Source of the DNA: Hymenobacter perfusus | GTDB taxonomy: Bacteria > Bacteroidota > Bacteroidia > Cytophagales > Hymenobacteraceae | Direction: 5' to 3' | NCBI RefSeq assembly: GCF_003944765.1 | Contig: NZ_RWIU01000002.1 | Span: 62,001 to 126,000 of the forward strand | DNA: 64,000 nucleotides | Part shown: piece by piece, positions 1 to 64,000 of the stretch | How positions within the stretch are numbered: the first letter of the stretch is position 1 | Layout of the letters: each line of letters begins with the position of its first letter | Made by a program: the position numbers and the translations under genes | Notes under the pieces: generated by a model | Databases searched by the model: none | Told to the model about the DNA's origin: nothing | The model's input: the letters and a program-made list of their open reading frames with translations, nothing else

Positions 1-1017
1 ATCCCGGTTCGGGAATAACTTCTGATACTCCGGATTCACAAACTCGTAGCGGTGCTCCGGCCCCCGCAGAATGCAGATGAGGGCCGGCGTGTGCATAAAC
101 AGGTTGTAAAACGTCTCGCGCTGCTGCTGCATCTGCCGGAACGTTTCGTAGGCCTGGTCGGAAAGCGCGGCCTGCTGCTCGTTCTGTTCCAGCAGCTCCT
201 CCACCATCAGCTTCTGGTCATGGATATCGGTACCGCAGCCCACCCACATCAGCAGCTGGCCATCGGGGGCGAAGCGGGGCAAAGCGCGCACCAGCACCCA
301 TCGGAACTGGCCGTTGTGGCGGCGCAGGCGGTATTCCGTCTGCAGTTCGGAGCCCTCCAGGCGCGCCTTTGCCCAAAATTTTTCTACCGTGGCAATATCA
401 TCCGGATGAATATCCTGCGTCCAGTTCCAGCCGACGGTATCGACTAGGGAGCGGCCGGTGAACTCCAGCCAGCGGGTGTTGAAGTAGTCGGTGGAGCCAT
501 CGGGGCGGTTGGTCCAGACCATCACGGGCAGGGCCTCCAGGATAAAGCGGGTGCGTTCCTGCTGCTCGTCCAGCTCCCGCTGCATCTGCTGGCTGCGCAA
601 CTCGGCCAGGTGCCGTTCCGTCACGTTCTGGGTACGCTGCAGAATAAACTGCAACTGGCCCTGCTCATCCAGAATGGGGTAGTGGGTGGCTTCCCAGTAC
701 ATTTCCTCCAGGCCGCCGCCCTGTTCCTCCGACCGCGCCAAATCATACCGGATCAGCGGCATGGTATGCGGCTCCAGATAACGGCGCACGTGCTCATGCG
801 ACTCGCGCATAATGTGCGCCGAGGCCTCATTGGTCGCCGGGTAGGCTTCAAATAAAGGCCGGCCTACTACGTCTGCCCGGTTCTTCAATGATGCCGCCGC
901 GTGCCCATCCGTATTGTCCACAATCGTGGCATCGGCATCGGGGGCCATCAGCAGGAAATTATCGGGCAGGGAGTGAAACAGATGCTGATAATCGACTGAA
1001 AAAGCGTGGGCAGGCAT
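1..1017 (-). CDS. Multi-PAS-domain sensory protein, C-terminal part missing
   Basis: The open frame runs off the window edge, so only the first 339 residues are visible. It starts at ATG 1017 (MPAHAFSVDYQHLF). Residues about 8-135 form a first PAS-like domain, and residues about 155-275 a PAS_3-type domain with HPDD and the strand RLRRHNGQFRWVLVRA. A short coiled stretch (275-300) leads into a third PAS beginning FYNLFMHTPALICIL. No signal peptide or membrane segment is visible, so the protein is probably cytoplasmic. Family knowledge: multi-PAS proteins of this kind usually end in a histidine kinase, but that part is outside the window. Nothing upstream suggests an operon. Confidence 0.85.
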   Translation of the reverse strand, partial: MPAHAFSVDYQHLFHSLPDNFLLMAPDADATIVDNTDGHAAASLKNRADVVGRPLFEAYPATNEASAHIMRESHEHVRRYLEPHTMPLIRYDLARSEEQGGGLEEMYWEATHYPILDEQGQLQFILQRTQNVTERHLAELRSQQMQRELDEQQERTRFILEALPVMVWTNRPDGSTDYFNTRWLEFTGRSLVDTVGWNWTQDIHPDDIATVEKFWAKARLEGSELQTEYRLRRHNGQFRWVLVRALPRFAPDGQLLMWVGCGTDIHDQKLMVEELLEQNEQQAALSDQAYETFRQMQQQRETFYNLFMHTPALICILRGPEHRYEFVNPEYQKLFPNRD

Positions 1018-1206
1018 ACGAAACAGGAAAGCAGAAAACGAAAGAAAAACGGTTGACTAAAGGGAATTCAGGGAGAAGGAAGTTCTTCAGTCACCTGAAT
1101 TTCCGGCAGGCTTTGCGAAAGGACAGTGTTCCGGCCTAACGTAAGCAGCAACAAGCGCGTTGCCTGAAACGGGCGGCAACCGGGGTGTTATGCCGCGGCA
1201 GGTGGC

Positions 1207-1656
1207 TCAGGCCCGCACCATGTGAATGTGCGGAATATCGTCTTCCAGATACCCGGCTCCCACCTGCCGGAAGCCGAAGCTCTCGTAAAAAGCCTGGAGG
1301 TACAGCTGCGCGCCAATCTGGATGGGTTGCTCGCCAAACAGCCGGCCCACGGCGGCAATGGACTGGTGGAGTAGCTCCCGGCCCAGGCCGTAGCGTCGGA
1401 ACCGGGGGCTTACTACTACCCGCCCAATGCTGGCCTCGGGGTAGCTGATGCCGGCCTCGAACAGGCGCGTGTATGCTGCCAGCTCGCCGGTAGGCGCGTA
1501 GCCCAGTAAGTGCCAGGCCAGCTGGTCCTGGCCGTCGATATCCTGGAAGGCACAGGTTTGTTCCACCACAAATACTTCGGAGCGCAGTTGCAGCAGAGCG
1601 TACAGTTCCGGCGTGGTAAGGTCCGGGAAGGGTTTCAGAATCCAGGTCAGGGTCAT
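1207..1656 (-). CDS. elaA: GNAT family N-acetyltransferase, ElaA type
   Basis: 149 residues, the usual size of ElaA. The N-terminal half contains LYALLQLRSEVFVVEQ followed by DIDGQDQLAWHLLGY, the hallmark of the ElaA branch. The acetyl-CoA motif lies near residues 80-95 (GRVVVSPRFRRYGLGREL). It is expected to transfer an acetyl group from acetyl-CoA to an unknown acceptor in the cytoplasm. ATG at 1656 is the first in-frame methionine with a good N-terminus. It is monocistronic between the PAS gene and a divergent gene. The substrate cannot be inferred. Confidence 0.88.
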   Translation of the reverse strand: MTLTWILKPFPDLTTPELYALLQLRSEVFVVEQTCAFQDIDGQDQLAWHLLGYAPTGELAAYTRLFEAGISYPEASIGRVVVSPRFRRYGLGRELLHQSIAAVGRLFGEQPIQIGAQLYLQAFYESFGFRQVGAGYLEDDIPHIHMVRA

Positions 1657-1804
1657 GCCGGGCGAAAAAGGGTTCGGTCAGAAGCCGAAGTAATGAAGTA
1701 ATAAAGAAGTACAGGCTTCCTGCCTGCGCGCTGCAAGGTACGGCTTGCCAAAATTCGGTACTCTGGCCGCTGGCGTGTAGTTTCGTGACCATTGCTAGCT
1801 GGTC

Positions 1805-2236
1805 ATGCTTCCTCCCCGCGCTACCCTGCCTGCCACCCGGAGTACCTGCCGAAGCCGGGGCCTGTACGTGGTCCTGGCGGGCGGAACCGTCCTGCTGGGG
1901 CTGGCGTCGCGCCGGTTTGGCCCGTGGCTGCCGGCCTTCGTGGCCGCGTACGCCGGGGATGCGCTGTGGGCACTGCTGGTGTTCTGGCTGGTAGGATGGG
2001 GGCGGCCCCGCTGGAGCAGCCGCCGGGTAGCGGCATGGGCCCTGGGCTTCGCGGTGCTCATTGAAATCAGCCAGTTGTGGCAGCCGCCCTGGCTGCTGGC
2101 CGTGCGCGGCACGATGCTGGGGGGGCTAGTGCTGGGCCACGGGTTTCTCTGGAGTGACCTGCTGTGTTACGCCGCCGGTGTGGCTACCGGCTACGTGGTG
2201 GAGCGCGTGGCGGGCTGCCAGCACGTACGGGCTTAG
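1805..2236 (+). CDS. DUF2809 family membrane protein
   Basis: 143 residues with about four hydrophobic segments. Typical DUF2809 signatures are GLASRRFG near residue 35, AFVAAYAGDALWALLVF near 46-62, EISQLWQPPWL near 90 and GFLWSDLLCYAAGV near 118. These are small integral inner-membrane proteins of unknown function, often annotated from the Bacillus YjgA/YoaI type. Start at ATG 1805. Its stop codon overlaps the stop of the convergent downstream gene (2233-2236), so there is no room for a terminator between them. Confidence 0.85.
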   Translation: MLPPRATLPATRSTCRSRGLYVVLAGGTVLLGLASRRFGPWLPAFVAAYAGDALWALLVFWLVGWGRPRWSSRRVAAWALGFAVLIEISQLWQPPWLLAVRGTMLGGLVLGHGFLWSDLLCYAAGVATGYVVERVAGCQHVRA

Positions 2237-2709
2237 GCGCGCAGCCACCGGTGCATGCGGGGGAAATCAGCGGCCGAAGTCAATCCCATCCATGCCAGTA
2301 GCGGCAGGCCCAGGTACTGGCCACTGTCGAACAGCTCTGTCAGCCACTCGCTCTGGCCTTTGTAGCCGGCCGGATGAAACACCACGTTCGTCGGTAGGCC
2401 CAGCGCCCAGCCGGCGGCGTAGCTCCAGGCCAGCACGGCCAGTTCCTCGCCTTCTTTCTCGGGGTGGTTTTCGGTGATGTTGCCGCCCACGGTCGGCCGC
2501 TCGGCGGCCGGCGTAACCGCCAAGTGGCCCGCCTCGTGCAGAATGTCGCCGGGATACAGCAGCCGTTCCCGGTCGACCACCAGCTGGCCCCGCGCGATGA
2601 GCAGGCCTGGCAGGAAGGTGGGCTGCACCAGGGAAGCCTCGTGCACCGTGAGGCCAAGGCCGCGCACAAATTCGATGAGCGTATCGGTCTGGGTAGTTAT
2701 CGGAGACAT
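2233..2709 (-). CDS. Uncharacterised protein with HEAGH motif
   Basis: 158 residues from ATG 2709 (MSPITTQTDTLIEF); a longer reading to 2754 begins at a weaker start. I do not recognise a named family. Residues around 62-66 read ILHEAGHLA, which resembles the HExxH zinc site of metallopeptidases. A hydrophobic stretch AWSYAAGWALGLP and a C-terminal HRWLRA follow. A third zinc ligand such as a glutamate downstream could not be assigned, so protease activity is only a possibility. It is convergent with the DUF2809 gene and divergent from the sensor kinase gene at 2942. Confidence 0.75.
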   Translation of the reverse strand: MSPITTQTDTLIEFVRGLGLTVHEASLVQPTFLPGLLIARGQLVVDRERLLYPGDILHEAGHLAVTPAAERPTVGGNITENHPEKEGEELAVLAWSYAAGWALGLPTNVVFHPAGYKGQSEWLTELFDSGQYLGLPLLAWMGLTSAADFPRMHRWLRA

Positions 2710-2885
2710 AAAATCTGTGCGTGTAGATAAGCGGGAGCTTTCGGTAGAGCCCAAATATAGGATTCTGCCGCCGCGCCGGGGCAGCAGATGTTACCTTATT
2801 CAGGGCTTATTCAGCCGAAACCAGTGGTAGTGGTGCCAGGGCAGCGGTTACGGAAACTGCTCCGCAGAATCAGGCTTTTTTGTTG

Positions 2886-2893
2886 GATATTTG
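2886..2893 (+). promoter_or_regulatory. Possible -7 element of the sensor kinase gene
   Basis: GATATTTG differs at one base from the Bacteroidota -7 consensus TAnnTTTG. If it is used, transcription would start near 2900. That makes the TTG at 2891 unusable and favours TTG 2942 or GTG 2975 as translation start. No clear -33 TTTG is visible at the right distance. Confidence 0.35.
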
Positions 2894-2941
2894 CAGACTG
2901 TTCAGCTTCACAAACTGACTGAGAGCGTACCACATAGTCCT

Positions 2942-4933
2942 TTGGCCAGACCAGTAATTTCTTCTCTGCTACCTGTGCTCAGCCGCCTGGCGGTGCTGCT
3001 GCTGCTGTTGCTGCCCCGGCTGGCTTCCGCTCAGGCACCCGGGCCGCGCTGGCATTCGGCCCTCGACAGCCTACAGGCCCTGGAGCGGCTGCCCCAGTCC
3101 GACAGCAGCCGGGTGCAGCTGCTGTGCCGCATCAGCGACCAGCTGTGGGCTTCCGATACGGAGGCCGCCGCCGCGTACTCGCGGCGGGCGCTGGCGCTGG
3201 CCCGGCGCACTCATAATCGGGCGGGCGAAGGGGCCGCGCTCAACCGTTTAGGCGCAGCGTTGCGGGAAAGTAATTTGGCCCGAGCACTGGAGCTGTTTCA
3301 GGAGTCGTGGCGGCTGGGCCGGGAACTGCGCGATACCACGCTGCAAGCCCAGAACCTGCGCAGCATCGGCATTATCTACGTGTATTTGCGCGACCGGCAG
3401 CTGGGGCTGTCATATTACTTTGAGGGCCTGCGGCTGGATAGCCTGCTGGGCGATGAGCGCCGGATTGCCGTGGACCTGAGCAATATCGGGCTGGCCTATG
3501 ATCTGTACGACGAGCTGGACTCGGCCGCCTATTACCAGCAGCGGGCCTACCAGCTGGCCCAGCGGCTGCACGCTTCCACCAACTACATCCTGTACGGGCT
3601 GGGCAACGTGGCCCGCAAGCAGGGCCGTTTCGCGGAGGCCCGGGACTACTACCGCCGCAGCGTGGCCGAGTCGAAGCGGCGGCGGCACCTGCGCAGCCTC
3701 AACTTCTCCTACCTCGGGCTGGCCGCCCTCTACCAGCAGCAACACCAGCCCGATTCCAGCATTCACTACGCCCGGCTCGGGGCCCAGGCGGCCCGGCAGA
3801 ACGGGTTTCTGCGCGGGGTGCTCAATGCCAGCGTGCTGCTGACGCAGGATTTCGCCCAGCGCGGCCAGCTGGACAGCGCCTTCCGGTACCAGAAGCTGCT
3901 GGTGACCATGAAGGACACGTTGTTCGGGCAGGAGAAGGTGATGCGTCTGCAGAACGTGGACTACCTGGAGCGGCAGCGCGCCCAGGAAGCCGTGGCCGCC
4001 CAGCAGGCCATCCACAACCGCTACCAGACCTACGGCCTGCTGGCGGGCCTGGCAGTGCTGGGGCTGCTGCTGGCTCTGCGGCTGCGTCACGGCCGGCGGA
4101 TGCAGCGTACCAACGCCGCCTTGCAGGCCTCCCTAGCCGACCTCAAACAGGCCCAGCTGATGCTGGTGCAGCGCGAGAAAATGGCCTTCCTGGGCGAAAT
4201 GACGGCCGGCGTGGCCCACGAGCTGCAAAACCCGCTCAGCTTCGTGAAGCGGTTTGCCGAAGTCAGCACGGAGCTGGTGGACGAAATCAACGGGGCCCAG
4301 CAACTGGCCCGCGACGGCAACCTGGAGCGCGACATCCTCGATGGGCTCAAGCAGAACCTGCTCAACATCAGTCAGCACGGGCAGCGGGCCACGGCCATCA
4401 TTAAGGGCATGCTGGAACACGCCCGCACCGGCCAGGCCCCGCGTGCCCTAACCGACCTCAACGAGCTGGCCCGGGAGCAGCTGGAACTGGCCTACGCGGG
4501 CATGCAGCAGCAGTTTCCGGGCTTCGCGGCCGAGGTGCGAACGGAGCTGGAACCCGCCCTGCCCGCCGTGTCGGTGGTAGCGCAGGACCTGGGCCGGGTG
4601 CTGCTCAACCTCTGCACCAACGCCTTATACGCCGTGCGCCAGCGCCAGCAGCGCGCCGAAGTGGGCTATAAGCCCACCGTAACCATCGGCAGCCACCGCC
4701 TGCCCGACGGCCGCCTGCGCCTGTGGGTGCGCGACAATGGCCCCGGCATTGCGTCCGAGGTATTGCCCCGCATCTTCGAGCCGTTTTTCACTACCAAGCC
4801 CGTGGGCGAGGGCACCGGCCTCGGCCTGTCGCTCAGCCACGATATTGTGGTGAACGGCCACGGCGGCCGGCTGGAGGTCACGTCGCAGCCCGGCGAAGGC
4901 ACCGAGTTCCGGCTGACGCTGCCGGCCAGCTGA
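2942..4933 (+). CDS. TPR-containing sensor histidine kinase
   Basis: A membrane-anchored two-component sensor. There is no ATG near the 5' end: TTG 2942 and GTG 2975 both give a signal peptide (LSRLAVLLLLLLPRLASAQ), and TTG 2942 is taken here. About 330 residues of tetratricopeptide-like helices form the periplasmic part. One membrane span (YGLLAGLAVLGLLLALRLR) and a short coiled coil follow. The kinase core has H-box GVAHELQNPLSF (His near 426), N-box NLCTNALYAV, G1 DNGPGI, F-box FEPFFTTK and G2 GTGLGLSLS. No response regulator is adjacent, so it is an orphan kinase whose partner is unknown. The start is uncertain, the family call is firm. Confidence 0.9.
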   Translation: MARPVISSLLPVLSRLAVLLLLLLPRLASAQAPGPRWHSALDSLQALERLPQSDSSRVQLLCRISDQLWASDTEAAAAYSRRALALARRTHNRAGEGAALNRLGAALRESNLARALELFQESWRLGRELRDTTLQAQNLRSIGIIYVYLRDRQLGLSYYFEGLRLDSLLGDERRIAVDLSNIGLAYDLYDELDSAAYYQQRAYQLAQRLHASTNYILYGLGNVARKQGRFAEARDYYRRSVAESKRRRHLRSLNFSYLGLAALYQQQHQPDSSIHYARLGAQAARQNGFLRGVLNASVLLTQDFAQRGQLDSAFRYQKLLVTMKDTLFGQEKVMRLQNVDYLERQRAQEAVAAQQAIHNRYQTYGLLAGLAVLGLLLALRLRHGRRMQRTNAALQASLADLKQAQLMLVQREKMAFLGEMTAGVAHELQNPLSFVKRFAEVSTELVDEINGAQQLARDGNLERDILDGLKQNLLNISQHGQRATAIIKGMLEHARTGQAPRALTDLNELAREQLELAYAGMQQQFPGFAAEVRTELEPALPAVSVVAQDLGRVLLNLCTNALYAVRQRQQRAEVGYKPTVTIGSHRLPDGRLRLWVRDNGPGIASEVLPRIFEPFFTTKPVGEGTGLGLSLSHDIVVNGHGGRLEVTSQPGEGTEFRLTLPAS

Positions 4934-5029
4934 TGATGCGTCTATGTAGCGAGAGTTGATATTGCGCAGCAGTCTGATACAGAATCGACAAGCAAGCAGA
5001 CTGAAAAAGACACCCAACAAACGTATACT

Positions 5030-5362
5030 ATGCAGGCAAAAAAGCTTCCGAAGGACTTTGCGTATCTGACAGATATGTATGAGGATGATTACTTTCCTGC
5101 GTTTCTGGTCGATAAGATTAAAGCCGCAATTGAAGATGTAGTCGGCTTCCTGGAACAGGGAAATTCATCCAACGCGGAAATTCAGGCTGCACTCGACAAA
5201 ATGACCTTGAAGATTAATCATCTCCAGGAGGAATTTGAAGAAAATGACAGCGAATTAGAAACGGAGGCTAGGGAATCTATTGGAGCAACGATAGACGAGA
5301 TTCTACGCTTTTTCGATGTTGATATCGATGGCGAAGAAGCGCTGAGAGAACGGGAATGGTAA
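5030..5362 (+). CDS. DUF5713-like small acidic protein
   Basis: 110 residues, strongly acidic and helical. The motif LTDMYEDDYFPAFLVDKIK near residues 12-30 resembles DUF5713 proteins, which have no known function. Base composition is visibly lower in G+C than the flanking genes, with AT-rich codons such as GAT, GAA and TTT, so recent acquisition is possible. ATG 5030 is preceded by an A-rich stretch typical of Bacteroidota leaders. No partner gene is apparent: the kinase upstream ends 96 bases earlier, and the operator block of the TonB receptor follows. Confidence 0.75.
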   Translation: MQAKKLPKDFAYLTDMYEDDYFPAFLVDKIKAAIEDVVGFLEQGNSSNAEIQAALDKMTLKINHLQEEFEENDSELETEARESIGATIDEILRFFDVDIDGEEALREREW

Positions 5363-5402
5363 AGCTGCTGACGGGATGGTATCCGTTTCTGGCAGCTTGA
5401 AG

Positions 5403-5473
5403 ACGCTTCATCCACCGAATCCGACGCTTCGGTAACGGCGAGTTTCAGCGGCGGCAGTAAGAGCCCACTTTCG
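5403..5473 (+). promoter_or_regulatory. Putative LytTR-type operator and promoter of TonB receptor gene
   Basis: ACGCTTC occurs at 5403-5409 and again at 5424-5430, exactly 21 bases apart. TTTC at 5443-5446 is followed after 19 bases by CACTTTCG at 5466-5473, a degenerate match to TTTG-N19-TAnnTTTG. The same arrangement with identical spacings occurs at 8045-8115. LytTR regulators are known to bind paired direct repeats about two helical turns apart just upstream of weak promoters. The link to the LytTR genes at 10147 and 11568 is inference. Confidence 0.5.
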
Positions 5474-5496
5474 GGCATCACTTCGCTGCTGCTGCT

Positions 5497-7698
5497 ATGA
5501 AACGCCTCCTCTACCTGTTCCTTTTCCTGCTGGCTGGCCTCCCCGCGCAGGCCCAGACCACCACTGTCACCACCCTCAGCGGCACCGTGCGCGACGCGGC
5601 GGGCCAGCCGCTGCCGGGCGTGAACGTGTTCCTCAAAACCACCTTCGACGGGGCCAGTACTGACTCGGTAGGCCGGTTCCGGTTCGCTACGGAAGCAGTG
5701 GGGCACTATACGTTGCAGGCCAGTCTGCTGGGCTTTGTTACCACGGAGCGGGCCGTGGAGCTGACCGGGCAGCCGCTGCCGCTCACGCTCGTGCTCAAGA
5801 GTGAGCCCCACGCGCTGGGCTCGGTGGTGATTACGGCCGGGGCCTTCGAGGCCAGCGACGAGCACCGCAGCGCCGCCCTTAACACCCGCGACGTGCAAAC
5901 CACCGCCGGCGCACTGGCCGATGTGGCGGCGGCCTTCAACACCCTGCCCGGCACCACCCGGGTGGGCGAGGACGGCATGCTGTTCGTGCGGGGTGGGGCG
6001 GCTTCGGAAACCAAAACTTACCTCGACGGGCTGCCCGTGCAGAACCCGTATAACGCCACCGTGGCGGCCGTGCCGGCCCGGGGCCGGTTTGCGCCCACCC
6101 TGTTCAAAGGTACCGTGTTCAGTACCGGCGGCTACTCGGCGCTGTACGGGCAGGCGCTGTCGGGCGTACTGTTGCTGAACTCCACCGATCTGGCCCCCGA
6201 AACCCAGACCGGCCTCTCGGCTACCTCGGTGTTCCTGGGAGCCTCGCGCACCAAGCGGTGGGAGCGGACCTCGTTGGCCGTCACGGCCGATTATACCAAC
6301 CTGACGCCCTACACCGGCCTGCTGCCCCAGAACGTGCGCTGGGACCAGGCCCCGCGCGGGTTGGCTACCTCCGTGGCCCTGCACCACCGCACCGGCCAGG
6401 CCGGCATGCTGAAAGTGTACGGCACCTGGACCAGCCAGCAGTTCCGGATCGGGCAGCCCAGCCCCGAGCCGGTCGGTACCCAGACGGTGGGCCTGCGCAA
6501 CGCCAACGGCTACCTCAACACCACTTTGCGCAGCCCATTGCGCCGGGGCTGGAGTCTGCAGACCGGCTTGGCCCTGAGCCGCGACAACCAGCAGCTGCGG
6601 CCCGATTCGGTGCGGCTGCGTACGCTGGAGCAGGCGGTGGTGGGCCGGGTGGTGCTCATCAACGACTCGGCGGCCACCCGCTGGAACGTGAAGGTGGGGG
6701 CCGAGGTGCTGGCCCAGCAGGTACGGCAGCAGGTGCAGCCCAACGTGGTCGAGGCCACTGTGTACCGCCCCGGTTTCAGCGAAAAGCGGGCGGCGGCCTT
6801 CGTGGAATCCGACTTTCAACTGACGGACCGGCTGGCGGGGCGGGTGGGCGCGCGCACCGAGTACTCGGCGGTGCTGCGCCGCTGGAACGCCGCGCCCCGG
6901 GTGGCCCTGGCGTATCAGACGTTCGAAAATAGCTCGGTTTCGGGGGCGTACGGGCGGTTTTACCAGACCCCCGACAATGCGCTGCTACTGGTGCAGCCCC
7001 GGCTGCGCTTCGAGCAGGCTACCCACGCGGTGCTCACCTACCAGTACACCCACGACCGGCAACTGTTGCAGGTAGAAGCCTACCACAAAACCTACCGCCA
7101 CCTCACCCGCTTCGAGGGCTCGGCCCCGCGCAACCCGCTGGGCTACGACAACGGCGGCAGTGGCTACGCCCGGGGCCTGGACGTGCTGTGGCGCGACCGG
7201 AAAACGGTGAAAAACCTGGAGTACTATATCAGCTACGGCTTCCTGGATACCCGCCGCCAGTACCGCCAGGATCCGGTCGCGGCCGTGCCCACCTTCGCGG
7301 CCCGGCACAATGTGTCGGTGGTTGGGAAATACTGGGTGGGCGGGCTGCACACGCTGCTGGGAGCCACGGCCAGCTACGGCAGCCCCCGCCGCTACCACGA
7401 CCTGAACCAGCCCGAGGCCGGCTATAACCAGGGCCGCCTGCCCAGCTACCAGGAGCTGAGCCTGAACGCCAGCTACATCACCCGCCTGTTCGGCCAGTAC
7501 ACAGTAGTACACGCGGCCGTGAACAACGTGCTGGGCCGCCCGAACGTGTTCGGCTACCGCTACGCCAGCCAGCCCGCCGCCGACGGCCAGTTCAACCGCG
7601 TGGCCATCGGCCCCACCGCGCCGCGCATGGTGTTTCTGGGCGTGTTCATCTCCATCAATAAGAAGTCGCCGGGGGATGTGAACGAGCGGCCGGAGTAG
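5497..7698 (+). CDS. TonB-dependent outer-membrane receptor
   Basis: 733 residues. An N-terminal signal peptide (MKRLLYLFLFLLAGLPAQAQ) is followed by a carboxypeptidase-regulatory-like beta-sandwich (LSGTVRDAAGQPLPGVNVF, about 28-110). Then comes a plug domain (GTTRVGEDGMLFVRGG, SALYGQALSGVLLL, about 125-240) and a long beta-barrel. It should import a substrate across the outer membrane using TonB energy. The substrate is unknown and no SusD partner is next to it. The C-terminus lacks the usual terminal aromatic residue and ends in a polar tail (SPGDVNERPE), a mild oddity. It is the first gene after the paired-repeat operator at 5403. Confidence 0.93.
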   Translation: MKRLLYLFLFLLAGLPAQAQTTTVTTLSGTVRDAAGQPLPGVNVFLKTTFDGASTDSVGRFRFATEAVGHYTLQASLLGFVTTERAVELTGQPLPLTLVLKSEPHALGSVVITAGAFEASDEHRSAALNTRDVQTTAGALADVAAAFNTLPGTTRVGEDGMLFVRGGAASETKTYLDGLPVQNPYNATVAAVPARGRFAPTLFKGTVFSTGGYSALYGQALSGVLLLNSTDLAPETQTGLSATSVFLGASRTKRWERTSLAVTADYTNLTPYTGLLPQNVRWDQAPRGLATSVALHHRTGQAGMLKVYGTWTSQQFRIGQPSPEPVGTQTVGLRNANGYLNTTLRSPLRRGWSLQTGLALSRDNQQLRPDSVRLRTLEQAVVGRVVLINDSAATRWNVKVGAEVLAQQVRQQVQPNVVEATVYRPGFSEKRAAAFVESDFQLTDRLAGRVGARTEYSAVLRRWNAAPRVALAYQTFENSSVSGAYGRFYQTPDNALLLVQPRLRFEQATHAVLTYQYTHDRQLLQVEAYHKTYRHLTRFEGSAPRNPLGYDNGGSGYARGLDVLWRDRKTVKNLEYYISYGFLDTRRQYRQDPVAAVPTFAARHNVSVVGKYWVGGLHTLLGATASYGSPRRYHDLNQPEAGYNQGRLPSYQELSLNASYITRLFGQYTVVHAAVNNVLGRPNVFGYRYASQPAADGQFNRVAIGPTAPRMVFLGVFISINKKSPGDVNERPE

Positions 7699-7868
7699 CG
7701 TTTTTGGTTTTTGGGTGTTGGTTTTTGGTTGGGAGGTCCCGGTCCGGCAGCTGTAAGCTGTCGGGCCGGTTGTCGTATGGTTCATCCGCCCGCCGCCGCA
7801 ACATCAGCAACTGGCAACCGGCCCGACGGCTTGCCGCCGCCGGACCAGTAGTTCCGCCTTCTCATTCA

Positions 7869-7994
7869 TGTGACAACCTATGTCATCCGTGCAGCAGTCG
7901 TTGCCGCCCGCGCAATGCTCTTTGCCACCTGTGTAGCATCCGTTGTCACCCGAACAGTGACCGTTGTCACCCGCGCAATGCCCGTTGTCACCTG
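7869..7994 (+). repeat. 21-bp tandem repeat, six units
   Basis: Six consecutive 21-base units start at 7869, 7890, 7911, 7932, 7953 and 7974. Most share the core CCGTTGTCACCCG, with the first units more diverged. They fill much of the 447-base gap between the TonB receptor and the next gene and stop about 50 bases before its operator block. Read on the minus strand they encode heptapeptides of the type GDNGHCx, but I see no convincing gene there. The rest of 7699-7868 holds nothing recognisable. Confidence 0.8.
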
Positions 7995-8044
7995 TGCGAC
8001 AGGTCACCAAAAACGAAAAGCAAGCAACGGAAAAACAAAATCCA

Positions 8045-8115
8045 ACGCTTCATCCGGGTAATCCGACGCTTCGGTAACGGCGAATTTCGGGGGTGGCGGG
8101 CGGGATGCACCTTTG
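8045..8115 (+). promoter_or_regulatory. Second copy of the putative LytTR operator and promoter
   Basis: ACGCTTC at 8045-8051 and 8066-8072 (period 21), TTTC at 8085-8088 and CACCTTTG at 8108-8115 (spacer 19). About 40 of 45 bases match the block at 5403-5447, and the distance from second repeat to -7 element is 42 bases in both. The duplicated block stands in front of two unrelated genes, which argues for a shared regulatory role rather than gene duplication. Confidence 0.5.
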
Positions 8116-8145
8116 AAGCATCAATCACCACAAACCCCCTTCGCT

Positions 8146-8862
8146 ATGAAGACTGCCTTGCTGACCCTCGCCTGCGTAACCGCCTCCCTCGCCGCTTTGG
8201 CCCAGAACGCCGCCCCGGCTGCTGCCTCTGCCGCTCCGGCCACCACTACCGCAGCTGCTCCGGCTGGCTCCTACGCCGCCCTGCTGGGAACCACTGTGCA
8301 GGAGCTGATGAGCACCGGCGAGCCGACCGTGCTCAAGCAGCTGGATGCCCGCCTGGAGCGCGCCGCCACCGTGGCCCCCCAGGACTGGCTGCCCCGCTAC
8401 TACCAGGCCTACGCCCGCGTGATTACCTGCTTCCAGAGCAAGGAAGACGGCGACGTGAAGGACCAGTACCTCGACCGCGCCGAGGCCGCCCTCACCCAGG
8501 CCCGCAAGCTGGGCGGCGACGAAGCCGAGCTGCTAGTGCTGCAGAGCTACATTTACCAGGCCCGCCTTGGCGTGTCGCCCATGCTGCGCTCCATGAAGTA
8601 TTCGGGGATGGTGAAGGAGGCGCTGGCTCAGGCCAAAAAGCTGAATCCCGCCAACCCGCGCATCTACCTGGTGGAAGCCAACAACGTGTACTACACGCCC
8701 GCCATGTTCGGGGGCGGGGCCGAGGTGGCCAAACCCGTGTACGAGGAAGCCAAGGCCCGTTTTGCTGCCTTCCGGCCCGCCTCGGCCCTGGCCCCAAACT
8801 GGGGCGAGCGGCAGGTGTTGGGCCGCCTGAAAGCCTACCAAACCGCCACCGCCGCTAAATAG
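8146..8862 (+). CDS. Secreted TPR-like protein
   Basis: 238 residues from ATG 8146. This start was chosen because it opens directly into a signal peptide (MKTALLTLACVTASLAALAQ); an earlier in-frame ATG at 8113 would overlap the -7 element. An Ala/Pro/Thr-rich linker (22-50) is followed by helical pairs resembling tetratricopeptide repeats, for example YLDRAEAALTQARKLG and EALAQAKKLNPANPRIYLV. It is probably periplasmic or surface-attached. It shares its upstream regulatory block with the TonB receptor and is followed by a strong hairpin, so it is likely monocistronic. Function unknown. Confidence 0.85.
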   Translation: MKTALLTLACVTASLAALAQNAAPAAASAAPATTTAAAPAGSYAALLGTTVQELMSTGEPTVLKQLDARLERAATVAPQDWLPRYYQAYARVITCFQSKEDGDVKDQYLDRAEAALTQARKLGGDEAELLVLQSYIYQARLGVSPMLRSMKYSGMVKEALAQAKKLNPANPRIYLVEANNVYYTPAMFGGGAEVAKPVYEEAKARFAAFRPASALAPNWGERQVLGRLKAYQTATAAK

Positions 8863-8872
8863 CTGATTGCAA

Positions 8873-8928
8873 CGGCCGGTAGCGCAGTAGCGCGAACTAC
8901 CAAGTTCACGCTGCTGCGCTACCGGCCG
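8873..8928 (+). terminator. Intrinsic-terminator-like hairpin
   Basis: The arms 8873-8892 and 8909-8928 pair over 20 positions with one G-T wobble, around a 16-base loop. A T-rich stretch (TATCTTTTC) follows about 8 bases later. It lies 10 bases after the secreted protein gene and separates it from the LytS-type kinase gene. Confidence 0.65.
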
Positions 8929-8967
8929 CTGCGTATCTTTTCGCTTCGTTTGTCATGCTGCTTGCTC

Positions 8968-10023
8968 ATGGAACAATCCGCCGTACTGGGGAAACACTAC
9001 CCGAAATACACCTGGCTGAAAACACTGGGGTTGATGCTGGTGCTGTCGGTTGTACTGAGCTTTGCCTTTTGCCCGGGCTGTGCGGTCTGGAGCGAGGATT
9101 TTCTTGTCTCCTTCGGCTACAACTTCTGCTACACCACCGGCCTGTGGTTGGCCAACGGCGTGCCCTCCGAGCTGCTGAACCGCTACGTGGACTGGACGGA
9201 GAATCCGCTGCGGCGGTTTCTGACCACGGTGGCCGTGTCGTTGCTGGCCTCGCTGCTGGTTATTCTGGTGGTGACGACGGCGTTCCGGGTGGGCTACTTT
9301 CACAAGTCGTTCTGGAGCATCAGCTGGAAGGCGTTTGTGATACCGCTGGGCATTACGCTGGTGGTGTCGTTGTTCATGCACAGCCGCTCGTTTCTGCTGA
9401 GCTGGCGCGAAGTATCGGTGCGGGCGCAGCGGCTGGAAAAGGAAAATGCCCAGGCCCAGGCCGACAGTCTGCGCCGCCAGCTCGACCCGCATTTCCTGTT
9501 CAACTCCCTGAACGCCCTGACCTCGCTGGTGGAGGAAAACGACCCCGCGCGGGCCTCCCGCTTTATCCGTCAGCTCAGCCAGGTGTACCGCTACGTGCTC
9601 GATAGTCAGGATCAGGAAGTGGTACTGCTGGCCGAGGAAATGAAGTTTGGCGAGGCCTACCTGTTTCTGCAGCGCACCCGCCTGGGCGAAGGGTTGCAGG
9701 TGCAGCTGCCCCCGCTTACTGCTGCTACCGGGGCGCTGCTGGTGCCGCCGCTGGCGTTGCAGCTGCTGCTGGAAAACGCCCTCAAGCACAACGCCACCTC
9801 CCAGCGCGACCCGCTGCGCATCTGCATCGAGCTGGACGAGGCGGCCCGCACGCTCACCGTGCGCAACTCCCGGCAAACCCGCCGTTTGGCCGAGGGCGAA
9901 TCGATGGGCGTGGGCCTGAAAAACCTGCAAGCCCGCTACGCCTTCCTCACGCCCCGCCCCGTGCTGGTAGAAGCCTCCGAAACCGAGTTTGCCGTAACGC
10001 TGCCGCTGCTGGAACTGCAGTAG
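8968..10023 (+). CDS. LytS/YehU-type sensor histidine kinase
   Basis: 351 residues from ATG 8968 (MEQSAVLGKHYPK). Four hydrophobic segments form the membrane domain (about 15-140). A coiled coil with QRLEKENAQAQADSLRRQ precedes the His_kinase signature LDPHFLFNSLNALTSL (phospho-His near 176). The ATPase has LLLENALKHN and GVGLKNLQARY. This is the LytS class, which partners with LytTR response regulators. The LytTR gene at 10147 follows on the same strand after a 123-base gap and is the obvious partner. The stimulus is unknown. No periplasmic sensory domain is visible, so sensing probably occurs in or at the membrane. Confidence 0.92.
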   Translation: MEQSAVLGKHYPKYTWLKTLGLMLVLSVVLSFAFCPGCAVWSEDFLVSFGYNFCYTTGLWLANGVPSELLNRYVDWTENPLRRFLTTVAVSLLASLLVILVVTTAFRVGYFHKSFWSISWKAFVIPLGITLVVSLFMHSRSFLLSWREVSVRAQRLEKENAQAQADSLRRQLDPHFLFNSLNALTSLVEENDPARASRFIRQLSQVYRYVLDSQDQEVVLLAEEMKFGEAYLFLQRTRLGEGLQVQLPPLTAATGALLVPPLALQLLLENALKHNATSQRDPLRICIELDEAARTLTVRNSRQTRRLAEGESMGVGLKNLQARYAFLTPRPVLVEASETEFAVTLPLLELQ

Positions 10024-10050
10024 CGGCCAGGCATCCGGAAACATAACAGC

Positions 10051-10094
10051 ACGTCATGCTTCGACTGCGCCTCTGGCTTCGCTCAGCATGACGT
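10051..10094. repeat. Short palindrome of the CGTCATGCTGAGC repeat family
   Basis: ACGTCATGCT (10051-10060) and AGCATGACGT (10085-10094) form a stem around a 24-base loop that contains further complementary CTTCG tracts. It is a degenerate member of the family seen at 27496, 30673 and 52719, and sits between the kinase and regulator genes. Confidence 0.6.
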
Positions 10095-10146
10095 TCTTAT
10101 CTTTCCCTCCACTCCCGAAAAGTCCCTGTTCGTCCTGTTTTCGCCT

Positions 10147-10944
10147 ATGACCCCGACCACTACCCCGTTGCGCGCTTTAATTGTGGAAGATGAGCCGCTG
10201 GCCGCCTCCCGGCTGGCCGGTTTGTTGAAAAAATACCCGCAGCCGGTGGTCGTGGTGGGCACGGCCGAATCGGTGGCGGAGGCCGTGGCGCTGCTGCAAA
10301 GCCTGCAGGCCGCCCCGCCCGACGTGCTGTTTCTGGATATCCATCTGGCCGACGGGCTGAGCTTCGAGCTGTTCGAGCGGCTGGAAATCCGCACGCCCGT
10401 CATCTTCACCACCGCCTACGACAAGTATGCCCTGCGCGCCTTCAAGGTGAACAGCGTGGACTACCTGCTCAAGCCCATCGACCCGGAGGAGCTGACGGCG
10501 GCCCTGGATAAGCTGCACCGCCAGCAGCAGCAGGCCGCGCCCCAGTTCGATGCGGCTTTGCTCACGCGCATGCTGCAGCAGGCCCAGCCCGCGCGGGAGT
10601 ACAAAACGCGCTTCGTGGTGCGGGTGGGCGAGCACCTGAAGGCCATTCCGGTGGAGCAGATTGCCTACTTCGCCAGCCTGGAGAAAGTGACGCTGCTGCA
10701 CACCCGCGAAGGTCGCCGCTTCGTGGTGGACTACACGCTGGAGCAGCTGGAAGGTCTGCTCGATCCGCTGGAGTTTTTCCGCCTCAACCGCGCCTACCTA
10801 GCCCACGCCGAGGCCATCCACGACATCATCCACTACACTAACTCCCGCCTGCAAACCATCCTCAAGCCCGCCGCCCCCGACAACGACACCGTGCTGGTCA
10901 GCCGCGAAAAGGTCAACGCCTTCAAGGCCTGGCTGGATCGGTAA
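10147..10944 (+). CDS. LytTR-family response regulator
   Basis: 265 residues. The receiver domain (about 5-125) shows the acidic pair VEDEP, phospho-acceptor Asp in VLFLDIHLADG, and conserved ITTAYDKYA-like and LLKPID segments. The C-terminal DNA-binding LytTR domain (about 155-262) contains RVGEHLKAIPVEQIAYF and FFRLNRAYLAHAEAI. It is expected to be phosphorylated by the LytS-type kinase encoded upstream and to bind paired direct repeats. The blocks at 5403 and 8045 are candidate targets by inference. It is followed after 4 bases by a membrane protein gene, so the two are probably cotranscribed. Confidence 0.93.
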   Translation: MTPTTTPLRALIVEDEPLAASRLAGLLKKYPQPVVVVGTAESVAEAVALLQSLQAAPPDVLFLDIHLADGLSFELFERLEIRTPVIFTTAYDKYALRAFKVNSVDYLLKPIDPEELTAALDKLHRQQQQAAPQFDAALLTRMLQQAQPAREYKTRFVVRVGEHLKAIPVEQIAYFASLEKVTLLHTREGRRFVVDYTLEQLEGLLDPLEFFRLNRAYLAHAEAIHDIIHYTNSRLQTILKPAAPDNDTVLVSREKVNAFKAWLDR

Positions 10945-10948
10945 ACGT

Positions 10949-11548
10949 ATGCCTGACTCGTTGTTGCTGCGCCGGGTGGCCACGGTGGTGTCGTTGCTGG
11001 GGCATCCGCTGATTCTGGCTCCCGTCCTGGTTGCCTTTGTAGCTTATCGGCAGGGCTTGGGGGCTGGTGCCGGATGGGCTATCGGCAGTGTGGTGCTGGT
11101 GGTAGTGCTGCCCATAAGCTGGTGGAATTTGCGCCAGACGCGGCGCGGTTCCTATACCAACTTTGATGTGTCGGAGCGGAAACAGCGCAACTCCTTTTAT
11201 CCGCTGCTGCTGGGGTTGCTGGGGCTGGCTACGCTGGTCGTGTTTTGGCAGCAGCCAGCCGATGGCGGATTTCGGTACGGATTGCTTGCGGCGTGGGCGT
11301 TGCTGCTGGGGTGCTATGGGCTCAATTTTTGGCTGAAGGTGTCGTTGCACGCGGCCATGTCCTTCTTTCTGGCCAGCATACTACTGTATATGGAGCCTAT
11401 CGGGGGTGGCGTAGCCGTGATGGTAGCTGCCTTGATAGCCGCCTCGCGGCTCGTGCTACGCCGACATACGCTACTTGAGTTACTGGTGGGTAGTCTGGTA
11501 GGTGCGGCTGCTGGCGGTGCGCTCGTGTGGTTTCTGTCTCAGAGTTGA
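10949..11548 (+). CDS. PAP2-like integral membrane protein
   Basis: 199 residues with about six membrane segments. Near the C-terminus KVSLHAAMSFFLA and SRLVLRRHTLLELLVGSLVG resemble motifs C2 and C3 of type-2 phosphatidic acid phosphatases. The usual PSGH is replaced by SLHA and the C3 aspartate by glutamate, so activity is uncertain. The related function would be dephosphorylation of a lipid phosphate or pyrophosphate. It begins 4 bases after the LytTR regulator stop and ends 20 bases before the convergent second LytTR gene. It is thus boxed in by two signalling pairs. Confidence 0.7.
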   Translation: MPDSLLLRRVATVVSLLGHPLILAPVLVAFVAYRQGLGAGAGWAIGSVVLVVVLPISWWNLRQTRRGSYTNFDVSERKQRNSFYPLLLGLLGLATLVVFWQQPADGGFRYGLLAAWALLLGCYGLNFWLKVSLHAAMSFFLASILLYMEPIGGGVAVMVAALIAASRLVLRRHTLLELLVGSLVGAAAGGALVWFLSQS

Positions 11549-11567
11549 ACCACAGAAACCATCAGGC

Positions 11568-12347
11568 TCACCCTTCCAGCCAGTTCTTCACGGCCCCGGC
11601 TTTTTCCCGGCTCACCAGTACTTCCTCGCTGGGGGCGGGGTGCAAATCCACCAGCAGCTTGCCGTTGAAGTGCGGGTGCAGGCGCTGCACGGCGGGTAGC
11701 TGGGCCAGCAACTGGCGGTTGAGGCGGAAGAACTGGGCGGGGTCGAGGAGGGTTTCGAGCTGTTCCAGGGTGTACTCCACCACGAAGCGGCGGCCGTCGA
11801 GGGTGCAGAGGGTGGTGGTTTCGTGGCGGCTCTGGAACCAGGCGGCCTGGGTGGCGGCCACCGGCAGCAGCTGCTCGCCGCTGCGCACCAGAAAACGGGT
11901 TTTAAACTGCCGCTCCGGTCGGGGCAGGGCATCGAGCAGGCGCTCCAGGCGCTGGGCCGTATCATCGGCGGGGCGGGAGGGGGCGGCCGGGGTGCGCCAT
12001 TCGTGGAGCTTCGTAAGGGCGGTGGTCAGCTCGGCCAGCTTCACGGGTTTGAGCAGGTAGTCCACGCTGTTGGCCCGGAAGGCCCGGATGGCGTAGGCGT
12101 CGTAGGCCGTGGTGAAGATAACCGGACTGCGCACCACTGTTTGCTCAAATACTTCCAGGCTCAGCCCATCGGCCAGCTGAATATCACTCAGAATCAGGTC
12201 GGGGGCCGGGTTCGTATCCAGCCAGTGCAGAGCTCCGGCCACGCTATCCAGTACGGCCAGTACCTGAGCTTCGGGAGAGGCTTGGCGCAGCAGGCGTTGC
12301 AGCCGCTCGGCGGCCGGGTATTCGTCTTCGAGCAGCAGAACGGTCAT
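11568..12347 (-). CDS. LytTR-family response regulator (second pair)
   Basis: 259 residues with the same architecture as the regulator at 10147: acidic pair LEDEYP, phospho-acceptor in LILSDIQLADG, ITTAYDAYAIRAF, LLKPVK. A C-terminal LytTR domain follows from about residue 150 (FLVRSGEQLLPVAATQAAWF, FFRLNRQLLAQLPAV). It is downstream of a LytS-type kinase on the minus strand and converges on the first pair. Extended similarity in both partners suggests the two systems arose by duplication. Target sites are unknown. The C-terminal recognition part differs enough for distinct targets. Confidence 0.92.
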   Translation of the reverse strand: MTVLLLEDEYPAAERLQRLLRQASPEAQVLAVLDSVAGALHWLDTNPAPDLILSDIQLADGLSLEVFEQTVVRSPVIFTTAYDAYAIRAFRANSVDYLLKPVKLAELTTALTKLHEWRTPAAPSRPADDTAQRLERLLDALPRPERQFKTRFLVRSGEQLLPVAATQAAWFQSRHETTTLCTLDGRRFVVEYTLEQLETLLDPAQFFRLNRQLLAQLPAVQRLHPHFNGKLLVDLHPAPSEEVLVSREKAGAVKNWLEG

Positions 12348-12406
12348 GCAGAGGTAGGAGTGAGAAGTTAGTGGGGAGGCAGAATGACGTTCTTTTTTCT
12401 AACTCC

Positions 12407-13429
12407 TCAAAGTAACGGCAGCCGCACCTGAAACCAGCCGTTTTCAGTGCTGACGGCTACCGGGTGGGTGGCTTGCAGCAGCTCGTAGCGGTGGCGCACA
12501 TTGCGCAGGCCGGTGCCGGTGCCGGGCGCGAGGCCGGCGGTGCGGGGGCGCAGGGTGTTGCGCACCGTGAAGGAGCCAGTGGCCGGGTCGGCGGTGAGTT
12601 CCAGTCGCAGCGGGTGTTCCCGGGAGGCCACGTTGTGCTTGAGGGCGTTTTCCACCAGCAGCTGCACGCTGAGCGGAGCCACCCGGGCCGCGTGGGCGGC
12701 GGGCGGCACCTGCCACTGCACCCGCAGATTGTCGCGGAAGCGGGCTCTGTGCAGGGCCAAGTAGGTTTCCACGAAGGCCATCTCCTCGCTCAGCGGCACG
12801 GTGGTTTGGTCGCGGGCCAGCAGCACGTAGCGGTACACATCGGAAAGCTGCTCCACGAAATCCTGGGCCGCCGCGTTGTCGGGTTCAATAAGGGCCGAGA
12901 GGGTGTTGAGGGAGTTGAACAGAAAATGCGGGTCGAGCTGACTTTGCAACGCTTCCAGCTGACTGCGGGTGCTGGCACTCTGCAGCTGCTCGGTGCGGCG
13001 CACATTCTCGGCCCACTGCCGGAAATAATTCCAGCTTTCGTAGATGAGCTGCACAATGATGGTGGGTACCATGTTCAGACCGAACTCGGTAAACCATACC
13101 GAAACTGGCAGCTGAATGCCGTGCAGTTTCGCTGAAATAGACAGCAGCATCACTGTAACCACGGCCGTAGTAGTGGTATTGATGCTGGCCAGCAGCCACA
13201 GTCGCTGCCGCGTTTGGTGCATGCCCGGAAACCGTCGGAACAAGAGAGCCCACAGGGCACGGCCCGATAACCAGAATACCGTAGTAAAGCTCAAGGAAAC
13301 TGCCCAGGCCACCAGAAACTCAGGTATTGACCGCACCTGCAGCAGCCCCCGGGGCAGCAGCACTAGCAAGGAGCCAATGGGAATGCCCCAGAGCAGCAGC
13401 AGACGGTCACGAAACGGCATGAGAGGCAT
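12407..13429 (-). CDS. LytS-type sensor histidine kinase (second pair)
   Basis: 340 residues from ATG 13429 (MPLMPFRDR); ATG 13420 is an alternative, and a longer frame to 13522 has no better start. Four membrane segments in the first 140 residues lead to QSQLDPHFLFNSLNTLSAL, the His_kinase signature, and an ATPase with LLVENALKHN and GTGLRNVRHRY. The start overlaps the 3' end of the DUF2867 gene by about 20 bases, so translation is probably coupled. The LytTR gene follows 59 bases downstream. It is probably the partner of that regulator. Confidence 0.9.
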   Translation of the reverse strand: MPLMPFRDRLLLLWGIPIGSLLVLLPRGLLQVRSIPEFLVAWAVSLSFTTVFWLSGRALWALLFRRFPGMHQTRQRLWLLASINTTTTAVVTVMLLSISAKLHGIQLPVSVWFTEFGLNMVPTIIVQLIYESWNYFRQWAENVRRTEQLQSASTRSQLEALQSQLDPHFLFNSLNTLSALIEPDNAAAQDFVEQLSDVYRYVLLARDQTTVPLSEEMAFVETYLALHRARFRDNLRVQWQVPPAAHAARVAPLSVQLLVENALKHNVASREHPLRLELTADPATGSFTVRNTLRPRTAGLAPGTGTGLRNVRHRYELLQATHPVAVSTENGWFQVRLPLL

Positions 13430-13925
13430 AAGGGGCCATGAAGCGGGGCTCGGCCCGGCGCAACAGGGCCCGCACCACGGCCCGGTGAAACGGGGTAATA
13501 CCGGCGAAATATACGCGCCCAACCCAGTTGTGAAAATGCACGGCGGTGGTTAGGTCCACCGTGTGGGGCTCGGCCGTCAGCACGGCTACCCGGAAGTTGA
13601 GGTGCCGGTCATCAAGGCCCAGCAGAACCTCCGTGGGCTGTACGGCGAATATCCGAAAAGGCCCCAACTGCCCGCCGGCTTCCAGCTGATCGGGCATGGG
13701 CCCCGGCCGGAGGGTGGACTTCAAGCCTACCCAGGACGCCAGGGTGTTGCGCAGGGCTAGCAGGCAGCGCACCCAACATGGGGCCGAATCAGGCCCAAAC
13801 AGCAGGCGGGCCGCCTCTGAAGCCGGCAGAGCAGTTGCTACCGGCAGGCGGTACGTATCGTGGTAGTGCGGTGCGGGCAGAGCCGCGGCCAACAGGCGAG
13901 CGGAGGCAGGATACGACATTGGCAT
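13407..13925 (-). CDS. DUF2867 domain-containing protein
   Basis: 172 residues from ATG 13925 (MPMSYPASARLL); ATG 13919 is equally possible. Typical DUF2867 features are HYHDTYRLPV near 22, WVRCLLALRNTLASWVGL near 50-68, LLGLDDRHLNFRVAVL near 103-118 and GRVYFAGITPFHRAVVRALL near 138-157. The family is widespread and uncharacterised. Its 3' end overlaps the second LytS-type kinase gene, suggesting cotranscription. This is a recurrent clue that the pair might respond to something linked to this protein, but that is only context. Confidence 0.85.
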   Translation of the reverse strand: MPMSYPASARLLAAALPAPHYHDTYRLPVATALPASEAARLLFGPDSAPCWVRCLLALRNTLASWVGLKSTLRPGPMPDQLEAGGQLGPFRIFAVQPTEVLLGLDDRHLNFRVAVLTAEPHTVDLTTAVHFHNWVGRVYFAGITPFHRAVVRALLRRAEPRFMAPYASHAVS

Positions 13926-14010
13926 AGAGGAATAAAGTGGGTTGCAGCGGGCCGTGCGGGTGCGCCCGGAGCCAGTGCTGTGCAGCAAGGCCGCCGTGTT
14001 GTGGTGAATC

Positions 14011-14958
14011 TTACCGGTTTTTTTGCACGAAGTCCGCTACCACCTGCCGGAACTGCGCGGGCTGCTCCAGAAACGAGTTGTGCTTGCCGGGCAGCGTAAC
14101 CACCTGCTTGCGGGGGAACTGGTAAGTAGCGGCCGTGGCGCCGGTGGTATGGTCGTCTTCGCCCAGAATTACCAGCGCAGGCATGGTGAGCCGGGCCGTG
14201 GCGGGGCCGTAATCCTGACCGTAATCAGCCAGCCGGCCGCTGAATACCTGCTGGGCAAACTCCGGGTTGCCGGGTACGGCGCGGCTGGCGCGCATGGCCC
14301 GGGCGGCCAGGGAGTCGTGCGAGAATTGGAGTTGTCCGGCCATTTTTTGCTGTTGCAAAGCGCCCATTACCATGCCAAACCGCTGCATCTGGGGCAGGCC
14401 GGGGGCGGGACGGGCGGCGGCAGGTAGCAGGCTGGTACCGTAGGCCAGCATGCTATCCAACGAAGCTACCGGGTTCAGCACGCTGTTCACCAGCACCAGG
14501 GCCTGCACCCGCTGGGGGTACTTCTGGGCGTAGGCCGTGGCAATGGTGCCCCCGAAGGAGTGGGCCATCACCACCCATTTCTGTACGCCTAGCTGCTGGC
14601 GCAGCTCTTCCATATCCTGCACCATGCGGGCCATGGAGTAGTTTTTGGTGCGGGAACTGCCCGAGCGCCCACTGCCGCGCTGGTCCAGGTACACCATCTG
14701 CAGCTTGTCTTCCAGCCGGTTTCCGCCCAGCTTCTCAAACGAGTAGCTACCCGCCCCCGGCCCGCCGTGCACAAACAGGCAGGGCGTACCCTGGCCCGCT
14801 ACCTGCACAAACAGCTTCACCGAATCGGAAGTGAGTACGGTGCGAGGGCCAGTAGCCAAAGCCGGCTGCTTTTGTGCCTGGGCAATAGTGCCAGACACCA
14901 GCAGTACCAGCAGCAGCAAAAAACGGAAGCGAAGAACGGGGGCGGAGAAGTGGCGCAT
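14011..14958 (-). CDS. Secreted alpha/beta hydrolase, proline iminopeptidase-like
   Basis: 315 residues from ATG 14958, chosen because it gives a signal peptide (FRFLLLLVLLVSGTIAQAQ). The frame is open further upstream but without support. Diagnostic segments are HGGPGAGSY (oxyanion region), DQRGSGRS, the nucleophile elbow AHSFGGTIA, acid GEDDHTTG and histidine LPGKHNSFLEQP. HGGPG plus DQRGSGRS is characteristic of the prolyl aminopeptidase subfamily, which removes N-terminal proline from peptides. With a signal peptide it probably acts in the periplasm. Cap-domain specificity is not predictable. Confidence 0.87.
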   Translation of the reverse strand: MRHFSAPVLRFRFLLLLVLLVSGTIAQAQKQPALATGPRTVLTSDSVKLFVQVAGQGTPCLFVHGGPGAGSYSFEKLGGNRLEDKLQMVYLDQRGSGRSGSSRTKNYSMARMVQDMEELRQQLGVQKWVVMAHSFGGTIATAYAQKYPQRVQALVLVNSVLNPVASLDSMLAYGTSLLPAAARPAPGLPQMQRFGMVMGALQQQKMAGQLQFSHDSLAARAMRASRAVPGNPEFAQQVFSGRLADYGQDYGPATARLTMPALVILGEDDHTTGATAATYQFPRKQVVTLPGKHNSFLEQPAQFRQVVADFVQKNR

Positions 14959-15118
14959 AGTGGTAAGAATGAAGGATGGAAGATTTGGTTGCTGAGCCGT
15001 TAACTGAGTCAAACATCCGCATCCTTTGGCATCTATCCTGACACAAACGGGGTGAGCCGGCCCCGGCCCCAGGGTGAAGCGTAAAAGCCACCCGGGTGAA
15101 TCGTTGGCGTCCGGCCAC

Positions 15119-15165
15119 GAAAAAAGGCCCGGACACCGACAGCAGCTGTCAGCCTTCCGGGCCTT
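15119..15165 (-). terminator. Intrinsic terminator on the minus strand
   Basis: AAGGCCCGGA (15124-15133) pairs with TCCGGGCCTT (15156-15165). The loop contains a smaller palindrome GACAGCAGCTGTC. On the minus strand the hairpin is followed by TTTTTT. It would end transcripts from the leu genes that read past leuB. The 383-base gap 14959-15341 also holds the hairpin at 15248 and nothing else recognisable. Confidence 0.7.
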
Positions 15166-15247
15166 GGGCACCCCTCTCCGGTGCAAGTAGTGGCCGCTGC
15201 CTGGTTTCGGCCGATTCTCTACCATCCGGGCTGGCATCCGGCGGAGG

Positions 15248-15292
15248 CTGAACCGGGCACAGGCACTGTTGCAGCATGCCTGGCCGGTTCAG
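15248..15292. repeat. Interrupted hairpin downstream of leuB
   Basis: CTGAACCGG pairs with CCGGTTCAG, and the inner CAGGCA with TGCCTG, around an 11-base loop. It lies 50 bases beyond the leuB stop and may protect the 3' end of the leu mRNA. There is no U-tract. Confidence 0.5.
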
Positions 15293-15341
15293 TTATGCCA
15301 GCCCGAACCGTAGAAAACCGTCCGTAGCGGAGCTGTAACGG

Positions 15342-16466
15342 CTAAATAATGGTGCTCATGCCCAGACGGATGTTGTTGCGGTGCATCTCGCAGTCGGCAA
15401 TGTCCAGCACGGCGTAGGCAATGAAGCTGCCCACCTGCTCGGTGGTGTAGCGGGTGGCCGGGTTCAGCTCGGGCGTGACAACCTGCTGGTTGAGGGCGTG
15501 CTGCACGGCGGCGCGCACGGTGTCGGCTTCTTCGGGCAGCCCGAAGTGGTCCAGCAGCATGGCCGCCGACAGGATGGTGGCAATGGGGTTGGCAATGCCT
15601 TTGCCTTTGGCCTGCGGATACGAGCCGTGAATAGGTTCGAACAAAGCCACTGCATCGCCCACCGAGGCGGAGGGCAGCATACCTAAAGAGCCGGCAATAA
15701 CCGAGGCTTCGTCGGAAATGATGTCGCCGAACATGTTTTCGGTCAGAATCACGTCGAACTGGCGCGGGTTCAGGATGATTTGCATGGCGGCGTTGTCCAC
15801 GAACAGGTAGTCGAGGGCGACGCTGGGATACTGCGGGGCCAGCTGCTGCACGGTTTCGCGCCAGAGGCGGGAGGTTTCCAGCACGTTGGCCTTGTCGACC
15901 AGCGTGAGGTGGTGACGGCGGGTTTCGGCGGCCCGGAAGGCGCGGTGGGTAATCCGCTCAATCTCCGCCCGCGAGTAGGTGCAGTTGTCGTAGGCCGAGT
16001 TACCGTCCGCAGAGCGGCCCTTCTCCCCGAAATACACCCCGCCCGTCAGCTCCCGGAAAATCAGCATATCGGTGTCCTGAATGCGGTCGGCTTTGAGCGG
16101 GGAGTGTTCCAGCAGCTGGTCGTAGGCCGTGACGGGGCGGATGTTGGCGTACAGGCCCAGCTCCTTGCGCAGGCGTAGTAGGCCCTGCTCGGGGCGCACC
16201 GGGGCGGCAGGGTCGTGGTCGTACTTCGGGTCGCCGATGGCACCCAGCAGTACGGCATCGGCCTGGTGGCAGGCATCCAGGGTAAGCTCGGGCAGGGGCG
16301 AGCCGGTGGCGTCGATGGCGCAGGCCCCCATCAGGTGGTAGTCGAAGTGAAACTCGTGCCCGAACCGGTCGGCCACGGCCCTCAGCACGCGCACGGCTTC
16401 CCTACATACTTCCGGCCCGATTCCATCCCCGGGCAATACCACAATCTGTTTGCTTAAAATACCCAT
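15342..16466 (-). CDS. leuB: 3-isopropylmalate dehydrogenase
   Basis: 374 residues from ATG 16466 (MGILSKQIVVLPGDGIGPEV); the frame is open further upstream, into leuD. It catalyses NAD-dependent oxidative decarboxylation of 3-isopropylmalate, the third dedicated step of leucine synthesis. Visible family segments are GAIGDPKYD, LRKELGLYANIRPV, FRELTGGVYFGEKG, VDKANVLETSRLWR, the Mg-binding DVILTENMFGDIISDEASV and FEPIHGSYPQAKGKGIANP. The C-terminal extension is slightly longer than in E. coli. The start overlaps the end of leuD by 13 bases, so the two are translationally coupled. Confidence 0.97.
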   Translation of the reverse strand: MGILSKQIVVLPGDGIGPEVCREAVRVLRAVADRFGHEFHFDYHLMGACAIDATGSPLPELTLDACHQADAVLLGAIGDPKYDHDPAAPVRPEQGLLRLRKELGLYANIRPVTAYDQLLEHSPLKADRIQDTDMLIFRELTGGVYFGEKGRSADGNSAYDNCTYSRAEIERITHRAFRAAETRRHHLTLVDKANVLETSRLWRETVQQLAPQYPSVALDYLFVDNAAMQIILNPRQFDVILTENMFGDIISDEASVIAGSLGMLPSASVGDAVALFEPIHGSYPQAKGKGIANPIATILSAAMLLDHFGLPEEADTVRAAVQHALNQQVVTPELNPATRYTTEQVGSFIAYAVLDIADCEMHRNNIRLGMSTII

Positions 16467-17053
16467 GTCCGTTGCTGCTCGAAGGCGGTAATAGCCGATT
16501 CCTGGCTGATAAGAAAATCGATGTCGTCGTACCCGTTGAGGAGGCACTCTTTCTTGTAGGCGTCCAGCTCGAAGCGAATGGGCTCCCGGCGGCCCGGCAC
16601 GAGCAGCGTCTGGCCGGGCAGCTCCACCGTCACCTCAGCCCGCGCATCCTGCTCCACCAGGGCAAATAGTTCCCGCAGCTCCCCGGGCGTTACCTGCAGC
16701 GGCAGCAGGCCGGTATTGAGGGCGTTGCCCCGGAAAATATCAGCGAAGTAGCTGCTGATGACCACTCGAAAACCGGCGTCATACAACGCCCAGGCGGCGT
16801 GTTCCCGGCTGGAGCCGCACCCGAAATTCTTGCCCGCCAGTAAGATCCGATGGACCTGGTAACGCGGCTCGTTGAGGACGAAATCCGGTTTGGGCTGGCC
16901 GTCGGCGGCGTAGCGCCAGTCGGCAAACAGGTTCTCGCCGAACCCTTCGCGGGTGGTGGCTTTCAGAAAGCGCGCCGGGATAATCTGGTCGGTGTCCACG
17001 TTTTCGATAGGCAGCGGAACCAGGCCGGAACGTAGGGTGGTGAATTTTTCCAT
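16454..17053 (-). CDS. leuD: 3-isopropylmalate dehydratase, small subunit
   Basis: 199 residues from ATG 17053 (MEKFTTLRSGLVPLPIENVD). The swivel domain is recognisable by NVDTDQIIPARFLK, NFGCGSSREHAAWAL and GNALNTGLLP. With LeuC it isomerises 2-isopropylmalate to 3-isopropylmalate. It lies 81 bases after leuC on the minus strand, with a hairpin in the gap, and its end overlaps leuB. Length is normal for the bacterial small subunit. Confidence 0.97.
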   Translation of the reverse strand: MEKFTTLRSGLVPLPIENVDTDQIIPARFLKATTREGFGENLFADWRYAADGQPKPDFVLNEPRYQVHRILLAGKNFGCGSSREHAAWALYDAGFRVVISSYFADIFRGNALNTGLLPLQVTPGELRELFALVEQDARAEVTVELPGQTLLVPGRREPIRFELDAYKKECLLNGYDDIDFLISQESAITAFEQQRTWVF

Positions 17054-17085
17054 GGGTGGAGTGAGAGAGGGGCAATTGTTAACGC

Positions 17086-17123
17086 AGCCCGTCATTCCGA
17101 GCGCAGCCGAGGAATGACGGGCT
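17086..17123. repeat. Hairpin between leuC and leuD
   Basis: AGCCCGTCATTCC (17086-17098) and GGAATGACGGGCT (17111-17123) form a perfect 13-bp stem around GAGCGCAGCCGA. A related half-element (CTCGCTCGGAATGACG) occurs near 30803-30818, so this is a dispersed family. Inside the leu operon it could modulate the leuC:leuD ratio. Confidence 0.6.
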
Positions 17124-17134
17124 TTTTCTGTTGC

Positions 17135-18526
17135 TCAGACGTACTCGGCCACGTCCACCAGCCGGCCTTCCACGGCCGTGATGGCGGCTACCAGCGGCGA
17201 GGCCAGCAGGGTGCGGGCGCCGGGACCCTGGCGGCCTTCGAAGTTGCGGTTGGAGGTAGACACACAGTAGGCCCCGGCCGGAATCTTGTCCTCGTTCATG
17301 GCCAGGCAGGCGCTGCAGCCCGGTTCGCGCAGCTCGAAGCCGGCGGCGGCCAGCACCTGGTCGAGGCCCTCAGCAATGGCCTGCCGGGCCACCTGCTGGG
17401 AGCCGGGCACGATGATGGCCTCCACGTGGGCGGCCTTGTGCTTGCCCCGCACGTAGGCCGCCACCGTGCGCAAATCCTCGATGCGGGAGTTGGTGCAGCT
17501 GCCGATGAATACGTGGCTGATTTCCTTGCCCAGCAACGACTCGCCCGCCGCAAAGCCCATGTACCGCAACGACTTCTCGAAGCTCGGAGCCTCTGCCGCC
17601 TCGGGCAGGGCCGGAATGCTGGCGGCCAACGGCATGCCCATGCCGGGGTTGGTGCCGAAGGTTATCATCGGGCTGATGGCCGCCGCGTCGAAGTGCAACT
17701 CCGCGTCGAACTGCGCATCTTCGTCGGAGAACAGGGTTTGCCAGTAGGCTACAGCCCGGTCCCAAGCCTCGCCCTGCGGCGCGAAGGGGCGGCCGTGCAG
17801 GTACTGGAACGTAGTGGCATCGGGGGCAATGAGGCCACCGCGCGCGCCCATTTCGATGCTCATGTTGCACACCGTCATGCGGCCCTCTATGCTCAGGCTA
17901 CGGATGGCGCTGCCGGCGTACTCCACGAAGTAGCCGGTGGCCCCGCCCGTACCCAGTTGGGCAATGATGTGCAGAATAATATCCTTGGCCGATACGCCCG
18001 GCTGCAATTCCCCGTCCACGGTAATGCGCATGCGCCGGGGCTTATCCAGCAGCAGGCATTGCGAGGCCATTACCTGCGTCACCTGGCTGGTACCGATGCC
18101 GAACGCAATGGTGCCAAACGCGCCGTGGGTGGACGTATGCGAGTCGCCGCAGACGATGGTAAGGCCCGGCTGCGTGAGGCCCAGCTCCGGCCCGATGACG
18201 TGCACAATGCCCTGGTAGGGGTGGCCCAGGCCGAATAGCTCTACGCCGTGGCGGGCGCAGTTTTCGGTGAGCTTATCCACCTGGGAGCGGCTGAGCGGGT
18301 CCTGAATCGGCTGGTCCTGGTGACGGGTGGGTACGTTGTGGTCGGCGGTAGCCAGGATCTGGCCGGGGCGGCGCAGCGTCAGGCCCCGGGCCGTCAGCTC
18401 GTCAAAGGCCTGGGGACTGGTCACCTCGTGAATCAGGTGCCGGTCGATGTAAAACACCGACAGCCCGCCGGCCACCTCGCGCACCACGTGCGCATCCCAG
18501 ATTTTATCAAATAAGGTGTGGGGCAT
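17135..18526 (-). CDS. leuC: 3-isopropylmalate dehydratase, large subunit
   Basis: 463 residues of the aconitase superfamily. The [4Fe-4S] ligands are seen in FIGSCTNSR and [12 protein letters not shown]. Substrate segments [25 protein letters not shown] and [12 protein letters not shown] are intact. It forms isopropylmalate isomerase with LeuD. ATG 18526 gives the standard start [15 protein letters not shown]. It is separated from leuA by about 200 bases that are largely occupied by a long inverted repeat, so its expression may differ from that of leuA. Confidence 0.97.
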
Positions 18527-18593
18527 GAGAGAGGGGTGGGGTGGTTAGGATAGGAGTAAAGGCACTGATCTGTCTCGTGCGCTGACGTTGGGT

Positions 18594-18706
18594 GTAGAGA
18601 CGCAATATTTTGCGTCTCCTCGTTGCTGACGTTGTTATATTTAGTGTATCCAAGTTGTTCATTACCTGGTCGTTCAACGACGAGACGCAAAATATTGCGT
18701 CTCTAC
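18594..18706. repeat. Inverted repeat of the GTAGAGACGC family (leuA-leuC junction)
   Basis: The arms at 18594-18625 and 18675-18706 are 32 bases long with one mismatch. Each arm is itself a hairpin, because GAGACGCAA and TTGCGTCTC flank a TATT centre. Two further copies lie at 23922-24023 and 27623-27734, all between genes of the ilv/leu cluster. No other copy was seen in the window. Confidence 0.9.
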
Positions 18707-18725
18707 AGCTCATCAGGAGGGGGAA

Positions 18726-19892
18726 TCACCCCGCCGTTACCAGTTGTTGCTGCTCCACCATCACGCGCAAATCCTCGTCCACGACCTCCTTTTGACGGTC
18801 GGCCAGGACGAGGAAATGGGTGTAGGCTTTGTTGAGGGCCACGCGGTCGAAGTCGTAGCCGATTTTCTGGAGGCGGTAGGCCAACGCGGCGCGGCCCGAG
18901 CGGGCGGTGAGCACAATGCTGGAATCGGGCATGCCCACCTCGCGCGGGTCGATGATTTCGTAGGTTTCGCGGTGCTTAATCACGCCGTCCTGGTGAATGC
19001 CGCTGGAGTGGGCAAAGGCGTTGGCCCCCACAATGGCCTTGTTGGGCTGCACCGGCATGCTCATCAGGTGCGACACCATAGCCGAGGTTTCGGCCAGCAG
19101 CTTGGTGTTGATGCCGGTGCTGAAGTTGAGGTAGGGGTGCTGGCGGAGCACCATCACGGCTTCTTCGAGGGCCGTGTTGCCGGCCCGCTCGCCCACCCCG
19201 TTGATGGTGCATTCTACCTGCCGGGCGCCGCCCAACACGCCCGCAATGGAGTTGGCCGTGGCCATGCCCAAATCGTTGTGGCAGTGGGTGGAGAGGCGGA
19301 CCCGCTCAATGCCGCGCACGTTATCCACGAGGTACTTGATTTTGGCGCCGTACTCGGCCGGGAGGCAGTAGCCGGTGGTGTCGGGGATGTTGAGCACGGT
19401 GGCCCCGGCCCGGATGGCGGCCTCGCACACGCGGGCCAGAAACTCGTTGTCGGTGCGGCCGGCGTCCTCGGTATAAAACTCCACGTCCTCCACAAACGAC
19501 TTGGCCAGCTTCACGGCCGCCACCGCCCGCTCCAGCACCTGCTCGGGCGTGCTCAGCAGCTTGTACCGAATGTGCGACTCCGAAGTGCCAATACCCGTGT
19601 GAATGCGCGGGTAACGGGCCGCTTTCAGGGCCTCGGCCGCCGTGCGAATGTCGTTTTCCACGGCCCGGGAAAGGCCGCAGACGGTGGCCTCGCGGGTCTG
19701 GGCCGCAATGGCCGCCACCGCCGCGAAGTCGCCGGGACTGGAAACCGGGAAGCCGGCCTCAATCACGTCCACGCCGAGTAGCTCCAGCTGCCGGGCAATG
19801 AGCAGTTTCTCGTCCCGGTTCAGTTTGCAGCCGGGCACTTGCTCCCCGTCGCGCAGGGTAGTATCGAAGATGTGGACTTTCTCGGTAGACAT
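18726..19892 (-). CDS. leuA: 2-isopropylmalate synthase, short form
   Basis: 388 residues. The TIM-barrel HMGL-like catalytic domain starts at once ([16 protein letters not shown]) and includes the metal-binding [12 protein letters not shown] and NGVGERAGN. The protein ends about residue 388, where the usual C-terminal leucine-binding LeuA dimer domain would begin. It condenses acetyl-CoA with 2-oxoisovalerate to start leucine synthesis. Short forms are known in Bacteroidota, and lack of the regulatory domain implies no classical leucine feedback (inference). Homocitrate or citramalate synthase is less likely given the leuC/leuD/leuB neighbours. Confidence 0.93.
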
Positions 19893-20116
19893 GGGGCAAT
19901 GACTTCGTGGCAGAAGGAAAGCCCCAAGTACACCCCCAGCCCCGGCCCCCCGAAACCGGTTTTCGGCACGCCTACTATTTCAAAAAGTTGCTAATGTGGC
20001 TGTAAGTTGCTGATTTAAAGAAAATTGAATGGTTATTGCTTACGAGGGCCAATACCATTCAGATAAAGGTCACATGCAGTTCTGTGAACGGTGGGTGTAG
20101 TCTTCGTTACTAGAGT

Positions 20117-20124
20117 TATCTTTG
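20117..20124 (+). promoter_or_regulatory. -7 element of the AT-rich gene
   Basis: TATCTTTG is an exact match to TAnnTTTG and lies 47 bases before ATG 20171. The -33 region is not clear. The 278-base gap 19893-20170 is AT-rich from about 19975 on and otherwise shows nothing recognisable. It must also contain whatever starts leuA on the other strand. Confidence 0.5.
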
Positions 20125-20170
20125 AATAGAAATTAATTGCACTCATTGAGTGACTATAACTGCGTTGATA

Positions 20171-20656
20171 ATGACACTGAAAGAGTTTGTGCTGAAAGAG
20201 GATAATCATTTTGTTGCTATGGAATATTATAATCTAATCATGAATAGAACATTCTTAGTGCTTGTGACTCATGAGAAGTTAATTGCGCTAAAAGTAAATG
20301 GTATGGTTAGTATAGAAAGTGGTGGAAATATTCTCGCAAATGAGATGGTCAAATCATTAGTTGTTAGAGGTGATTTATCAAATCCATACTCATATGTAAA
20401 GGAAAAATATATTAGAGATATAGAAAATACAGATTTTCTGAGTGATGAAGTATTGAATAAGCATAAAGGTAGCTTCGTAATTTCAAGAAATGATATCAAA
20501 TCTGCTTGGCATAATTCGAATAAAAAATGGGGAATGGGATACTATCCTCATGATGGAAGAGTCTATGTTGAAACGGCTCAAGGGGAAAAGAAGGAGCTGA
20601 TAATATTGGGCAATCAATCGGGAGAAGAAATAGTGAATATGATTTATAAAAAATAG
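20171..20656 (+). CDS. AT-rich orphan protein inside the ilv/leu cluster
   Basis: 161 residues from ATG 20171 (MTLKEFVLKEDNHF). Codon use is strikingly AT-rich (AAT, AAA, ATA, TTA) and unlike every neighbour, a sign of foreign origin. I do not recognise a family. The protein is soluble, with beta-rich segments (TFLVLVTHEKLIALKVNG) and a Trp/Tyr-rich stretch near residues 115-132 (SAWHNSNKKWGMGYYPHD). It is encoded opposite to the amino-acid operon and converges on ilvA, ending 7 bases from the ilvA stop. Its presence splits ilvA from leuA. Function unknown, but the frame is clearly coding-like. Confidence 0.72.
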   Translation: MTLKEFVLKEDNHFVAMEYYNLIMNRTFLVLVTHEKLIALKVNGMVSIESGGNILANEMVKSLVVRGDLSNPYSYVKEKYIRDIENTDFLSDEVLNKHKGSFVISRNDIKSAWHNSNKKWGMGYYPHDGRVYVETAQGEKKELIILGNQSGEEIVNMIYKK

Positions 20657-20663
20657 TTACACT

Positions 20664-21932
20664 TTACACTAGCAAACTCAGAAAATCCTGCTTCCCGTTT
20701 AAATATTCGTACGAAAACCCCTCGGCCACCATGCGCTGCTGGATTTCGGCAATGTCGTGGGGGCGCTGCACTTCCAGGCCGACGAAAACGGGGCCTTTTT
20801 CCTTGTTGTTCTTCTTGATGTACTGAAACTGGATGATGTCGTCGTCCTCGCGCAGCACGTGGTTCACGAAGCGGCGCAGGGCTCCGGGCTTCTGGTTGAA
20901 GGTGACCAGGAAATAGTGCTTGCGGCCCTGGTGGCGCAAAGCCCGCTCCTTGATGTCCTCCATGCGGGTGATGTCGTTGTTGGAGCCGCTGAGGATGCAC
21001 ACCACCGTTTTGCCCCGGATCTGGGCGGCGTACTGGTGCAGCACCGAGAGGCTGAGTGTGCCGGCCGGCTCCAGCACAATGCCCTCCTCATTGTACATGC
21101 GCAGCAGGTCCTCGCATACCTGGCCCTCGGGCACCAGCGCCACCTCATCCAGCAGCTCCCGACAGATGGTAAACGTCAGCTCGCCGGGGCACTTCACCGC
21201 CGCCCCGTCCACGAAGCTCTCGATGTGCTCCAGCGGCTGGCGCGTGCCCGTCTGGATGGCGCGGTGCATGGAGGGCGCGCCCAGGGGCTGCACGCCTACC
21301 AGCCGGGTGGCGGGGCTGAGCTGCCGGAACACGCTGCTCACGCCCGCCGCCAGCCCCCCGCCCCCGATGGGCATAAACACGAAGTCGATGGGAGCGGGGG
21401 CGTCGCGCAAAATTTCCAGGCCCACGGTTGCCTGCCCGGCCACCACGGCCGCATCGTCGAACGGGTGCACGTACACGCCCTGGCGCTGCTGGCAAAACTC
21501 CTGCGCCGCCCTCGACGAATCATCGAACGTGGCCCCGGTGAGCACAATTTCCACCTGGTCGCGCCCGAACAGGCGCACCTTGTCTACCTTCTGGGCGGGG
21601 GTGGCGGCGGGCATGAAGATGTAGCCGCGCCGACCCAGCAGTTGGCAGGCGTAGGCCACGCCCTGGGCGTGGTTGCCGGCCGAAGCGCACACCACCGGCC
21701 GGGTGGCCTCATCGGCCGGCAGCCCCGCCATCTTGTTGTACGCCCCCCGAATCTTGTAGGAACGCACCACCTGCAAATCCTCGCGCTTCAGGTAAATATC
21801 GGCCCCAAAGGTGGCTGAAAGCCCTAGATTGTGCTGGAGCAGTGTGGGGTAGATGACGCCCTGCAGCGTACGGGCTGCCTGTTCCACCAGTGGCAGTGGC
21901 AAGGCGGCGGTGAGGGTGGCGGGTTCGTGCAT
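20664..21932 (-). CDS. ilvA: Threonine dehydratase, biosynthetic
   Basis: 422 residues. A fold-type II PLP enzyme: SYKIRGAYN carries the PLP lysine (Lys60), with a glycine-rich phosphate loop in MPIGGGGLAAG. The C-terminal 90 residues form an ACT-like regulatory domain (KHYFLVTFNQKPGALRRF), which in this family mediates isoleucine inhibition. It deaminates threonine to 2-oxobutyrate, the entry to isoleucine. It is a single-ACT form, like the Bacillus/Corynebacterium type rather than the two-ACT E. coli enzyme. It follows ilvC on the minus strand after a 130-base gap holding a long inverted repeat. Confidence 0.95.
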   Translation of the reverse strand: MHEPATLTAALPLPLVEQAARTLQGVIYPTLLQHNLGLSATFGADIYLKREDLQVVRSYKIRGAYNKMAGLPADEATRPVVCASAGNHAQGVAYACQLLGRRGYIFMPAATPAQKVDKVRLFGRDQVEIVLTGATFDDSSRAAQEFCQQRQGVYVHPFDDAAVVAGQATVGLEILRDAPAPIDFVFMPIGGGGLAAGVSSVFRQLSPATRLVGVQPLGAPSMHRAIQTGTRQPLEHIESFVDGAAVKCPGELTFTICRELLDEVALVPEGQVCEDLLRMYNEEGIVLEPAGTLSLSVLHQYAAQIRGKTVVCILSGSNNDITRMEDIKERALRHQGRKHYFLVTFNQKPGALRRFVNHVLREDDDIIQFQYIKKNNKEKGPVFVGLEVQRPHDIAEIQQRMVAEGFSYEYLNGKQDFLSLLV

Positions 21933-21947
21933 GCAGCGGAAATATAG

Positions 21948-22051
21948 CTGTCATCCTGAGCGGAGCGAAGGACCTTACCACACAGGAACGATAATCGTAA
22001 CCACGACTCGTTCTCACGTAATAAGGTCCTTCGCTCCGCTCAGGATGACAG
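21948..22051. repeat. Inverted repeat of the TGTCATCCTGAGC family (ilvC-ilvA junction)
   Basis: Perfect 30-base arms at 21948-21977 and 22022-22051. The centre contains a second, shorter stem (GAACGA with TCGTTC). Related elements lie at 33009-33118 and 56236-56352. The arms contain GAGCGGAGCGAAGGA. It fills almost the whole gap between ilvC and ilvA. Confidence 0.9.
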
Positions 22052-22062
22052 GAGGTTACGTT

Positions 22063-23157
22063 CTAATTGCCGTCGGCTGTGAGGGCGTAGCTTTCTTCTT
22101 TTTCCACTTTCTCGGCAGCTCTGGAGCGTAGCTCGCGCACGGTGGCGCCGGTCTGCCACAGCTCCGAGTCGCGCACTTCCTTCAGCTCGGCTTCCAGCTC
22201 CTGGCGGTAGCCGGGCGTGGAGCCGCGCTGGATGGTGCGGGCGGCTTCCTGGCCCGAGGCCACGCTGTCGTAGAGCTCGTTGAGCACGGGTAGGGTGGCT
22301 TCGCGGAAGCGGCCTTTCCAGTCGAGGGCGCCGCGCTGGGCCGTTACGGAGCAGTTGCTGAACATCCAATCCATGCCGTTTTCGCCCACCAGCGGCACCA
22401 GGCTCTGGGTGAGTTCCTCCACAGTTTCGTTGAAGGCCTCGGAGGGCGAGTGGCCGCGCTGGCGCAGCACCTGGTACTGGGCCTCAATGATGCCGGCCAG
22501 GGCACCCATCAGCACGCCCCGCTCGCCGGTGAGGTCGGAGTACACTTCCTTGCGGAAATCGGTTTCGAACAGGTAGCCCGAGCCCACCCCGATGCCCAAA
22601 GCCACCGCCTTCTCGTAGGCATGGCCGGTGGCATCCTGGTACACGGCAAACGACGAATTCAGGCCGCCCCCGGCCACAAACAGCCGGCGCAGACTAGTAC
22701 CGCTGCCCTTGGGCGCTACCAGCACCACGTCCACGTCGGCGGGCGGAATGATGTGGGTCTGGTCGTTGAAGGTGATGCCGAAGCCGTGGGAGAAGTAGAG
22801 GGTTTTGCCGGCCGTGAGGTGCTTTTTGAGCGTGGGCCACACGGCAATCTGGCCGGCATCGGAGAGTAGATTGGCCAGGATGGTGCCCCGCGCGGCTGCT
22901 TCTTCCAGGTCGAACAAGGTTTCGCCGGGCACCCAGCCATCGGCCTCGGCCTTGCGCCACGAAGCCGAATCCTGGCGCTGCCCGATGATAACGCGGAAGC
23001 CGTTGTCGCGCAGGTTCAGGGCCTGGCCGGGGCCCTGCACGCCGTAGCCCAGCACGGCAATAGTATCGTCCTGCAGAATGGCCCGGGCTTTTTCCAGCGG
23101 GAATTCCTCGCGGGTTACTACGTTTTCTTCTACGCCGCCAAAGTTGATGGTTGCCAT
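22063..23157 (-). CDS. ilvC: Ketol-acid reductoisomerase
   Basis: 364 residues. The Rossmann fingerprint is VLGYGVQGPGQALNLRDNG, with the cofactor-loop RQDSASWRKAEADG, and the C-terminal knotted domain follows (SDLTGERGVLMGALAGIIEAQ). It isomerises and reduces acetolactate or acetohydroxybutyrate using NADPH and Mg. The protein is a single-knot form with an extended tail compared with the 330-residue class I enzymes, which is usual in Bacteroidota. It follows ilvN after a gap filled with a GC-rich inverted repeat. Confidence 0.96.
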   Translation of the reverse strand: MATINFGGVEENVVTREEFPLEKARAILQDDTIAVLGYGVQGPGQALNLRDNGFRVIIGQRQDSASWRKAEADGWVPGETLFDLEEAAARGTILANLLSDAGQIAVWPTLKKHLTAGKTLYFSHGFGITFNDQTHIIPPADVDVVLVAPKGSGTSLRRLFVAGGGLNSSFAVYQDATGHAYEKAVALGIGVGSGYLFETDFRKEVYSDLTGERGVLMGALAGIIEAQYQVLRQRGHSPSEAFNETVEELTQSLVPLVGENGMDWMFSNCSVTAQRGALDWKGRFREATLPVLNELYDSVASGQEAARTIQRGSTPGYRQELEAELKEVRDSELWQTGATVRELRSRAAEKVEKEESYALTADGN

Positions 23158-23204
23158 GTTGGTTGGTGGTTTATGGTGATTTGTTTACGGTTTTTGGTGG
23201 GTGG

Positions 23205-23298
23205 CTCCCACCCCCGGCCCCTCCCCTCCGGGATAGGGGTGCGTTCTGAAATATCTTGCGTCTGGCACCCCTCTCCCGGAGGGGAGGGGCCGGGGGTG
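23205..23298. repeat. GC-rich inverted repeat (ilvN-ilvC junction)
   Basis: Arms of about 36 bases at 23205-23240 and 23263-23298, built around CCACCCCCGGCCCCTCCCC with one or two mismatches. The right arm ends 4 bases before the ilvN stop codon. A related single hairpin lies at about 27547-27587. Confidence 0.85.
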
Positions 23299-23301
23299 GG
23301 G

Positions 23302-23907
23302 TTACATCGAAAACACCTTGTCGCGGCGGCCCAGGAACTCGTTTTCGCTGACTTCCGCGCCGGGCTCCCGACGCTCGAACTCGCGGAGCTTGTGGTGAAA
23401 CCCCTGGCTGTCCTTGATGATGGCAATGCGGGCCGAGCGCACGAACTCGATGAGGCCGTAGGGGTGCAGCACGGCCAGCAGCTTGTCGGTTTCCTCGCGG
23501 TGACCGGTGGTTTCAAACACCGTGTAATCCTTGCGGATGACCACCACGCGGGCCCCGTGCTCCCGAAGCAGCCGCTCCACTACGGCACGCTCGGCAATAA
23601 TGTCGGTGGGGACTTTGTAGAGGGCCATTTCCTGCCAGATAACCTCCTCGTTGGGGTTGAAGTACACTTTCAGTACTTCCACCTGCTTTTCCATTTGACG
23701 GGCAATCTTGCGGACCACATCCTCGGTTTCCACCACCACCATGTTGAAGCGGTGAATCCCCTCAATCTCCGACGGGGAGGTATTCAGGCTCTCCACGTTG
23801 ATTTTGCGGCGGGAGAAGATAATGGCAATTCGGTTCAGCAGCCCCACTTGGTTCTCGGTATAGGCCGTGATGTTGTATTCCTGGCGGTCATTGGGTTGCT
23901 GCGTCAT
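23302..23907 (-). CDS. ilvN: Acetolactate synthase, small (regulatory) subunit
   Basis: 201 residues from ATG 23907 (MTQQPNDRQEYNITAY). An upstream extension of the frame is ignored because it only translates the inverted repeat at 23922. An N-terminal ACT domain (about 10-85) contains NITAYTENQVGLLNRIAIIF and GIHRFNMVVVETED. A second regulatory domain (about 85-165) contains YKVPTD and GHREETDKLLAVLHPYG. It confers valine feedback on the catalytic subunit encoded by ilvB just upstream. Length is slightly above the E. coli IlvH type, within the Bacteroidota range. Confidence 0.95.
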   Translation of the reverse strand: MTQQPNDRQEYNITAYTENQVGLLNRIAIIFSRRKINVESLNTSPSEIEGIHRFNMVVVETEDVVRKIARQMEKQVEVLKVYFNPNEEVIWQEMALYKVPTDIIAERAVVERLLREHGARVVVIRKDYTVFETTGHREETDKLLAVLHPYGLIEFVRSARIAIIKDSQGFHHKLREFERREPGAEVSENEFLGRRDKVFSM

Positions 23908-23921
23908 TGCTGTCGTGTGCT

Positions 23922-24023
23922 GTAGAGACGCAATATTTTGCGTCTCCTCATTGCTGATGTTGGGTAGCTGACCTACCCGATTCCGGCTGTTCAACGACGA
24001 GACGCAAAATGTTGCGTCTCTAC
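23922..24023. repeat. Inverted repeat of the GTAGAGACGC family (ilvB-ilvN junction)
   Basis: The arms 23922-23953 and 23992-24023 match over 32 bases with few mismatches, and each arm is itself hairpin-forming. The right arm contains the ilvB stop codon (TAG at 24022-24020 on the minus strand), because the element begins G-TAG-AGACGC. Copies at 18594 and 27623. Confidence 0.9.
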
Positions 24024-25765
24024 TTCAGCCTGATTTCGCCTACGCCGCAGCCCTGGGGTACCATCGGGAAAATGTTGTTTTCGCGGGTCACGCGTACTTC
24101 CAGCAGGAAGGAGCCAGGGTGCGCCAGCAGCTGGCGCAGGGCCGGCTGCAGGTCGGGGCGGTGCTCGACGCGGCGGGCGGCAATGCCGTAGCCGTTGGCT
24201 ACCGTCACGTAGTCGGGGCTGGCAATGTCCACGCAGGAGTAGCGCCGCTCGTGAAACAGCTCCTGCCACTGCCGCACCATGCCCAGGAACTGGTTGTTGA
24301 GCAGCAGAATCTTTACCTGGATGCCGGTTTGCATGATGGTGCCCAGCTCCTGAATCGTCATCTGAATGCCCCCGTCGCCGATAACGGCCACCACGGTGCG
24401 CGCCGGGGCCCCGTACTTGGCCCCGATGGCGGCCGGCAGCGCAAAGCCCATGGTACCCAGCCCGCCGCTGGTAATGCTCAGGCGCGGGTGGTTGAGGCGG
24501 GCGTACCGGCAGGCTACCATCTGGTGCTGCCCCACATCCGTCACGATGATGGCCTCGCCCTGGGTCAGCTGGTTGAGCTGGTGGATGACCTCGCCCATGG
24601 TCAGCTCGTCCTGGGTCGGGAACAGCTCATCCTGAATCACGGCGGCCACTTCCTCGGCGTCATGGTCGCGGAAGCGTTGACGCCACTCGGGGTGCTGACG
24701 GGCGGCTACCAGCTGCGTGAGTAGGGGCAGGGTTTCTTTGCAGTCGCCCCACACCGGCACGGTGGCCGTTACGTTCTTGTCGATTTCGGTGGGGTCGATG
24801 TCAAGGTGAATCACCTGGGCCTGGCGGGCGTACTTGTCGAGGCGGCCCGTCACCCGGTCGTCGAAGCGCATACCGATGGCAATGAGCACGTCGCACTCGT
24901 TGGTAAGGACGTTGGGGCCATAGTTGCCGTGCATGCCCAGCATGCCCACGTTCAGCGGGTGGTCGGTGGGCAGCGCCCCGGCGCCCAGAATCGTCCAAGC
25001 CGCCGGAATGCCGCTTTTCTCCACCAGCGCCCGGAATTCGGCCTCGGCCCGGCCCAGCAGCACGCCCTGCCCCCAGAGAATAAGGGGCCGCTCGGCGCGG
25101 TTGATGAGCTCAGCGGCCTGCTGCACGTACTCGGGGCGCACCACGGGCCGGGGCCGGTAGCTGCGAATGTAGGTGCAGGGCACGTAGGCGGCGTGTTCGA
25201 ACAGCTGCAGCTGGGCATTTTTGGTAATGTCGAGCAGTACCGGGCCGGGCCGGCCGCTGCGGGCAATGTAGAAGGCCTTAGCCAGCGCGGCGGGCAGGTC
25301 GCGGGCGTCCGTTATCTGGTGGTTCCACTTGGTAACGGGCGTGGTGATGTTGAGAATGTCAGTTTCCTGGAAGGCATCGGTGCCCAGCAGATGCGCAAAC
25401 ACTTGGCCCGTGATGCAGACCAGCGGGGTGGAGTCAATCTGGGCGTCGGCCAGGCCGGTGACGAGGTTGGTGGCGCCGGGGCCGCTGGTGGCAAACACCA
25501 CGCCCACCCGCCCCGAGGCGCGGGCGTAGCCCTGGGCGGCGTGAATGCCGCCCTGCTCGTGGCGCACCAGCACGTGGTTCAACTGCTCCTGAAAGTCGTA
25601 CAGGGCATCGTAAATGGGGATGATGGCCCCGCCAGGGTAGCCGAAAATCGTGTCAACGCCCTCGGCCACCAGACCCTGAAGCAACGCCACGGCTCCGGAC
25701 ACCGGTGACGCGGCCGGGGCCTCAGCGGAGGCCGGCGCGGACTGAAGCTGTGGGTTCGGGAACAT
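24020..25765 (-). CDS. ilvB: Acetolactate synthase, large (catalytic) subunit
   Basis: 581 residues of the thiamine-diphosphate family. [15 protein letters not shown] and [18 protein letters not shown] hold the activating glutamate. The central FAD-binding part contains [11 protein letters not shown], and the ThDP motif is [13 protein letters not shown]...LLNN. It makes acetolactate or acetohydroxybutyrate. The start overlaps the end of ilvD by 44 bases, indicating tight coupling. The stop codon lies in a palindromic repeat that separates it from ilvN. Confidence 0.96.
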
Positions 25766-27449
25766 GGCTGTCGTCGGCTAAGTCGGTGATGCAGCCGTGG
25801 CTGGCATTGCTCACGGTGCGGATGTATTTCAGCAGCACGCCCTGGCTGACCGGGGGCGCGGGCTGCTGCCACTGCTGGCGGCGCAGGGCCAGCAGCTCGT
25901 CGCTCAGCTCCACGTCGATGGTGTTGGCGGCGGCGTCCAGCGTAATCCAGTCGCCGTTTTCCACCAGGGCCAGTGGGCCGCCGTCGTAGGCTTCGGGACA
26001 GACGTGGCCGATGACGAAGCCGTGGGTGCCGCCCGAAAAGCGGCCGTCGGTTAGCAGCGCTACCTTGTCGCCCAGCCCGGCCCCGATGATGGCCGACGTG
26101 GGCTTGAGCATTTCGGGCATACCCGGCCCGCCCTTGGGCCCCACGTACCGAATGACCACCACGTGGCCCGGCTGAATCAGGCCTTGGGTAATGCCCTCAT
26201 TCAGCTCCTGCTCGGAGTTGAACACAATTGCTGGCCCCGCAAACCGAGTGCCTTCCTTGCCGGTGATTTTGGCTACCGCGCCCTGGGGAGCCAGGTTACC
26301 GTACAGAATCTGAATGTGGCCATCGGCCTTGATAGGGTGGCTGGCCGGCCGTAGCACATCCTGCTCGGGCCCCAGCGGAGCCACGTCGGCCAGATTTTCG
26401 GCCAGGGTGCGGCCCGTTACGGTCAGCAAATTTCCGTGCAGCAGGCCGGCGTTGAGCAAGGTTTTGAGCACGGCCGGCACCCCGCCCCGGGCCGATAGGT
26501 CCTCCATCAGGTACCGGCCGCTGGGCTTGAGGTCGGCCAATACAGGTGTCCGGTCGCTCACGGCCTGGAAATCTGCCAGCGTGAGCCGCACGCCGGCGGC
26601 GTGAGCAATGGCAATCAGGTGCAGCACGGCGTTGGTGGAGCCGCCCAGCACGGTGGTCACCACCAGGGCGTTTTCGAAGGCCTCGCGCACCAGAATGTCG
26701 CGGGGCTTGAGGTCGAGCTCCAGCAGGCGGCGCAGGTAGGTGCCGGTGTTCAGACATTCGGCGTGCTTCTCGGCACTTTCGGCCGGCGCCGAGGAGGAGG
26801 ACGGCACGCTCAGGCCCAGGGTTTCGATGGCGGCAGCCATGGTATTGGCCGTGTACATACCCCCGCAGGCTCCCGGCCCCGGGCAGGCATTGTGAATGAT
26901 GCCCCGGTAATCTTCCTCCGAAATCTGCCCCTGTAATTTCTGCCCGTAGGCTTCAAAACACGACACGATGTTGAGCTGCTGCCCCTTGAACGTGCCGCCC
27001 CGGATGGTGCCGCCGTACACCATCAGGCTGGGGCGGTTGAGGCGGGCCATGGCAATCAGGGCCCCGGGCATGTTTTTGTCGCAGCCCACCACGCAGGCCA
27101 GGGCGTCGTAGTTGTGGGCCCCGGCCATGGCTTCAATGGAATCGGCAATGATTTCCCTCGACACGAGGGAGTAGCGCATGCCCGGCGTGCCATTGGTGAT
27201 GCCATCCGAAATGCCAATGGTGTTAAAGCGTAGCCCCACCAGCCCCTGCTGCTGCACGCCCACCTTCACCTCGTCGGCCAGCTGGTTGAGGTGCATGTTG
27301 CAGGTGTTGCCCTCGAAGCCTGTGGAGCAGATGCCCACGAACGGCTTGCGCAAATCGGCATCCGTCAGCCCCGAGCCAATCAGCATGGCCTGCGAAGCCG
27401 GCAAACTGTCGTCCTGGGTATAGATGCGGCTGTATTTGTTCAGGGCCAT
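25722..27449 (-). CDS. ilvD: Dihydroxy-acid dehydratase
   Basis: 575 residues from ATG 27449 ([15 protein letters not shown]). Iron-sulfur ligands are seen in [27 protein letters not shown] and [15 protein letters not shown]. It dehydrates dihydroxy-isovalerate and dihydroxy-methylvalerate, the common penultimate step to valine and isoleucine. C-terminal [19 protein letters not shown] is typical. It overlaps ilvB downstream. A 281-base gap with repeats separates it from ilvE upstream. Confidence 0.97.
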
Positions 27450-27495
27450 GATTGTAGAGTTTAAGGCCTGGTGTGTAGTATGCAGGCGGAAAAAG

Positions 27496-27587
27496 AACGT
27501 CATGCTGAGCCTGCCGAAGCATCTCTGCCGCTTCGTTCGGGTTGCCTCACCCCCCCGGCCCCCTCTCTAGGGGGAGAGGGGGAGCCT
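27496..27587. repeat. Two repeat fragments between ilvE and ilvD
   Basis: 27496-27526 is a single arm of the CGTCATGCTGAGC family without its partner. About 27547-27587 is a hairpin of the GC-rich family (CCCCCTCTCTAGGGGGAGAG). The remainder of the gap is the third GTAGAGACGC element. No gene is visible. Confidence 0.6.
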
Positions 27588-27622
27588 GACGATTGGTGGG
27601 GGAGGCTGCCATGTTGGTGGTT

Positions 27623-27734
27623 GTAGAGACGCGATACTTCGCGTCTCGTCGTTGCTGAGGTTGTGGCGTTGGGGTTGACTTACTGTGCAGCCGTTGTTGT
27701 TCTGACGCCGAGACGCGAAGTGTCGCGTCTCTAC
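27623..27734. repeat. Inverted repeat of the GTAGAGACGC family (ilvE-ilvD junction)
   Basis: Arms at 27623-27654 and 27710-27734; each arm forms its own hairpin around GAGACGCGA. The sequence has drifted from the other two copies (GCGA in place of GCAA), with compensating changes that keep the stem. The ilvE stop TAG (27733-27731) is provided by the end of the element, exactly as for ilvB. Confidence 0.88.
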
Positions 27735-28618
27735 AGCGCCACGCTTACCGACTGCCCCGTTACCAGCGCGTGGTAGTGTTGGGCCAGCATGCCGCCGATG
27801 GTTTGCTGGAAGGGGCGCTCGAACACCACCTCATCCACGGAGGCAATGCCGATGACCTCGGCGGCAGTGCCAGTCATGAAGGCGGCCTCGGCGGTGCGCA
27901 GCTCTTCGGGGCCGAAAAACTGCTCCGTCACGGTTATGCCGGCCTCGCGGGCCAGGTCGATGATGGTGTTGCGGGTAATGCCGCGCAGGATGCTGCCGGC
28001 CGGAGGCGTAACCAGTTCCCCGTCGCGCTCAAAGAAAAAGTTGGCCCCGGGCCCTTCGGCTACGTTGCCGTGCATATCCAGCAGCAGGGCCTCGTCGTAG
28101 CCCCGGCCTTTGGCCTCGGTGCTGGCAATGATGGAATTCACGTAGTGCCCCGCCACCTTGGCCTCGATGGGCACGGCCTTGGGGTTGGGCCGCTCGTAGG
28201 GCGAAATGGTGAGGCGCAGGCTTTGGTCGCCGAGGTACTTGCCCCATTCCCACACGGCCAGCAGCACGTTGCTGGTGCTGGCCGCCTTCAGACTCATGTT
28301 AGGCGCGCCGGCAAACACCAGCGGCCGAATGTAGGCGTCGGTCAGGTTGTTGCGCGTCAGTACCTCGTAGCTCAGGCGCGTAAGTTCCTCCACCGAATAC
28401 GCCAGCGGCAGGCCAATGGCCCGGCAGGAGTAGTGCAGCCGCTCAAAGTGTTCCTCGGCCTTGAAAATTCGCGTGCCGACGGGAGTATTGTAGGCCCGAA
28501 TCCCTTCAAACACGGCGTAGCCGTAGTGCAACGATTGGGCATACACGCCGCAGGTAGCCTGTGCGGCCGGAACAAATTCGCCATCCAGGAAGGCAACGGT
28601 ATCAGCGGAATAATACAT
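27731..28618 (-). CDS. ilvE: Branched-chain amino-acid aminotransferase
   Basis: 295 residues from ATG 28618 (MYYSADTVAFLDGEF). A fold-type IV PLP enzyme with SLHYGYAVFEGIRAY, the lysine in IEAKVAGHYVNSI and AEGPGANFFFERDGEL. It transaminates the three branched-chain 2-oxo acids with glutamate. It is the first gene of the minus-strand ilv block. The sequence up to 28760 shows no T-box or obvious leader peptide rich in Ile/Leu/Val. D-amino-acid transaminase is unlikely given motifs and context. Confidence 0.96.
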   Translation of the reverse strand: MYYSADTVAFLDGEFVPAAQATCGVYAQSLHYGYAVFEGIRAYNTPVGTRIFKAEEHFERLHYSCRAIGLPLAYSVEELTRLSYEVLTRNNLTDAYIRPLVFAGAPNMSLKAASTSNVLLAVWEWGKYLGDQSLRLTISPYERPNPKAVPIEAKVAGHYVNSIIASTEAKGRGYDEALLLDMHGNVAEGPGANFFFERDGELVTPPAGSILRGITRNTIIDLAREAGITVTEQFFGPEELRTAEAAFMTGTAAEVIGIASVDEVVFERPFQQTIGGMLAQHYHALVTGQSVSVAL

Positions 28619-28734
28619 GAGCAACGAAAGCGGGAGTAAGAACGAAGCACCATAAAGCCAGTCGGGCGGGGGAAGTCAGGACCGGCTGGCGGCCCTGCTT
28701 TTGCCCCCGCTGTCCGCCCGGCCGCCTGCCGGAG

Positions 28735-28929
28735 TTAGCGGAGCAGGAAGGGAAAGGAGGTGCCCGGTAGTAGTCGGGCGAGGCCTTGGTTTGGTTCTAT
28801 TCGGGCCAGGGCGAAGCGGCCGTGCACGGCGCAGCCCGCCGGGGCCGCGCTCAGCATGGTGGCGCGCCAGCCGGCTTGAGCGAGAGTAGAAAATAGTGCG
28901 GCCCAGGAAGTGGAGAATTGCGCTGACAT
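28735..28929 (-). CDS. Possible small orphan gene upstream of ilvE
   Basis: 64 codons from ATG 28929 (MSAQFSTSWAALFS) ending FPFLLR. No family is recognised, and composition is like the genome average. It lies 116 bases upstream of ilvE on the same strand, so it could be a small gene of the operon. It is not enriched in branched-chain codons in a run, so it is not an evident attenuator peptide. The 458-base gap 28619-29076 otherwise contains a weak hairpin near 28655-28695 and the promoter at 29024. Confidence 0.35.
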   Translation of the reverse strand: MSAQFSTSWAALFSTLAQAGWRATMLSAAPAGCAVHGRFALARIEPNQGLARLLPGTSFPFLLR

Positions 28930-29023
28930 GGCATCTTTACGGCTGAATGATGCGTGCAAGTACCGCTGTCCGGCAAGCAGGCTAAAACTTTTTTCCAGCA
29001 AGCTTACTATTTCTAAAAAACGA

Positions 29024-29059
29024 TTATTTGCAAATAACTATCTGATATACAGAATTTTG
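29024..29059 (+). promoter_or_regulatory. Promoter with palindrome over the -33 element
   Basis: TTATTTGCAAATAA (29024-29037) is a perfect 14-base palindrome that includes TTTG. GAATTTTG at 29052-29059 follows 21 bases after that TTTG and matches the -7 consensus at all but the first base. The arrangement suggests a promoter with an overlapping operator for the gene at 29077. Confidence 0.5.
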
Positions 29060-29076
29060 ATTTTTGAACTTGTACA

Positions 29077-30621
29077 ATGCCCAACGAAAGCACTGACCCG
29101 GTTTTCCAGCTGATTAAGTCACTGACCCGCACCGAAAAGCGGCACTTCCGCCTGTTTGCCAACCGCCAGGGCTCCACCGAGGGCCTGAAGTTTCTGCAGC
29201 TCTTCGACGCCCTCGACGGGCAGGAACGCTACGATGAGGAGCGGATGCTGGCCCAGGTGCCGGCCATCAAAAAAATGCAAGTAGCCAACCTCAAGGCGAA
29301 TCTGTACCGGCAGCTGCTCTCCAGTTTGCGCATGTACCACGCCGGGCACAACCTCGATATTCAGCTGCACGAACAGCTGGATTACGCCCGCGTGCTCTAC
29401 AACCGGGGCCTCTACCAGCACAGCCTGCGCATGCTGGATAAGGTGAAAGCCGTGGCACTGCAGGCCGAAATGCGCCATATTGTGCTGCTGGCCCTGGAGT
29501 TTGAAAAGTTGATTGAGGGCCAGTACATCACGCGCAGTATCCGGGGCCGGGCCCGGCAGCTCTCCGATGAGGCCACCGATACCGTGGCGCACGTAGGCCG
29601 GGAGCATGAGCTGTCGAACCTGGCGCTGCGCATGTACGGCCGCTACCTCAAGATCGGGCATACCCGCAACCAGCAGGACTACGAGAAGATAACGGCCTAT
29701 TTCCGGCAGGATCTGCCGCCGCTGGACCCGCGCCAGGCCAGCTTTTTTGAGCAGCTATACTATTACCAGGCCCACGTCTGGTACTACACCATTACCCAGA
29801 ACTTCCGGCAGTGCTACCGCTACGCCCAAAAGTGGGTGGACCTGTTTGAGCACAACGACCTGATGCGCGAGCAGCAGCCCATGCTCTATATCAAAGGCCT
29901 GCATAATGTGCTCATTACCACGTATAACATGCTCTATGGCAGCCGGTTTTCGCAGGTGCTGGAGCAGGTGGAAACCTACGCCGCCGACCCTGACCGGCGT
30001 ACCAATCCCAACATTGAGGCCCTGCTATTCCTCTACATCTACACCAACCGGCTCAACGGCTACTTCATGCGCGGCGAGTTTACGGCCGGTCTGCAGATAG
30101 TGCCCGAGCTACTGGAAAATCTGGACCGGTTCCGCATGCAGCTGGATCTGCACCGCCGTCTGGTATTCTACTACAAAATTGCCAGCCTGTACTTTGGCAG
30201 CGGCAACCCGGGCAAGGCCATTGAGTACCTGGAAAAAGTCATCCAGTTCAAGGAAGCCAGCCTGCGCGAAGATATTCAGTGCTTCGCCCGCATCCTCAAC
30301 CTGATTGCCCACTACGAAGCCGGCCGCGACGAAGCCCTGGAATACCAGATCCGTTCCGTATACCGTTTTCTGGGCAAGATGAACGACCAGCAGCAGATGC
30401 AGGAGGCCATTTTTCGGTTCTTGCGCAACCTGGGCGGCGTGGCTCCCTCGCAGCTGAAGGACGCCTTCATCACGCTGAAAGACCAGCTGATCCGCATTGC
30501 CGAAAACCCCTACGAGCGGCGCCCGTTCCTCTACCTCGACATCATTTCCTGGCTGGAAAGTAAAATCGAAAACGTGCCCGTACAGGAAATCATCCGCCGC
30601 AAATTCAGCCGGTTGAAGTGA
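29077..30621 (+). CDS. Conserved helical-repeat protein of Bacteroidota
   Basis: 514 residues, no signal peptide. The N-terminus (VFQLIKSLTRTEKRHFRLFA) and the body of paired helices (HSLRMLDKVKAVALQ, ASLYFGSGNPGKAIEYLEKV) are those of a TPR-like superhelix. I know it as a conserved uncharacterised type in the Cytophagales. It is cytoplasmic and probably a scaffold for protein interaction. It is preceded by a regulated-looking promoter and followed by a long palindromic repeat, so it is monocistronic. Confidence 0.85.
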   Translation: MPNESTDPVFQLIKSLTRTEKRHFRLFANRQGSTEGLKFLQLFDALDGQERYDEERMLAQVPAIKKMQVANLKANLYRQLLSSLRMYHAGHNLDIQLHEQLDYARVLYNRGLYQHSLRMLDKVKAVALQAEMRHIVLLALEFEKLIEGQYITRSIRGRARQLSDEATDTVAHVGREHELSNLALRMYGRYLKIGHTRNQQDYEKITAYFRQDLPPLDPRQASFFEQLYYYQAHVWYYTITQNFRQCYRYAQKWVDLFEHNDLMREQQPMLYIKGLHNVLITTYNMLYGSRFSQVLEQVETYAADPDRRTNPNIEALLFLYIYTNRLNGYFMRGEFTAGLQIVPELLENLDRFRMQLDLHRRLVFYYKIASLYFGSGNPGKAIEYLEKVIQFKEASLREDIQCFARILNLIAHYEAGRDEALEYQIRSVYRFLGKMNDQQQMQEAIFRFLRNLGGVAPSQLKDAFITLKDQLIRIAENPYERRPFLYLDIISWLESKIENVPVQEIIRRKFSRLK

Positions 30622-30672
30622 GGTGGTGAAATTGTGAAGTAGTGAGGTTGTGAAATGGTGAAATTGTAAGAA

Positions 30673-30820
30673 CGTCATGCTGAGCTTGCCGAAGCATCTC
30701 GCGTGCTGACGTTGCAATGGTAAAGCCAACGAAGCGGTAGAGATGCTTCGGCAAGCTCAGCATGACGGTTAGTTTGGCAACATCAGCACGCGAGATTCCT
30801 CGCTCGCTCGGAATGACGTT
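30673..30820. repeat. Composite inverted repeats after the helical-repeat gene
   Basis: Perfect 28-base arms of the CGTCATGCTGAGC family at 30673-30700 and 30740-30767. A second stem links CTCGCGTGCTGACGTTGC (about 30698-30717) to its complement near 30777-30795. At 30797-30820 lies an arm of the GGAATGACG family also found at 17086. Short direct repeats of GTGAAATTGTGA-type occur at 30625-30670. No gene is visible. Confidence 0.8.
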
Positions 30821-30837
30821 CTTTCAATTTCACCACC

Positions 30838-31674
30838 TCACCACCTTACCACCGGCACCCCGCGCATGGCCTGGAGGAACAGCGCGGCTACGGCGGCTAC
30901 GTACACGGCGGCTCCCAGCCAGGTAAGCGCGCCGGCGTGGCGGGGCTGCCAGCGGCTGAGCGCCCAGCCCAGCAGCGGCAGGGCCTGCAACGCGTGCATG
31001 CCCAGGAAGTGGGCCAGGCGTAGGTCGCCGGCCCGGGTACTCCAGCCGAGGCCGGGCAGGCCGGGGCCGCCGTCGGGAGCCCCCACGGTGTGCTGGCCCA
31101 GCCGGATCATGACGCCCCCCAGCACCGAGCCCACCAGAAACACCAGCAGCCCCAGCCGCACGCCCCACACGTAGCCCGCCGGGCCGTGGGGCTGGTAGTG
31201 CCACACCAAATACACGGCCCAGATGGTAGCCAGGGTGTTAACCAGGATAAACAAGCCCATTAGCCCGAATACCAGCCCGTCGAAGGCAGTGGCACCGTTG
31301 TAGTGCGAGGTGGTGCCCCGGGCCGCCTGGGTGCAGATGCAGGCCATTTCCACCACCATGCTCAGGGCCGCGGCGGTACTGACGAGGCGCACGGCCCCCG
31401 CGGCCGGGGCCGGCAGATCGGCCAATAGCCAGGCCAGCGTCCAGAGGTAGAGCAGACCGGAGAGGGCAAACTTGGCCGGCTTCATCCACACGGGCAGGCC
31501 GGTGACGAGGCGCTGATCCAGCAGCAGCCCTGCCAGGGCCAGCAGCAGCAGCGCTACGTGCACCCAACCGGCCCAGGCCAGCACGGGGTTGGCGCGGTGC
31601 AGCACGCGCATCCAGGTAGAAACGGACAGAAATGCCGCCGTAGCGGCCGGGGACAGAGGGAGGGCAGCCATCAT
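30838..31674 (-). CDS. Uncharacterised multi-pass membrane protein
   Basis: 278 residues with seven or eight hydrophobic segments and no named domain that I recognise. Conserved-looking polar positions inside membrane context are WMKPAKFALSGLLYL, TSHYNGATAFDGLVFGLMG and LRLAHFLGMHALQALPLLGW. Embedded His/Asp/Lys residues hint at a cofactor or small-molecule function. It begins 12 bases after the stop of the ABA4-like gene and is surely cotranscribed with it. Function unknown. Confidence 0.8.
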   Translation of the reverse strand: MMAALPLSPAATAAFLSVSTWMRVLHRANPVLAWAGWVHVALLLLALAGLLLDQRLVTGLPVWMKPAKFALSGLLYLWTLAWLLADLPAPAAGAVRLVSTAAALSMVVEMACICTQAARGTTSHYNGATAFDGLVFGLMGLFILVNTLATIWAVYLVWHYQPHGPAGYVWGVRLGLLVFLVGSVLGGVMIRLGQHTVGAPDGGPGLPGLGWSTRAGDLRLAHFLGMHALQALPLLGWALSRWQPRHAGALTWLGAAVYVAAVAALFLQAMRGVPVVRW

Positions 31675-31686
31675 GATAAGGAAGCG

Positions 31687-32148
31687 TTAAGCAGGAAGAA
31701 CCGAAACAGAAACCGCGGCCTCGCGACCGTAAAACCGCCGTGCCAGCGCGTAGAGCAGCAACCCCACCGGCCCGAACAGAAACGTGAGCAGCAGACAGGG
31801 CACCAGCAACAGGTGAGGTACGCCGCGCCGCCGGGCATCCCGGCTTTCCCAGATGCCCAGGCACAGATCAAAACACAGGTAATGCACCCAGCCGGCCAGC
31901 AGGGCCCAGGGGTTGCGGAACAGCGCGGACACATCGGCGAGGGTACTGAAGCCACCTTCCTGGGCGTGGGCTCCCAGGTAGTGGCTACCGATGAGCAACG
32001 CGTAGCAGCCAGCCAGCACCAGTGTCAGCGCACCGCTGAGCACCAGCCCTTGGGTTACGCGCCAGCGCGGAGCCAGTACCAGCAGGGCCCAGCCCAACAA
32101 AGCCACCGGGTTGGCGAGGGAAAACAGAAAGTCAGGAGTCAGCGACAT
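31687..32148 (-). CDS. ABA4-like family (DUF4281) membrane protein
   Basis: 153 residues from ATG 32148 (MSLTPDFLFSLANPVALLGW). Four membrane segments. Signature residues are NPVALLGW, a central FRNPWALLAGWVHYLCFDLCLGIWE and FGPVGLLLYALAR. The family includes plant ABA4, required for neoxanthin formation, while bacterial members are uncharacterised. Many Hymenobacter-type bacteria make carotenoids, so a role near xanthophylls is conceivable but not shown. First gene of a pair with the membrane protein at 30838-31674. Confidence 0.85.
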   Translation of the reverse strand: MSLTPDFLFSLANPVALLGWALLVLAPRWRVTQGLVLSGALTLVLAGCYALLIGSHYLGAHAQEGGFSTLADVSALFRNPWALLAGWVHYLCFDLCLGIWESRDARRRGVPHLLLVPCLLLTFLFGPVGLLLYALARRFYGREAAVSVSVLPA

Positions 32149-32289
32149 GAGCAGCACAATTGGTTTGGTGCTGTAAACATGCACGAAACCACAGAATTGG
32201 CCCGCGCAAAACCCGGTGAAGCGCCGTGCTGGGAAGCTGAAGCGGCGGGCCGATAGGGGCGAAACAACAACTACTGCCGCGCCTGCCCG

Positions 32290-32297
32290 TACCTTTG
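32290..32297 (+). promoter_or_regulatory. -7 element close to a GTG start
   Basis: TACCTTTG is an exact TAnnTTTG match ending only 4 bases before the GTG at 32302. If used, the mRNA would be nearly leaderless or the true start would lie further downstream. Confidence 0.4.
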
Positions 32298-32301
32298 GGC
32301 C

Positions 32302-32997
32302 GTGGAAGCTGCTTGTTTGCGTACTGTACTGGTTGGAGGTGGGCTGTTGCTGGCCCCGATTGTAGCCCAGGCCGGCCCCCTGCCGGCCGTAGCCGAGGAT
32401 ACTACTTTCGTGCGCCAGTCGCACCGGCGGGCCGTGTTTCAGTTCGACCAGCGCTTTTCCATTCTCAATGGCAAAGTGGTGGGCATCAATGGGGTGAAGG
32501 GCGGCATTGAGTGGCGCGGGCGGTGGCGGGCCGGCCTGGGCGTGTACCGCCTCTCGGGCGGCGTACCTACCCGCGTGACCCAACCCGTGGGCACCCCCGC
32601 CGGCACCCGCGACGAGGTGCGGTTCCGCTACCTGGCCGGCTACGGCGAGTACGTGTTCATCGGGAACCCGCGTTGGGAGCTGAGTTTACCGCTGCAGGTC
32701 GGCATCGGGAATTACTACACCAAGTACACCTTCCCCGACGGTGGCGTACAGCGAACCAACAACCAGATTCTGTATTTAGTAGAGCCCTCCATTGCGGCGC
32801 ACTACCGCGTATTCCGGTGGGTGGGCATTGGGGCGGGCACGGGGTACCGGCAGGTGTTCGCCTCCGGCGAGCTACCCGAAGACCAGATCAGCGGCTACAT
32901 CTTCTTCGGCCGCGTTAAGCTCTTCCTCGGCGACTTCATCAAAGTAGTACGCGGCCACGAGCGGCTGTTCTCCCAGAAAGGGCTGGAGCGGAAGTAA
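32302..32997 (+). CDS. Secreted beta-barrel-like envelope protein
   Basis: 231 residues from GTG 32302. The start is uncertain because the -7 element is so close, but the signal-peptide-like segment (VLVGGGLLLAPIVAQAG) supports it. The rest alternates hydrophobic and polar residues in beta-strand fashion (GNPRWELSLPLQVGIGNYY, YRVFRWVGIGAGTGYRQVF), as in small outer-membrane barrels. No catalytic motif. It is divergent from the ABA4-like operon and followed by a long inverted repeat. Confidence 0.75.
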   Translation: MEAACLRTVLVGGGLLLAPIVAQAGPLPAVAEDTTFVRQSHRRAVFQFDQRFSILNGKVVGINGVKGGIEWRGRWRAGLGVYRLSGGVPTRVTQPVGTPAGTRDEVRFRYLAGYGEYVFIGNPRWELSLPLQVGIGNYYTKYTFPDGGVQRTNNQILYLVEPSIAAHYRVFRWVGIGAGTGYRQVFASGELPEDQISGYIFFGRVKLFLGDFIKVVRGHERLFSQKGLERK

Positions 32998-33008
32998 AGT
33001 CAATGACC

Positions 33009-33118
33009 CACCTGTCATCCTGAGCGGAGCGAAGGATCTTACTACGCTTGAACGATTGTCATAACAACGGCTCGTGCTTACGTGATAAGATCCTTCGCTC
33101 CGCTCAGGATGACAGGTG
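33009..33118. repeat. Inverted repeat of the TGTCATCCTGAGC family
   Basis: 33-base perfect arms at 33009-33041 and 33086-33118. Complementarity continues imperfectly outward (AAAGTCAATG with CATTGACTTT, about 32996-33131), so the element sits symmetrically inside an older terminator-like stem between two convergent genes. Confidence 0.88.
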
Positions 33119-33161
33119 GGGCATTGACTTTTTACTTTACAACTTCGGCTTCAAACAAATG

Positions 33162-33596
33162 CTACCGGGGGCTGGCCACGCCTTTGGCCGACAGCGGCCG
33201 GCGCAGCACGTAGCGGCGCACGTACTCATTGGGCTGGCCGGCGTTGTAGTTGATGGGCTGCTCCAGAATCTGCACGATTTCCCAGCCCCGGCTACCCATG
33301 TAGTTGATGGCGCTGATGGTGGTGGCGAATACCTGAATCTTGCCGGCCTCGCGCACTACCTGCTCCGAGCCGCCCAGCTTCTCGTAGCCGTAGCCGAAGT
33401 CCACGTATATGTCGCCGGATTTCTCTTTTTCGGGCTTGCCCACGTTCACGAAGCCCGTGCGCATCAGTTCACAGAACTCATAGCGAACCGGCTCGGGCTG
33501 CACCGGGCGCGGAGCCGGGGTCGATTGGGCGCGGGCCTGGGTGGCGCCGCCCGCCAGCGTGGCGGCCAGCAGTAAAGTGGAGAAGATCTGTTTCAT
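33162..33596 (-). CDS. Small secreted protein of unknown function
   Basis: 144 residues from ATG 33596, giving a signal peptide (MKQIFSTLLLAATLAGGATQARAQ). A Pro-rich linker (25-37) leads to a compact domain with RYEFCELMRTGF, DIYVDFGYGYEKLG and INYMGSRGWEIVQIL. The GW(E/D)-type ending resembles small DUF4177-like folds, but I do not claim membership. It is convergent with the beta-barrel-like gene and follows the M49 peptidase gene by 81 bases on the same strand. Confidence 0.78.
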   Translation of the reverse strand: MKQIFSTLLLAATLAGGATQARAQSTPAPRPVQPEPVRYEFCELMRTGFVNVGKPEKEKSGDIYVDFGYGYEKLGGSEQVVREAGKIQVFATTISAINYMGSRGWEIVQILEQPINYNAGQPNEYVRRYVLRRPLSAKGVASPR

Positions 33597-33677
33597 GGTG
33601 GTGAATGGTTGGGGCGAAAAGTGCGCAAAAAAAGCGGGTTGCAAGCTCGGCGGCAGCTGAGCCTACAACCCGCCGGC

Positions 33678-35840
33678 TTAGTTGAAGTTGGGCAGCAGGC
33701 GATATTTGCGGCCGTAATCCAGCATCTGTTGGGAGAAATCGGTCGGGTATTCCACCTTCACATCCGTGATTTTGCCGTCCTTGACCACGGGCACCAGCCG
33801 GGGCTGGATGAAGCCGGCGTAGGGCGCAATGTTGAGCTTCTGGTAACGGGCCAGCACTTCTTTGTGCAGCACGGGGTCCACCTTCACGCCGTAGGTTTCG
33901 ATGAGGGCCTTACCGGCGGCGTAGTCGCCCTCGCTGGTAATGCGCTGCAACTCCCGCAGCAGCTGCCCGAACAGGCCGCGCAGCTTCTCGTAGTCGTTCA
34001 CCCGGAAATAGGTGTTACCCTCGCGCGTCACGCGCTCAATCACCTTGTCCTTCTGGCCCTTCTCGAAGGCCCATTTGGCCACCATCTGGCGGTTGCGCAT
34101 GTGGGCTTCCTCCACGGTTTCGCCCAGCTTGAGGCGCACCAGCTGGGTCAGCAGGCCGTTGCGGATGTAGCTGTCGTACTCGGCCCGGGCCACCTCGCCG
34201 CCGGCCGGCAGCACACCTAATTGGGCCAGCTTGGCATCGGGGAGGTAGTACAGGGCCACCAGGTCGGCGCGGGCTTCTTCCAGGGCCGAGGCGTAGCTTT
34301 TCAGGGTTTCCTTGGGCGTGCCCACGCCCTTGTTGAGTTGGCCCGAAGCGTGCCCGATGACCTCGTGCATATCGGTGTGGAGCTTGCCGGCCAGGGCCGC
34401 GTACTGGCGGGCGCGCTGCTTCTCGGCGTCGTTGAAGGCAAACTCGTCCAGCATCCCGCCCGCGTCGGCGGCACTGTAGGCATCCACAATGTTGCCCAGG
34501 TTCACCGATTTCGAGCCGTGCTCCTTCCGGATCCAGCTGGCGTTGGGTAGGTTGATGCCGATGGGCGTGCTCGGGGCCGCGTCGCCGGCCTCTACCACGG
34601 TGGTAATCACCTTAGCCGTAATGCCGATGACGTTTTTCTTCCGGTGCTCGGGCTTGATGGGGGAGTTGTCCTCAAACCACTGGGCCTCGTCGCCGATGGC
34701 CTTGATGCGCTTGGTGGCTTCCACATCCTTGAACGACACCACCGACTCGTAGCTGGCGCGGTAGCCCAGCGGGTCGCCGTACACCTCAATAAAGCCGTTT
34801 ACCACGTCGGTAAGGCTCTGGGTATCGTGTACCCAGGCCACGTTGTACTCGTCCCACTTGCGCAGGTCGCCGGAGTGGTAAAACTGCACCAGCTTCTGCA
34901 GGGCCAGTTTCTGCTCGGGATTCTCGGCCACGGTAATGGCCTTTTCCAGCCAGAACACTACCTGCGTCAGGGCCTTGTCGTACATGCCTTCGGTCATCCA
35001 CTTGCGCTCCTGCACGCGGCCCTGGCGGTCTTTCACCAGCTTGGAGTTCAGGCCGTAGGATACCGGCTGCGGGTCCTTGGGGTTGATTTTCTTCTTGTAG
35101 AACGCCTCTACCTCGGCCTGGGTCAGGCCCTCGTAGAAGTTGCTAGCGGAAGTTTTTACTAAGTCCTTGCCAGCCTCTTGGTTTACGCGCTTGGGCGCCA
35201 CGTTCGGGTCGAACAGAATGGGCGTCATGGTGGCTAGAAACTTCGTCACCGATTCGCCCGGCTCCAAAGGCAGCTGCTTGGAGTCGGTGGCGAAAATCAG
35301 CTCCTTAAAGTAGGCTGGCGTGCACTCGGGCACAAACTTGCGGGTGCTGTAGTGGTGGTGAATGCCGTTGCTGAACCACACCCGCTTAGTGTAGGTGGCA
35401 AACCGGGTGGCCTGGTCAATCTGCTGCTGGTTGGTGCTGGCGGTGCGGCGTTCCTCGTTGGCTTTCCACACGGCGTCCAGCGTGCGGCGTACTCGTAGGT
35501 TATGCTTGTAGTTCTGGTCGTAAATAATGTCGCGCCCGCTCAGGGCCGCCTCGTAGAGGTAGTACAGCAGTTCTTTCTGCTGGGGCTCCAGCGCCTCAAA
35601 GCCCGGTACCTGGTAGCGCAGAATCCGCAGGTCGGCAAACTGCTCGGTCACTACCTGAAACGGCGGGGTGGGCGGGGTAACGGGCGCGGCTGGAGTAGTT
35701 GGGGTAGCTGGTTGCTGCGCGGCCTCGGGGGTAGTGGTGCTAACGGCCTCGGGGGCGGTGGTGCGGGTAGTGCTGGCGCAGCCGCCGCTCAATTGGGAAA
35801 CAACCAACAGGGCCGCCGCTGATAAACGGGTACGATTCAT
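33678..35840 (-). CDS. Dipeptidyl-peptidase III family (M49) lipoprotein
   Basis: 720 residues from ATG 35840 (MNRTRLSAAALLVVSQ). A lipobox LSGGC near residue 22 predicts a lipoprotein, and a Thr/Pro/Ala linker follows to about residue 60. The zinc motif is HEVIGH with the second motif EEARADLVALYYL, matching the HExxGH and EExRAE/D pattern of M49 metallopeptidases. These remove dipeptides from peptide N-termini. Length fits the family. Envelope anchoring is common in Bacteroidota members but unlike the cytosolic mammalian enzyme. menE lies 73 bases upstream on the same strand, with no clear functional link. Confidence 0.93.
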   Translation of the reverse strand: MNRTRLSAAALLVVSQLSGGCASTTRTTAPEAVSTTTPEAAQQPATPTTPAAPVTPPTPPFQVVTEQFADLRILRYQVPGFEALEPQQKELLYYLYEAALSGRDIIYDQNYKHNLRVRRTLDAVWKANEERRTASTNQQQIDQATRFATYTKRVWFSNGIHHHYSTRKFVPECTPAYFKELIFATDSKQLPLEPGESVTKFLATMTPILFDPNVAPKRVNQEAGKDLVKTSASNFYEGLTQAEVEAFYKKKINPKDPQPVSYGLNSKLVKDRQGRVQERKWMTEGMYDKALTQVVFWLEKAITVAENPEQKLALQKLVQFYHSGDLRKWDEYNVAWVHDTQSLTDVVNGFIEVYGDPLGYRASYESVVSFKDVEATKRIKAIGDEAQWFEDNSPIKPEHRKKNVIGITAKVITTVVEAGDAAPSTPIGINLPNASWIRKEHGSKSVNLGNIVDAYSAADAGGMLDEFAFNDAEKQRARQYAALAGKLHTDMHEVIGHASGQLNKGVGTPKETLKSYASALEEARADLVALYYLPDAKLAQLGVLPAGGEVARAEYDSYIRNGLLTQLVRLKLGETVEEAHMRNRQMVAKWAFEKGQKDKVIERVTREGNTYFRVNDYEKLRGLFGQLLRELQRITSEGDYAAGKALIETYGVKVDPVLHKEVLARYQKLNIAPYAGFIQPRLVPVVKDGKITDVKVEYPTDFSQQMLDYGRKYRLLPNFN

Positions 35841-35913
35841 GAAAGCAGAGCAAGGGGGAGAACTTGCACAAATCAACGGATAATTTCACATACCGAAGAG
35901 AATGGGTGAAATG

Positions 35914-37044
35914 TCATCCATTCACCCTCCGCAAGGTAGCGGGACGATCAAGCTTGCCTGAGGCGGTGGTGCGGAACTCGGGCACGAAGACGAGGGCGCG
36001 GGGCACTTCGTACTTGTCCAGGCGCTGGCTGAGCAGGGTTTGCAGGTGTTCCTGTTGGGTGATAGTCAGTTTGGGCCCTTCCAGAAAAGCCGTGACCTGC
36101 TCGCCCAGACGCTTGTCGGGGCGGCCGGCCACAAAGGCCCGGCGGCTCAGGTTCAGTTCAGTGAGGGCTACTTCCAGCACCTGTTCCACCTTTTCGGCCT
36201 GCACCTTCACGCCGCCCGTGTTTATCACGAAATCCACCCGGCCCAGCCACTCGAAGCTGCGGCCGTCCTCGGCCAGCGTAATCCGGTCGTTGGTGGTGAT
36301 GAGCTGGTTTTCGGTCACGTCGGCGCGCACCGTGAGGCAACCGCGCGCGTCCTGCGCTACCGTAATGCCAGGTAGCACCTGGTACGTATGCTGCACCGTG
36401 GGGCCGTTGAGGCGGCGCAGGGCAATGTGAGAGGCCGTTTCCGTCATGCCATACGTCACGTACACCGGCACCCGCAGCTGCTGAATCTCCTTTTCCAGAC
36501 TACGTTCCACGGCCGCGCCGCCCACCAGGATACCCTTCATGCGGTTCAGACGCGAGACGTGTCCGGCGGCCAGCACGGCCCGTACTTGCAGGGGCACAAA
36601 GGAGGTAAAATCGAAGTCGACGGCCTCCAGCACCAGGGCCAGCGGGTCGGCTTGGGGCTCCACGATGGTCAGGTGCATGCGCCGCTCCAGGCCGCGCACC
36701 AGCATCATCAGGCCGCCCACAAACTCGCAGTTCAGGCACACCAGCATCCGGTCGCCGGGGCCCAGGTCGAAGTAGTCGCCGGTGCGGCGGGCCGAGGCTT
36801 CCAGCTGCCGCCGTTTCAGCTGGATCAGCTGGGGCTGGCCGGTGGAGCCGGAGGTACGCAGCCCGAATTCCTGGGCCCCGTTCAACCACTGGCGCACGAA
36901 ATCCAGCACCCGGGCCTCGTAGCCGTTCAGATCCTGAGGGGCGCGGGCGGGGTACTGCTGAATATCGGCGTAGCGGAATTCGCGGCCGTTGAGCAGCAGA
37001 GAATCGGGCAGGAGCAGGTCGGCGGAAGCAGCGGGGTCAGGCAT
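35914..37044 (-). CDS. menE: o-Succinylbenzoate-CoA ligase
   Basis: 376 residues of the ANL adenylate-forming superfamily, short as is usual for MenE of Bacteroidota. The phosphate loop is TSGSTGQPQLIQLKRRQ, the adenylate-binding motif YGMTETASH, and the hinge and C-terminal motifs GRVDFVINTGGVKVQAEK and TASGKLDRP carry the catalytic lysine. It would activate o-succinylbenzoate for menaquinone synthesis. Assignment to MenE rests on length, motifs and the presence of menB, menD and menF 2-8 kb away. It is separated from those by small orphan genes. Confidence 0.87.
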   Translation of the reverse strand: MPDPAASADLLLPDSLLLNGREFRYADIQQYPARAPQDLNGYEARVLDFVRQWLNGAQEFGLRTSGSTGQPQLIQLKRRQLEASARRTGDYFDLGPGDRMLVCLNCEFVGGLMMLVRGLERRMHLTIVEPQADPLALVLEAVDFDFTSFVPLQVRAVLAAGHVSRLNRMKGILVGGAAVERSLEKEIQQLRVPVYVTYGMTETASHIALRRLNGPTVQHTYQVLPGITVAQDARGCLTVRADVTENQLITTNDRITLAEDGRSFEWLGRVDFVINTGGVKVQAEKVEQVLEVALTELNLSRRAFVAGRPDKRLGEQVTAFLEGPKLTITQQEHLQTLLSQRLDKYEVPRALVFVPEFRTTASGKLDRPATLRRVNG

Positions 37045-37134
37045 AGGAAAGCGGGAAAGAGCAACGATTTGACAGCAAGAACCGCAACTGCCTACGAATC
37101 TCCCGGCGGCCGAGGTGGAAAAATCTGCTCGGCC

Positions 37135-37164
37135 TTGACATTGAGGGGATTAAATCGGTAACTT
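37135..37164 (+). promoter_or_regulatory. Possible promoter of a small gene
   Basis: TTGACA (37135-37140) is followed after 18 bases by TAACTT (37159-37164), compatible with either a sigma-70-like or a weak Bacteroidota promoter. ATG of the 72-codon gene lies 28 bases further. Confidence 0.4.
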
Positions 37165-37191
37165 CCCAGAACACACCAACTCCCTCTGGCC

Positions 37192-37410
37192 ATGAACGTC
37201 TCAGCCCCCAGCCCCTTTGCCGGCTTCAAAACCTGCATCTTCCGCCGCTACCTCACGTTCCGGCAGCAGGTGGTAGCCTCGCCTGCCCATGAGACCCTGG
37301 AAGCTGCCCGCCGCGCCCGCAAGCAGCGCAAGAAACTAGCGAAGGACGAGCGGCTGCGCAACTTCTTCGGGTGGTGCGCCGGCTGCGAGGCCTATGGGTC
37401 GATATTTTAA
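37192..37410 (+). CDS. Small basic orphan protein
   Basis: 72 residues (MNVSAPSPFAGFKTCIFRRY). The middle is strongly basic (EAARRARKQRKKLAKDERLR) and helical; the end carries WCAGCEAYG. No family recognised. The first 30 residues faintly resemble the start of DUF805 proteins, but the similarity stops after TFR, so it may be a remnant or coincidence. A promoter-like sequence lies upstream, which favours a real gene. It converges on the DUF1266-like gene. Confidence 0.5.
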   Translation: MNVSAPSPFAGFKTCIFRRYLTFRQQVVASPAHETLEAARRARKQRKKLAKDERLRNFFGWCAGCEAYGSIF

Positions 37411-37472
37411 AACGGCTGGGGCCGGATAGTTGACAAGCTCATCGGAGGGGGCAGCGCGCGGGCGCCAGGCTA

Positions 37473-38186
37473 CTACCGGAGCGGGTAATCGTGCCAGGCC
37501 ACGTACCGCCACGGGCTGTCCGGCGACTTTACTAAGTACGCAACTATTTCTGCCAGGTCGCCGTGCGATTCACTCTCGGGTGACCACATCAGGCGGCCGG
37601 CCAGAAAGCTGGCGGCAAAGCTTTCCCACGAATCGAAGTCGCGCAAAGCCAGGCGGGTGGCGGCATCAATGAATGGCCAGGCCTGCTCCCAGGAGATATA
37701 GCCGTAATCGTAGGACCAGCGGGCCACGCATACTGAGCGGACATAATCCCAGGCCGCAATATTTTCAACCGTGCGCACAGCGGGTAAGGGGTGGGATTCA
37801 AACTGTCGATGCCAATGCAATGACTGCTGTTTGAGTTGAGCCTGGAATTTTTGGCGGTGGCCTTCCTGCTTCAGCCAGTTGAGAATACTGAGGGCCTGCT
37901 CGGTATCAGTAACTCCCCACCATTCTGCCATAGACGCCTTACGCTCAGCAAGCTCAGCCGGCTTGAGCTGGGCAAGGAGCGAAATGGGCACATCGGACCA
38001 AAAAAACAGCGGTAGCCCGCCTGCCATTCCCCTGATTTCGGTAGGAGTCAGGAGTTTGGTAGGAGCCGTAAGATCGTAGAAGCCCAGGTCGCGGGCTCCG
38101 TATATCCGTAGATTCGTTTTTTCGAGTGCTGCCGCCTGCCTACGCGCCGGGTTCAGGTCAAGGAGAAAATCGATAACGCGCTTCAT
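37473..38186 (-). CDS. DUF1266-like protein
   Basis: 237 residues, cytoplasmic. The pattern WWGVTDTEQALSILNWLKQ-EGHR near residue 88-110, then AWDYVRSVCVARWSYDYGYISWEQAW near 145-170 and SWESFAASFLAGRLMW near 187-202, fits DUF1266 (E. coli YbeR/YbeU type). The function of the family is unknown. It lies between a perfect terminator palindrome upstream and a short gap to the small basic gene, apparently monocistronic. Confidence 0.8.
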   Translation of the reverse strand: MKRVIDFLLDLNPARRQAAALEKTNLRIYGARDLGFYDLTAPTKLLTPTEIRGMAGGLPLFFWSDVPISLLAQLKPAELAERKASMAEWWGVTDTEQALSILNWLKQEGHRQKFQAQLKQQSLHWHRQFESHPLPAVRTVENIAAWDYVRSVCVARWSYDYGYISWEQAWPFIDAATRLALRDFDSWESFAASFLAGRLMWSPESESHGDLAEIVAYLVKSPDSPWRYVAWHDYPLR

Positions 38187-38284
38187 ACAATGATGGGGGT
38201 GAGTAGGGGTAGCATAGAAACTCCGCCGTGCTGGCTCCGCGCACTGGCGCCATACGCAGAAGCGGTAATACTACGAAAACAAAA

Positions 38285-38308
38285 AGACCGGCCTACGTAG
38301 GCCGGTCT
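38285..38308 (-). terminator. Terminator of the DUF6370-like gene
   Basis: A perfect 24-base palindrome centred on TACGTA (AGACCGGCC/GGCCGGTCT arms) followed by TTTTTGTTTT on the minus strand, 39 bases beyond the stop at 38347. The stretch 38187-38346 holds nothing else. Confidence 0.8.
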
Positions 38309-38346
38309 GCGTGGATAGCTAGGCGGGGTGCGAAAAAGCTGCGTGG

Positions 38347-38706
38347 TTATTTGACTGCTGTAGGTTCAGGAAGGAGCCGAAAATAAGAGGCTACGAACCG
38401 GTTGTTCACTACCTGGCCCTGTACTTCGGCCCGCCGGACAGCCTGGCAGAAGCCGTCCTTGGCGTGGGCGTCGCCGTGGGAATCGATGGTGGTACCGTCC
38501 ACGAAATAGGCGTGGCCGCCGAAGCGCACGGCCAAGTCGCAGCTTTTGCCGGGCAGCCCCAGGCGGCACTGGCCACAGGAAGCTTCTACCACCTGCACGG
38601 GTTTGGCCGGATCGAGAACGGCTGGCGCTACGGTGGCTGGCGCGGCCGACTGTGCCCGGGCCGCGGAGAAAGCAAAAAAAGCGAGCAGCAGCAGCAACAG
38701 TTTCAT
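38347..38706 (-). CDS. DUF6370-like small secreted protein
   Basis: 119 residues from ATG 38706 (MKLLLLLLAFFAFSAARAQ, signal peptide). The mature part has VEASCGQCRLGLPGKSCDLAV, AYFVDGTTID, SHGDAHAKDGFC and RFVASYFRLLP. I associate this pattern with DUF6370. Two CxxC-like cysteines plus a conserved HGDAHAKDGFC stretch suggest a metal site or disulfides in the periplasm. It is flanked by terminators on both sides. Function unknown. Confidence 0.75.
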   Translation of the reverse strand: MKLLLLLLAFFAFSAARAQSAAPATVAPAVLDPAKPVQVVEASCGQCRLGLPGKSCDLAVRFGGHAYFVDGTTIDSHGDAHAKDGFCQAVRRAEVQGQVVNNRFVASYFRLLPEPTAVK

Positions 38707-38776
38707 AGGAGAGCGGCAATAAAGTAAGGAGAATCCGGCCGCAAGGTAAGACCAAACGAACAACCCACCGTACGCA

Positions 38777-38810
38777 AAACAGCCCGCCCCAAAGCCGGAG
38801 CGGGCTGTTT
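38777..38810 (-). terminator. Terminator after menB
   Basis: AAACAGCCCGC (38777-38787) pairs with GCGGGCTGTTT (38800-38810) around a 12-base loop. T-runs on both sides make it potentially bidirectional. It lies 26 bases beyond the menB stop at 38836. Confidence 0.75.
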
Positions 38811-38835
38811 TCATTATCAAAATGCAGCCGTAGCG

Positions 38836-39660
38836 TTACGGGAACTTGGGATACTTCGAGAAGTCGGGCTGGCGCTTCTCCACGAAGGCGTTACGGCCCT
38901 CTTTGGCTTCCTCCGAGAGGTAATAGAGCAGCGTGGCGTTGCCGGCCAGCTCCTGAATCCCGGCCTGTCCGTCGAGTTCGGCATTGAAGCTGGATTTGAG
39001 CATGCGCAGCGCCAGCGGGCTTTTCTGCAGGATTTTGTGGCACCAGGCCACGGTGGTTTCTTCCAGCTTGTCCAGCGGCACTACTTTGTTCACGAGGCCC
39101 ATATCGAGGGCTTCCTGCGCATCGTACTGGTCGCAGAGGAACCAGATTTCGCGGGCCTTCTTCTGGCCCACTACGCGAGCGAGGTAAGAAGCGCCGAAGC
39201 CGCCATCAAACGAACCCACATTCGGGCCGGTCTGGCCGAAGCGGGCGTTATCGGCGGCAATGCTCAGGTCGCAGACTACGTGTAGCACGTGGCCGCCCCC
39301 GATGGCCCAACCGGCCACCATGGCTACCACCGGCTTCGGGATGGAGCGGATGATTTTCTGGAGCTCCAGCACGTTCAGGCGGGGCACGGTGTCCTCGCCC
39401 ACGTAGCCGCCGTGGCCGCGTACGCTCTGGTCGCCGCCCGAGCAGAACGCCTTACCACCCTCACCGGTGAGGATGATAACGCCGATGTCGGTGCGGTCCT
39501 GGCAGATGCGCATGGCCTCAATCATCTCCTGCACCGTGAGGGGCGTGAAGGCGTTGTGCACCTGCGGGCGGTTGATGCTGATTTTGGCGATGCCGCCGTG
39601 CTGGGTGAAGAGGATTTCGCGGAACTCCTTAATCGGAGTCCAGGTAAGTTGGTCTGACAT
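38836..39660 (-). CDS. menB: 1,4-Dihydroxy-2-naphthoyl-CoA synthase
   Basis: 274 residues from ATG 39660 ([17 protein letters not shown]). A crotonase-fold enzyme with [15 protein letters not shown] (oxyanion region), [20 protein letters not shown] and the MenB-specific [20 protein letters not shown]. It closes the second ring of menaquinone from o-succinylbenzoyl-CoA. Length and motifs are canonical. It follows menD on the minus strand after a 115-base gap filled with a 37-base-arm inverted repeat. Confidence 0.97.
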
Positions 39661-39677
39661 AGAATGAACGGGTTTCT

Positions 39678-39769
39678 GCGCCTTCTGCGAAAACACTGCG
39701 CCCTCTGCGGGCTAAAAGACGTAACAACGACATAGCCCGCAGAGGGCGCAGTGTTTTCGCAGAAGGCGC
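39678..39769. repeat. Perfect 37-base inverted repeat between menD and menB
   Basis: Arms at 39678-39714 and 39733-39769 are exactly complementary around an 18-base loop. The motif GCGCCTTCTGCGAAAACAC also contains internal near-repeats (CTTCTGCG, CTCTGCG). It begins 17 bases beyond the menB start and ends 6 bases before the menD stop. Confidence 0.92.
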
Positions 39770-39775
39770 GGTGGG

Positions 39776-41695
39776 CTAGTGTGAAAAAGAAGTGCGGACC
39801 AGGGCCCGGTAGTGTTCAAAGAATTCGGCGTTGGTGGGGCTGTCGGTGGTGATTTCCAGCAGCGCCGCGCCGGTTTCGGCTGCAAAGAAAACCGGTAGCG
39901 CCGACTCTAGTTCAGCAAATGTGGAAACAGCGAAGTAGCGCAGCCCAAAATCCCGGGCCGTATTCTCGGCGCGCAGCGGCTGCCGCGTCTCGAAGAACTC
40001 CTCCAGCTCCGGCTGCTGGCGCGGCCCGTCAATCAGCCGGAAAATGCCGCCGGCGTGGTTGTTGAGCAGCACCACGCGCAGGTTGGGCGTGGGGTAGTTG
40101 TGCCAGAAAGCGTTGCGGTCATAGAAAAAAGCCACGTCGCCGGTAAGCAACACCACGGGCCGTTCGGGGCGGGCCAGGGCCGCGCCCACGGCCGTGCTGG
40201 TGCAGCCATCAATGCCGCTGGTGCCCCGGTTGGCAAACACTTCTACCGTGCGGCCGGCTGGCACGCCCAGAATGTTGGCGTAGCGCACGGCCATGCTGTT
40301 GGCCAGGTGCAGGGCCGCGCCATCGGGCAGGTGCTGCAACGCCTGGTAAATGGCCGTAAACTCGTTGAAGGGCTGCGTGGGCTGCTGCATAAACTCCTGC
40401 AGAAACCCGTTAGCCCAGTTTTCAGCGGCCAGCCAGGGCTTGAGGTAAGCGGCTTTTGCCGTAGCTTCGGTATTGGTAAGCTGGGCGGTGCTGGGCCAAG
40501 TCAGGCGGGGCGTACCGGATGCTACGCGGGTAGCATCCGCCCGGGCAATAATGGATGGCTCGAAGGGTTCGAATCCCTGCGGCTCCACGGAATCTGTGGG
40601 ACCAACTGGAATCGAACCAGCAATTAGTTGTGAAGTAGAGGTAGGCGCACCCACGCTCAACTCGTCAAAGAAACCAGCCGGTTCCATCCGCACAATCTTG
40701 GTCAGGGACTGAAACGTATCGGCTACGGCGCCGGCGGCCTGAATGTGCCAGTGCTGGGCTGGCTGAGCATTGCGCAGGTAGAGCTTCAGGGCTTTGGAAA
40801 TCAACGACTGGCCGAAAGTGATGAGCAACTCCGGCTTCAGGGCTTCTTTCAGGCCCGGCTCCGGCACGGCCATAAACACATCCTGGCGGCCCAGGGGGCG
40901 GTTGCGCTGGTCGTAGCTGGCGGCGGCGGGCAGGTGCAGGTTGGCAATCAGGTCGCTCACCACCGGCACTTGGTAGGCGGCGGCAAACCGGCGCACCGCC
41001 AGTAGCAAAGCCGCATCGTAGTGGTGCTGGCCCGCCACCACCAGCACCCGGCTGGTGCTGCGGATGGCATCCTGCAACTCCTGCAGAACGGCGGCCGACA
41101 GCTGGGGGCGGCCGGGTAGCTCCCGGGTTACGCGCACCGGGCCAAACTGCAGCTCCTCGCCCTGCTTGGGGTAGAAAGGCTCCCGCAGCGGTACGTTTAC
41201 TTGCACGGGTCCGGCCGGAAATTGCTCGGCCAGTCCAACGGCTTCCGACACCAGCCGCGTAGCGTGCCACTGCGCATCGGGGTGGGAGGTATCGGTGGGG
41301 AAGGTGAACGAGCCTTTGGCGTGGGCCCCGTACAAATCAGCCTGCCGGATGGTCTGGCCATCGAGCTGGTCGATCCACTCCGGAGGGCGGTCGGCCGTGA
41401 AAACTACCAGCGGAATCTGCTGAAAATAGGCTTCTGCTACGGCCGGGGCATAGTTCAGCCCGGCCGTACCGGAGGTGCACACCAGCGCCACCGCTCGGCG
41501 CTGGGTCTGGGCCAGTCCCAGGCCAATGAAAGCCGCCGCGCGCTCATCGGGCACGGTGCGCACCGTAATGGCCGGGTGGCGGGCAAAGGCAATGGTGAGG
41601 GGCGCGCAGCGGGAGCCCGGCGAGAGTACCACGTCGGTAATGCCCAGCTGGGCGCAGATTTCGGGGATATTGTGAACAGCTTGGAGAGAGGCCAT
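39776..41695 (-). CDS. menD: MenD: SEPHCHC synthase
   Basis: 639 residues, about 60-80 longer than typical MenD. The thiamine enzyme adds succinic semialdehyde to isochorismate. Visible segments are VVLSPGSRCAPLTIAFARHP, PDERAAAFIGLGLAQ (activating Glu) and the ThDP motif GDVAFFYDRNAF...VVLLNNHAGG. The extra length lies around residues 345-410 (SVGAPTSTSQLIAGS... to ...PSTAQLTNTEAT), between EPAGFFDEL and YLKPWLAAE. It is encoded by DNA with tRNA-like hairpins (see 40516-40620). The reading frame stays open, so the enzyme may tolerate a loop there. It lies between a 108-residue gene and menB. Confidence 0.95.
   Translation of the reverse strand: MASLQAVHNIPEICAQLGITDVVLSPGSRCAPLTIAFARHPAITVRTVPDERAAAFIGLGLAQTQRRAVALVCTSGTAGLNYAPAVAEAYFQQIPLVVFTADRPPEWIDQLDGQTIRQADLYGAHAKGSFTFPTDTSHPDAQWHATRLVSEAVGLAEQFPAGPVQVNVPLREPFYPKQGEELQFGPVRVTRELPGRPQLSAAVLQELQDAIRSTSRVLVVAGQHHYDAALLLAVRRFAAAYQVPVVSDLIANLHLPAAASYDQRNRPLGRQDVFMAVPEPGLKEALKPELLITFGQSLISKALKLYLRNAQPAQHWHIQAAGAVADTFQSLTKIVRMEPAGFFDELSVGAPTSTSQLIAGSIPVGPTDSVEPQGFEPFEPSIIARADATRVASGTPRLTWPSTAQLTNTEATAKAAYLKPWLAAENWANGFLQEFMQQPTQPFNEFTAIYQALQHLPDGAALHLANSMAVRYANILGVPAGRTVEVFANRGTSGIDGCTSTAVGAALARPERPVVLLTGDVAFFYDRNAFWHNYPTPNLRVVLLNNHAGGIFRLIDGPRQQPELEEFFETRQPLRAENTARDFGLRYFAVSTFAELESALPVFFAAETGAALLEITTDSPTNAEFFEHYRALVRTSFSH
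40516..40620. other. tRNA 3'-end-like hairpins inside menD
   Basis: Three hairpins are packed here. 40516-40539 is a perfect 10-bp stem with loop GCGG. 40564-40578 reads AGGG-TTCGAAT-CCCT on the plus strand, the T-arm form of a tRNA, followed by GCGGCTCCAC. 40606-40620 reads CTGG-TTCGATT-CCAG on the minus strand, followed there by TTGGTCCCACA, another tRNA-like end in opposite orientation. No complete tRNA can be folded, because the matching 5' acceptor and anticodon parts are absent on either strand. Confidence 0.6.
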
Positions 41696-41768
41696 AGGGG
41701 AGAAAGGAGCACGAAGCCAAAGCCGGATACGTTGGAACGGCTGAAGGGGAGGGGCCGGCAGCGGGAAG

Positions 41769-42095
41769 TTAGAGTTGAATGTCTTCAGGATTCACCCCGA
41801 CTTCGCGCATGATGTTGCCGGCTACATCGTACAGGAAATCCCGCTCCTCAGTATCAAAGTCATCCGTATCCCACTCCTCCAGGTACGACTGCGCCGCCGC
41901 CGTCAACTCCGGGCTGCCCGGTTTGGCTGTGGATAGCGCCGCCTGCAGATGCCGCACGAAACCGGTAACAGCGCCCTGCATTTCCTCCTGGACATCCGCA
42001 TCGGAAGGGCGCAGCCCCCGCGCGTCCCAGCCTTCCGCCGGAAAATTAGTACGGGTGACGTAGGTTTCGAGCTGGTGGTGAAGGGCAGTAGCCAT
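41769..42095 (-). CDS. Small acidic protein, DUF4844-like
   Basis: 108 residues (MATALHHQLETYVTRTNFPAEGW). All-helical and acidic, with EEWDTDDFDTEERDFLYDVAGNI near residues 72-95, which resembles DUF4844; the assignment is tentative. It lies between menF and menD on the same strand. It begins 41 bases after the menF stop and ends 73 bases before menD, so it is probably cotranscribed. A run of (CATT)5 lies five bases upstream of its start codon. Confidence 0.7.
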   Translation of the reverse strand: MATALHHQLETYVTRTNFPAEGWDARGLRPSDADVQEEMQGAVTGFVRHLQAALSTAKPGSPELTAAAQSYLEEWDTDDFDTEERDFLYDVAGNIMREVGVNPEDIQL

Positions 42096-42100
42096 GGCGG

Positions 42101-42120
42101 AATGAATGAATGAATGAATG
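42101..42120. repeat. AATG tetranucleotide repeat, five units
   Basis: (AATG)5 on the plus strand, read as (CATT)5 on the coding strand of the small gene whose ATG is at 42095. It occupies the ribosome-binding region, where a change in copy number by slippage would alter spacing. Confidence 0.85.
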
Positions 42121-42136
42121 AGTACTATTGATTGGG

Positions 42137-43378
42137 TTAAATGGAAACCTTAGCTGACTCTCCCAGAATGGCTCCAACCGTGCGCAGCTTCAGCTCGGTT
42201 TCCTGCCACTCGCGGGCGGGTTCCGAGTCGGCGGTGAGGCCGGTGCCGGCATAAAGGATGGCTTCCTGGGGCCGCAGCTGCAGGCAGCGCAGGTTCACGT
42301 ACAGGCGCGACTGGCCGGCGTCGGGCAGGTTCACGGGACCCAGAAACCCGGCGTAGTAGGCCCGGTCGTAGCCCTCATGCCGGCGCAGAAACTCCAGGGC
42401 CGGCTGCTTGGGCACGCCGCCCACGGCCGGCGTGGGGTGCAGCAGCCGGAGCATGTCGGTGCCGAGGGAGGGGAACGGGACTTCCCGCAGATGCACGGCG
42501 AAATCGGTGCGCAGGTGCAGCAGCTGGCCGGCCGTTACGGTGCGCGGCCCCCGCTCATCATACTCGCGTAGTCGCAGCTGCTTGAAGCAGTTTACAATGT
42601 AGCGGGCTACCATGGCGTGTTCCTCCAGGTCTTTATGGGCCCAGCGGGCGGTGGCGGGCTTCATGCCGGGCAGCAGAGGCTGGGTGCCGGCCAGCGCCAT
42701 TGTCCGGAATACGTGCTGCTCGTCGATTTCCGCCAGTACCTCGGGCGTGGCCCCCAGCCAGGTGCCCGCGCCCGGCGCACTCACCAACGATACAAAGGCA
42801 TTGGGGTACCGCTCCTGCAACTCATCAAACGCGGCCAGCGCATCGAAACCCGCCGGTAACAGCCGCCGCACGGCCCGGCTCGATACTACTTTTTGAACGG
42901 TACCCGCCTCAATGGCCGTCACGCCGGCCGCCACCAGCGCCTCGTACTCCAGCTGGGTAGCCGTGGCCGGTACCGGCTGCGCGCTAACGTGCCAGGGCAG
43001 CCCGGCAGCGGTGGGCAGGGCCGTGAAGCGCTGCCGCAACTCCGGGAGGCGGGCCGCTGCCACCGGGCTCACCTGAATTTCATCGGGCCGGCCCAGGTCA
43101 AAGAACAGGTCGGCGGGCAGAAACAGCGGCGGGTTGTGGTCGGAGTCGCGGAAGGGAAAAAAGGCGAAACCGGCCGGGGCCGTCGGTTCCAGGGCCGGCG
43201 GCAACCCTACGTAGGCCCCATCCACCTTCAACGAGAGGCAGAGGCGCGCGTGCTCAGCGTTGGGCAGCCGCCACAGCGCCACCGGCCGGCCGCTGGTCAG
43301 GGCCAGGGCCACCAGCTGCCGCCGCCGCTCAGTGGTACTCAGCGCCGGGTTCCAGGGAATGCGCTGGAGGCTGCTCAT
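42137..43378 (-). CDS. menF: Isochorismate synthase
   Basis: 413 residues of the chorismate-binding family. The N-terminal third is diverged. The catalytic half has VQKVVSSRAVR, WLGATPEVLAEI, TMALAGTQPLLPG, DLEEHAMVARYI, HPTPAVGGVPKQPALEFLRR and YAGFLGPVNL. It converts chorismate to isochorismate, the first menaquinone step. MenF rather than anthranilate or salicylate synthase is inferred from the menD/menB context. The start codon ATG overlaps the upstream thioesterase stop in ATGA, a sign of translational coupling. Confidence 0.92.
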   Translation of the reverse strand: MSSLQRIPWNPALSTTERRRQLVALALTSGRPVALWRLPNAEHARLCLSLKVDGAYVGLPPALEPTAPAGFAFFPFRDSDHNPPLFLPADLFFDLGRPDEIQVSPVAAARLPELRQRFTALPTAAGLPWHVSAQPVPATATQLEYEALVAAGVTAIEAGTVQKVVSSRAVRRLLPAGFDALAAFDELQERYPNAFVSLVSAPGAGTWLGATPEVLAEIDEQHVFRTMALAGTQPLLPGMKPATARWAHKDLEEHAMVARYIVNCFKQLRLREYDERGPRTVTAGQLLHLRTDFAVHLREVPFPSLGTDMLRLLHPTPAVGGVPKQPALEFLRRHEGYDRAYYAGFLGPVNLPDAGQSRLYVNLRCLQLRPQEAILYAGTGLTADSEPAREWQETELKLRTVGAILGESAKVSI

Positions 43379-43806
43379 GCCTGGGGCTTGGTCTGGGGCA
43401 GGTCGATGACGGCCATGGTAATGCGGCTGATGCAGACCAGCGCGCCGGTTTCCTCGTGGGTAATCCGGATTTCCCAGACCTGCGTGCTGCGGCCTATGTG
43501 CAGCGGCACGGCCCGCCCGATAACGTGGCCGTCGCGCACGCCTTTCAGGTGGTTGGCGTTGATTTCGAGGCCCACGCAGGCTTGTTTGGTGGGGTCTATT
43601 TTGGTGGCCGCGCCCACGCTGCCCAGGGTTTCGGCCAACGCTACCGAAGCCCCGCCGTGCAGCAGGCCCATGGGTTGGTGCGTGCGCCCGTCCACGGGCA
43701 TGCGGCCTTCCAGATACTCGTCGGTGAGGGCGGTGAGTTCAATGCCGAGAGCGTCGGCCAGGGTCGGGCGCTTACTCACCCAATGATTGATTTGCTCCAG
43801 CGTCAT
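43375..43806 (-). CDS. Hotdog-fold thioesterase, likely DHNA-CoA thioesterase
   Basis: 143 residues from ATG 43806 (MTLEQINHWVSKRPTLAD). The PaaI/YdiI-type motif is MGLLHGGASVALAETLGSVGA, with catalytic Glu in LAETLGS, and RSTQVWEIRI follows. Because it is the first gene of a unit with menF (ATGA overlap), a role as MenI, releasing DHNA from DHNA-CoA, is the best guess. Other YdiI-type acyl-CoA thioesterases are possible. It is divergent from the phosphatase gene at 44014. Confidence 0.87.
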   Translation of the reverse strand: MTLEQINHWVSKRPTLADALGIELTALTDEYLEGRMPVDGRTHQPMGLLHGGASVALAETLGSVGAATKIDPTKQACVGLEINANHLKGVRDGHVIGRAVPLHIGRSTQVWEIRITHEETGALVCISRITMAVIDLPQTKPQA

Positions 43807-44013
43807 GGGGGGCGAAAAGTACGGCGGCACCGGCCGGCAGGGGAGAAGCCGGTGGCCTGATAAAAGGTCAGGAATACGAATGGTATACAACCAAATCGGG
43901 GCGAAAAGGTACGGTGCCAGCCGCAGGTTGTTGGCGGCAGGTGGCAGAACCGGAGCATCCGGATAGGGGAAAAGACCGTACTTTAACAACGTAATCAGCA
44001 AAAACAGCGGGAA

Positions 44014-44637
44014 ATGGGCGTCAAAAAAATCTACCTCATTCGCCACGGGCAGACGGATTTCAACGTGCGCGGCATTGTGCAGGGCAGCGGCGTCGATTCT
44101 TCGCTGAACGAGGCCGGCCACCGACAGGCGGCCCGCTTTTTTGCGGCCTACCGCCACATTGCCTTCGATAAGGTGTACACTTCCAACCTACAGCGCACCC
44201 ACCAGTCGGTGCGGGGGTTTCTGGAATTGGGCCTGCCCCACGAGCAGCACGCCGGCCTCAACGAAATCAGCTGGGGCACCCGCGAAGGCACGCGCATTAC
44301 GCCCGAGGAAGATGAGGAATACCACACCGTGCTGCAGGACTGGCGCGCGGGCCGCACTGCTTCCCGCCTGCAGGGCGGGGAAAGCCCCGAGGAAGTAGCC
44401 GCTCGCCAGCGCCCGGTCATCGACTTGATTATCAGTCGACCCCACGAGGAAACCGTGCTGGTGTGCATGCACGGCCGGGCCATGCGGGTGTTGCTCTGCC
44501 AGCTGCTGGGCTACCCGCTCAGCCAGATGGACAGCTTCGAGCACCACAACCTCTGCCTCTACCAGCTCGATTATACCGGCTCGATGTTCACGGTGCGTAG
44601 TTTTCTGGACGTGCGGCACCTGCAGGAAACGATGTGA
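44014..44637 (+). CDS. Histidine phosphatase family protein
   Basis: 207 residues. The phosphohistidine motif YLIRHGQTDFNVRGIVQG starts at residue 7; the second conserved His is in VCMHGRAMRVLLCQL, and NEISWGTREG gives the acid region. It belongs to the phosphoglycerate-mutase-like (cobC/GpmB) branch; the substrate is unknown. It is transcribed divergently from the menaquinone thioesterase and followed by a 226-base gap containing the E2 promoter. Confidence 0.9.
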   Translation: MGVKKIYLIRHGQTDFNVRGIVQGSGVDSSLNEAGHRQAARFFAAYRHIAFDKVYTSNLQRTHQSVRGFLELGLPHEQHAGLNEISWGTREGTRITPEEDEEYHTVLQDWRAGRTASRLQGGESPEEVAARQRPVIDLIISRPHEETVLVCMHGRAMRVLLCQLLGYPLSQMDSFEHHNLCLYQLDYTGSMFTVRSFLDVRHLQETM

Positions 44638-44806
44638 AGCAGGTTGTGTGCCGTCGTTAATGAACCGGCAGGCCGCATAACAGCCGGGGTCCGGAATTCT
44701 GTATGAAGGGCCAGATCAGCCGCCGCTGATAAAACTCCTGACCAGTGGGGACTTACTCAGGCGAAAATTCGCTGTTTTAACGGCCGTTTGCGAAGAACGG
44801 CTTTCG

Positions 44807-44837
44807 TTTGCAGCCCCGAAATTTCGGGCTAATTTTG
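44807..44837 (+). promoter_or_regulatory. Consensus Bacteroidota promoter with palindrome in the spacer
   Basis: TTTG (44807-44810), a 19-base spacer, then TAATTTTG (44830-44837), an exact TAnnTTTG. The spacer contains the perfect palindrome CCCGAAATTTCGGG (44815-44828). ATG of the E2 gene lies 26 bases after the -7 element. A regulator bound at the palindrome would block polymerase, so repression is the simplest model (inference). The gap 44638-44806 holds nothing else clear. Confidence 0.75.
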
Positions 44838-44863
44838 ACCCACTCAACCCAACGACGATACCG

Positions 44864-46594
44864 ATGGCCGAACTCATAAAAATGCCCAAGATGAGCGACA
44901 CAATGACCGATGGGGTCATTGCTTCGTGGCTCAAAAAAGTAGGCGACAAAGTAAAATCCGGGGACATTCTGGCGGAGGTAGAAACCGACAAAGCCACGAT
45001 GGAGCTCGAAAACTACGAGGACGGCACCCTGCTCCACATCGGCCCGAAAGAAGGCGAATCGGTGCCCGTTGACGGTTTGCTGGCTATTGTAGGCAAGGAA
45101 GGTGAAGATATTTCGGCCCTGCTGAATGGCGGTGGTGCGGCCCCCGCACCCGCTCCGGCCGCCGAAGCTCCCAAAGCCGAAGCAGCTCCTGCCCCGGCCC
45201 CCGCGCCTGCCCCGGAAGCGCCTAAAGCAGAAGCGGCTCCGGCGGCCCCGGCTGCTTCCGCAGCTGCACCGGCTGGCAATGGCAAGAAAGCTACCGTCAT
45301 CCGGATGCCCAAAATGAGCGACACGATGACGGAAGGCACCATTGCCGCCTGGCTCAAAAAAGTAGGCGACAAAGTAAAATCCGGGGACATTCTGGCGGAA
45401 GTGGAAACCGATAAGGCCACCATGGAGCTGGATAACTATGAGGACGGCACCCTGCTCTACATCGGTCCCAAAGAAGGGGAAGCGGTAGCGGTAGATGGCG
45501 TCCTGGCTATTATTGGCGAAGAAGGTGCCGACGTGCAGGCCCTGCTCGGTGGTCAGTCAGGCGGTAGCGCGGCCCCGGTAGCCGCCGAAGCGGCCCCGGC
45601 CGCTGCCACCACCTCGGCACCCGCTCCGGAAGTTGCTGCTGCCCCGGCTCCAGCCGAAGCTCCGGCCCAGAACGGTGGCCGTATCTTCGCCTCCCCACTG
45701 GCTAAGAATATTGCCAAAGACAAAGGCATCGATCTGAACACCATCAAAGGCTCGGGTGAAAACGGCCGTATTGTGTCCCGCGACCTAGAGGCTGCTCCGG
45801 CCGCTCCGGCTGCCCAGCCCGCTGCCGCCCCGGCTCCGCAGGCTGCTGCGGCTGCTCCCGCTTCGGCCCCGGCTGCTGCTCCGGCTCCGGCTCCCGCCGC
45901 TCAGCCCGCCGATGGCACCTACACCGACACGCCCGTGTCGCAGATGCGCAAGGTTATTGCCCGTCGCCTCTCCGAAAGCCTGTTCACGGCCCCGCATTTC
46001 TATCTGACGATGGAAATTCTGATGGACAAAGCCATGGACGTGCGCACCCAGCTCAACACCCTGTCGCCGGTGAAGCTCAGTTTCAACGATTTGGTTATCA
46101 AGGCTGCCGCCGTGGCCCTCAAGCAACACCCGGCCGTTAACTCCTCCTGGCTCGGCGACAAAATCCGCCAGAACAAGGTGGTTAACATCGGGGTAGCTGT
46201 GGCCGTGGACGAAGGGCTGCTGGTGCCCGTGGTGCGCAACGCCGATGGCAAGGGTCTTTCGGCCATTGCTACCGAAGTGAAAGAGCTGGCCGGCAAAGCC
46301 AAGAGCAAGAAGCTCCAACCCGCCGAGTGGGAAGGCAGCACCTTCACCATCAGCAACCTGGGTATGTTCGGCATTGAGGAATTCACCGCCATCATCAACC
46401 CGCCGGATGCCTGCATCCTGGCCGTGGGCGGCATCAAGCAGACGGCCGTGGTAAAAGACGGTCAGCTGGCTATCGGCAACGTGATGAAGGTGACCCTGAG
46501 CTGCGACCACCGCGTGGTGGACGGCGCTACTGGTGCCGCCTTCCTCCAGACGCTGAAAGCCCTGCTGGAAGACCCCATGCGCATGCTCATCTGA
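44864..46594 (+). CDS. Pyruvate dehydrogenase complex E2, dihydrolipoyl acetyltransferase
   Basis: 576 residues. Two lipoyl domains (about 1-78 and 146-225) each carry the lipoyl lysine in VETDKATMEL. Long Ala/Pro linkers separate them. A peripheral-subunit-binding domain (about 275-310, FASPLAKNIAKDKGIDL) and the catalytic domain (about 350-576) follow, with the active-site histidine in SCDHRVVDGATGAAF. It transfers acetyl groups from lipoamide to CoA. E1 and E3 genes are not in the window. The two lipoyl domains are nearly identical also at DNA level, suggesting recent internal duplication or conversion. Transcribed from a consensus promoter. Confidence 0.95.
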   Translation: MAELIKMPKMSDTMTDGVIASWLKKVGDKVKSGDILAEVETDKATMELENYEDGTLLHIGPKEGESVPVDGLLAIVGKEGEDISALLNGGGAAPAPAPAAEAPKAEAAPAPAPAPAPEAPKAEAAPAAPAASAAAPAGNGKKATVIRMPKMSDTMTEGTIAAWLKKVGDKVKSGDILAEVETDKATMELDNYEDGTLLYIGPKEGEAVAVDGVLAIIGEEGADVQALLGGQSGGSAAPVAAEAAPAAATTSAPAPEVAAAPAPAEAPAQNGGRIFASPLAKNIAKDKGIDLNTIKGSGENGRIVSRDLEAAPAAPAAQPAAAPAPQAAAAAPASAPAAAPAPAPAAQPADGTYTDTPVSQMRKVIARRLSESLFTAPHFYLTMEILMDKAMDVRTQLNTLSPVKLSFNDLVIKAAAVALKQHPAVNSSWLGDKIRQNKVVNIGVAVAVDEGLLVPVVRNADGKGLSAIATEVKELAGKAKSKKLQPAEWEGSTFTISNLGMFGIEEFTAIINPPDACILAVGGIKQTAVVKDGQLAIGNVMKVTLSCDHRVVDGATGAAFLQTLKALLEDPMRMLI

Positions 46595-46617
46595 GCCTGA
46601 CGTTAGCGTACATACTG

Positions 46618-46650
46618 AAGCCAGTCCCTTGCCGGGGGCTGGCTTTTTTG
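46618..46650 (+). terminator. Terminator after the E2 gene
   Basis: AAGCCAGTCCC pairs with GGGGGCTGGCTT around TTGCC and is followed by TTTTTTG. It lies about 24 bases beyond the stop at 46594. From here to 46820 no gene or clear promoter is visible. Confidence 0.8.
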
Positions 46651-46820
46651 TTGGTCGGTCTGGCGGTGGCAAGTTGTCGGGCCCGGCCTGGTTGCTTTAG
46701 TGAAAAGCGCGTTTGGGCTGTCCATCGTGCTAAATCATTCCAAATCCCCTATACTTACCAGCAGCGGAGCTTGCGCCGGCGACTCTGCGGTTTGTGTATG
46801 TTCACCAATCAGCAGACTAT

Positions 46821-49409
46821 ATGAAGCAGCCTCTATTGGCTCTGACGCTGTGCGTCGCAAGTGTAACTACGGCCTTCGGACAAGGCCAGACTCTCACCGG
46901 CCAAGTGCTGGACAGTGCCGGGAAGCCCGTTATCGGGGCGACGGTGGTGGAAAAAGGCACCAACAACGGCACCGCCACCGACAACGCGGGCCGCTTCACC
47001 CTCAAAACCCGCTCGGCCAACGCCCGTCTGCAGATCAGCTCCATTGGCTACGGTGCGCAGGAGGTGGCCGCCACCGGCGGTGAGGTGAGCGTGCGCCTGA
47101 CGGACTCCTCCACCAGCCTCGGCGACGTGCAGGTAGTGGGCTCGCGCAGCCAGAACCGCTCCGTTACTGATTCGCCCTCGCCGGTGGACATTATCGACCT
47201 GCGGGAGGTAACTACCAAAACTGGTCAGCTCGATGTGAACCAGCTGCTGCAATTTGTGGCGCCCTCGTTCAACTCCAACCGCCAGACCGGCTCCGACGGG
47301 GCCGACCACGTAGACCCGGCCTCGTTGCGCGGCCTCGGCCCCGACCAGACGCTGGTGCTGGTGAACGGCAAGCGCCAACACCAGTCGGCGCTGGTGAACC
47401 TGTTCGGCTCCCGGGGGCGCGGCAATACTGGTACCGACCTGAACGTGCTGCCCGCCGCCAGCATCGAGCGGATTGAGATTCTGCGCGACGGCGCGGCGGC
47501 CCAGTACGGTTCCGATGCCATTGCCGGCGTAATTAACATCGTGCTGAAAAGCTCCGTGAACGAGCTGACCGCCAGCGCCAACTACGGGGCCTACGACGCC
47601 AGCTACCGTCGCGACGACCAGAAATTTGATGGCGGTAACCTCAACGCCAACGTGAACTATGGCGTGGGGCTGGGCGAGCGGGGCAGCTTCGTGAATGTCA
47701 CCCTCGACCTCAACCAGCGCCAGCACACCCAGCGCGCCAACGTGCCCGCCCCCGACGGCCTTGCCCGCCGCGAGTATGGCGACCCCAAGGTGCAGAACCT
47801 GTCGGCCTACCTCAACTCCAAATTCGCCCTTTCGGAGCGCAGCCACATCTACGTGTTTGGGGGCGCCAACAAGCGCAAAGGTGATGCCTACGCCTGGACG
47901 CGCTTCGCCGACGACGACCGGAACGTGCCCGCCATCTACCCCAACGGCTTCGACCCCATCATCAGCAGTGACATCTGGGACGCTTCGGCGGTAGTGGGCC
48001 TGCGCACCAAGCTGGGCGAGTGGGACCTGGACCTGAGCAACAACTTCGGCTCCAACCGCTTCGAGTACGGGGTGAAGAACTCCCTGAACGCTTCCCTGGG
48101 GGCTGCTTCGCCCACATCGTTCAACGCCGGGGGCTTCCAGCTGCAGCAGGACGTGGTGAGCCTGGGCCTTACGCGGAACTACAAAACCGTACTCAATGGC
48201 CTGAACGTGGCCGCCGGGGCCGAGTTCCGGCGGGAGTGGTACTCGCTGTTTGCCGGCGAGGAAGCCTCCTACCGCAACTACGACCCCAACCTATTGGGCG
48301 GCTCGCAGGGCTTCCCGGGCTACCAGCCAAGCGACGTCATCAAGGCCGACCGGGACAACGTGGGGGCCTACGTGGATGCCGAGCTGAGCGTGACACCGCA
48401 GTGGCTGCTGGCCGCCGCGCTGCGCTACGAGCATTACACCGACTTTGGCAGCACGCTCAACTACAAAGCCTCTACCCGCTACAACCTCACGGAGTTTCTC
48501 ACGCTGCGCGGCACGTACAGCACCGGTTTCCGGGCGCCCTCTCTGGCCCAGATCAACTTCAACTCCACCTTCACCAACTTCATCAAAGGCCAGCCGACAG
48601 AGGTGCTGCTGGGGCGCAACAATAACCCCATCACGCGGAAATTGGGCATCCCGGCACTAAAGCAGGAAACCTCCAACAGCGCTAATCTGGGTCTCACCAG
48701 CCGCATCGGCTCCTCGTTGAGCCTGACTGTGGACGGTTACTACATCAAGGTAAAAGACCGTGTGGTGCTCACTAGTCCCTTCAAGGCCCGCAACCCTGAC
48801 CCCAACGACGACGACAATACCATCCTGGACCCGGTTATTGGGGCTGATCTGGAGGCAGCAGGGGTGGGGCAGGCCCAGTTCTTCGCTAACGCCGTGGATA
48901 CCCGCTCGTTGGGCTTGGATGTGGTGCTGAACCATACGGCCAAGCTGGGAGAAGGCCGGCTGAACTCGTCGGTGGCGGCCAACATCAACCAGCTCAAAAT
49001 TGACCGGGTGCGGACCTCCGGGCGGCTGGCGGGCCGGGAGGATGACTTCTTTGGGCCCCGGGAGCAGGCCTTCGTGAAGGCCTCGGCCCCGCCTTCCAAA
49101 ATCAACCTCACCTTCGATTACCAAGTGGGCCGCTTCAGCACGCTGCTGCGGTTCGTGCGCTTCGATAAGGTGCGGCTGGTGGATTTCGACGGCAACGACA
49201 TGAACTACGACGCACGCATCACTACCGACCTAACGCTGAGCTATGCCCTCACCGACCATCTGCAGTTCTCGGTGGGCAGCACCAACCTGTTCAACCGTTA
49301 CCCCACATTCTTCAACCCCAACAACACGGAAACCGGCGGCGCCTGGGACCCCGTGCAGATGGGCTCGAACGGCCGCTTCTACTTTGCCAAGCTCCAGGCC
49401 CGGTTCTGA
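46821..49409 (+). CDS. TonB-dependent outer-membrane receptor
   Basis: 862 residues from ATG 46821, giving the signal peptide MKQPLLALTLCVASVTTAFG. A GTG further upstream is less likely. A carboxypeptidase-like sandwich (LTGQVLDSAGKPVIGATVVE, about 24-105) precedes the plug (VDIIDLREVTTKTGQLDVNQ, GAAAQYGSDAIAGVINIVLK) and a full-length 22-strand barrel ending KLQARF with a terminal Phe. The lack of an adjacent SusD gene and the plug type suggest a siderophore, vitamin or peptide receptor rather than a glycan system, but the substrate is not determinable. Confidence 0.94.
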   Translation: MKQPLLALTLCVASVTTAFGQGQTLTGQVLDSAGKPVIGATVVEKGTNNGTATDNAGRFTLKTRSANARLQISSIGYGAQEVAATGGEVSVRLTDSSTSLGDVQVVGSRSQNRSVTDSPSPVDIIDLREVTTKTGQLDVNQLLQFVAPSFNSNRQTGSDGADHVDPASLRGLGPDQTLVLVNGKRQHQSALVNLFGSRGRGNTGTDLNVLPAASIERIEILRDGAAAQYGSDAIAGVINIVLKSSVNELTASANYGAYDASYRRDDQKFDGGNLNANVNYGVGLGERGSFVNVTLDLNQRQHTQRANVPAPDGLARREYGDPKVQNLSAYLNSKFALSERSHIYVFGGANKRKGDAYAWTRFADDDRNVPAIYPNGFDPIISSDIWDASAVVGLRTKLGEWDLDLSNNFGSNRFEYGVKNSLNASLGAASPTSFNAGGFQLQQDVVSLGLTRNYKTVLNGLNVAAGAEFRREWYSLFAGEEASYRNYDPNLLGGSQGFPGYQPSDVIKADRDNVGAYVDAELSVTPQWLLAAALRYEHYTDFGSTLNYKASTRYNLTEFLTLRGTYSTGFRAPSLAQINFNSTFTNFIKGQPTEVLLGRNNNPITRKLGIPALKQETSNSANLGLTSRIGSSLSLTVDGYYIKVKDRVVLTSPFKARNPDPNDDDNTILDPVIGADLEAAGVGQAQFFANAVDTRSLGLDVVLNHTAKLGEGRLNSSVAANINQLKIDRVRTSGRLAGREDDFFGPREQAFVKASAPPSKINLTFDYQVGRFSTLLRFVRFDKVRLVDFDGNDMNYDARITTDLTLSYALTDHLQFSVGSTNLFNRYPTFFNPNNTETGGAWDPVQMGSNGRFYFAKLQARF

Positions 49410-49444
49410 GTAGCTGGTAGTGAGTAGGTAGTAATGCGTAGTGC

Positions 49445-49487
49445 GTACGGCAGAATCAGGAAAGAATATTTCCGGGTTCTGCCGTAC
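49445..49487 (+). terminator. Hairpin between TonB receptor and S9 peptidase
   Basis: GTACGGCAGAATCAGGAAA and its near-complement TTTCCGGGTTCTGCCGTAC form an interrupted stem 36 bases beyond the receptor stop. A T-run is absent, so it may be a weak terminator or an mRNA stabiliser. Confidence 0.5.
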
Positions 49488-49555
49488 TTGCTTACGCTTC
49501 TTTGCTCGCGGGACTTCCCTGCCTTCCTTGCTCACTCTTCCTTATTCATTGATTC

Positions 49556-51889
49556 ATGCATAACTATCTGGCGGCCTTTGCGGCGGCGGTGTGGCTGATT
49601 CCAGCTTCTGCCACGGCCCAGCAACGGCCCGTTCTCACGGCCCAGGATTACGCCCGGGCCGAGCGTTTTCTCGGCTACAACACCTCGGCTTTGGTAGATG
49701 GCAGCGCCGGCCAGCCCACCTGGCTCAGCAACGACCGTTTCTGGTACCGGGTGCTCACGGCCCGGGGTAGCGAGTACGTGCTGGTAGATCCGGCCCGCAA
49801 AACCCGCACCGTGGCCTTCGACCAGGCCCGGCTAGCTGCCGCCCTGTCCTCGGCCAGTGGCAAAACCTACGAGGCCAGCCGCCTGCCCATCCGCGGCCTC
49901 ACGTACTCGCCTGACGAAAAGAATATTGCTTTTGCTGCCGCTGGCAAAGCCTGGAAATATGATGTGCTGAGCGGGCAGCTGACGCCCGACGCCGCCCCGA
50001 CGAAGCCCAGCGCCAACGCCGACAACGAGGTGGAGTCGCCCGACGGGAAGCTGGCCGCTTTCATCAAGGAGGACAACCTGTGGGTACGCAATACCAGCAC
50101 CAACCAGCTCACCCAGCTCACTACCGACGGCACCCGGGACTACGGCTACGCCACCGATAACGCCGGCTGGACCCACAGCGACAAACCGGTGCTGCGCTGG
50201 TCGCCCGATTCGCGCAAGATTGCCACCTTCCGCCAGGACCAGCGCAACGTGGGCAGCATGTACCTGGTGAGCACCAACATCGGCCATCCGAAGCTGGAAA
50301 GCTGGAAATACCCCCTGCCCGGCGACAAGGACATTGCCCTGATTGAGCGCGTGGTCATCGAAGTAAACCCGGCCAGAGTGGTACGCTTCCAGTTGGCCCC
50401 CGACCCACACCGCGGCACCCTTTCCGACGATATTTCCAGCAGCGGCACCTTCGACGACGTGGACTGGAGCCCCGACACCCGGGAGCTGGCCTTCGTCTCG
50501 ACTTCCCGCGACCATAAGGAGGAGAAATTCCGCCTGGCCGACGCCACCACCGGCACCGTGCGCGACGTGTTTACCGAAACCGTGGCTACGCAGTATGAGT
50601 CGGGCCAGGGGGCTATTAACTGGCGATACCTGCCCCGCAGCAAGGAAATTATCTGGTACTCGGAGCGCGACAACTGGGGCCACCTGTACCTGTATGATGC
50701 CGGCACCGGCAAGGTGAAGCGCCAGATTACCAAGGGCAACTGGGTAGTAACAAAGCTGCTGCGCGTGGATGAGCAGAAGCGGGAGCTGTACTTCCTGGCC
50801 GATGGCCGGGAGCCGGGCAACCCCTACTTCACCCACCTCTACCGCATCGGGCTGGATGGCAAAAACCTGAAGCTGCTGACCCCCGAGCCCGGCAACCACC
50901 AGGTGACCCTCTCGCCCTCGGGCCAGTACTTCATTGATACCTACTCCCAGCCCGACAAGCCCGGCCAAACGGTGCTGCGCGCCGTCGACGGCAAGCTGCT
51001 CTCGACGCTGGAGAAAACCGACATTTCCCGCCTAACCGCCACCGGCTGGAAGGCCCCCACGCCCATCACCGTAAAAGCCGCCGACGGCCAGACGGACCTG
51101 TACGGCCTCATGTTTACGCCTACTTCGCTGGATGCCAGCAAAAAATATCCGGTTATCGACTACATCTACCCCGGCCCGCAGGGTGGGGGCGTGGGCAGCT
51201 GGGCCTTTGCTTCGGCCCGCAACGACCACCAAGCCCTGGCCGAGCTGGGCTTTGTGGTGGTGGTGATTGAGGGCAGCTGCAACCCGCTGCGCTCCAAGAG
51301 CTACCACGATGCCTGCTACGGCAATATGGCCGAAAACACGCTGTCGGACCAGGTGAGCGGCATCAAGCAGCTGGCCCAGAAGTACCCGTATATGGATGTG
51401 GAGCGGGTAGGCATCTGGGGCCACTCGGGCGGCGGGTATGCCACGGCGGCGGCCCTGTTCCGCTACCCCGAGTTCTTCAAGGTGGGTATTTCCGAATCGG
51501 GCAACCACGAAAACCGCAACTACGAGGACGACTGGGCGGAGCGCTACATCGGTCTGCTCAAAACCAACCCCGACGGTACCACCAACTACGACAACCAGGC
51601 CAACGCCCTCTACGCCAAAAACCTGCAGGGCAAGCTCATGCTGGCCCACGGCCTGATGGATGATAACGTGCCACCCTACAACACCTGGCTGGTAGTGGAC
51701 GCCCTCACCAAAGCCAACAAAAGCTACGACTTGGTGGTGTTCCCACAGGCCCGCCACGGCTTCGGCGCCTACGGCCCCTACATGATGCGCCGCCGCTGGG
51801 ACTACTTCGTGCAGCACTTGGCCGGGGCCGAGCCCCCGCAGAACTACGAAATGAAGCCCGTACCCGACCCCCGCACCGCGGTGCAGTAA
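49556..51889 (+). CDS. S9 family dipeptidyl-peptidase IV-type serine peptidase
   Basis: 777 residues. It starts with a signal-peptide-like segment (AAFAAAVWLIPASATAQ), followed by an eight-bladed propeller domain (about 60-500) and the alpha/beta hydrolase domain. The catalytic triad is Ser624 in WGHSGGGYAT, Asp in HGLMDDNVPP and His in ARHGFGAYGP. The double-Glu motif of strict DPP IV is not obvious, so a broader dipeptidyl or prolyl peptidase is possible. It is expected in the periplasm. It follows the TonB receptor by 146 bases, so uptake and cleavage of peptides could be linked (inference). Confidence 0.92.
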   Translation: MHNYLAAFAAAVWLIPASATAQQRPVLTAQDYARAERFLGYNTSALVDGSAGQPTWLSNDRFWYRVLTARGSEYVLVDPARKTRTVAFDQARLAAALSSASGKTYEASRLPIRGLTYSPDEKNIAFAAAGKAWKYDVLSGQLTPDAAPTKPSANADNEVESPDGKLAAFIKEDNLWVRNTSTNQLTQLTTDGTRDYGYATDNAGWTHSDKPVLRWSPDSRKIATFRQDQRNVGSMYLVSTNIGHPKLESWKYPLPGDKDIALIERVVIEVNPARVVRFQLAPDPHRGTLSDDISSSGTFDDVDWSPDTRELAFVSTSRDHKEEKFRLADATTGTVRDVFTETVATQYESGQGAINWRYLPRSKEIIWYSERDNWGHLYLYDAGTGKVKRQITKGNWVVTKLLRVDEQKRELYFLADGREPGNPYFTHLYRIGLDGKNLKLLTPEPGNHQVTLSPSGQYFIDTYSQPDKPGQTVLRAVDGKLLSTLEKTDISRLTATGWKAPTPITVKAADGQTDLYGLMFTPTSLDASKKYPVIDYIYPGPQGGGVGSWAFASARNDHQALAELGFVVVVIEGSCNPLRSKSYHDACYGNMAENTLSDQVSGIKQLAQKYPYMDVERVGIWGHSGGGYATAAALFRYPEFFKVGISESGNHENRNYEDDWAERYIGLLKTNPDGTTNYDNQANALYAKNLQGKLMLAHGLMDDNVPPYNTWLVVDALTKANKSYDLVVFPQARHGFGAYGPYMMRRRWDYFVQHLAGAEPPQNYEMKPVPDPRTAVQ

Positions 51890-51900
51890 GAGCAGTTGAG

Positions 51901-52051
51901 AGCTAAAAACTACTTCCCCTCCTTGGAAAGGAGGGGTTAGGGGTGGTTGACAATCGTTGGACGGTTACTAGAATTAGATCTAAAAACTGTGCTGACGCTC
52001 ATCAACCACCCCTAGCCCCTCCTTGGAAAGGAGGGGAACTGGTTTTTAGCT
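51901..52051. repeat. Nested inverted repeat, CCCCTCCTTGGAAAGGAGG family
   Basis: Outer arms start AGCTAAAAAC and end GTTTTTAGCT. Inside, each side carries CCCCTCCTTGGAAAGGAGGGG, which is itself a palindrome, followed by (T/C)AGGGGTGGTTGA and its complement. The centre (about 51951-51999) is AT-rich. It fills the space between the S9 peptidase and the hslV promoter. Confidence 0.9.
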
Positions 52052-52106
52052 TTTGTCTCTGAGACTACAGGTCCGGCTTGGGCTGGGCGTTGCCGCCGGA
52101 TTCCCG

Positions 52107-52114
52107 TAGCTTTG
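52107..52114 (+). promoter_or_regulatory. -7 element of hslV
   Basis: TAGCTTTG exactly matches TAnnTTTG and lies 44 bases before the hslV ATG. The -33 element is not at consensus spacing. Confidence 0.5.
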
Positions 52115-52158
52115 CGGCTTCCTGTTGAAACCCCACCCGTCTACTTTCTGATTTCGCC

Positions 52159-52695
52159 ATGAGAATCCGTTCCACTACCGTGCTGGGCGTGCGCCACAAC
52201 GGCCAGATTGCCCTCGGGGCCGACGGCCAGGCCACCATGGACAAGCACGTGGCCAAAAGCAACGTGCGCAAGGTGCGCAAGCTCCAGGATGGCAAGGTGG
52301 TCACCGGGTTTGCCGGTTCCACCGCCGATGCCTTCATGCTGCTCGATAAGTTTGAGGAGAAGCTGAACGGCTACGGCGGGCAGCTGCGCCGGGCCGCCAT
52401 TGAGCTGGCCAAGGAATGGCGCAAAGACCAGTATCTGCGCAAGCTGGAAGCCATGATGGTGGTGGCCGATAAGGACGAGCTGCTCATCATTGCCGGCACC
52501 GGCGACGTGCTGGAGCCTGATTCCGACGTGGCTGCCATCGGCTCGGGGGCCATGTACGCCCAGGCCGCCGCCCTAGCCCTCAAGAAGCACGCCCCCCACC
52601 TCACCGCCCGTCAGATGGTGGAAGAAGCCCTGCACATCGCCGCCGACATCTGCATCTACACCAACCACAACCTCATGATTGAGGAGCCGGTATAG
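52159..52695 (+). CDS. hslV: ATP-dependent protease peptidase subunit HslV
   Basis: 178 residues. STTVLGVRHNGQIALGADGQAT gives the N-terminal threonine after removal of a five-residue propeptide, so Thr6 is the expected nucleophile. DKFEEKLNGYGGQLRRAAIELAKEW, GDVLEPD and AIGSGAMYAQAAALAL are typical. It forms a two-ring proteolytic core activated by the HslU ATPase. hslU is not next to it, unlike the usual hslVU pair, and must lie elsewhere. A 141-base gap with an inverted repeat separates it from the deoxyhypusine-synthase-like gene. Confidence 0.96.
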   Translation: MRIRSTTVLGVRHNGQIALGADGQATMDKHVAKSNVRKVRKLQDGKVVTGFAGSTADAFMLLDKFEEKLNGYGGQLRRAAIELAKEWRKDQYLRKLEAMMVVADKDELLIIAGTGDVLEPDSDVAAIGSGAMYAQAAALALKKHAPHLTARQMVEEALHIAADICIYTNHNLMIEEPV

Positions 52696-52718
52696 GTTGT
52701 CAGAAAGCAGGAAAAGAA

Positions 52719-52806
52719 CGTCATGCTGAGCTTGCCGAAGCATCTCTACCGCCAAAGTAACCAGATAGCATTGCGGTAGAGATGCTTCGACAAGCTCAGC
52801 ATGACG
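52719..52806. repeat. Inverted repeat of the CGTCATGCTGAGC family
   Basis: 34-base arms at 52719-52752 and 52773-52806 differ at one position, around a 20-base AT-rich loop. It is the best-preserved copy of the family also found at 10051, 27496 and 30673. Confidence 0.9.
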
Positions 52807-52836
52807 GCCAATAGAAACAACATAAAATACCTACCC

Positions 52837-53808
52837 ATGCAAATCACCAACTTCCTCAAGCACCACTACCGCCACTTCAACGCCGCTGCTTTGATTGATG
52901 CCGCCGAGGGCTACAACAAGCACCTGGCCGATGGCGGCAAGATGATGATTACCCTGGCCGGTGCCATGAGCACCGCCGAAATGGGCATTCAGCTGGCCGA
53001 GCTGATTCGGCAGGACAAAGTCCAGATCATCAGCTGCACGGGCGCCAACCTGGAGGAGGATATCTTCAACCTCGTGGCCCACGACTTCTACGAGCGGGTG
53101 CCCAACTACCGCGACCTGACGCCCGCCGACGAGCAGGCCCTGCTGGAGCGCCACATGAACCGCGTGACGGACACCTGCATCCCCGAGGAGGAGGCCATGC
53201 GCCGCCTGGAGCACTCGGTGCTGAAATTCTGGGAAAAGGCCGACAAGGCCGGCGAGCAGTATTTCCCCCACGAGTTCTTCTACCAGATCCTCAAATCGGG
53301 GGAGCTGGAGCAGTACTACCAGATTGACCCCAAGGACAGCTGGATGCTGGCCGCCGCCGAGAAAAACCTGCCCATCATCTGCCCCGGTTGGGAAGACAGC
53401 ACGCTGGGTAACATCTTCGCGGGTCACGTCATTTCGGGCGACATCAAAAACGTCCACACCGTGCGTACCGGCATCGAGTACATGATTTACCTGGCCGGCT
53501 GGTACACTGAGCAGGCCACCGAAGCCAGCCCGGTGGGCTTCTTCCAGATTGGCGGCGGCATTGCCGGCGACTTCCCCATCTGCGTGGTGCCCATGCTGCA
53601 CCAGGACCTGGGCCGCACCTCGGTGCCGCTGTGGGGCTACTTCTGCCAGATTTCCGACTCCACCACCAGCTACGGCAGCTACTCCGGCGCCGTGCCCAAC
53701 GAGAAAATCACCTGGGGCAAGCTGGGCCAGGACACGCCTAAGTTCATCATCGAATCGGACGCTACGATTGTAGCTCCGCTGGTGTTTGCCATGGTGCTGG
53801 GCCAGTAG
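52837..53808 (+). CDS. Deoxyhypusine synthase-like protein lacking the catalytic lysine
   Basis: 323 residues from ATG 52837 (MQITNFLKHHYRHFNAAALID). The fold is that of the deoxyhypusine synthase family: GGKMMITLAGAMSTAEMG (NAD loop), SCTGANLEEDIFN, ICPGWEDSTLGNIFAGHV, NEKITWGKLG and DATIVAPLVFAMVL. In characterised enzymes the catalytic lysine lies in a GGGxxK segment; here the segment is IGGGIAGDFPI, with glycine at that place. Bacteria also lack eIF5A, the normal substrate. The reaction is therefore unknown, and canonical activity unlikely. The gene is followed by a strong terminator. Confidence 0.9.
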   Translation: MQITNFLKHHYRHFNAAALIDAAEGYNKHLADGGKMMITLAGAMSTAEMGIQLAELIRQDKVQIISCTGANLEEDIFNLVAHDFYERVPNYRDLTPADEQALLERHMNRVTDTCIPEEEAMRRLEHSVLKFWEKADKAGEQYFPHEFFYQILKSGELEQYYQIDPKDSWMLAAAEKNLPIICPGWEDSTLGNIFAGHVISGDIKNVHTVRTGIEYMIYLAGWYTEQATEASPVGFFQIGGGIAGDFPICVVPMLHQDLGRTSVPLWGYFCQISDSTTSYGSYSGAVPNEKITWGKLGQDTPKFIIESDATIVAPLVFAMVLGQ

Positions 53809-53833
53809 GTTTCTGCTTAACCCACAAGTAAAG

Positions 53834-53865
53834 AAGCCTGCCGCTGATGTTCAGCGGCGGGCTTT
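53834..53865 (+). terminator. Terminator after the deoxyhypusine synthase-like gene
   Basis: AAGCCTGCCGCTGA and TCAGCGGCGGGCTT pair with one mismatch around TGT, followed by TTT. It is nearly identical to the terminator at 54870-54900 on the far side of the DUF3667 gene. Confidence 0.85.
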
Positions 53866-53896
53866 TTACTTGTGTCTACTCAGGAAGCGGCAGCTG

Positions 53897-54817
53897 CTAC
53901 TGCGGCTGCGGGGTGGTCCGGGGCGGCCGGGTACCGGTGGTGGTGCGCTGCTGTTCCTGCTTGGCCCGTGCCTGCTGCTTCACCGACTGCTTGATGCTGG
54001 ACCAATTCAGGGCAAACACTACCACGACACCCACCAGGCTGAGCATAAGGTAGCCCAGCATAAAGGTCAGGAAGCCGCGCCAGAGGCGGCTCAGCCAGCC
54101 AAGAGCGGTGTGGTGCAGCAGGTTGCCGTAGGCCCACGAGGCGTACCCAATCACCAGCAGTATCGCGTAGAAACTGAATGTCTGGATCTGGGGCGTGCCG
54201 CTGTACACGTACGTGACGGGCATCAGCAACAGGGTGATAAAGTTATTGATGGCCGTGATGAAGGCGGCAATAATGAGGCACTCGGCGTAATTGTAGCCGC
54301 CACGCCGCAGAAATAAGCGGGCCGCCAGGGCCCAGGCCGGCACCGTTGCCACGTAAAACCAGCTCAGGTACTTCATGAAGAAGGTAGTGGAGGACGCCTG
54401 TAGCTGGTAGGCCACCTCAGGCATGGCCGGGTCGCGGGGCGGCAGCATGTTGATGTGCAGCACCGACGAGAGCAGCGCGTAGACGCCGGTGATGAAAAAT
54501 AGCAGCGCCAGGGGCCGGAAATGGTCGACGCGCTTGCCGGCCAGGTACTCCCGGATGGTAGGGCCGGGCCGCCGGATCATGGTGCGCAGCGTGTACAGAA
54601 TGCCCTTATCAACGTGCCAGATGCTGTGCAGCACGTCGTGGGGCATGTCGGCCATCGTGAAGCGGTGGGTGTGGTGCGCATCCTGCCCGCAGCGCCCGCA
54701 GAACCGGTCGGGCACGGGGTGGCCGCAGTTCAGGCAGGCCGAAGTAGCGTGCGCCGCCTCTGCAGGCAGTGAAGGATGCGCGGCAACAGGTGCGGAAGGC
54801 AGAGAAACGGAGGACAT
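53897..54817 (-). CDS. DUF3667 domain membrane protein
   Basis: 306 residues. A Cys-rich head CLNCGHPVPDRFCGRCGQ near 33-50 looks like a small zinc ribbon. It is followed by HVDKGILYTLRTMIRRPGPTIREYLAGKRVDHFRPL, the DUF3667 signature, and about five membrane segments. The tail after residue 285 is Gln/Thr/Arg-rich and disordered. The family is uncharacterised and common in Bacteroidota. It stands alone between two near-identical terminators. Confidence 0.9.
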   Translation of the reverse strand: MSSVSLPSAPVAAHPSLPAEAAHATSACLNCGHPVPDRFCGRCGQDAHHTHRFTMADMPHDVLHSIWHVDKGILYTLRTMIRRPGPTIREYLAGKRVDHFRPLALLFFITGVYALLSSVLHINMLPPRDPAMPEVAYQLQASSTTFFMKYLSWFYVATVPAWALAARLFLRRGGYNYAECLIIAAFITAINNFITLLLMPVTYVYSGTPQIQTFSFYAILLVIGYASWAYGNLLHHTALGWLSRLWRGFLTFMLGYLMLSLVGVVVVFALNWSSIKQSVKQQARAKQEQQRTTTGTRPPRTTPQPQ

Positions 54818-54869
54818 ACGGAGAGAAACCGAAGGATTGAAGGATTAATAATAGCGGATATTACATAAA

Positions 54870-54900
54870 AAGCCCGCCGCTGACGTTCAGCGGCGGGCTT
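54870..54900. terminator. Terminator-like hairpin upstream of the DUF3667 gene
   Basis: AAGCCCGCCGCTGA (54870-54883) and TCAGCGGCGGGCTT (54887-54900) pair perfectly around CGT, followed by TTTTG on the plus strand and by a run of T on the minus strand. It can end minus-strand transcripts of the PH-domain gene (stop 54932). Confidence 0.8.
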
Positions 54901-54931
54901 TTTTGTGAGGTACTGAAAGCGTTTATCCGCG

Positions 54932-55312
54932 TTAAAACAGTACGTGTTGGGCCAGTACTTTCTGCAAATCATAAATGTTGACCTGCTTATTGAATTTGCG
55001 CATCACGCTGGGTTGGGCTTCGCCGGAAACCCAGATTTTCAGTTCCGCATCCAGGTCCAGGTGGCCGGACGTTTCGATGCCGAAGCGGGAGATGCTCTTG
55101 TAGGCAATCGACAGATAGTCAATTTTCTTGCCCGTCAGGCCCTGCTTATCCACCAGAATCAGGCGCTTGTTGGTGAAGATAAAGACGTCGCGTACCAGCT
55201 TGAAGCCAATTTCAATGGCCTCGCCATCGGCCAGCAACTGGCTGTATTCGGCTTGGAGTTCGGAGGGTTGGGCCACGCCGGCGTTGCCGAGAATGGCGGA
55301 AAAGAATCCCAT
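54932..55312 (-). CDS. PH-domain-containing protein (bPH type)
   Basis: 126 residues. After a short helical lead the bacterial PH fold appears: LLADGEAIEIGFKLVRDVFIF, TNKRLILVDKQGLTGKKIDYLSI, ISRFGIETSGHLDLDAELKIW. TNKRLI plus GKK..Y..I is characteristic of the YokE/YvbH-type bPH family. No membrane anchor. The function of these proteins is unknown. It is monocistronic, with a terminator 32 bases downstream. Confidence 0.9.
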   Translation of the reverse strand: MGFFSAILGNAGVAQPSELQAEYSQLLADGEAIEIGFKLVRDVFIFTNKRLILVDKQGLTGKKIDYLSIAYKSISRFGIETSGHLDLDAELKIWVSGEAQPSVMRKFNKQVNIYDLQKVLAQHVLF

Positions 55313-55359
55313 AAACGATAGAATGAAGTGAAAAGAAGGAAATTATGGAAGGAATTATT

Positions 55360-55410
55360 GCGGTGGCGCGGCCGTCACGCACCGGGGCCGCGTGACGGCC
55401 GCGCCACCGC
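55360..55410. repeat. Perfect 21-base inverted repeat
   Basis: GCGGTGGCGCGGCCGTCACGC (55360-55380, first 20 bases shown in part by its core GGCGCGGCCGTCACGC) and its exact complement at 55390-55410 flank a 9-base loop ACCGGGGCC. It lies just upstream of the PH-domain gene and just beyond the open frame at 55413. Confidence 0.85.
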
Positions 55411-55412
55411 CG

Positions 55413-55595
55413 CTACGATGGAGTTTGCGGAAACGGCGGGTTATGCGGCAGTTGGGGCAACTGGGGTTTTGGCGTGAAACACTTCGGGTCGTAGAGGGCC
55501 TTCACGGCTTCGGGCTCGTCGATGTGGAGTTTCAGCTGGTCCAGCAGGTCGCGGAAGTCTTCGCGGGTCAGATTTTTGGAGCTAAACGGATTTTT
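55413..55595 (-). pseudogene. Coding-like fragment without a start codon
   Basis: A minus-strand frame open from 55595 to the TAG at 55415-55413 reads LTREDFRDLLDQLKLHIDEP and continues EAVKALYDPKCFTPKPQLPQ to a proline-rich end. It has the helix periodicity and codon use of a real protein C-terminus. There is no ATG, GTG or TTG before the helical part and an in-frame stop at 55598-55596. It could be the tail of a deleted gene, or a short gene using an unusual start such as CTG. No family recognised. Confidence 0.35.
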
Positions 55596-55710
55596 TTAAG
55601 AAGGGTAAAAGCATAAAGAAGAAAGAAATAAAGTGGAGCCGGGAAGGTAGCGCAACGGCCGATTTTCGCCAAAGCCCCGCCGCCGAAGTTGCCTGCTATA
55701 CAGCAGGAAC

Positions 55711-55824
55711 CCGGCCTTCCAAACCGCGGGGCGGCGTCTGTCAAGCGAAAACCAGCCATCCAAACCGCGGGGTGGCGTCCGGCGGGCGAAACCCGGCCTC
55801 CCAAACGGCGGGAAGGGCTGTCGG
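55711..55824 (+). repeat. 41-bp tandem repeat, about three units
   Basis: Units begin at 55711, 55752 and 55793. They share CC(G/A)GCC(T/A)(T/C)CCAAAC(C/G)GCGGG followed by a more variable half. The third unit is shortened and diverged. The repeat lies in the 584-base gap 55313-55896, upstream of the gene at 55897. The remaining part of the gap (55599-55710) has an AT-rich patch and nothing else. Confidence 0.75.
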
Positions 55825-55896
55825 TTGCGGCCGGGTGCTGCTTTGCGTGCCCGGAACGCCTACCTTCGCCCCGTTCCACCCTCAGCCCGCCGCCAT

Positions 55897-56226
55897 ATGA
55901 GCATCGACCTTGCCAGCTTCCTGCACCACACGCCCGAGGAGGAGAAGACCACCGTGTTCATTCACATTGATGAGGACGAAATAGCCACCTACGATGCCCT
56001 GCTGGTGGCCCAGACGCGGTTTCGCAAGCTCTACATCACCCTGGAGCCCAAGCGCCGCTACCTCACCCACACCTCCCAGCCCGACGAGGAAGAGCCCGAA
56101 ATCGACTTCCTGACCGACTACGAAGAAGTGGAAGCCCTGCTGGAAGACGCCGGCCTCGACGGCATCCACGACGGCGAGCAAGGCATCCTCTACCACAACC
56201 TGCTGTACCTGCTGCTGAACCCGTAG
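55897..56226 (+). CDS. Small acidic conserved protein
   Basis: 109 residues from ATG 55897 (MSIDLASFLHHTPEEEKTTV), preferred over an upstream start that would read through the promoter region. Very acidic, no signal peptide: FIHIDEDEIATYDALLVAQTRF, then EPEIDFLTDYEEVEALLEDAGL. No family recognised. A TACCTTCG element 30 bases upstream is one base off the -7 consensus. It is followed by an inverted repeat and the convergent amidase gene. Confidence 0.7.
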   Translation: MSIDLASFLHHTPEEEKTTVFIHIDEDEIATYDALLVAQTRFRKLYITLEPKRRYLTHTSQPDEEEPEIDFLTDYEEVEALLEDAGLDGIHDGEQGILYHNLLYLLLNP

Positions 56227-56235
56227 GAGGTATAG

Positions 56236-56352
56236 AAAACAGCTGTCATCCTGAGCTTGCGAAGGACCTTATCATGTTAGAACGGGTGTCGTCGCTACGA
56301 CCCGTTCAGGCGTGATAAGGTCCTTCGCGCTGCTCAGGATGACAGCTGTTTT
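56236..56352. repeat. Inverted repeat of the TGTCATCCTGAGC family, variant
   Basis: The outer arms AAAACAGCTGTCATCCTGAGC (56236 on; about 20 bases) and complement ending 56352 are intact. The inner part has drifted (CTTGCGAAGG against CCTTCGCGC). An additional short stem (AACGGGT with ACCCGTT) sits in the centre. It lies between two convergent genes and could terminate both. Confidence 0.85.
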
Positions 56353-56366
56353 TGTCCTTCTTTTCC

Positions 56367-57434
56367 CTACCGCCCGGTGTAATCGGCCAGCAGGCCTTCG
56401 TAAATCCAGTTGGCGAGGGCCTGGCGGTTGTCGGGCACCACGAAGCGGCGCTGGTCCTTGGCGTTGCGGATGTTGCCCAGCTCCATGAACACGGCCGGGG
56501 CGTGGCTGGTGCGCACCTCGTACAGGCTGCCGCGCTCTGACACGTTGCCGGAATAAGGCCGGTTGGGCTGGGCGCGCTTGTAGCGGTTGGTGAACACCTT
56601 ATGAATGTTCTTGGCCAGACGCAGACCCGAGGTGCTGTTGGCGTGGTGGTAGAAGAACACATCAATGTTCTGGCCCGCGCTGCGGCTGTCTACGTGCAGG
56701 CTCAGCAGGCGCTGGTAGGCCCCTTTGTGGTGGGCGTAGAGCTTGTTGACCTGGGCAATGCGCTGGCGCAGGCGGCCCAGCTGGCTCAGCGGAATCACCT
56801 GGTGCGGATAGGTCACCTCGTCGTAGTCGATGGGCAGCACGTTCAGGTCGCGGATGCCGTCGTTGGGGTCCTGCACCATCACGTACACGGTGGCCCCGTG
56901 CTCCATCAGCACCCGGGCCAGGCGCACGGTCACGTCGTAGGCGTACTCATCCTCGGCCAGTTTGTAGGTGCCGTACTGGCCAATGGCGCCGGGGTCGGGG
57001 CCGCCGTGGCCGGGCGAGAGGTAGTACACCGCTCCGCGCAAAGCCCGGTCGCGCACCGGCACCGGGCTGTACGCCGCCCCAAACAGGTTGGCCGTGAGCA
57101 GGGGCTGGGTGCTTTTGCCGCGGGAGGTGGGGTTGGTGGCCTTGAGGCTGCCGCTGGCTTTGGACTTTGCGCGGGCGGCCGTGGCTTTGGGGGCCGCCGC
57201 CGGCAGCACGTAGCTGCGGCCGGTTACCAGACCGCCCGCTTTCGTGAGCCGGCCCTGGTTGAGCCGCCGGAACTGCTGCTGCTGCTGGCGGGTGTTCAGG
57301 CCGTAGCGTTGCAGCAGCACCTGCACCCCGTCGCCGCGCCGGGCAGTGGCTTTACGAGGCTTGCTTTGGCCGAAAGCCACCCCGGTAAGCAGACAAAGCA
57401 GGAAGGCGAGAAGAGCAGCAGTACGCAAAAGCAA
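56367..57434 (-). CDS. N-acetylmuramoyl-L-alanine amidase (Amidase_3)
   Basis: 355 residues with a TTG start at 57434; an in-frame stop lies just upstream and no ATG is available. A signal peptide (TAALLAFLLCLLTGVAFGQ) is followed by a LysM-like or basic segment (RYGLNTRQQQQQFRRLNQGR) and an Ala/Lys linker. The zinc amidase domain (about 140-350) has LSPGHGGPDPGAIG, DEYAYDVTVRLARVLMEHG, LLSLHVDSRS and VFMELGNIRN. It cleaves the amide bond between MurNAc and the stem peptide in the periplasm, typically for daughter-cell separation. Confidence 0.92.
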   Translation of the reverse strand: MLLRTAALLAFLLCLLTGVAFGQSKPRKATARRGDGVQVLLQRYGLNTRQQQQQFRRLNQGRLTKAGGLVTGRSYVLPAAAPKATAARAKSKASGSLKATNPTSRGKSTQPLLTANLFGAAYSPVPVRDRALRGAVYYLSPGHGGPDPGAIGQYGTYKLAEDEYAYDVTVRLARVLMEHGATVYVMVQDPNDGIRDLNVLPIDYDEVTYPHQVIPLSQLGRLRQRIAQVNKLYAHHKGAYQRLLSLHVDSRSAGQNIDVFFYHHANSTSGLRLAKNIHKVFTNRYKRAQPNRPYSGNVSERGSLYEVRTSHAPAVFMELGNIRNAKDQRRFVVPDNRQALANWIYEGLLADYTGR

Positions 57435-57645
57435 GGACGATTAAGAGGGTAGTGGAGCCGCCCGGGGCAGTCTGCCGCGCATGCGCCGGCCGTGGGTAAC
57501 CAGCCGTTCACTCGTCGGGCCGATACGTAAGCGGAGTACAAAAAAGCAGTAAAACTTTGGGATACGGGCAATGCCAAGGGCAGTTTTGCAAACCCTGCCC
57601 CAGTCCGGTGGCCGCACATCTTTCCTGAAACTGTTAAACTGCCGC

Positions 57646-58107
57646 ATGAAAATCTGGGAATTTCTGTTCGGCAAGCCGGTGTATGTGCAGGACGCAGAAT
57701 TTGGCCGACTGCAATGGATAGCCACTGACCGCAAAGGGCAGGGCTATTTTGAAGGCACCCGCACCTTCGGACCTACCGGGCATACACTCAGTATCACCCT
57801 CAATGCGCCACGCACGGGCCCAACGGCCGCGCAACGCGCCTTCTGGCACGCCATTGAAGCCCGGTATCCGCAGCTGACCGACGCGGCTCAAGTACTGATC
57901 GAGGCGGAGTTGCGCCACTGGAAACCCGGCTTCACGGTGCATGATTTTCAGGCCGAATTCTGGCCGGTTGGGCTGGATATTCCCGCACTTGCCGAAGGCC
58001 AGCCCGTAGCGTGGGAGCTTGCCTTCGAAACGCACCATGACCCAAACCACATGATTACCGTCCTGTGGCGCGATTTTGCCCCGTCCGTTGTTCGTATTGA
58101 CGGTTAA
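57646..58107 (+). CDS. Uncharacterised soluble protein
   Basis: 153 residues from ATG 57646 (MKIWEFLFGKPVYVQDAEFG). No named family recognised. It has alternating beta strands (GRLQWIATDRKGQGYFEGTR), a helix (AQRAFWHAIEARYPQLTDAAQ) and ends with HHDPNHMITVLWRDFAP, a pattern of immunity-like or DUF-type single-domain proteins. The AraC-type regulator gene begins 18 bases downstream, and an SDR gene follows, so the three may form one unit. Function unknown. Confidence 0.75.
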   Translation: MKIWEFLFGKPVYVQDAEFGRLQWIATDRKGQGYFEGTRTFGPTGHTLSITLNAPRTGPTAAQRAFWHAIEARYPQLTDAAQVLIEAELRHWKPGFTVHDFQAEFWPVGLDIPALAEGQPVAWELAFETHHDPNHMITVLWRDFAPSVVRIDG

Positions 58108-58125
58108 CCCGCCTCCCCTCATCCT

Positions 58126-58545
58126 ATGCCCACCACTGCCATCCCCAAGAAAATCCTGGCCCGCCAGCATGAAATAACCGCCGACTTCACCCGCCTCGTC
58201 CACGCCCACGTGGATGACATCGTGGCCGGGCGGACCACGGAGGCGCTGGAAATACGGGATTTTGCCGGGCAGCTGTGCATTCATCCCACCCACCTCAGCA
58301 ATACGCTCAAGCTCACCACCGGCGAAGCGCCCTGCGCCATCTATGAGCGCAAGCTGGTGGCCGCATCCAAGGAGCTGCTGAGCAACCCGCGCCAGTCGGT
58401 GGCGGAAGTAGCGGCCCACCTGACGTATGATCCGTCCAACTTCACTAAGTTCTTCAAGCGGTTTGTGGGCCTCACGCCCCGGCAGTACCGGGAGGAGCTG
58501 TGGGCCGCGCAACGAACCGAAACTCCGGAAACTGTCACCAGTTAA
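58126..58545 (+). CDS. AraC-family helix-turn-helix regulator, short form
   Basis: 139 residues, only the DNA-binding part plus a short lead. The first HTH is LEIRDFAGQLCIHPTHLSNTLK, the second SVAEVAAHLTYDPSNFTKFF followed by KRFVGLTPRQYREEL, the classic AraC end. There is no effector-binding domain, so activity must be set by level or a partner. It lies 18 bases after the upstream gene and 74 bases before the SDR gene, which is the most likely target. Confidence 0.88.
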   Translation: MPTTAIPKKILARQHEITADFTRLVHAHVDDIVAGRTTEALEIRDFAGQLCIHPTHLSNTLKLTTGEAPCAIYERKLVAASKELLSNPRQSVAEVAAHLTYDPSNFTKFFKRFVGLTPRQYREELWAAQRTETPETVTS

Positions 58546-58619
58546 TCTGAACTACTCACCAGCGCCGGACAGCTTTCAAAGCCGAACTTTGCCCCATCAT
58601 TCACCCTCACCGATTTAGC

Positions 58620-59381
58620 ATGAGCACCACCAAAATAGCCCTGGTAACGGGCGGCAGCCGCGGCCTCGGCAAAAACATGGCCCAGCACCTGGCCCAGAAA
58701 GGCCTCGATGTCATCCTGACTTACCACAGCAAAAAGGACGAAGCCGAAGCCGTAGTGGCCGAACTGCAAGCCTTGGGCCGCAAAGCCGCCGCTCTGCCGC
58801 TTGATGCCTCCAGCGTGAGCAGCTTCGCTGGGTTTCTGGCGCAGGTGAAAGCCACGCTGCACACCGTCTTCGGCACCGAGCGGTTCGATTTCCTCATAAA
58901 CAACGCCGGCACGGGCCTGTACCAGCCCTACCACCAGGTGACGGAGCAGCAGTTCGATGACATGCTGAACATTCACTTCAAAGGTCCCTACTTCCTGACC
59001 CAGGCGGCGCTGCCCCTGCTCAACGACGGGGGCGGCATCATCAATATTTCGTCGGGCCTAACGCGCATTGTGATGCCCAACTCCTCTGCCTACGCCAGTA
59101 TGAAAGCGGCCATGGAGATGCTGACGAAGTATCAGGCTAAGGAGCTGGCCGGCCGCCGCATCCGCGTCAACGTGGTGGCTCCCGGCGCCATCGAAACCGA
59201 CTTTGCCGGCGGCCGCACCCGGGATAACAAAGAGGTAAACGCCCACATTGCCAGCCTGACGGCCCTGGGCCGCGTGGGCCTGCCCACCGATATCGGGCCG
59301 GTGGTGGCATTCCTCTGCACCGACGAAGCCGGCTGGATTGATGCCCAGCGCATCGAGGTATCCGGCGGGCAGGGCATCTAA
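58620..59381 (+). CDS. Short-chain dehydrogenase/reductase
   Basis: 253 residues of the classical SDR type. The cofactor motif is VTGGSRGLGKNMAQHL, then NNAGTGLY. The catalytic Ser is in NISSGLTRI and the Tyr/Lys pair in SAYASMKAAME. The C-terminal VAPGAIETDFAGG and DIGPVVAFLCTDEAGWI are typical of NADPH-linked members. The substrate is unknown. An adjacent short AraC-type regulator upstream suggests conditional expression. A long hairpin terminator follows. Confidence 0.92.
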   Translation: MSTTKIALVTGGSRGLGKNMAQHLAQKGLDVILTYHSKKDEAEAVVAELQALGRKAAALPLDASSVSSFAGFLAQVKATLHTVFGTERFDFLINNAGTGLYQPYHQVTEQQFDDMLNIHFKGPYFLTQAALPLLNDGGGIINISSGLTRIVMPNSSAYASMKAAMEMLTKYQAKELAGRRIRVNVVAPGAIETDFAGGRTRDNKEVNAHIASLTALGRVGLPTDIGPVVAFLCTDEAGWIDAQRIEVSGGQGI

Positions 59382-59397
59382 CACAGTTTGCTTTCGG

Positions 59398-59454
59398 CTG
59401 ACGCAAAACAGCCCGGCCTTTCCTGCACAGGAAAGGCCGGGCTGTTTGCGTCAG
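59398..59454. terminator. Long hairpin terminator after the SDR gene
   Basis: CTGACGCAAAACAGCCCGGC (start 59398) and its complement ending CTGTTTGCGTCAG (59454) pair over 27 positions with one bulged base, leaving almost no loop. It lies between two convergent genes (stops 59381 and 59476) and could serve both. Confidence 0.8.
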
Positions 59455-59475
59455 GTGGAGAAGGCCGTCTGTCGA

Positions 59476-59946
59476 TTAGTACAGTTGCACGTTGAGGTGT
59501 ACGCCGCCGTACTCGCCCATGCGCGCATCAATAGGGTAGGCCCCGCGCTTGATTTTGATGGCATGCACGCCCAGTGCGTCGGTTTCGGGCTGAGCCACGA
59601 AGAACTCGTCCGTCGGCCGGATGGTGAGCACCTTTACTCCCGCATCGAAGGGCGTGAGGAATTGTACATCGAGACGCTGACGATTCAGGGTCAGGCGGAC
59701 GCGGGGAGTGCGCGGAGAGGGGCCACCGGTGCGCTCGGTCATATCGGCCGTGGCTGCTACGCCGCAGATGCCGTCGCCCCACAGGCACTGCTCGTACCGG
59801 GCATAGCCACGCATGTAGGAGTCGGTGGAGGCGGTGCGGGCCACGGCGCTGTTGGCCGCCGACGTTTGGCTGATCGTCTGATTAGGGGTGATTTCCTGTT
59901 CGCAGCCGCAAAGCAGCAGCAGGCTGAAGGGGAGAAGTTTGTTCAC
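59476..59946 (-). CDS. Putative lipoprotein
   Basis: 156 residues from GTG 59946; this start gives a short lipoprotein signal (NKLLPFSLLLLCGCEQE) with lipobox LLCGC. The mature part has two cysteines close together (YEQCLWGDGICGVAA) and beta-rich segments (RVRLTLNRQRLDVQFLTPF, GGVHLNVQLY). No family recognised. It lies downstream of a membrane protein gene with a terminator in between, so it is expressed alone. Confidence 0.68.
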   Translation of the reverse strand: MNKLLPFSLLLLCGCEQEITPNQTISQTSAANSAVARTASTDSYMRGYARYEQCLWGDGICGVAATADMTERTGGPSPRTPRVRLTLNRQRLDVQFLTPFDAGVKVLTIRPTDEFFVAQPETDALGVHAIKIKRGAYPIDARMGEYGGVHLNVQLY

Positions 59947-60025
59947 GCGTGTAGAATGGTTAGGTGGGAAGAGAACAGGGGCAAGATAGAAATTTGCCGC
60001 AGAGCATATCACGGAATAACAAAAA

Positions 60026-60049
60026 AAGACCAACCGGTGGGTTGGTCTT
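60026..60049 (-). terminator. Terminator after the 153-residue membrane protein gene
   Basis: AAGACCAACC pairs with GGTTGGTCTT around GGTG, followed by TTTTTTTG on the minus strand, 43 bases beyond the stop at 60092. Confidence 0.85.
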
Positions 60050-60091
60050 CTCAGGAGGTTTCGCTCCGCTTAAAACGTGCTTGGGATTAAC

Positions 60092-60553
60092 CTAGACGTG
60101 AAAAAGCGGGCGGGCTGGATTCCAGATGCCCCAGGGAATCATAAGTAAAACAAGTAACAGTGCAATTAAAAACCAAGTAAATGCTTTCTTGTGCTTTAGC
60201 ACAGGGTCAGTAGCTTTTTTGGATAAAGTCCGGCCCACCTGCGCGGCTATTACCGCCAGCAGCATGCCCACCAGGTGCTCTACGGCGAAGAACCGGCCGG
60301 TGGGGTCCTTCATCACGGCTCCACCAGCCGTTTCAAAGGCCTTAACGCCCACCGGGCTGATGAAATACAGAATAATACCCAGCAGCAGCTGCAGGTGCAT
60401 GGAGCCCACGAAGGCCGCGCCCATGCCGTTATCGGCCCCCACGTAGGGTTTACGGCCCTGCCAGCCCGCGAAGGCGCGGAAAATGGCAATCAGGCCAAAA
60501 ACGAGAACGAGCCAGCGCGTCCAGGAGTGGAGGAGGAGTACGGGTTGGTACAT
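60092..60553 (-). CDS. Four-helix membrane protein, cytochrome-b-like
   Basis: 153 residues. Four membrane segments: HSWTRWLVLVFGLIAIFRAF, GSMHLQLLLGIILYF, VEHLVGMLLAVIAAQ and FTWFLIALLLVLLMIPWG. Histidines at the starts of helices 1, 2 and 3 (LLHSW, SMHLQ, VEHLVG) resemble the placement in small b-type cytochromes, and homologues are often labelled cytochrome B, but haem binding is unproven. It is a single gene with its own terminator. Confidence 0.78.
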   Translation of the reverse strand: MYQPVLLLHSWTRWLVLVFGLIAIFRAFAGWQGRKPYVGADNGMGAAFVGSMHLQLLLGIILYFISPVGVKAFETAGGAVMKDPTGRFFAVEHLVGMLLAVIAAQVGRTLSKKATDPVLKHKKAFTWFLIALLLVLLMIPWGIWNPARPLFHV

Positions 60554-60647
60554 GAACAGAAAAGGTCAGAAGGTGAAGTGGAGGTGGTAAAGGTCGGGGC
60601 TGGTGGCGGAATTGCCACGGCCGGGCCGCAAATTAGGGGTTTGGGAG

Positions 60648-61226
60648 CTATTTGGCGGCTTCGAAAAGGGAAGGAACAGGCTCGTGCTTATGGCCTTCGA
60701 ACGAGAAAATCTTTTCCGGCACAAACAGCTCGCCTTCTTCTCGCAGAATAGCCAGGTTGTTAACGGCCAGCTTCAGGTTGAACGTCTGCTGGTTGAGGTA
60801 CTGCATCACGGGGCCCAGCAGCTCGGGCGTGGTATCGTGCAGGGCCAGGGAGATATGGGGCAGCCAGCAGTCGGGCCCGCTGAACTTGTCGGTGCGCAGG
60901 CACAGCGGCGCGGTGGCCCGCAGAATGCGCTTGTGCAGATGGTTGAGCGCATCGGAGCGCAGCACCGGGATGTAAATAACCGGATTCGGGCCCGGGAAGA
61001 CGCCCAGGCCGGTGGTATGGGCCACGAAGGGCTGGGTGTGGCGGGCCACGTCGCGCAGTACCTGCTTCAGCGCGGAGAGCTTGCGGACTCCAGCCAGCTG
61101 GTAGGTAATGTGCGGATCGGGGGTGGCCTGCACGTCATCAAGCCCGAATTCTGATTCCAGGCTTTTAATCAGGCGGTTGATTCGATCCGCGTTCTGGGCG
61201 TTCAACAGAGAGGTTATAGCGAGCAT
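60648..61226 (-). CDS. 2'-5' RNA ligase-like 2H phosphoesterase
   Basis: 192 residues from ATG 61226 (MLAITSLLNAQNADRINRL). The two HxT/S motifs are DPHITYQLAG near residue 38 and LPHISLALHD near 125, spaced as in 2H phosphoesterases, and TTGLGVFPGPNPVIYIPVL fits the family core. Such enzymes act on 2',3'-cyclic phosphates or 2'-5' RNA linkages; the substrate is unknown. A longer frame continues upstream to 61637 but overlaps the divergent gene. Genome neighbours give no further hint. Confidence 0.85.
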   Translation of the reverse strand: MLAITSLLNAQNADRINRLIKSLESEFGLDDVQATPDPHITYQLAGVRKLSALKQVLRDVARHTQPFVAHTTGLGVFPGPNPVIYIPVLRSDALNHLHKRILRATAPLCLRTDKFSGPDCWLPHISLALHDTTPELLGPVMQYLNQQTFNLKLAVNNLAILREEGELFVPEKIFSFEGHKHEPVPSLFEAAK

Positions 61227-61521
61227 CGGTCTTTTAACTGGAAGCACGTACGATTGGTTGGCCTGCTGACAAATCGGGCGGTCCGCCGGCCCCACCCGGG
61301 CCACTGCGGGCAGCCGGCCGCCGCTTCGGAACACCACCGGCCGCAGCAGGAGAAAGGCGGCGGGAATCGGGGGTATACAAAGCAGAAAATACGGGTGAGG
61401 CCCTGCGGGACGAAGGTAGGAGTTCCGGACCGGTTGGTTCGTTGGAAATCCGGGGCCGGCCCAAAGTGAAATAATGTAGGTACCGCTAATCTTCCCTGGC
61501 TGCTCTTTCGTAAGCCCAGCC

Positions 61522-63672
61522 GTGCCTGTTATTCCTCCCTTGCCTGCCGTTGATGTTTCTGCTTCTCGCCGCCGCTGGGGGCGTTGGCTGCTGGCCTTAG
61601 CCGGGCTGCTGGCCGTGGGAATCTGGGCTGGGCTCACGTTCTGGCTCGACCCCTGGCTGGGCCGTATGCTGGAGGATAAAGTGCAGACTGCCAGCCACGG
61701 CCGCTATCAGTTGCGCATCGGCGAGCTGCACACCAGCCTCTGGCACCGACGCGCCGAGCTGCGCGCCCTGCACCTGCGCACCATTGGGAGTACAGCTGAT
61801 TCAGTACGGCTGCCACGGGTAGAAGCTACGTTGGGCACGTTGCAGATAGCGGGAGTTGGCCTCTGGCAGCTGCTCCGGCGCGGCGAGGTTCCGCTGGACA
61901 GTGTGGCTCTTGATGCGGTGACGGTGCAGCTGAGCGGGTGGCCCCAAAGCACGTCCTCGTTGCCCCTGCACCGGCAATTGCCCGTGGAAGGACTGCGGAT
62001 CGGCAAAATTGCCGTGCGGCACGCCCGGGGCGTGTACGGCCCGGCAGCTGCCCCTGCGGCGCAGGTAGGAAACGCGGATTTTCTATTCCAGGATGTGCGC
62101 CTCAGTGCGGCCGGCGCGGCCGACTCCGGTCGTATTGGGTACGCGGCGGCCGTGGCAGTACAGGCCCGCAACCTCAGGGCGCAGGTGCCCGGCCATCGGC
62201 TGCACCTGCGCCGCCTGGTGGCCGCCTCCGGGTCGCGGCGGCTGGAGGCCGATTCCCTTACCATTCATCCGCTGCAACGCATTACTTCCCAGCGAAGTCG
62301 CAACGTGCGGGTGAGCCTGGTTTTGCCCCGGCTGGTACTGACCGGGCTCCATGCCGCTGGCCTCGCGCGCCGGCAGTTCCGGGCCGATTCGTTGCGGCTT
62401 TCCTCGCCCCGGATGGCCCTGACGCTGCCTGCCCGCCAGCCACCCGCGCTGCACGAAGCACTCCGCCCGTATCTGCGGCAGTGCCAGCTACAGACCTTGG
62501 CAGTTACCGATGCACAACTGCGGATAGCCGGTACGGAGCTGGCCCCGGCCGTGGCCGATGTGCACATCACCGGTTCCCGGGTGCAGGTGCTGCCCCACGT
62601 CGGCCGGCCGGTGGGCATGTATTACGCGCAGGCCTGGCAGGTACACACCGGCCGCGCCACGGCCACGCTCAACGCGCCCTACTACCACCTGGCCTGGCAG
62701 CGGCTGCGTGCCGACACGCGGGCCGGCCGGTTGCAGCTGACGAACGTACTGCTGCTGCCTACCATGTCAGTGGTGAAGCTGGCGCAGAGCAAGGGGCACC
62801 AGGCGGCCCACGTAACGGCCCGTATCCCTGAGCTGGCATTTACCGGGCTCGATTTTCCGGCGGCCCTGAACCAGGCGCAGCTGCGGGCTAGTACGCTTAC
62901 GCTGCAGGCTCCCCGCGTCAGCACCCGAAGCGACGGACGCTTCCCGATCAACCCGGCTATTTCCCACGTGACGCCCGAGGCCCTGGGGCGGGTGCCGTTG
63001 CGGTTTACCCTGCAGCAGCTGCAGGTCCGGCAGGCCACCATCACTATGCTCTACCGGTCGCCCCGCAGCCCGCAGCCCGGCACCCTGCAGATAACCCGGT
63101 TTGCCGGCACGCTGCGCAACATCAGCAATGACCCGCGCCGCATGAATGCCGCGCACCCCCTTACCGGGGAGGCCAGCGGCCGGCTCCAGGATCAGTGCCT
63201 GGCCCGCCTGACACTGCGGGCAAATCTGCTGGACCCGGCCGGGCGGCATACCGTCACGGGTGTTTTCGGGGAGGCTCCGTTAGCCATTCTGAATGCCATG
63301 ACGGTGCCAACCCGGGGCCTGGGTTTCAAAAGCGGCCAGATAAACAGGATTCGTTTTCAGATGGCGCTAAGTCAGACTGCCGCCGAGGGCACGATGTGGG
63401 GGCACTACACCGATCTGAAGCTGCAGCTGCTCAACCGGCAGAACAAACCGGGCCTGCTGCACCGCGCCGAGACTTCCCTGGTCAACGGCATTTTCATTCG
63501 GGACAACAACCCCCGGCGGCCAGGCCAGCCGCTGCAGCCAGGGCGGATGAGCTCGGGGCGGGAGCGGCGTTTCTCGGTGTTTTCGCTGTGGCGGCAGGGA
63601 CTGGTGAGCGGCCTGCTGAACAGCGCCGGAGTGCCCTCGGGACTGGCCAAAAAGCTCAGCGAAGGAGAATAG
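61522..63672 (+). CDS. Large AsmA/DUF748-like inner-membrane-anchored protein
   Basis: 716 residues from GTG 61522. A single membrane anchor (WLLALAGLLAVGIWAGLTFWL, about 20-42) is followed by a long periplasmic region of repeated beta-strand units. Typical segments are YQLRIGELHTSLWHRRAELRA, LDSVALDAVTVQLSG and LRIGKIAVRHARGVYG. This is the pattern of AsmA-like or DUF748 proteins, which are linked to lipid transport or outer-membrane homeostasis in other bacteria. The C-terminal 60 residues are basic. A precise family is not assigned. It is divergent from the 2H gene and followed by a hairpin. Confidence 0.78.
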   Translation: MPVIPPLPAVDVSASRRRWGRWLLALAGLLAVGIWAGLTFWLDPWLGRMLEDKVQTASHGRYQLRIGELHTSLWHRRAELRALHLRTIGSTADSVRLPRVEATLGTLQIAGVGLWQLLRRGEVPLDSVALDAVTVQLSGWPQSTSSLPLHRQLPVEGLRIGKIAVRHARGVYGPAAAPAAQVGNADFLFQDVRLSAAGAADSGRIGYAAAVAVQARNLRAQVPGHRLHLRRLVAASGSRRLEADSLTIHPLQRITSQRSRNVRVSLVLPRLVLTGLHAAGLARRQFRADSLRLSSPRMALTLPARQPPALHEALRPYLRQCQLQTLAVTDAQLRIAGTELAPAVADVHITGSRVQVLPHVGRPVGMYYAQAWQVHTGRATATLNAPYYHLAWQRLRADTRAGRLQLTNVLLLPTMSVVKLAQSKGHQAAHVTARIPELAFTGLDFPAALNQAQLRASTLTLQAPRVSTRSDGRFPINPAISHVTPEALGRVPLRFTLQQLQVRQATITMLYRSPRSPQPGTLQITRFAGTLRNISNDPRRMNAAHPLTGEASGRLQDQCLARLTLRANLLDPAGRHTVTGVFGEAPLAILNAMTVPTRGLGFKSGQINRIRFQMALSQTAAEGTMWGHYTDLKLQLLNRQNKPGLLHRAETSLVNGIFIRDNNPRRPGQPLQPGRMSSGRERRFSVFSLWRQGLVSGLLNSAGVPSGLAKKLSEGE

Positions 63673-63718
63673 CCCGTTACGCTGCCCGGGCAAAAGCCGG
63701 TGGAGCGTAACGGGCTAT
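63669..63718. terminator. Hairpin between convergent genes
   Basis: ATAGCCCGTTACGCT (63669-63683) and AGCGTAACGGGCTAT (63704-63718) pair perfectly around a 20-base loop. The left arm overlaps the stop codon of the AsmA-like gene. A short run of A follows on the plus strand. Confidence 0.7.
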
Positions 63719-63739
63719 CAGGCAAAAAAGCGGGCCGGG

Positions 63740-64000
63740 TTAGAACTTCACCCGGGCAATGGTGAATACCGACACGGGCGGGTTCTGGTTGGCCTGCAGT
63801 GCGTTGAGGTTGGAGTACAGCACGTAGCTGTCGGCGCCCTCGCGGCGGGCCAGGGTAGTCGGGTACTGCGGCGGCGTAGTGAACGTGCCCGATACCGTTG
63901 CCGTGGCCCAGGCATCGGCCGAGGTGAGCCGGTACACTTTGGCCTGGGCGTTGGTTACCACCTGCAGCGTGTTGTTATCCTGCAGCAGCAGGCCATCGGC
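63740..64000 (-). CDS. C-terminal end of a beta-propeller-like protein
   Basis: Only the last 86 residues are in the window; the frame continues past 64000. The visible part reads ADGLLLQDNNTLQVVTN, KVYRLTSADAWATATVSGTF and SVFTIARVKF. It has the repeated strand pattern of SMP-30 or gluconolactonase-like propellers. No start is present and catalytic residues cannot be judged. It converges on the AsmA-like gene. Confidence 0.6.
   Translation of the reverse strand, partial: ADGLLLQDNNTLQVVTNAQAKVYRLTSADAWATATVSGTFTTPPQYPTTLARREGADSYVLYSNLNALQANQNPPVSVFTIARVKF

Follow-up and report, generated by a model that had tools for sequence, protein, structure and literature searches.

Why do two neighbouring genes of Hymenobacter perfusus, one for a TonB-dependent receptor and one for a secreted protein, stand behind the same direct repeats and promoter-like sequence, and which regulator would read them? 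We addressed this question in a stretch of 64,000 nucleotides of contig NZ_RWIU01000002.1 (the window) and in related genomes. The features concerned are the following:

5403-5432, plus strand: operator 1, direct repeats ACGCTTCAT at 5403 and ACGCTTCGG at 5424, 5' of the TonB-dependent receptor gene
5443-5473, plus strand: predicted promoter 1, receptor gene; -33-like TTTC (5443-5446), N19, -7-like CACTTTCG (5466-5473)
5497-7698, plus strand: TonB-dependent receptor (CarbopepD_reg_2 and Plug domains, Pfam), the HusB-like partner by gene context
8045-8074, plus strand: operator 2, direct repeats ACGCTTCAT at 8045 and ACGCTTCGG at 8066, 5' of the HusA-like gene
8085-8115, plus strand: predicted promoter 2, HusA-like gene; -33-like TTTC (8085-8088), N19, -7-like CACCTTTG (8108-8115)
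8146-8862, plus strand: secreted HusA-like haemophore homologue, 238 aa, nine-helix TPR-like fold (phmmer, profile, AlphaFold, Foldseek)
8950-10023, plus strand: LytS-type sensor histidine kinase HK1 (PF06580, Pfam); the ORF is listed from TTG, the first in-frame ATG being at 8968
10147-10944, plus strand: LytTR response regulator RR1 (Response_reg and LytTR, Pfam), predicted binder of both operators

In both blocks the two copies of ACGCTTC start 21 bp apart (5403 and 5424; 8045 and 8066), the -7-like box (CACYTTYG) lies 42 bp after repeat 2, and N19 separates it from TTTC. The repeats, TTTC-N19, CAC(T/C)TT(T/C)G and every spacing reported in a preliminary description of this DNA were thus confirmed exactly. 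Counted from the operator, 9-nt repeats occupy positions 0-8 and 21-29 with 12 nt between them, and the -33 element follows 10 bp further on. Over the stretch running from repeat 1 to TTTC the two window blocks agree at 39 of 44 positions, and their -7 boxes agree at 6 of 8; the spacer, by contrast, has only 8 identities in 19 positions, the upstream flank 8 in 44 and the downstream flank 5 in 24. Divergent flanks and spacer around a common stretch from repeats to TTTC indicate that the sites are under selection and not the product of recent copying.

The classical LytTR 9-mer is [TA][AC][CA]GTTN[AG][TG], and the window repeat ACGCTTCAT, by reading, differs from it at two positions. Published LytTR sites are described as repeats of 9-11 nt with spacers of 11-13 nt (PMC4847170), and both window blocks fall within these ranges. 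The Bacteroidota promoter consensus is given as TTTG / TAnnTTTG (PMC7366714); both promoters depart from it, with TTTC at -33 and CAnnTTTG at -7, as expected for an activator-dependent promoter. Repeats placed 10 bp before a -33 element, with both boxes off consensus, agree with the earlier reading of an operator over a weak promoter. Judged by their sequence, the blocks very probably have the activator-type layout of the LytTR family and are predicted binding sites.

The blocks are confined to this locus. The genome search suggested earlier (ACGCTTC-N14-ACGCTTC followed by TTTC-N19) was run, and a relaxed pattern found just the window pair in the 5.1 Mb genome: two sites at 0 mismatches and none at 1 mismatch, which shows that the blocks are not a dispersed repeat. 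At 2 mismatches there were 21 sites, against 20 for a reversed-pattern control (up to 2 mismatches). The repeats without the promoter occur three times (control 0), the third time on contig C10 in a tandem-like stretch. With a position matrix, the window sites, both among its 101 training instances, score 54.7 bits each, while among 1,814,683 positions on the reverse strand of the loci the best score is 4.2. The closest further match to either 44-mer in the window agrees at 26 positions. A loose 3-mismatch pattern is found 13 times in the window versus 5.9 expected from dinucleotide shuffles, 11 of the 13 being at 2-3 mismatches. A structured leader RNA was rejected, since the repeats sit ahead of the predicted promoter and, in 4900-8900, Rfam gave no match above its gathering score. 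Two sub-threshold Rfam matches both lie on a palindrome at 7741-7846.

The genes behind the blocks were first described as unrelated, a view not borne out by our searches. The secreted protein matches HusA of P. gingivalis (PG_2227, 6bqs) with E values of 2.1e-32 (phmmer) and 1.1e-42 (profile). Its AlphaFold model (pLDDT 85.7) has nine helices, as has HusA itself (PMC6173696), and Foldseek aligns it to HusA at E 6.6e-11 with a TM-score of 0.81 normalised by HusA. Neither Pfam nor NCBIfam assigned it a family; some of its relatives match TPR models weakly. The TPR-like gene is therefore a HusA homologue, and the receptor is its conserved neighbour: the two genes adjoin in many loci, and gene order is conserved. 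For the receptor, a search of solved structures gave no match at E 0.001, and against the NCBIfam model TIGR04056 (SusC/RagA; cut-off 368.25) it reaches 43.4 bits over residues 26-117 only. A SusC/SusD pair was rejected because the receptor falls far under the SusC cut-off and PDB searches rank HusA first for the secreted protein. The best reading is that of HusA/HusB-like uptake partners, the HusB likeness coming from gene context, and a HusA homologue beside a TonB receptor supports the uptake function proposed at the outset. The HusA family has a match at E 0.001, in some cases a weak one, in 123 of 395 genomes of the phylum.

Downstream, a PF06580 kinase adjoins a regulator with receiver and LytTR domains (Pfam), as in LytS/LytTR two-component systems. 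RR1 is conserved beside the operator, HK1 and RR1 being the conserved partners, which makes the regulator at 10147 the likely binder, as the preliminary description had it. The genome holds 19 RR1 matches. A second LytTR regulator, RR2 (11568), had been named as a control for footprinting. Its LytTR domain lacks the NSR motif found in that of RR1, and no homologue was detected in other-genus loci carrying the operator and RR1 (fetched stretches of limited length); because of these two observations we regard RR2 as an unlikely binder. RR2 was also not found within 10 kb of downstream sequence in several strong-operator loci (L068, L096 and L111).

The site is present in 88 of 120 genus genomes (exactly two copies in 60, one in 27, three in one), while the reversed-pattern control gave 0. 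Among loci of Hymenobacter and its sister genus, leaving out L162, L166 and L170 (same genomes as L075, L136 and L137) and L157-L160, the operator precedes the HusA-like gene in 69 of 76. It precedes the TonB receptor in 52 of 66 assessable loci, a count that sets aside 10 loci in which the receptor gene or the DNA ahead of it is missing and scores L126 as a miss. Loci in this and in the wider comparisons are related, so the counts are not independent events. Counted from repeat 1, the -7 box sits at precisely +63 in 62 of the 69 sites before the HusA-like gene and 36 of the 52 before the receptor. This spacing is thus not entirely rigid: roughly a dozen receptor promoters and 2 HusA-like promoters have the box one base farther away, and in a few promoters no box was recognised. 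The 101 matrix instances show conservation at -33 and -7 as well. As these were picked by operator columns only, operator conservation is partly a matter of choice and that of -33 and -7 is not.

Exceptions occur. Operators are weak or degenerate despite RR1 in ten Hymenobacter loci, and a good operator before the receptor is absent from seven further loci, in L126 since the sequence does not reach far enough upstream. In L098, which keeps both operators as well as HK1, RR1 is missing within 10 kb. Three genomes (G006, G071 and G072) keep the operator and a receptor-like gene and lack the HusA-like gene; their best RR1 matches, at 44%, 41% and 42% identity, amount to no close RR1.

The arrangement extends beyond these genera. 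Scans of other genera and of the phylum took DNA up to the first aligned base of the gene. Under leave-one-out scoring, with 13 other-genus training sites selected for a -7 box in register, the operator before the TonB receptor exceeded all 200 shuffles in 12 of 12 assessable other-genus Bacteroidota loci. In L137 and L138, which have the HusA-like gene and no receptor, it did so before the HusA-like gene; sites before this gene thus also occur outside Hymenobacter and the sister genus. With a site rule blind to the -7 box, this box was at +63 in 11 of 11 other-genus sites before receptors. Repeat 2 fits the classical 9-mer in 13 of 13 collected other-genus sites, and repeat 1 in 5 of 13. Across 20 distant loci from the phylum, drawn from 20 of the 123 matching genomes, the DNA ahead of the pair's first gene gave an operator score above shuffles in 7 of 7 loci with RR1 (at least 38% identity) versus 2 of 13 without, L236 (35% regulator match) being counted among the latter. 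L230 and L237 carry an operator-like site, RR1 not being nearby. On balance, it seems reasonably probable that this is an old Bacteroidota circuit in which the LytS/LytTR pair is a dedicated regulator of HusA/HusB-type uptake. Its layout, with repeats 21 bp apart and the -7 box 42 bp after repeat 2, would have been retained all the way from a Flavobacteriales genome to Hymenobacter, with the operator doubled in the Hymenobacter lineage and a few distant relatives, driving receptor and haemophore separately.

We therefore consider it quite likely that the window holds a closed, probably self-activating LytTR regulon of a HusA/HusB-like pair, whose binding, activation, autoregulation, signal and ligand we infer. 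Two genome sites and the conserved linkage to HK1 and RR1 support the small LytS/LytTR regulon suggested before. HK1 (8950-10023) would phosphorylate its neighbour RR1 (10147), which would bind both 9-bp repeats just 5' of the -33 element and recruit RNA polymerase. RR1 would switch on the TonB-dependent receptor gene and the HusA-like gene, and probably also the HK1-RR1 genes behind it. The outcome would be a self-reinforcing circuit in which outer-membrane receptor and secreted partner are made together.

The blocks could instead be a repeat, duplicated or dispersed, that plays no part in regulation, but this seems almost out of the question. A dispersed palindromic repeat does occur between the receptor gene and the HusA-like gene (7732-7855), but its sequence is not that of the blocks. 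The genome has just the two blocks, which are unlike each other in flanks and spacer, and their layout is kept across genera. A dispersed repeat away from promoters, which the preliminary description had named as evidence against itself, is not what we found, both genome sites standing before genes. RR1 might also repress both promoters rather than activate them, as the LytTR protein CoxC is reported to do from repeats overlapping a -35 box (PMC11347149); we hold this to be unlikely, because the window repeats stop short of -33, with no overlap, and the non-consensus boxes fit a need for an activator. It is similarly improbable that a LytTR regulator other than RR1, in particular RR2, binds the sites or that several paralogues share them. 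In 61 of 75 loci of Hymenobacter and its sister genus RR1 is accompanied by RR2, RR1 has its many matches in this genome, and sites exist with no close RR1 (G006, G071, G072) or with RR1 not nearby (L230, L237). Against this stand the missing NSR motif and the absence of RR2 from several strong-operator loci and, in the limited stretches, from other-genus loci with operator and RR1. In distant L235, which has the operator and RR1, a second kinase-regulator pair upstream shows about 30% identity. Operator quality goes with the type of RR1: the operator before the HusA-like gene is weak in 10 of 10 loci with an EKTT variant of RR1 versus 1 of 64 others, though the ten may be a single clade.

The ligand is most likely haem or a porphyrin, judging from the homology. 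In P. gingivalis, HusA is proposed to hand porphyrin to the TonB receptor HusB, and L123, V124, W130 and Y164 are reported to contribute to haem binding (PMC6173696). In the phmmer alignment the window protein keeps V124 and Y164, has Gly for L123 and Ser for W130; this last change means that the ligand may differ. It is possible, if somewhat doubtful, that the pair imports a ligand that is neither haem nor porphyrin and that the HusA fold or family was reused. The Ser at W130 would fit, as would the variation at Y164 (Tyr or Phe in aligned Hymenobacter sequences; Asn, His or Gly in some others) and the frequency of the family in Bacteroidota, including free-living species (PMC6173696). On the other hand, the HusA groove positions F80, L122, V124, P126 and Y164 (residues from PMC6173696) are kept in the window protein by our reading of the alignment. 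One P. gingivalis study reports hus expression to be independent of iron or haem (PMC10913741).

In the open-licence literature we found no operator described for any LytTR regulator of Bacteroidota, and nothing that joins LytTR to a HusA haemophore, to Hymenobacter or to the term '2TM domain-containing'; LytTR and kinase mutations are described in F. johnsoniae. LytTR regulators are numerous in this genome, and for one of them, RR1, there is now a predicted regulon with two promoters, a site that can be tested and a function of the targets. Our results also place the HusA family in environmental bacteria and suggest a possible way in which such systems are switched on.

Several known systems resemble parts of this circuit. 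E. coli YpdA/YpdB, acting on yhjX, is likewise a LytS/LytTR pair with direct repeats 21 bp apart (GGCATTTCAT twice, from an oligonucleotide in PMC4847170), but its repeat sequence, signal and target are different, and both window sites lie in the regulator's own neighbourhood. Across prokaryotes, self-activating LytTR operons are described as tending to a 12-bp gap between the repeats and a distance of typically 10 bp from the repeats to the -35 box; those of S. mutans, HdrRM and BrsRM, have repeats mostly 12 bp apart (PMC6193735), but there the regulator is partnered by a membrane protein (HdrM, BrsM), not a histidine kinase. P. gingivalis HaeSR also exerts two-component control over haem uptake genes in Bacteroidota, but its named targets include hmuY, ihtA and ragA, and the words LytTR and husA are absent from the main text of that report (PMC3764172). 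The nearest parallel in gene content is P. gingivalis Hus, whose operon comprises HusA-D, with HusC and HusD described as of unknown function (PMC10100897, PMC12106395). As in Hus (HusA PG_2227, HusB), the window has a HusA homologue, clear in sequence and predicted fold, beside a TonB-dependent receptor; unlike Hus, the window pair is accompanied by LytS/LytTR genes and two LytTR-type operators.

Two blocks, each a predicted LytTR-type operator followed by a predicted promoter, precede a TonB-dependent receptor gene and a gene for a secreted HusA-like protein, in a region that also encodes two LytTR regulators, RR1 and RR2, each with a kinase (HK1 and HK2):

5403-5432, operator 1, with promoter 1 at 5443-5473
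5497-7698, plus strand, receptor gene
8045-8074, operator 2, with promoter 2 at 8085-8115
8146-8862, plus strand, HusA-like gene
8950-10023, plus strand, HK1, LytS-type kinase
10147-10944, plus strand, RR1, LytTR regulator
11568-13522, minus strand, RR2/HK2, second LytTR regulator and kinase pair, pointing toward RR1

The coordinates and spacings proposed in the preliminary description hold for both blocks: the repeats lie 21 bp apart in each, and the -7-like box follows repeat 2 at a distance of 42 bp and TTTC after N19. From repeat 1 through TTTC the blocks match at 39 of 44 positions, and their -7 boxes at 6 of 8; elsewhere the matches fall to 8 of 19 in the spacer, 8 of 44 in the DNA upstream and 5 of 24 in the DNA downstream. 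The likeness is restricted to the functional parts. The concern that the block might be a dispersed repeat is answered by a genome search: at 0-1 mismatch, a relaxed pattern matched only the window's two sites in the whole genome, and at 2 mismatches it gave 21 further matches versus 20 with a reversed-pattern control. Between the receptor and HusA-like genes, a palindrome with 41-nt arms (7732-7855) belongs to a dispersed REP-like element with 83 match places genome-wide; one copy may account for two of these, one per strand. Directly upstream of operator 2, at 7869-7994, is a degenerate tandem array of 21-nt units near CCGTTGTCACCCG.

We scanned 120 Hymenobacter genomes with a core pattern in which 25 letters are fixed, allowing up to 3 mismatches. 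Sites were found in 88 genomes (exactly two in 60, one in 27, three in 1, none in 32), and the reversed pattern gave 0 matches in the same 120. Paired sites lie on the same strand, about 2.3-15.6 kb apart, except in one genome where they fall on two contigs. Genome G031 has a third operator-like site on the minus strand of L160, near position 7600, which shows 3 mismatches and is accompanied by a -7-like box. About 400 bases downstream of it lies an ORF that, by reading, may resemble a sugar dehydrogenase. An ungapped matrix of 101 instances, chosen on columns 0-10 and 16-33, displays the two repeats in those columns. Conservation outside the selection columns is seen in a -33 element (ArTTTC, columns 38-43) and in CACCTTTG (columns 63-70), and the spacer columns are weakly conserved. 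Across Hymenobacter and its sister genus, the operator precedes the HusA-like gene in 69/76 loci and the receptor in 52/66 assessable loci. The -7 box stands exactly at +63 from repeat 1 in 62 of these 69 and 36 of these 52 sites, and one base further in 2 HusA-like-gene and 12 receptor sites, the latter tally taking in three additional loci that lack a HusA-like gene. Copies within a genome (52 pairs, selected by operator score) show a mean agreement of 88% in operator columns versus 45% in spacer columns.

In other genera the genes for the receptor, the HusA-like protein, the kinase and the regulator are again found in a single order. Leave-one-out scoring, against 200 shuffles, of 16 loci belonging to neither Hymenobacter nor its sister genus detected the receptor-side operator in 12/12 assessable loci, including a Rufibacter and a Flavobacteriales MAG. 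The HusA-like-gene-side operator was detected in 2/16, L137 and L138, the only two of the 16 in which HK1 and RR1 are present and no receptor was detected nearby. The receptor's upstream DNA is cut off in L141, and neither receptor nor site was found in L145 (Myxococcota). A single operator upstream of the first gene is the usual state within the family, where two operators distinguish Hymenobacter and the sister genus, Solirubrum. One Pontibacter (L137/L170) has two sites, the second upstream of a different ORF; in the stretch 11034-11806 of L170 this operator is followed by a membrane-protein-like ORF of 227 aa rather than by a receptor. For 20 more distant loci from the phylum, we also compared the DNA upstream of the pair's first gene with shuffles. 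The operator scored above shuffles in 7/7 loci with RR1 (five at the receptor, two at HusA-like genes with no receptor in reach) and in 2/13 without it, one of them weak (L230, 13.6 bits). Because three of the 20 (L235, L237, L241) carry an additional site before a HusA-like gene downstream of the receptor, operator doubling is not unique to Hymenobacter. A DUF2141 gene joins the cluster in L239 and L142; in L239 three ORFs with a 2TM domain are added, and the kinase carries a 2TM domain as well.

RR1 and RR2 occur together in 61/75 loci of Hymenobacter and its sister genus. We favour RR1 over RR2 as the predicted binder because the operator and RR1 co-occur across genera, the RR2 domain lacks the NSR motif, and loci with an EKTT variant of RR1 have weak operators: the operator before the HusA-like gene is weak in 10/10 of these versus 1/64 others. 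The correlation may reflect one clade, hence one event, and L132, a non-EKTT locus, has a weak operator before its HusA-like gene. The EKTT loci (L092, L103, L106, L108, L112, L119, L123, L127, L130, L140) have operators that are weak or degenerate, and in several of them the receptor promoters retain another sequence in common, near TTTTGCTG..CTTTTARTTGAA, which may be a re-tuned operator.

Several observations argue against control by RR1. G006, G071 and G072 retain an operator and a receptor-like gene, and neither a HusA-like gene nor a close RR1 is present; L098 has both operators, yet RR1 is absent within 10 kb; L230 and L237 have sites and no RR1 nearby; and the operator before the receptor is poor or absent in seven non-EKTT loci, including L126, whose upstream DNA is cut off. 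These exceptions may be relics, relocated genes or targets of other regulators. Under control by RR1, its phosphorylated form would activate the two promoters. RR1 would also boost its own supply if a single transcript covers the HusA-like gene, HK1 and RR1. The -33 and -7 boxes are imperfect relative to the consensus TTTG/TAnnTTTG given in PMC7366714, which would be expected if the promoter depends on an activator.

Pfam places CarbopepD_reg_2 and Plug domains in the receptor. The 238-aa secreted protein matched no family in Pfam or NCBIfam. Its predicted structure (pLDDT 85.7) has nine helices, with residues 1-38 poorly predicted, and best matches P. gingivalis HusA (6bqs; E 6.6e-11, 38% identity; TM-score 0.81, normalised by HusA). 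HusA was also found from sequence alone (E 2.1e-32) and with a family profile (E 1.1e-42). The HusA-like assignment is well supported, and was beyond reach of a sequence-only reading. HusA is described as a TPR-like porphyrin-binding protein, proposed to pass porphyrins on to the TonB receptor HusB (PMC6173696). The same source reports homologues in Bacteroidetes only, including free-living species, so how widely the family occurs was already known. In a hand-read alignment with HusA, groove positions F80, L122, V124, P126 and Y164 are retained and M116, L123 and W130 are changed; the ligand is therefore probably a porphyrin. Also against the proposed reading, one P. gingivalis study reported hus expression that did not vary with iron or haem (PMC10913741).

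A combination of HusA, a LytTR two-component system and this operator appeared in none of the matches listed from the open-licence literature; each of these components, taken singly, is of a known kind. Each operator consists of 9-bp repeats with 12 bp between them, ending 10 bp upstream of the -33 element. This gap and offset are the most common layout among the self-activating LytTR operons described in PMC6193735, and the repeat layout of the predicted operators falls inside the range reported for published LytTR sites (PMC4847170).
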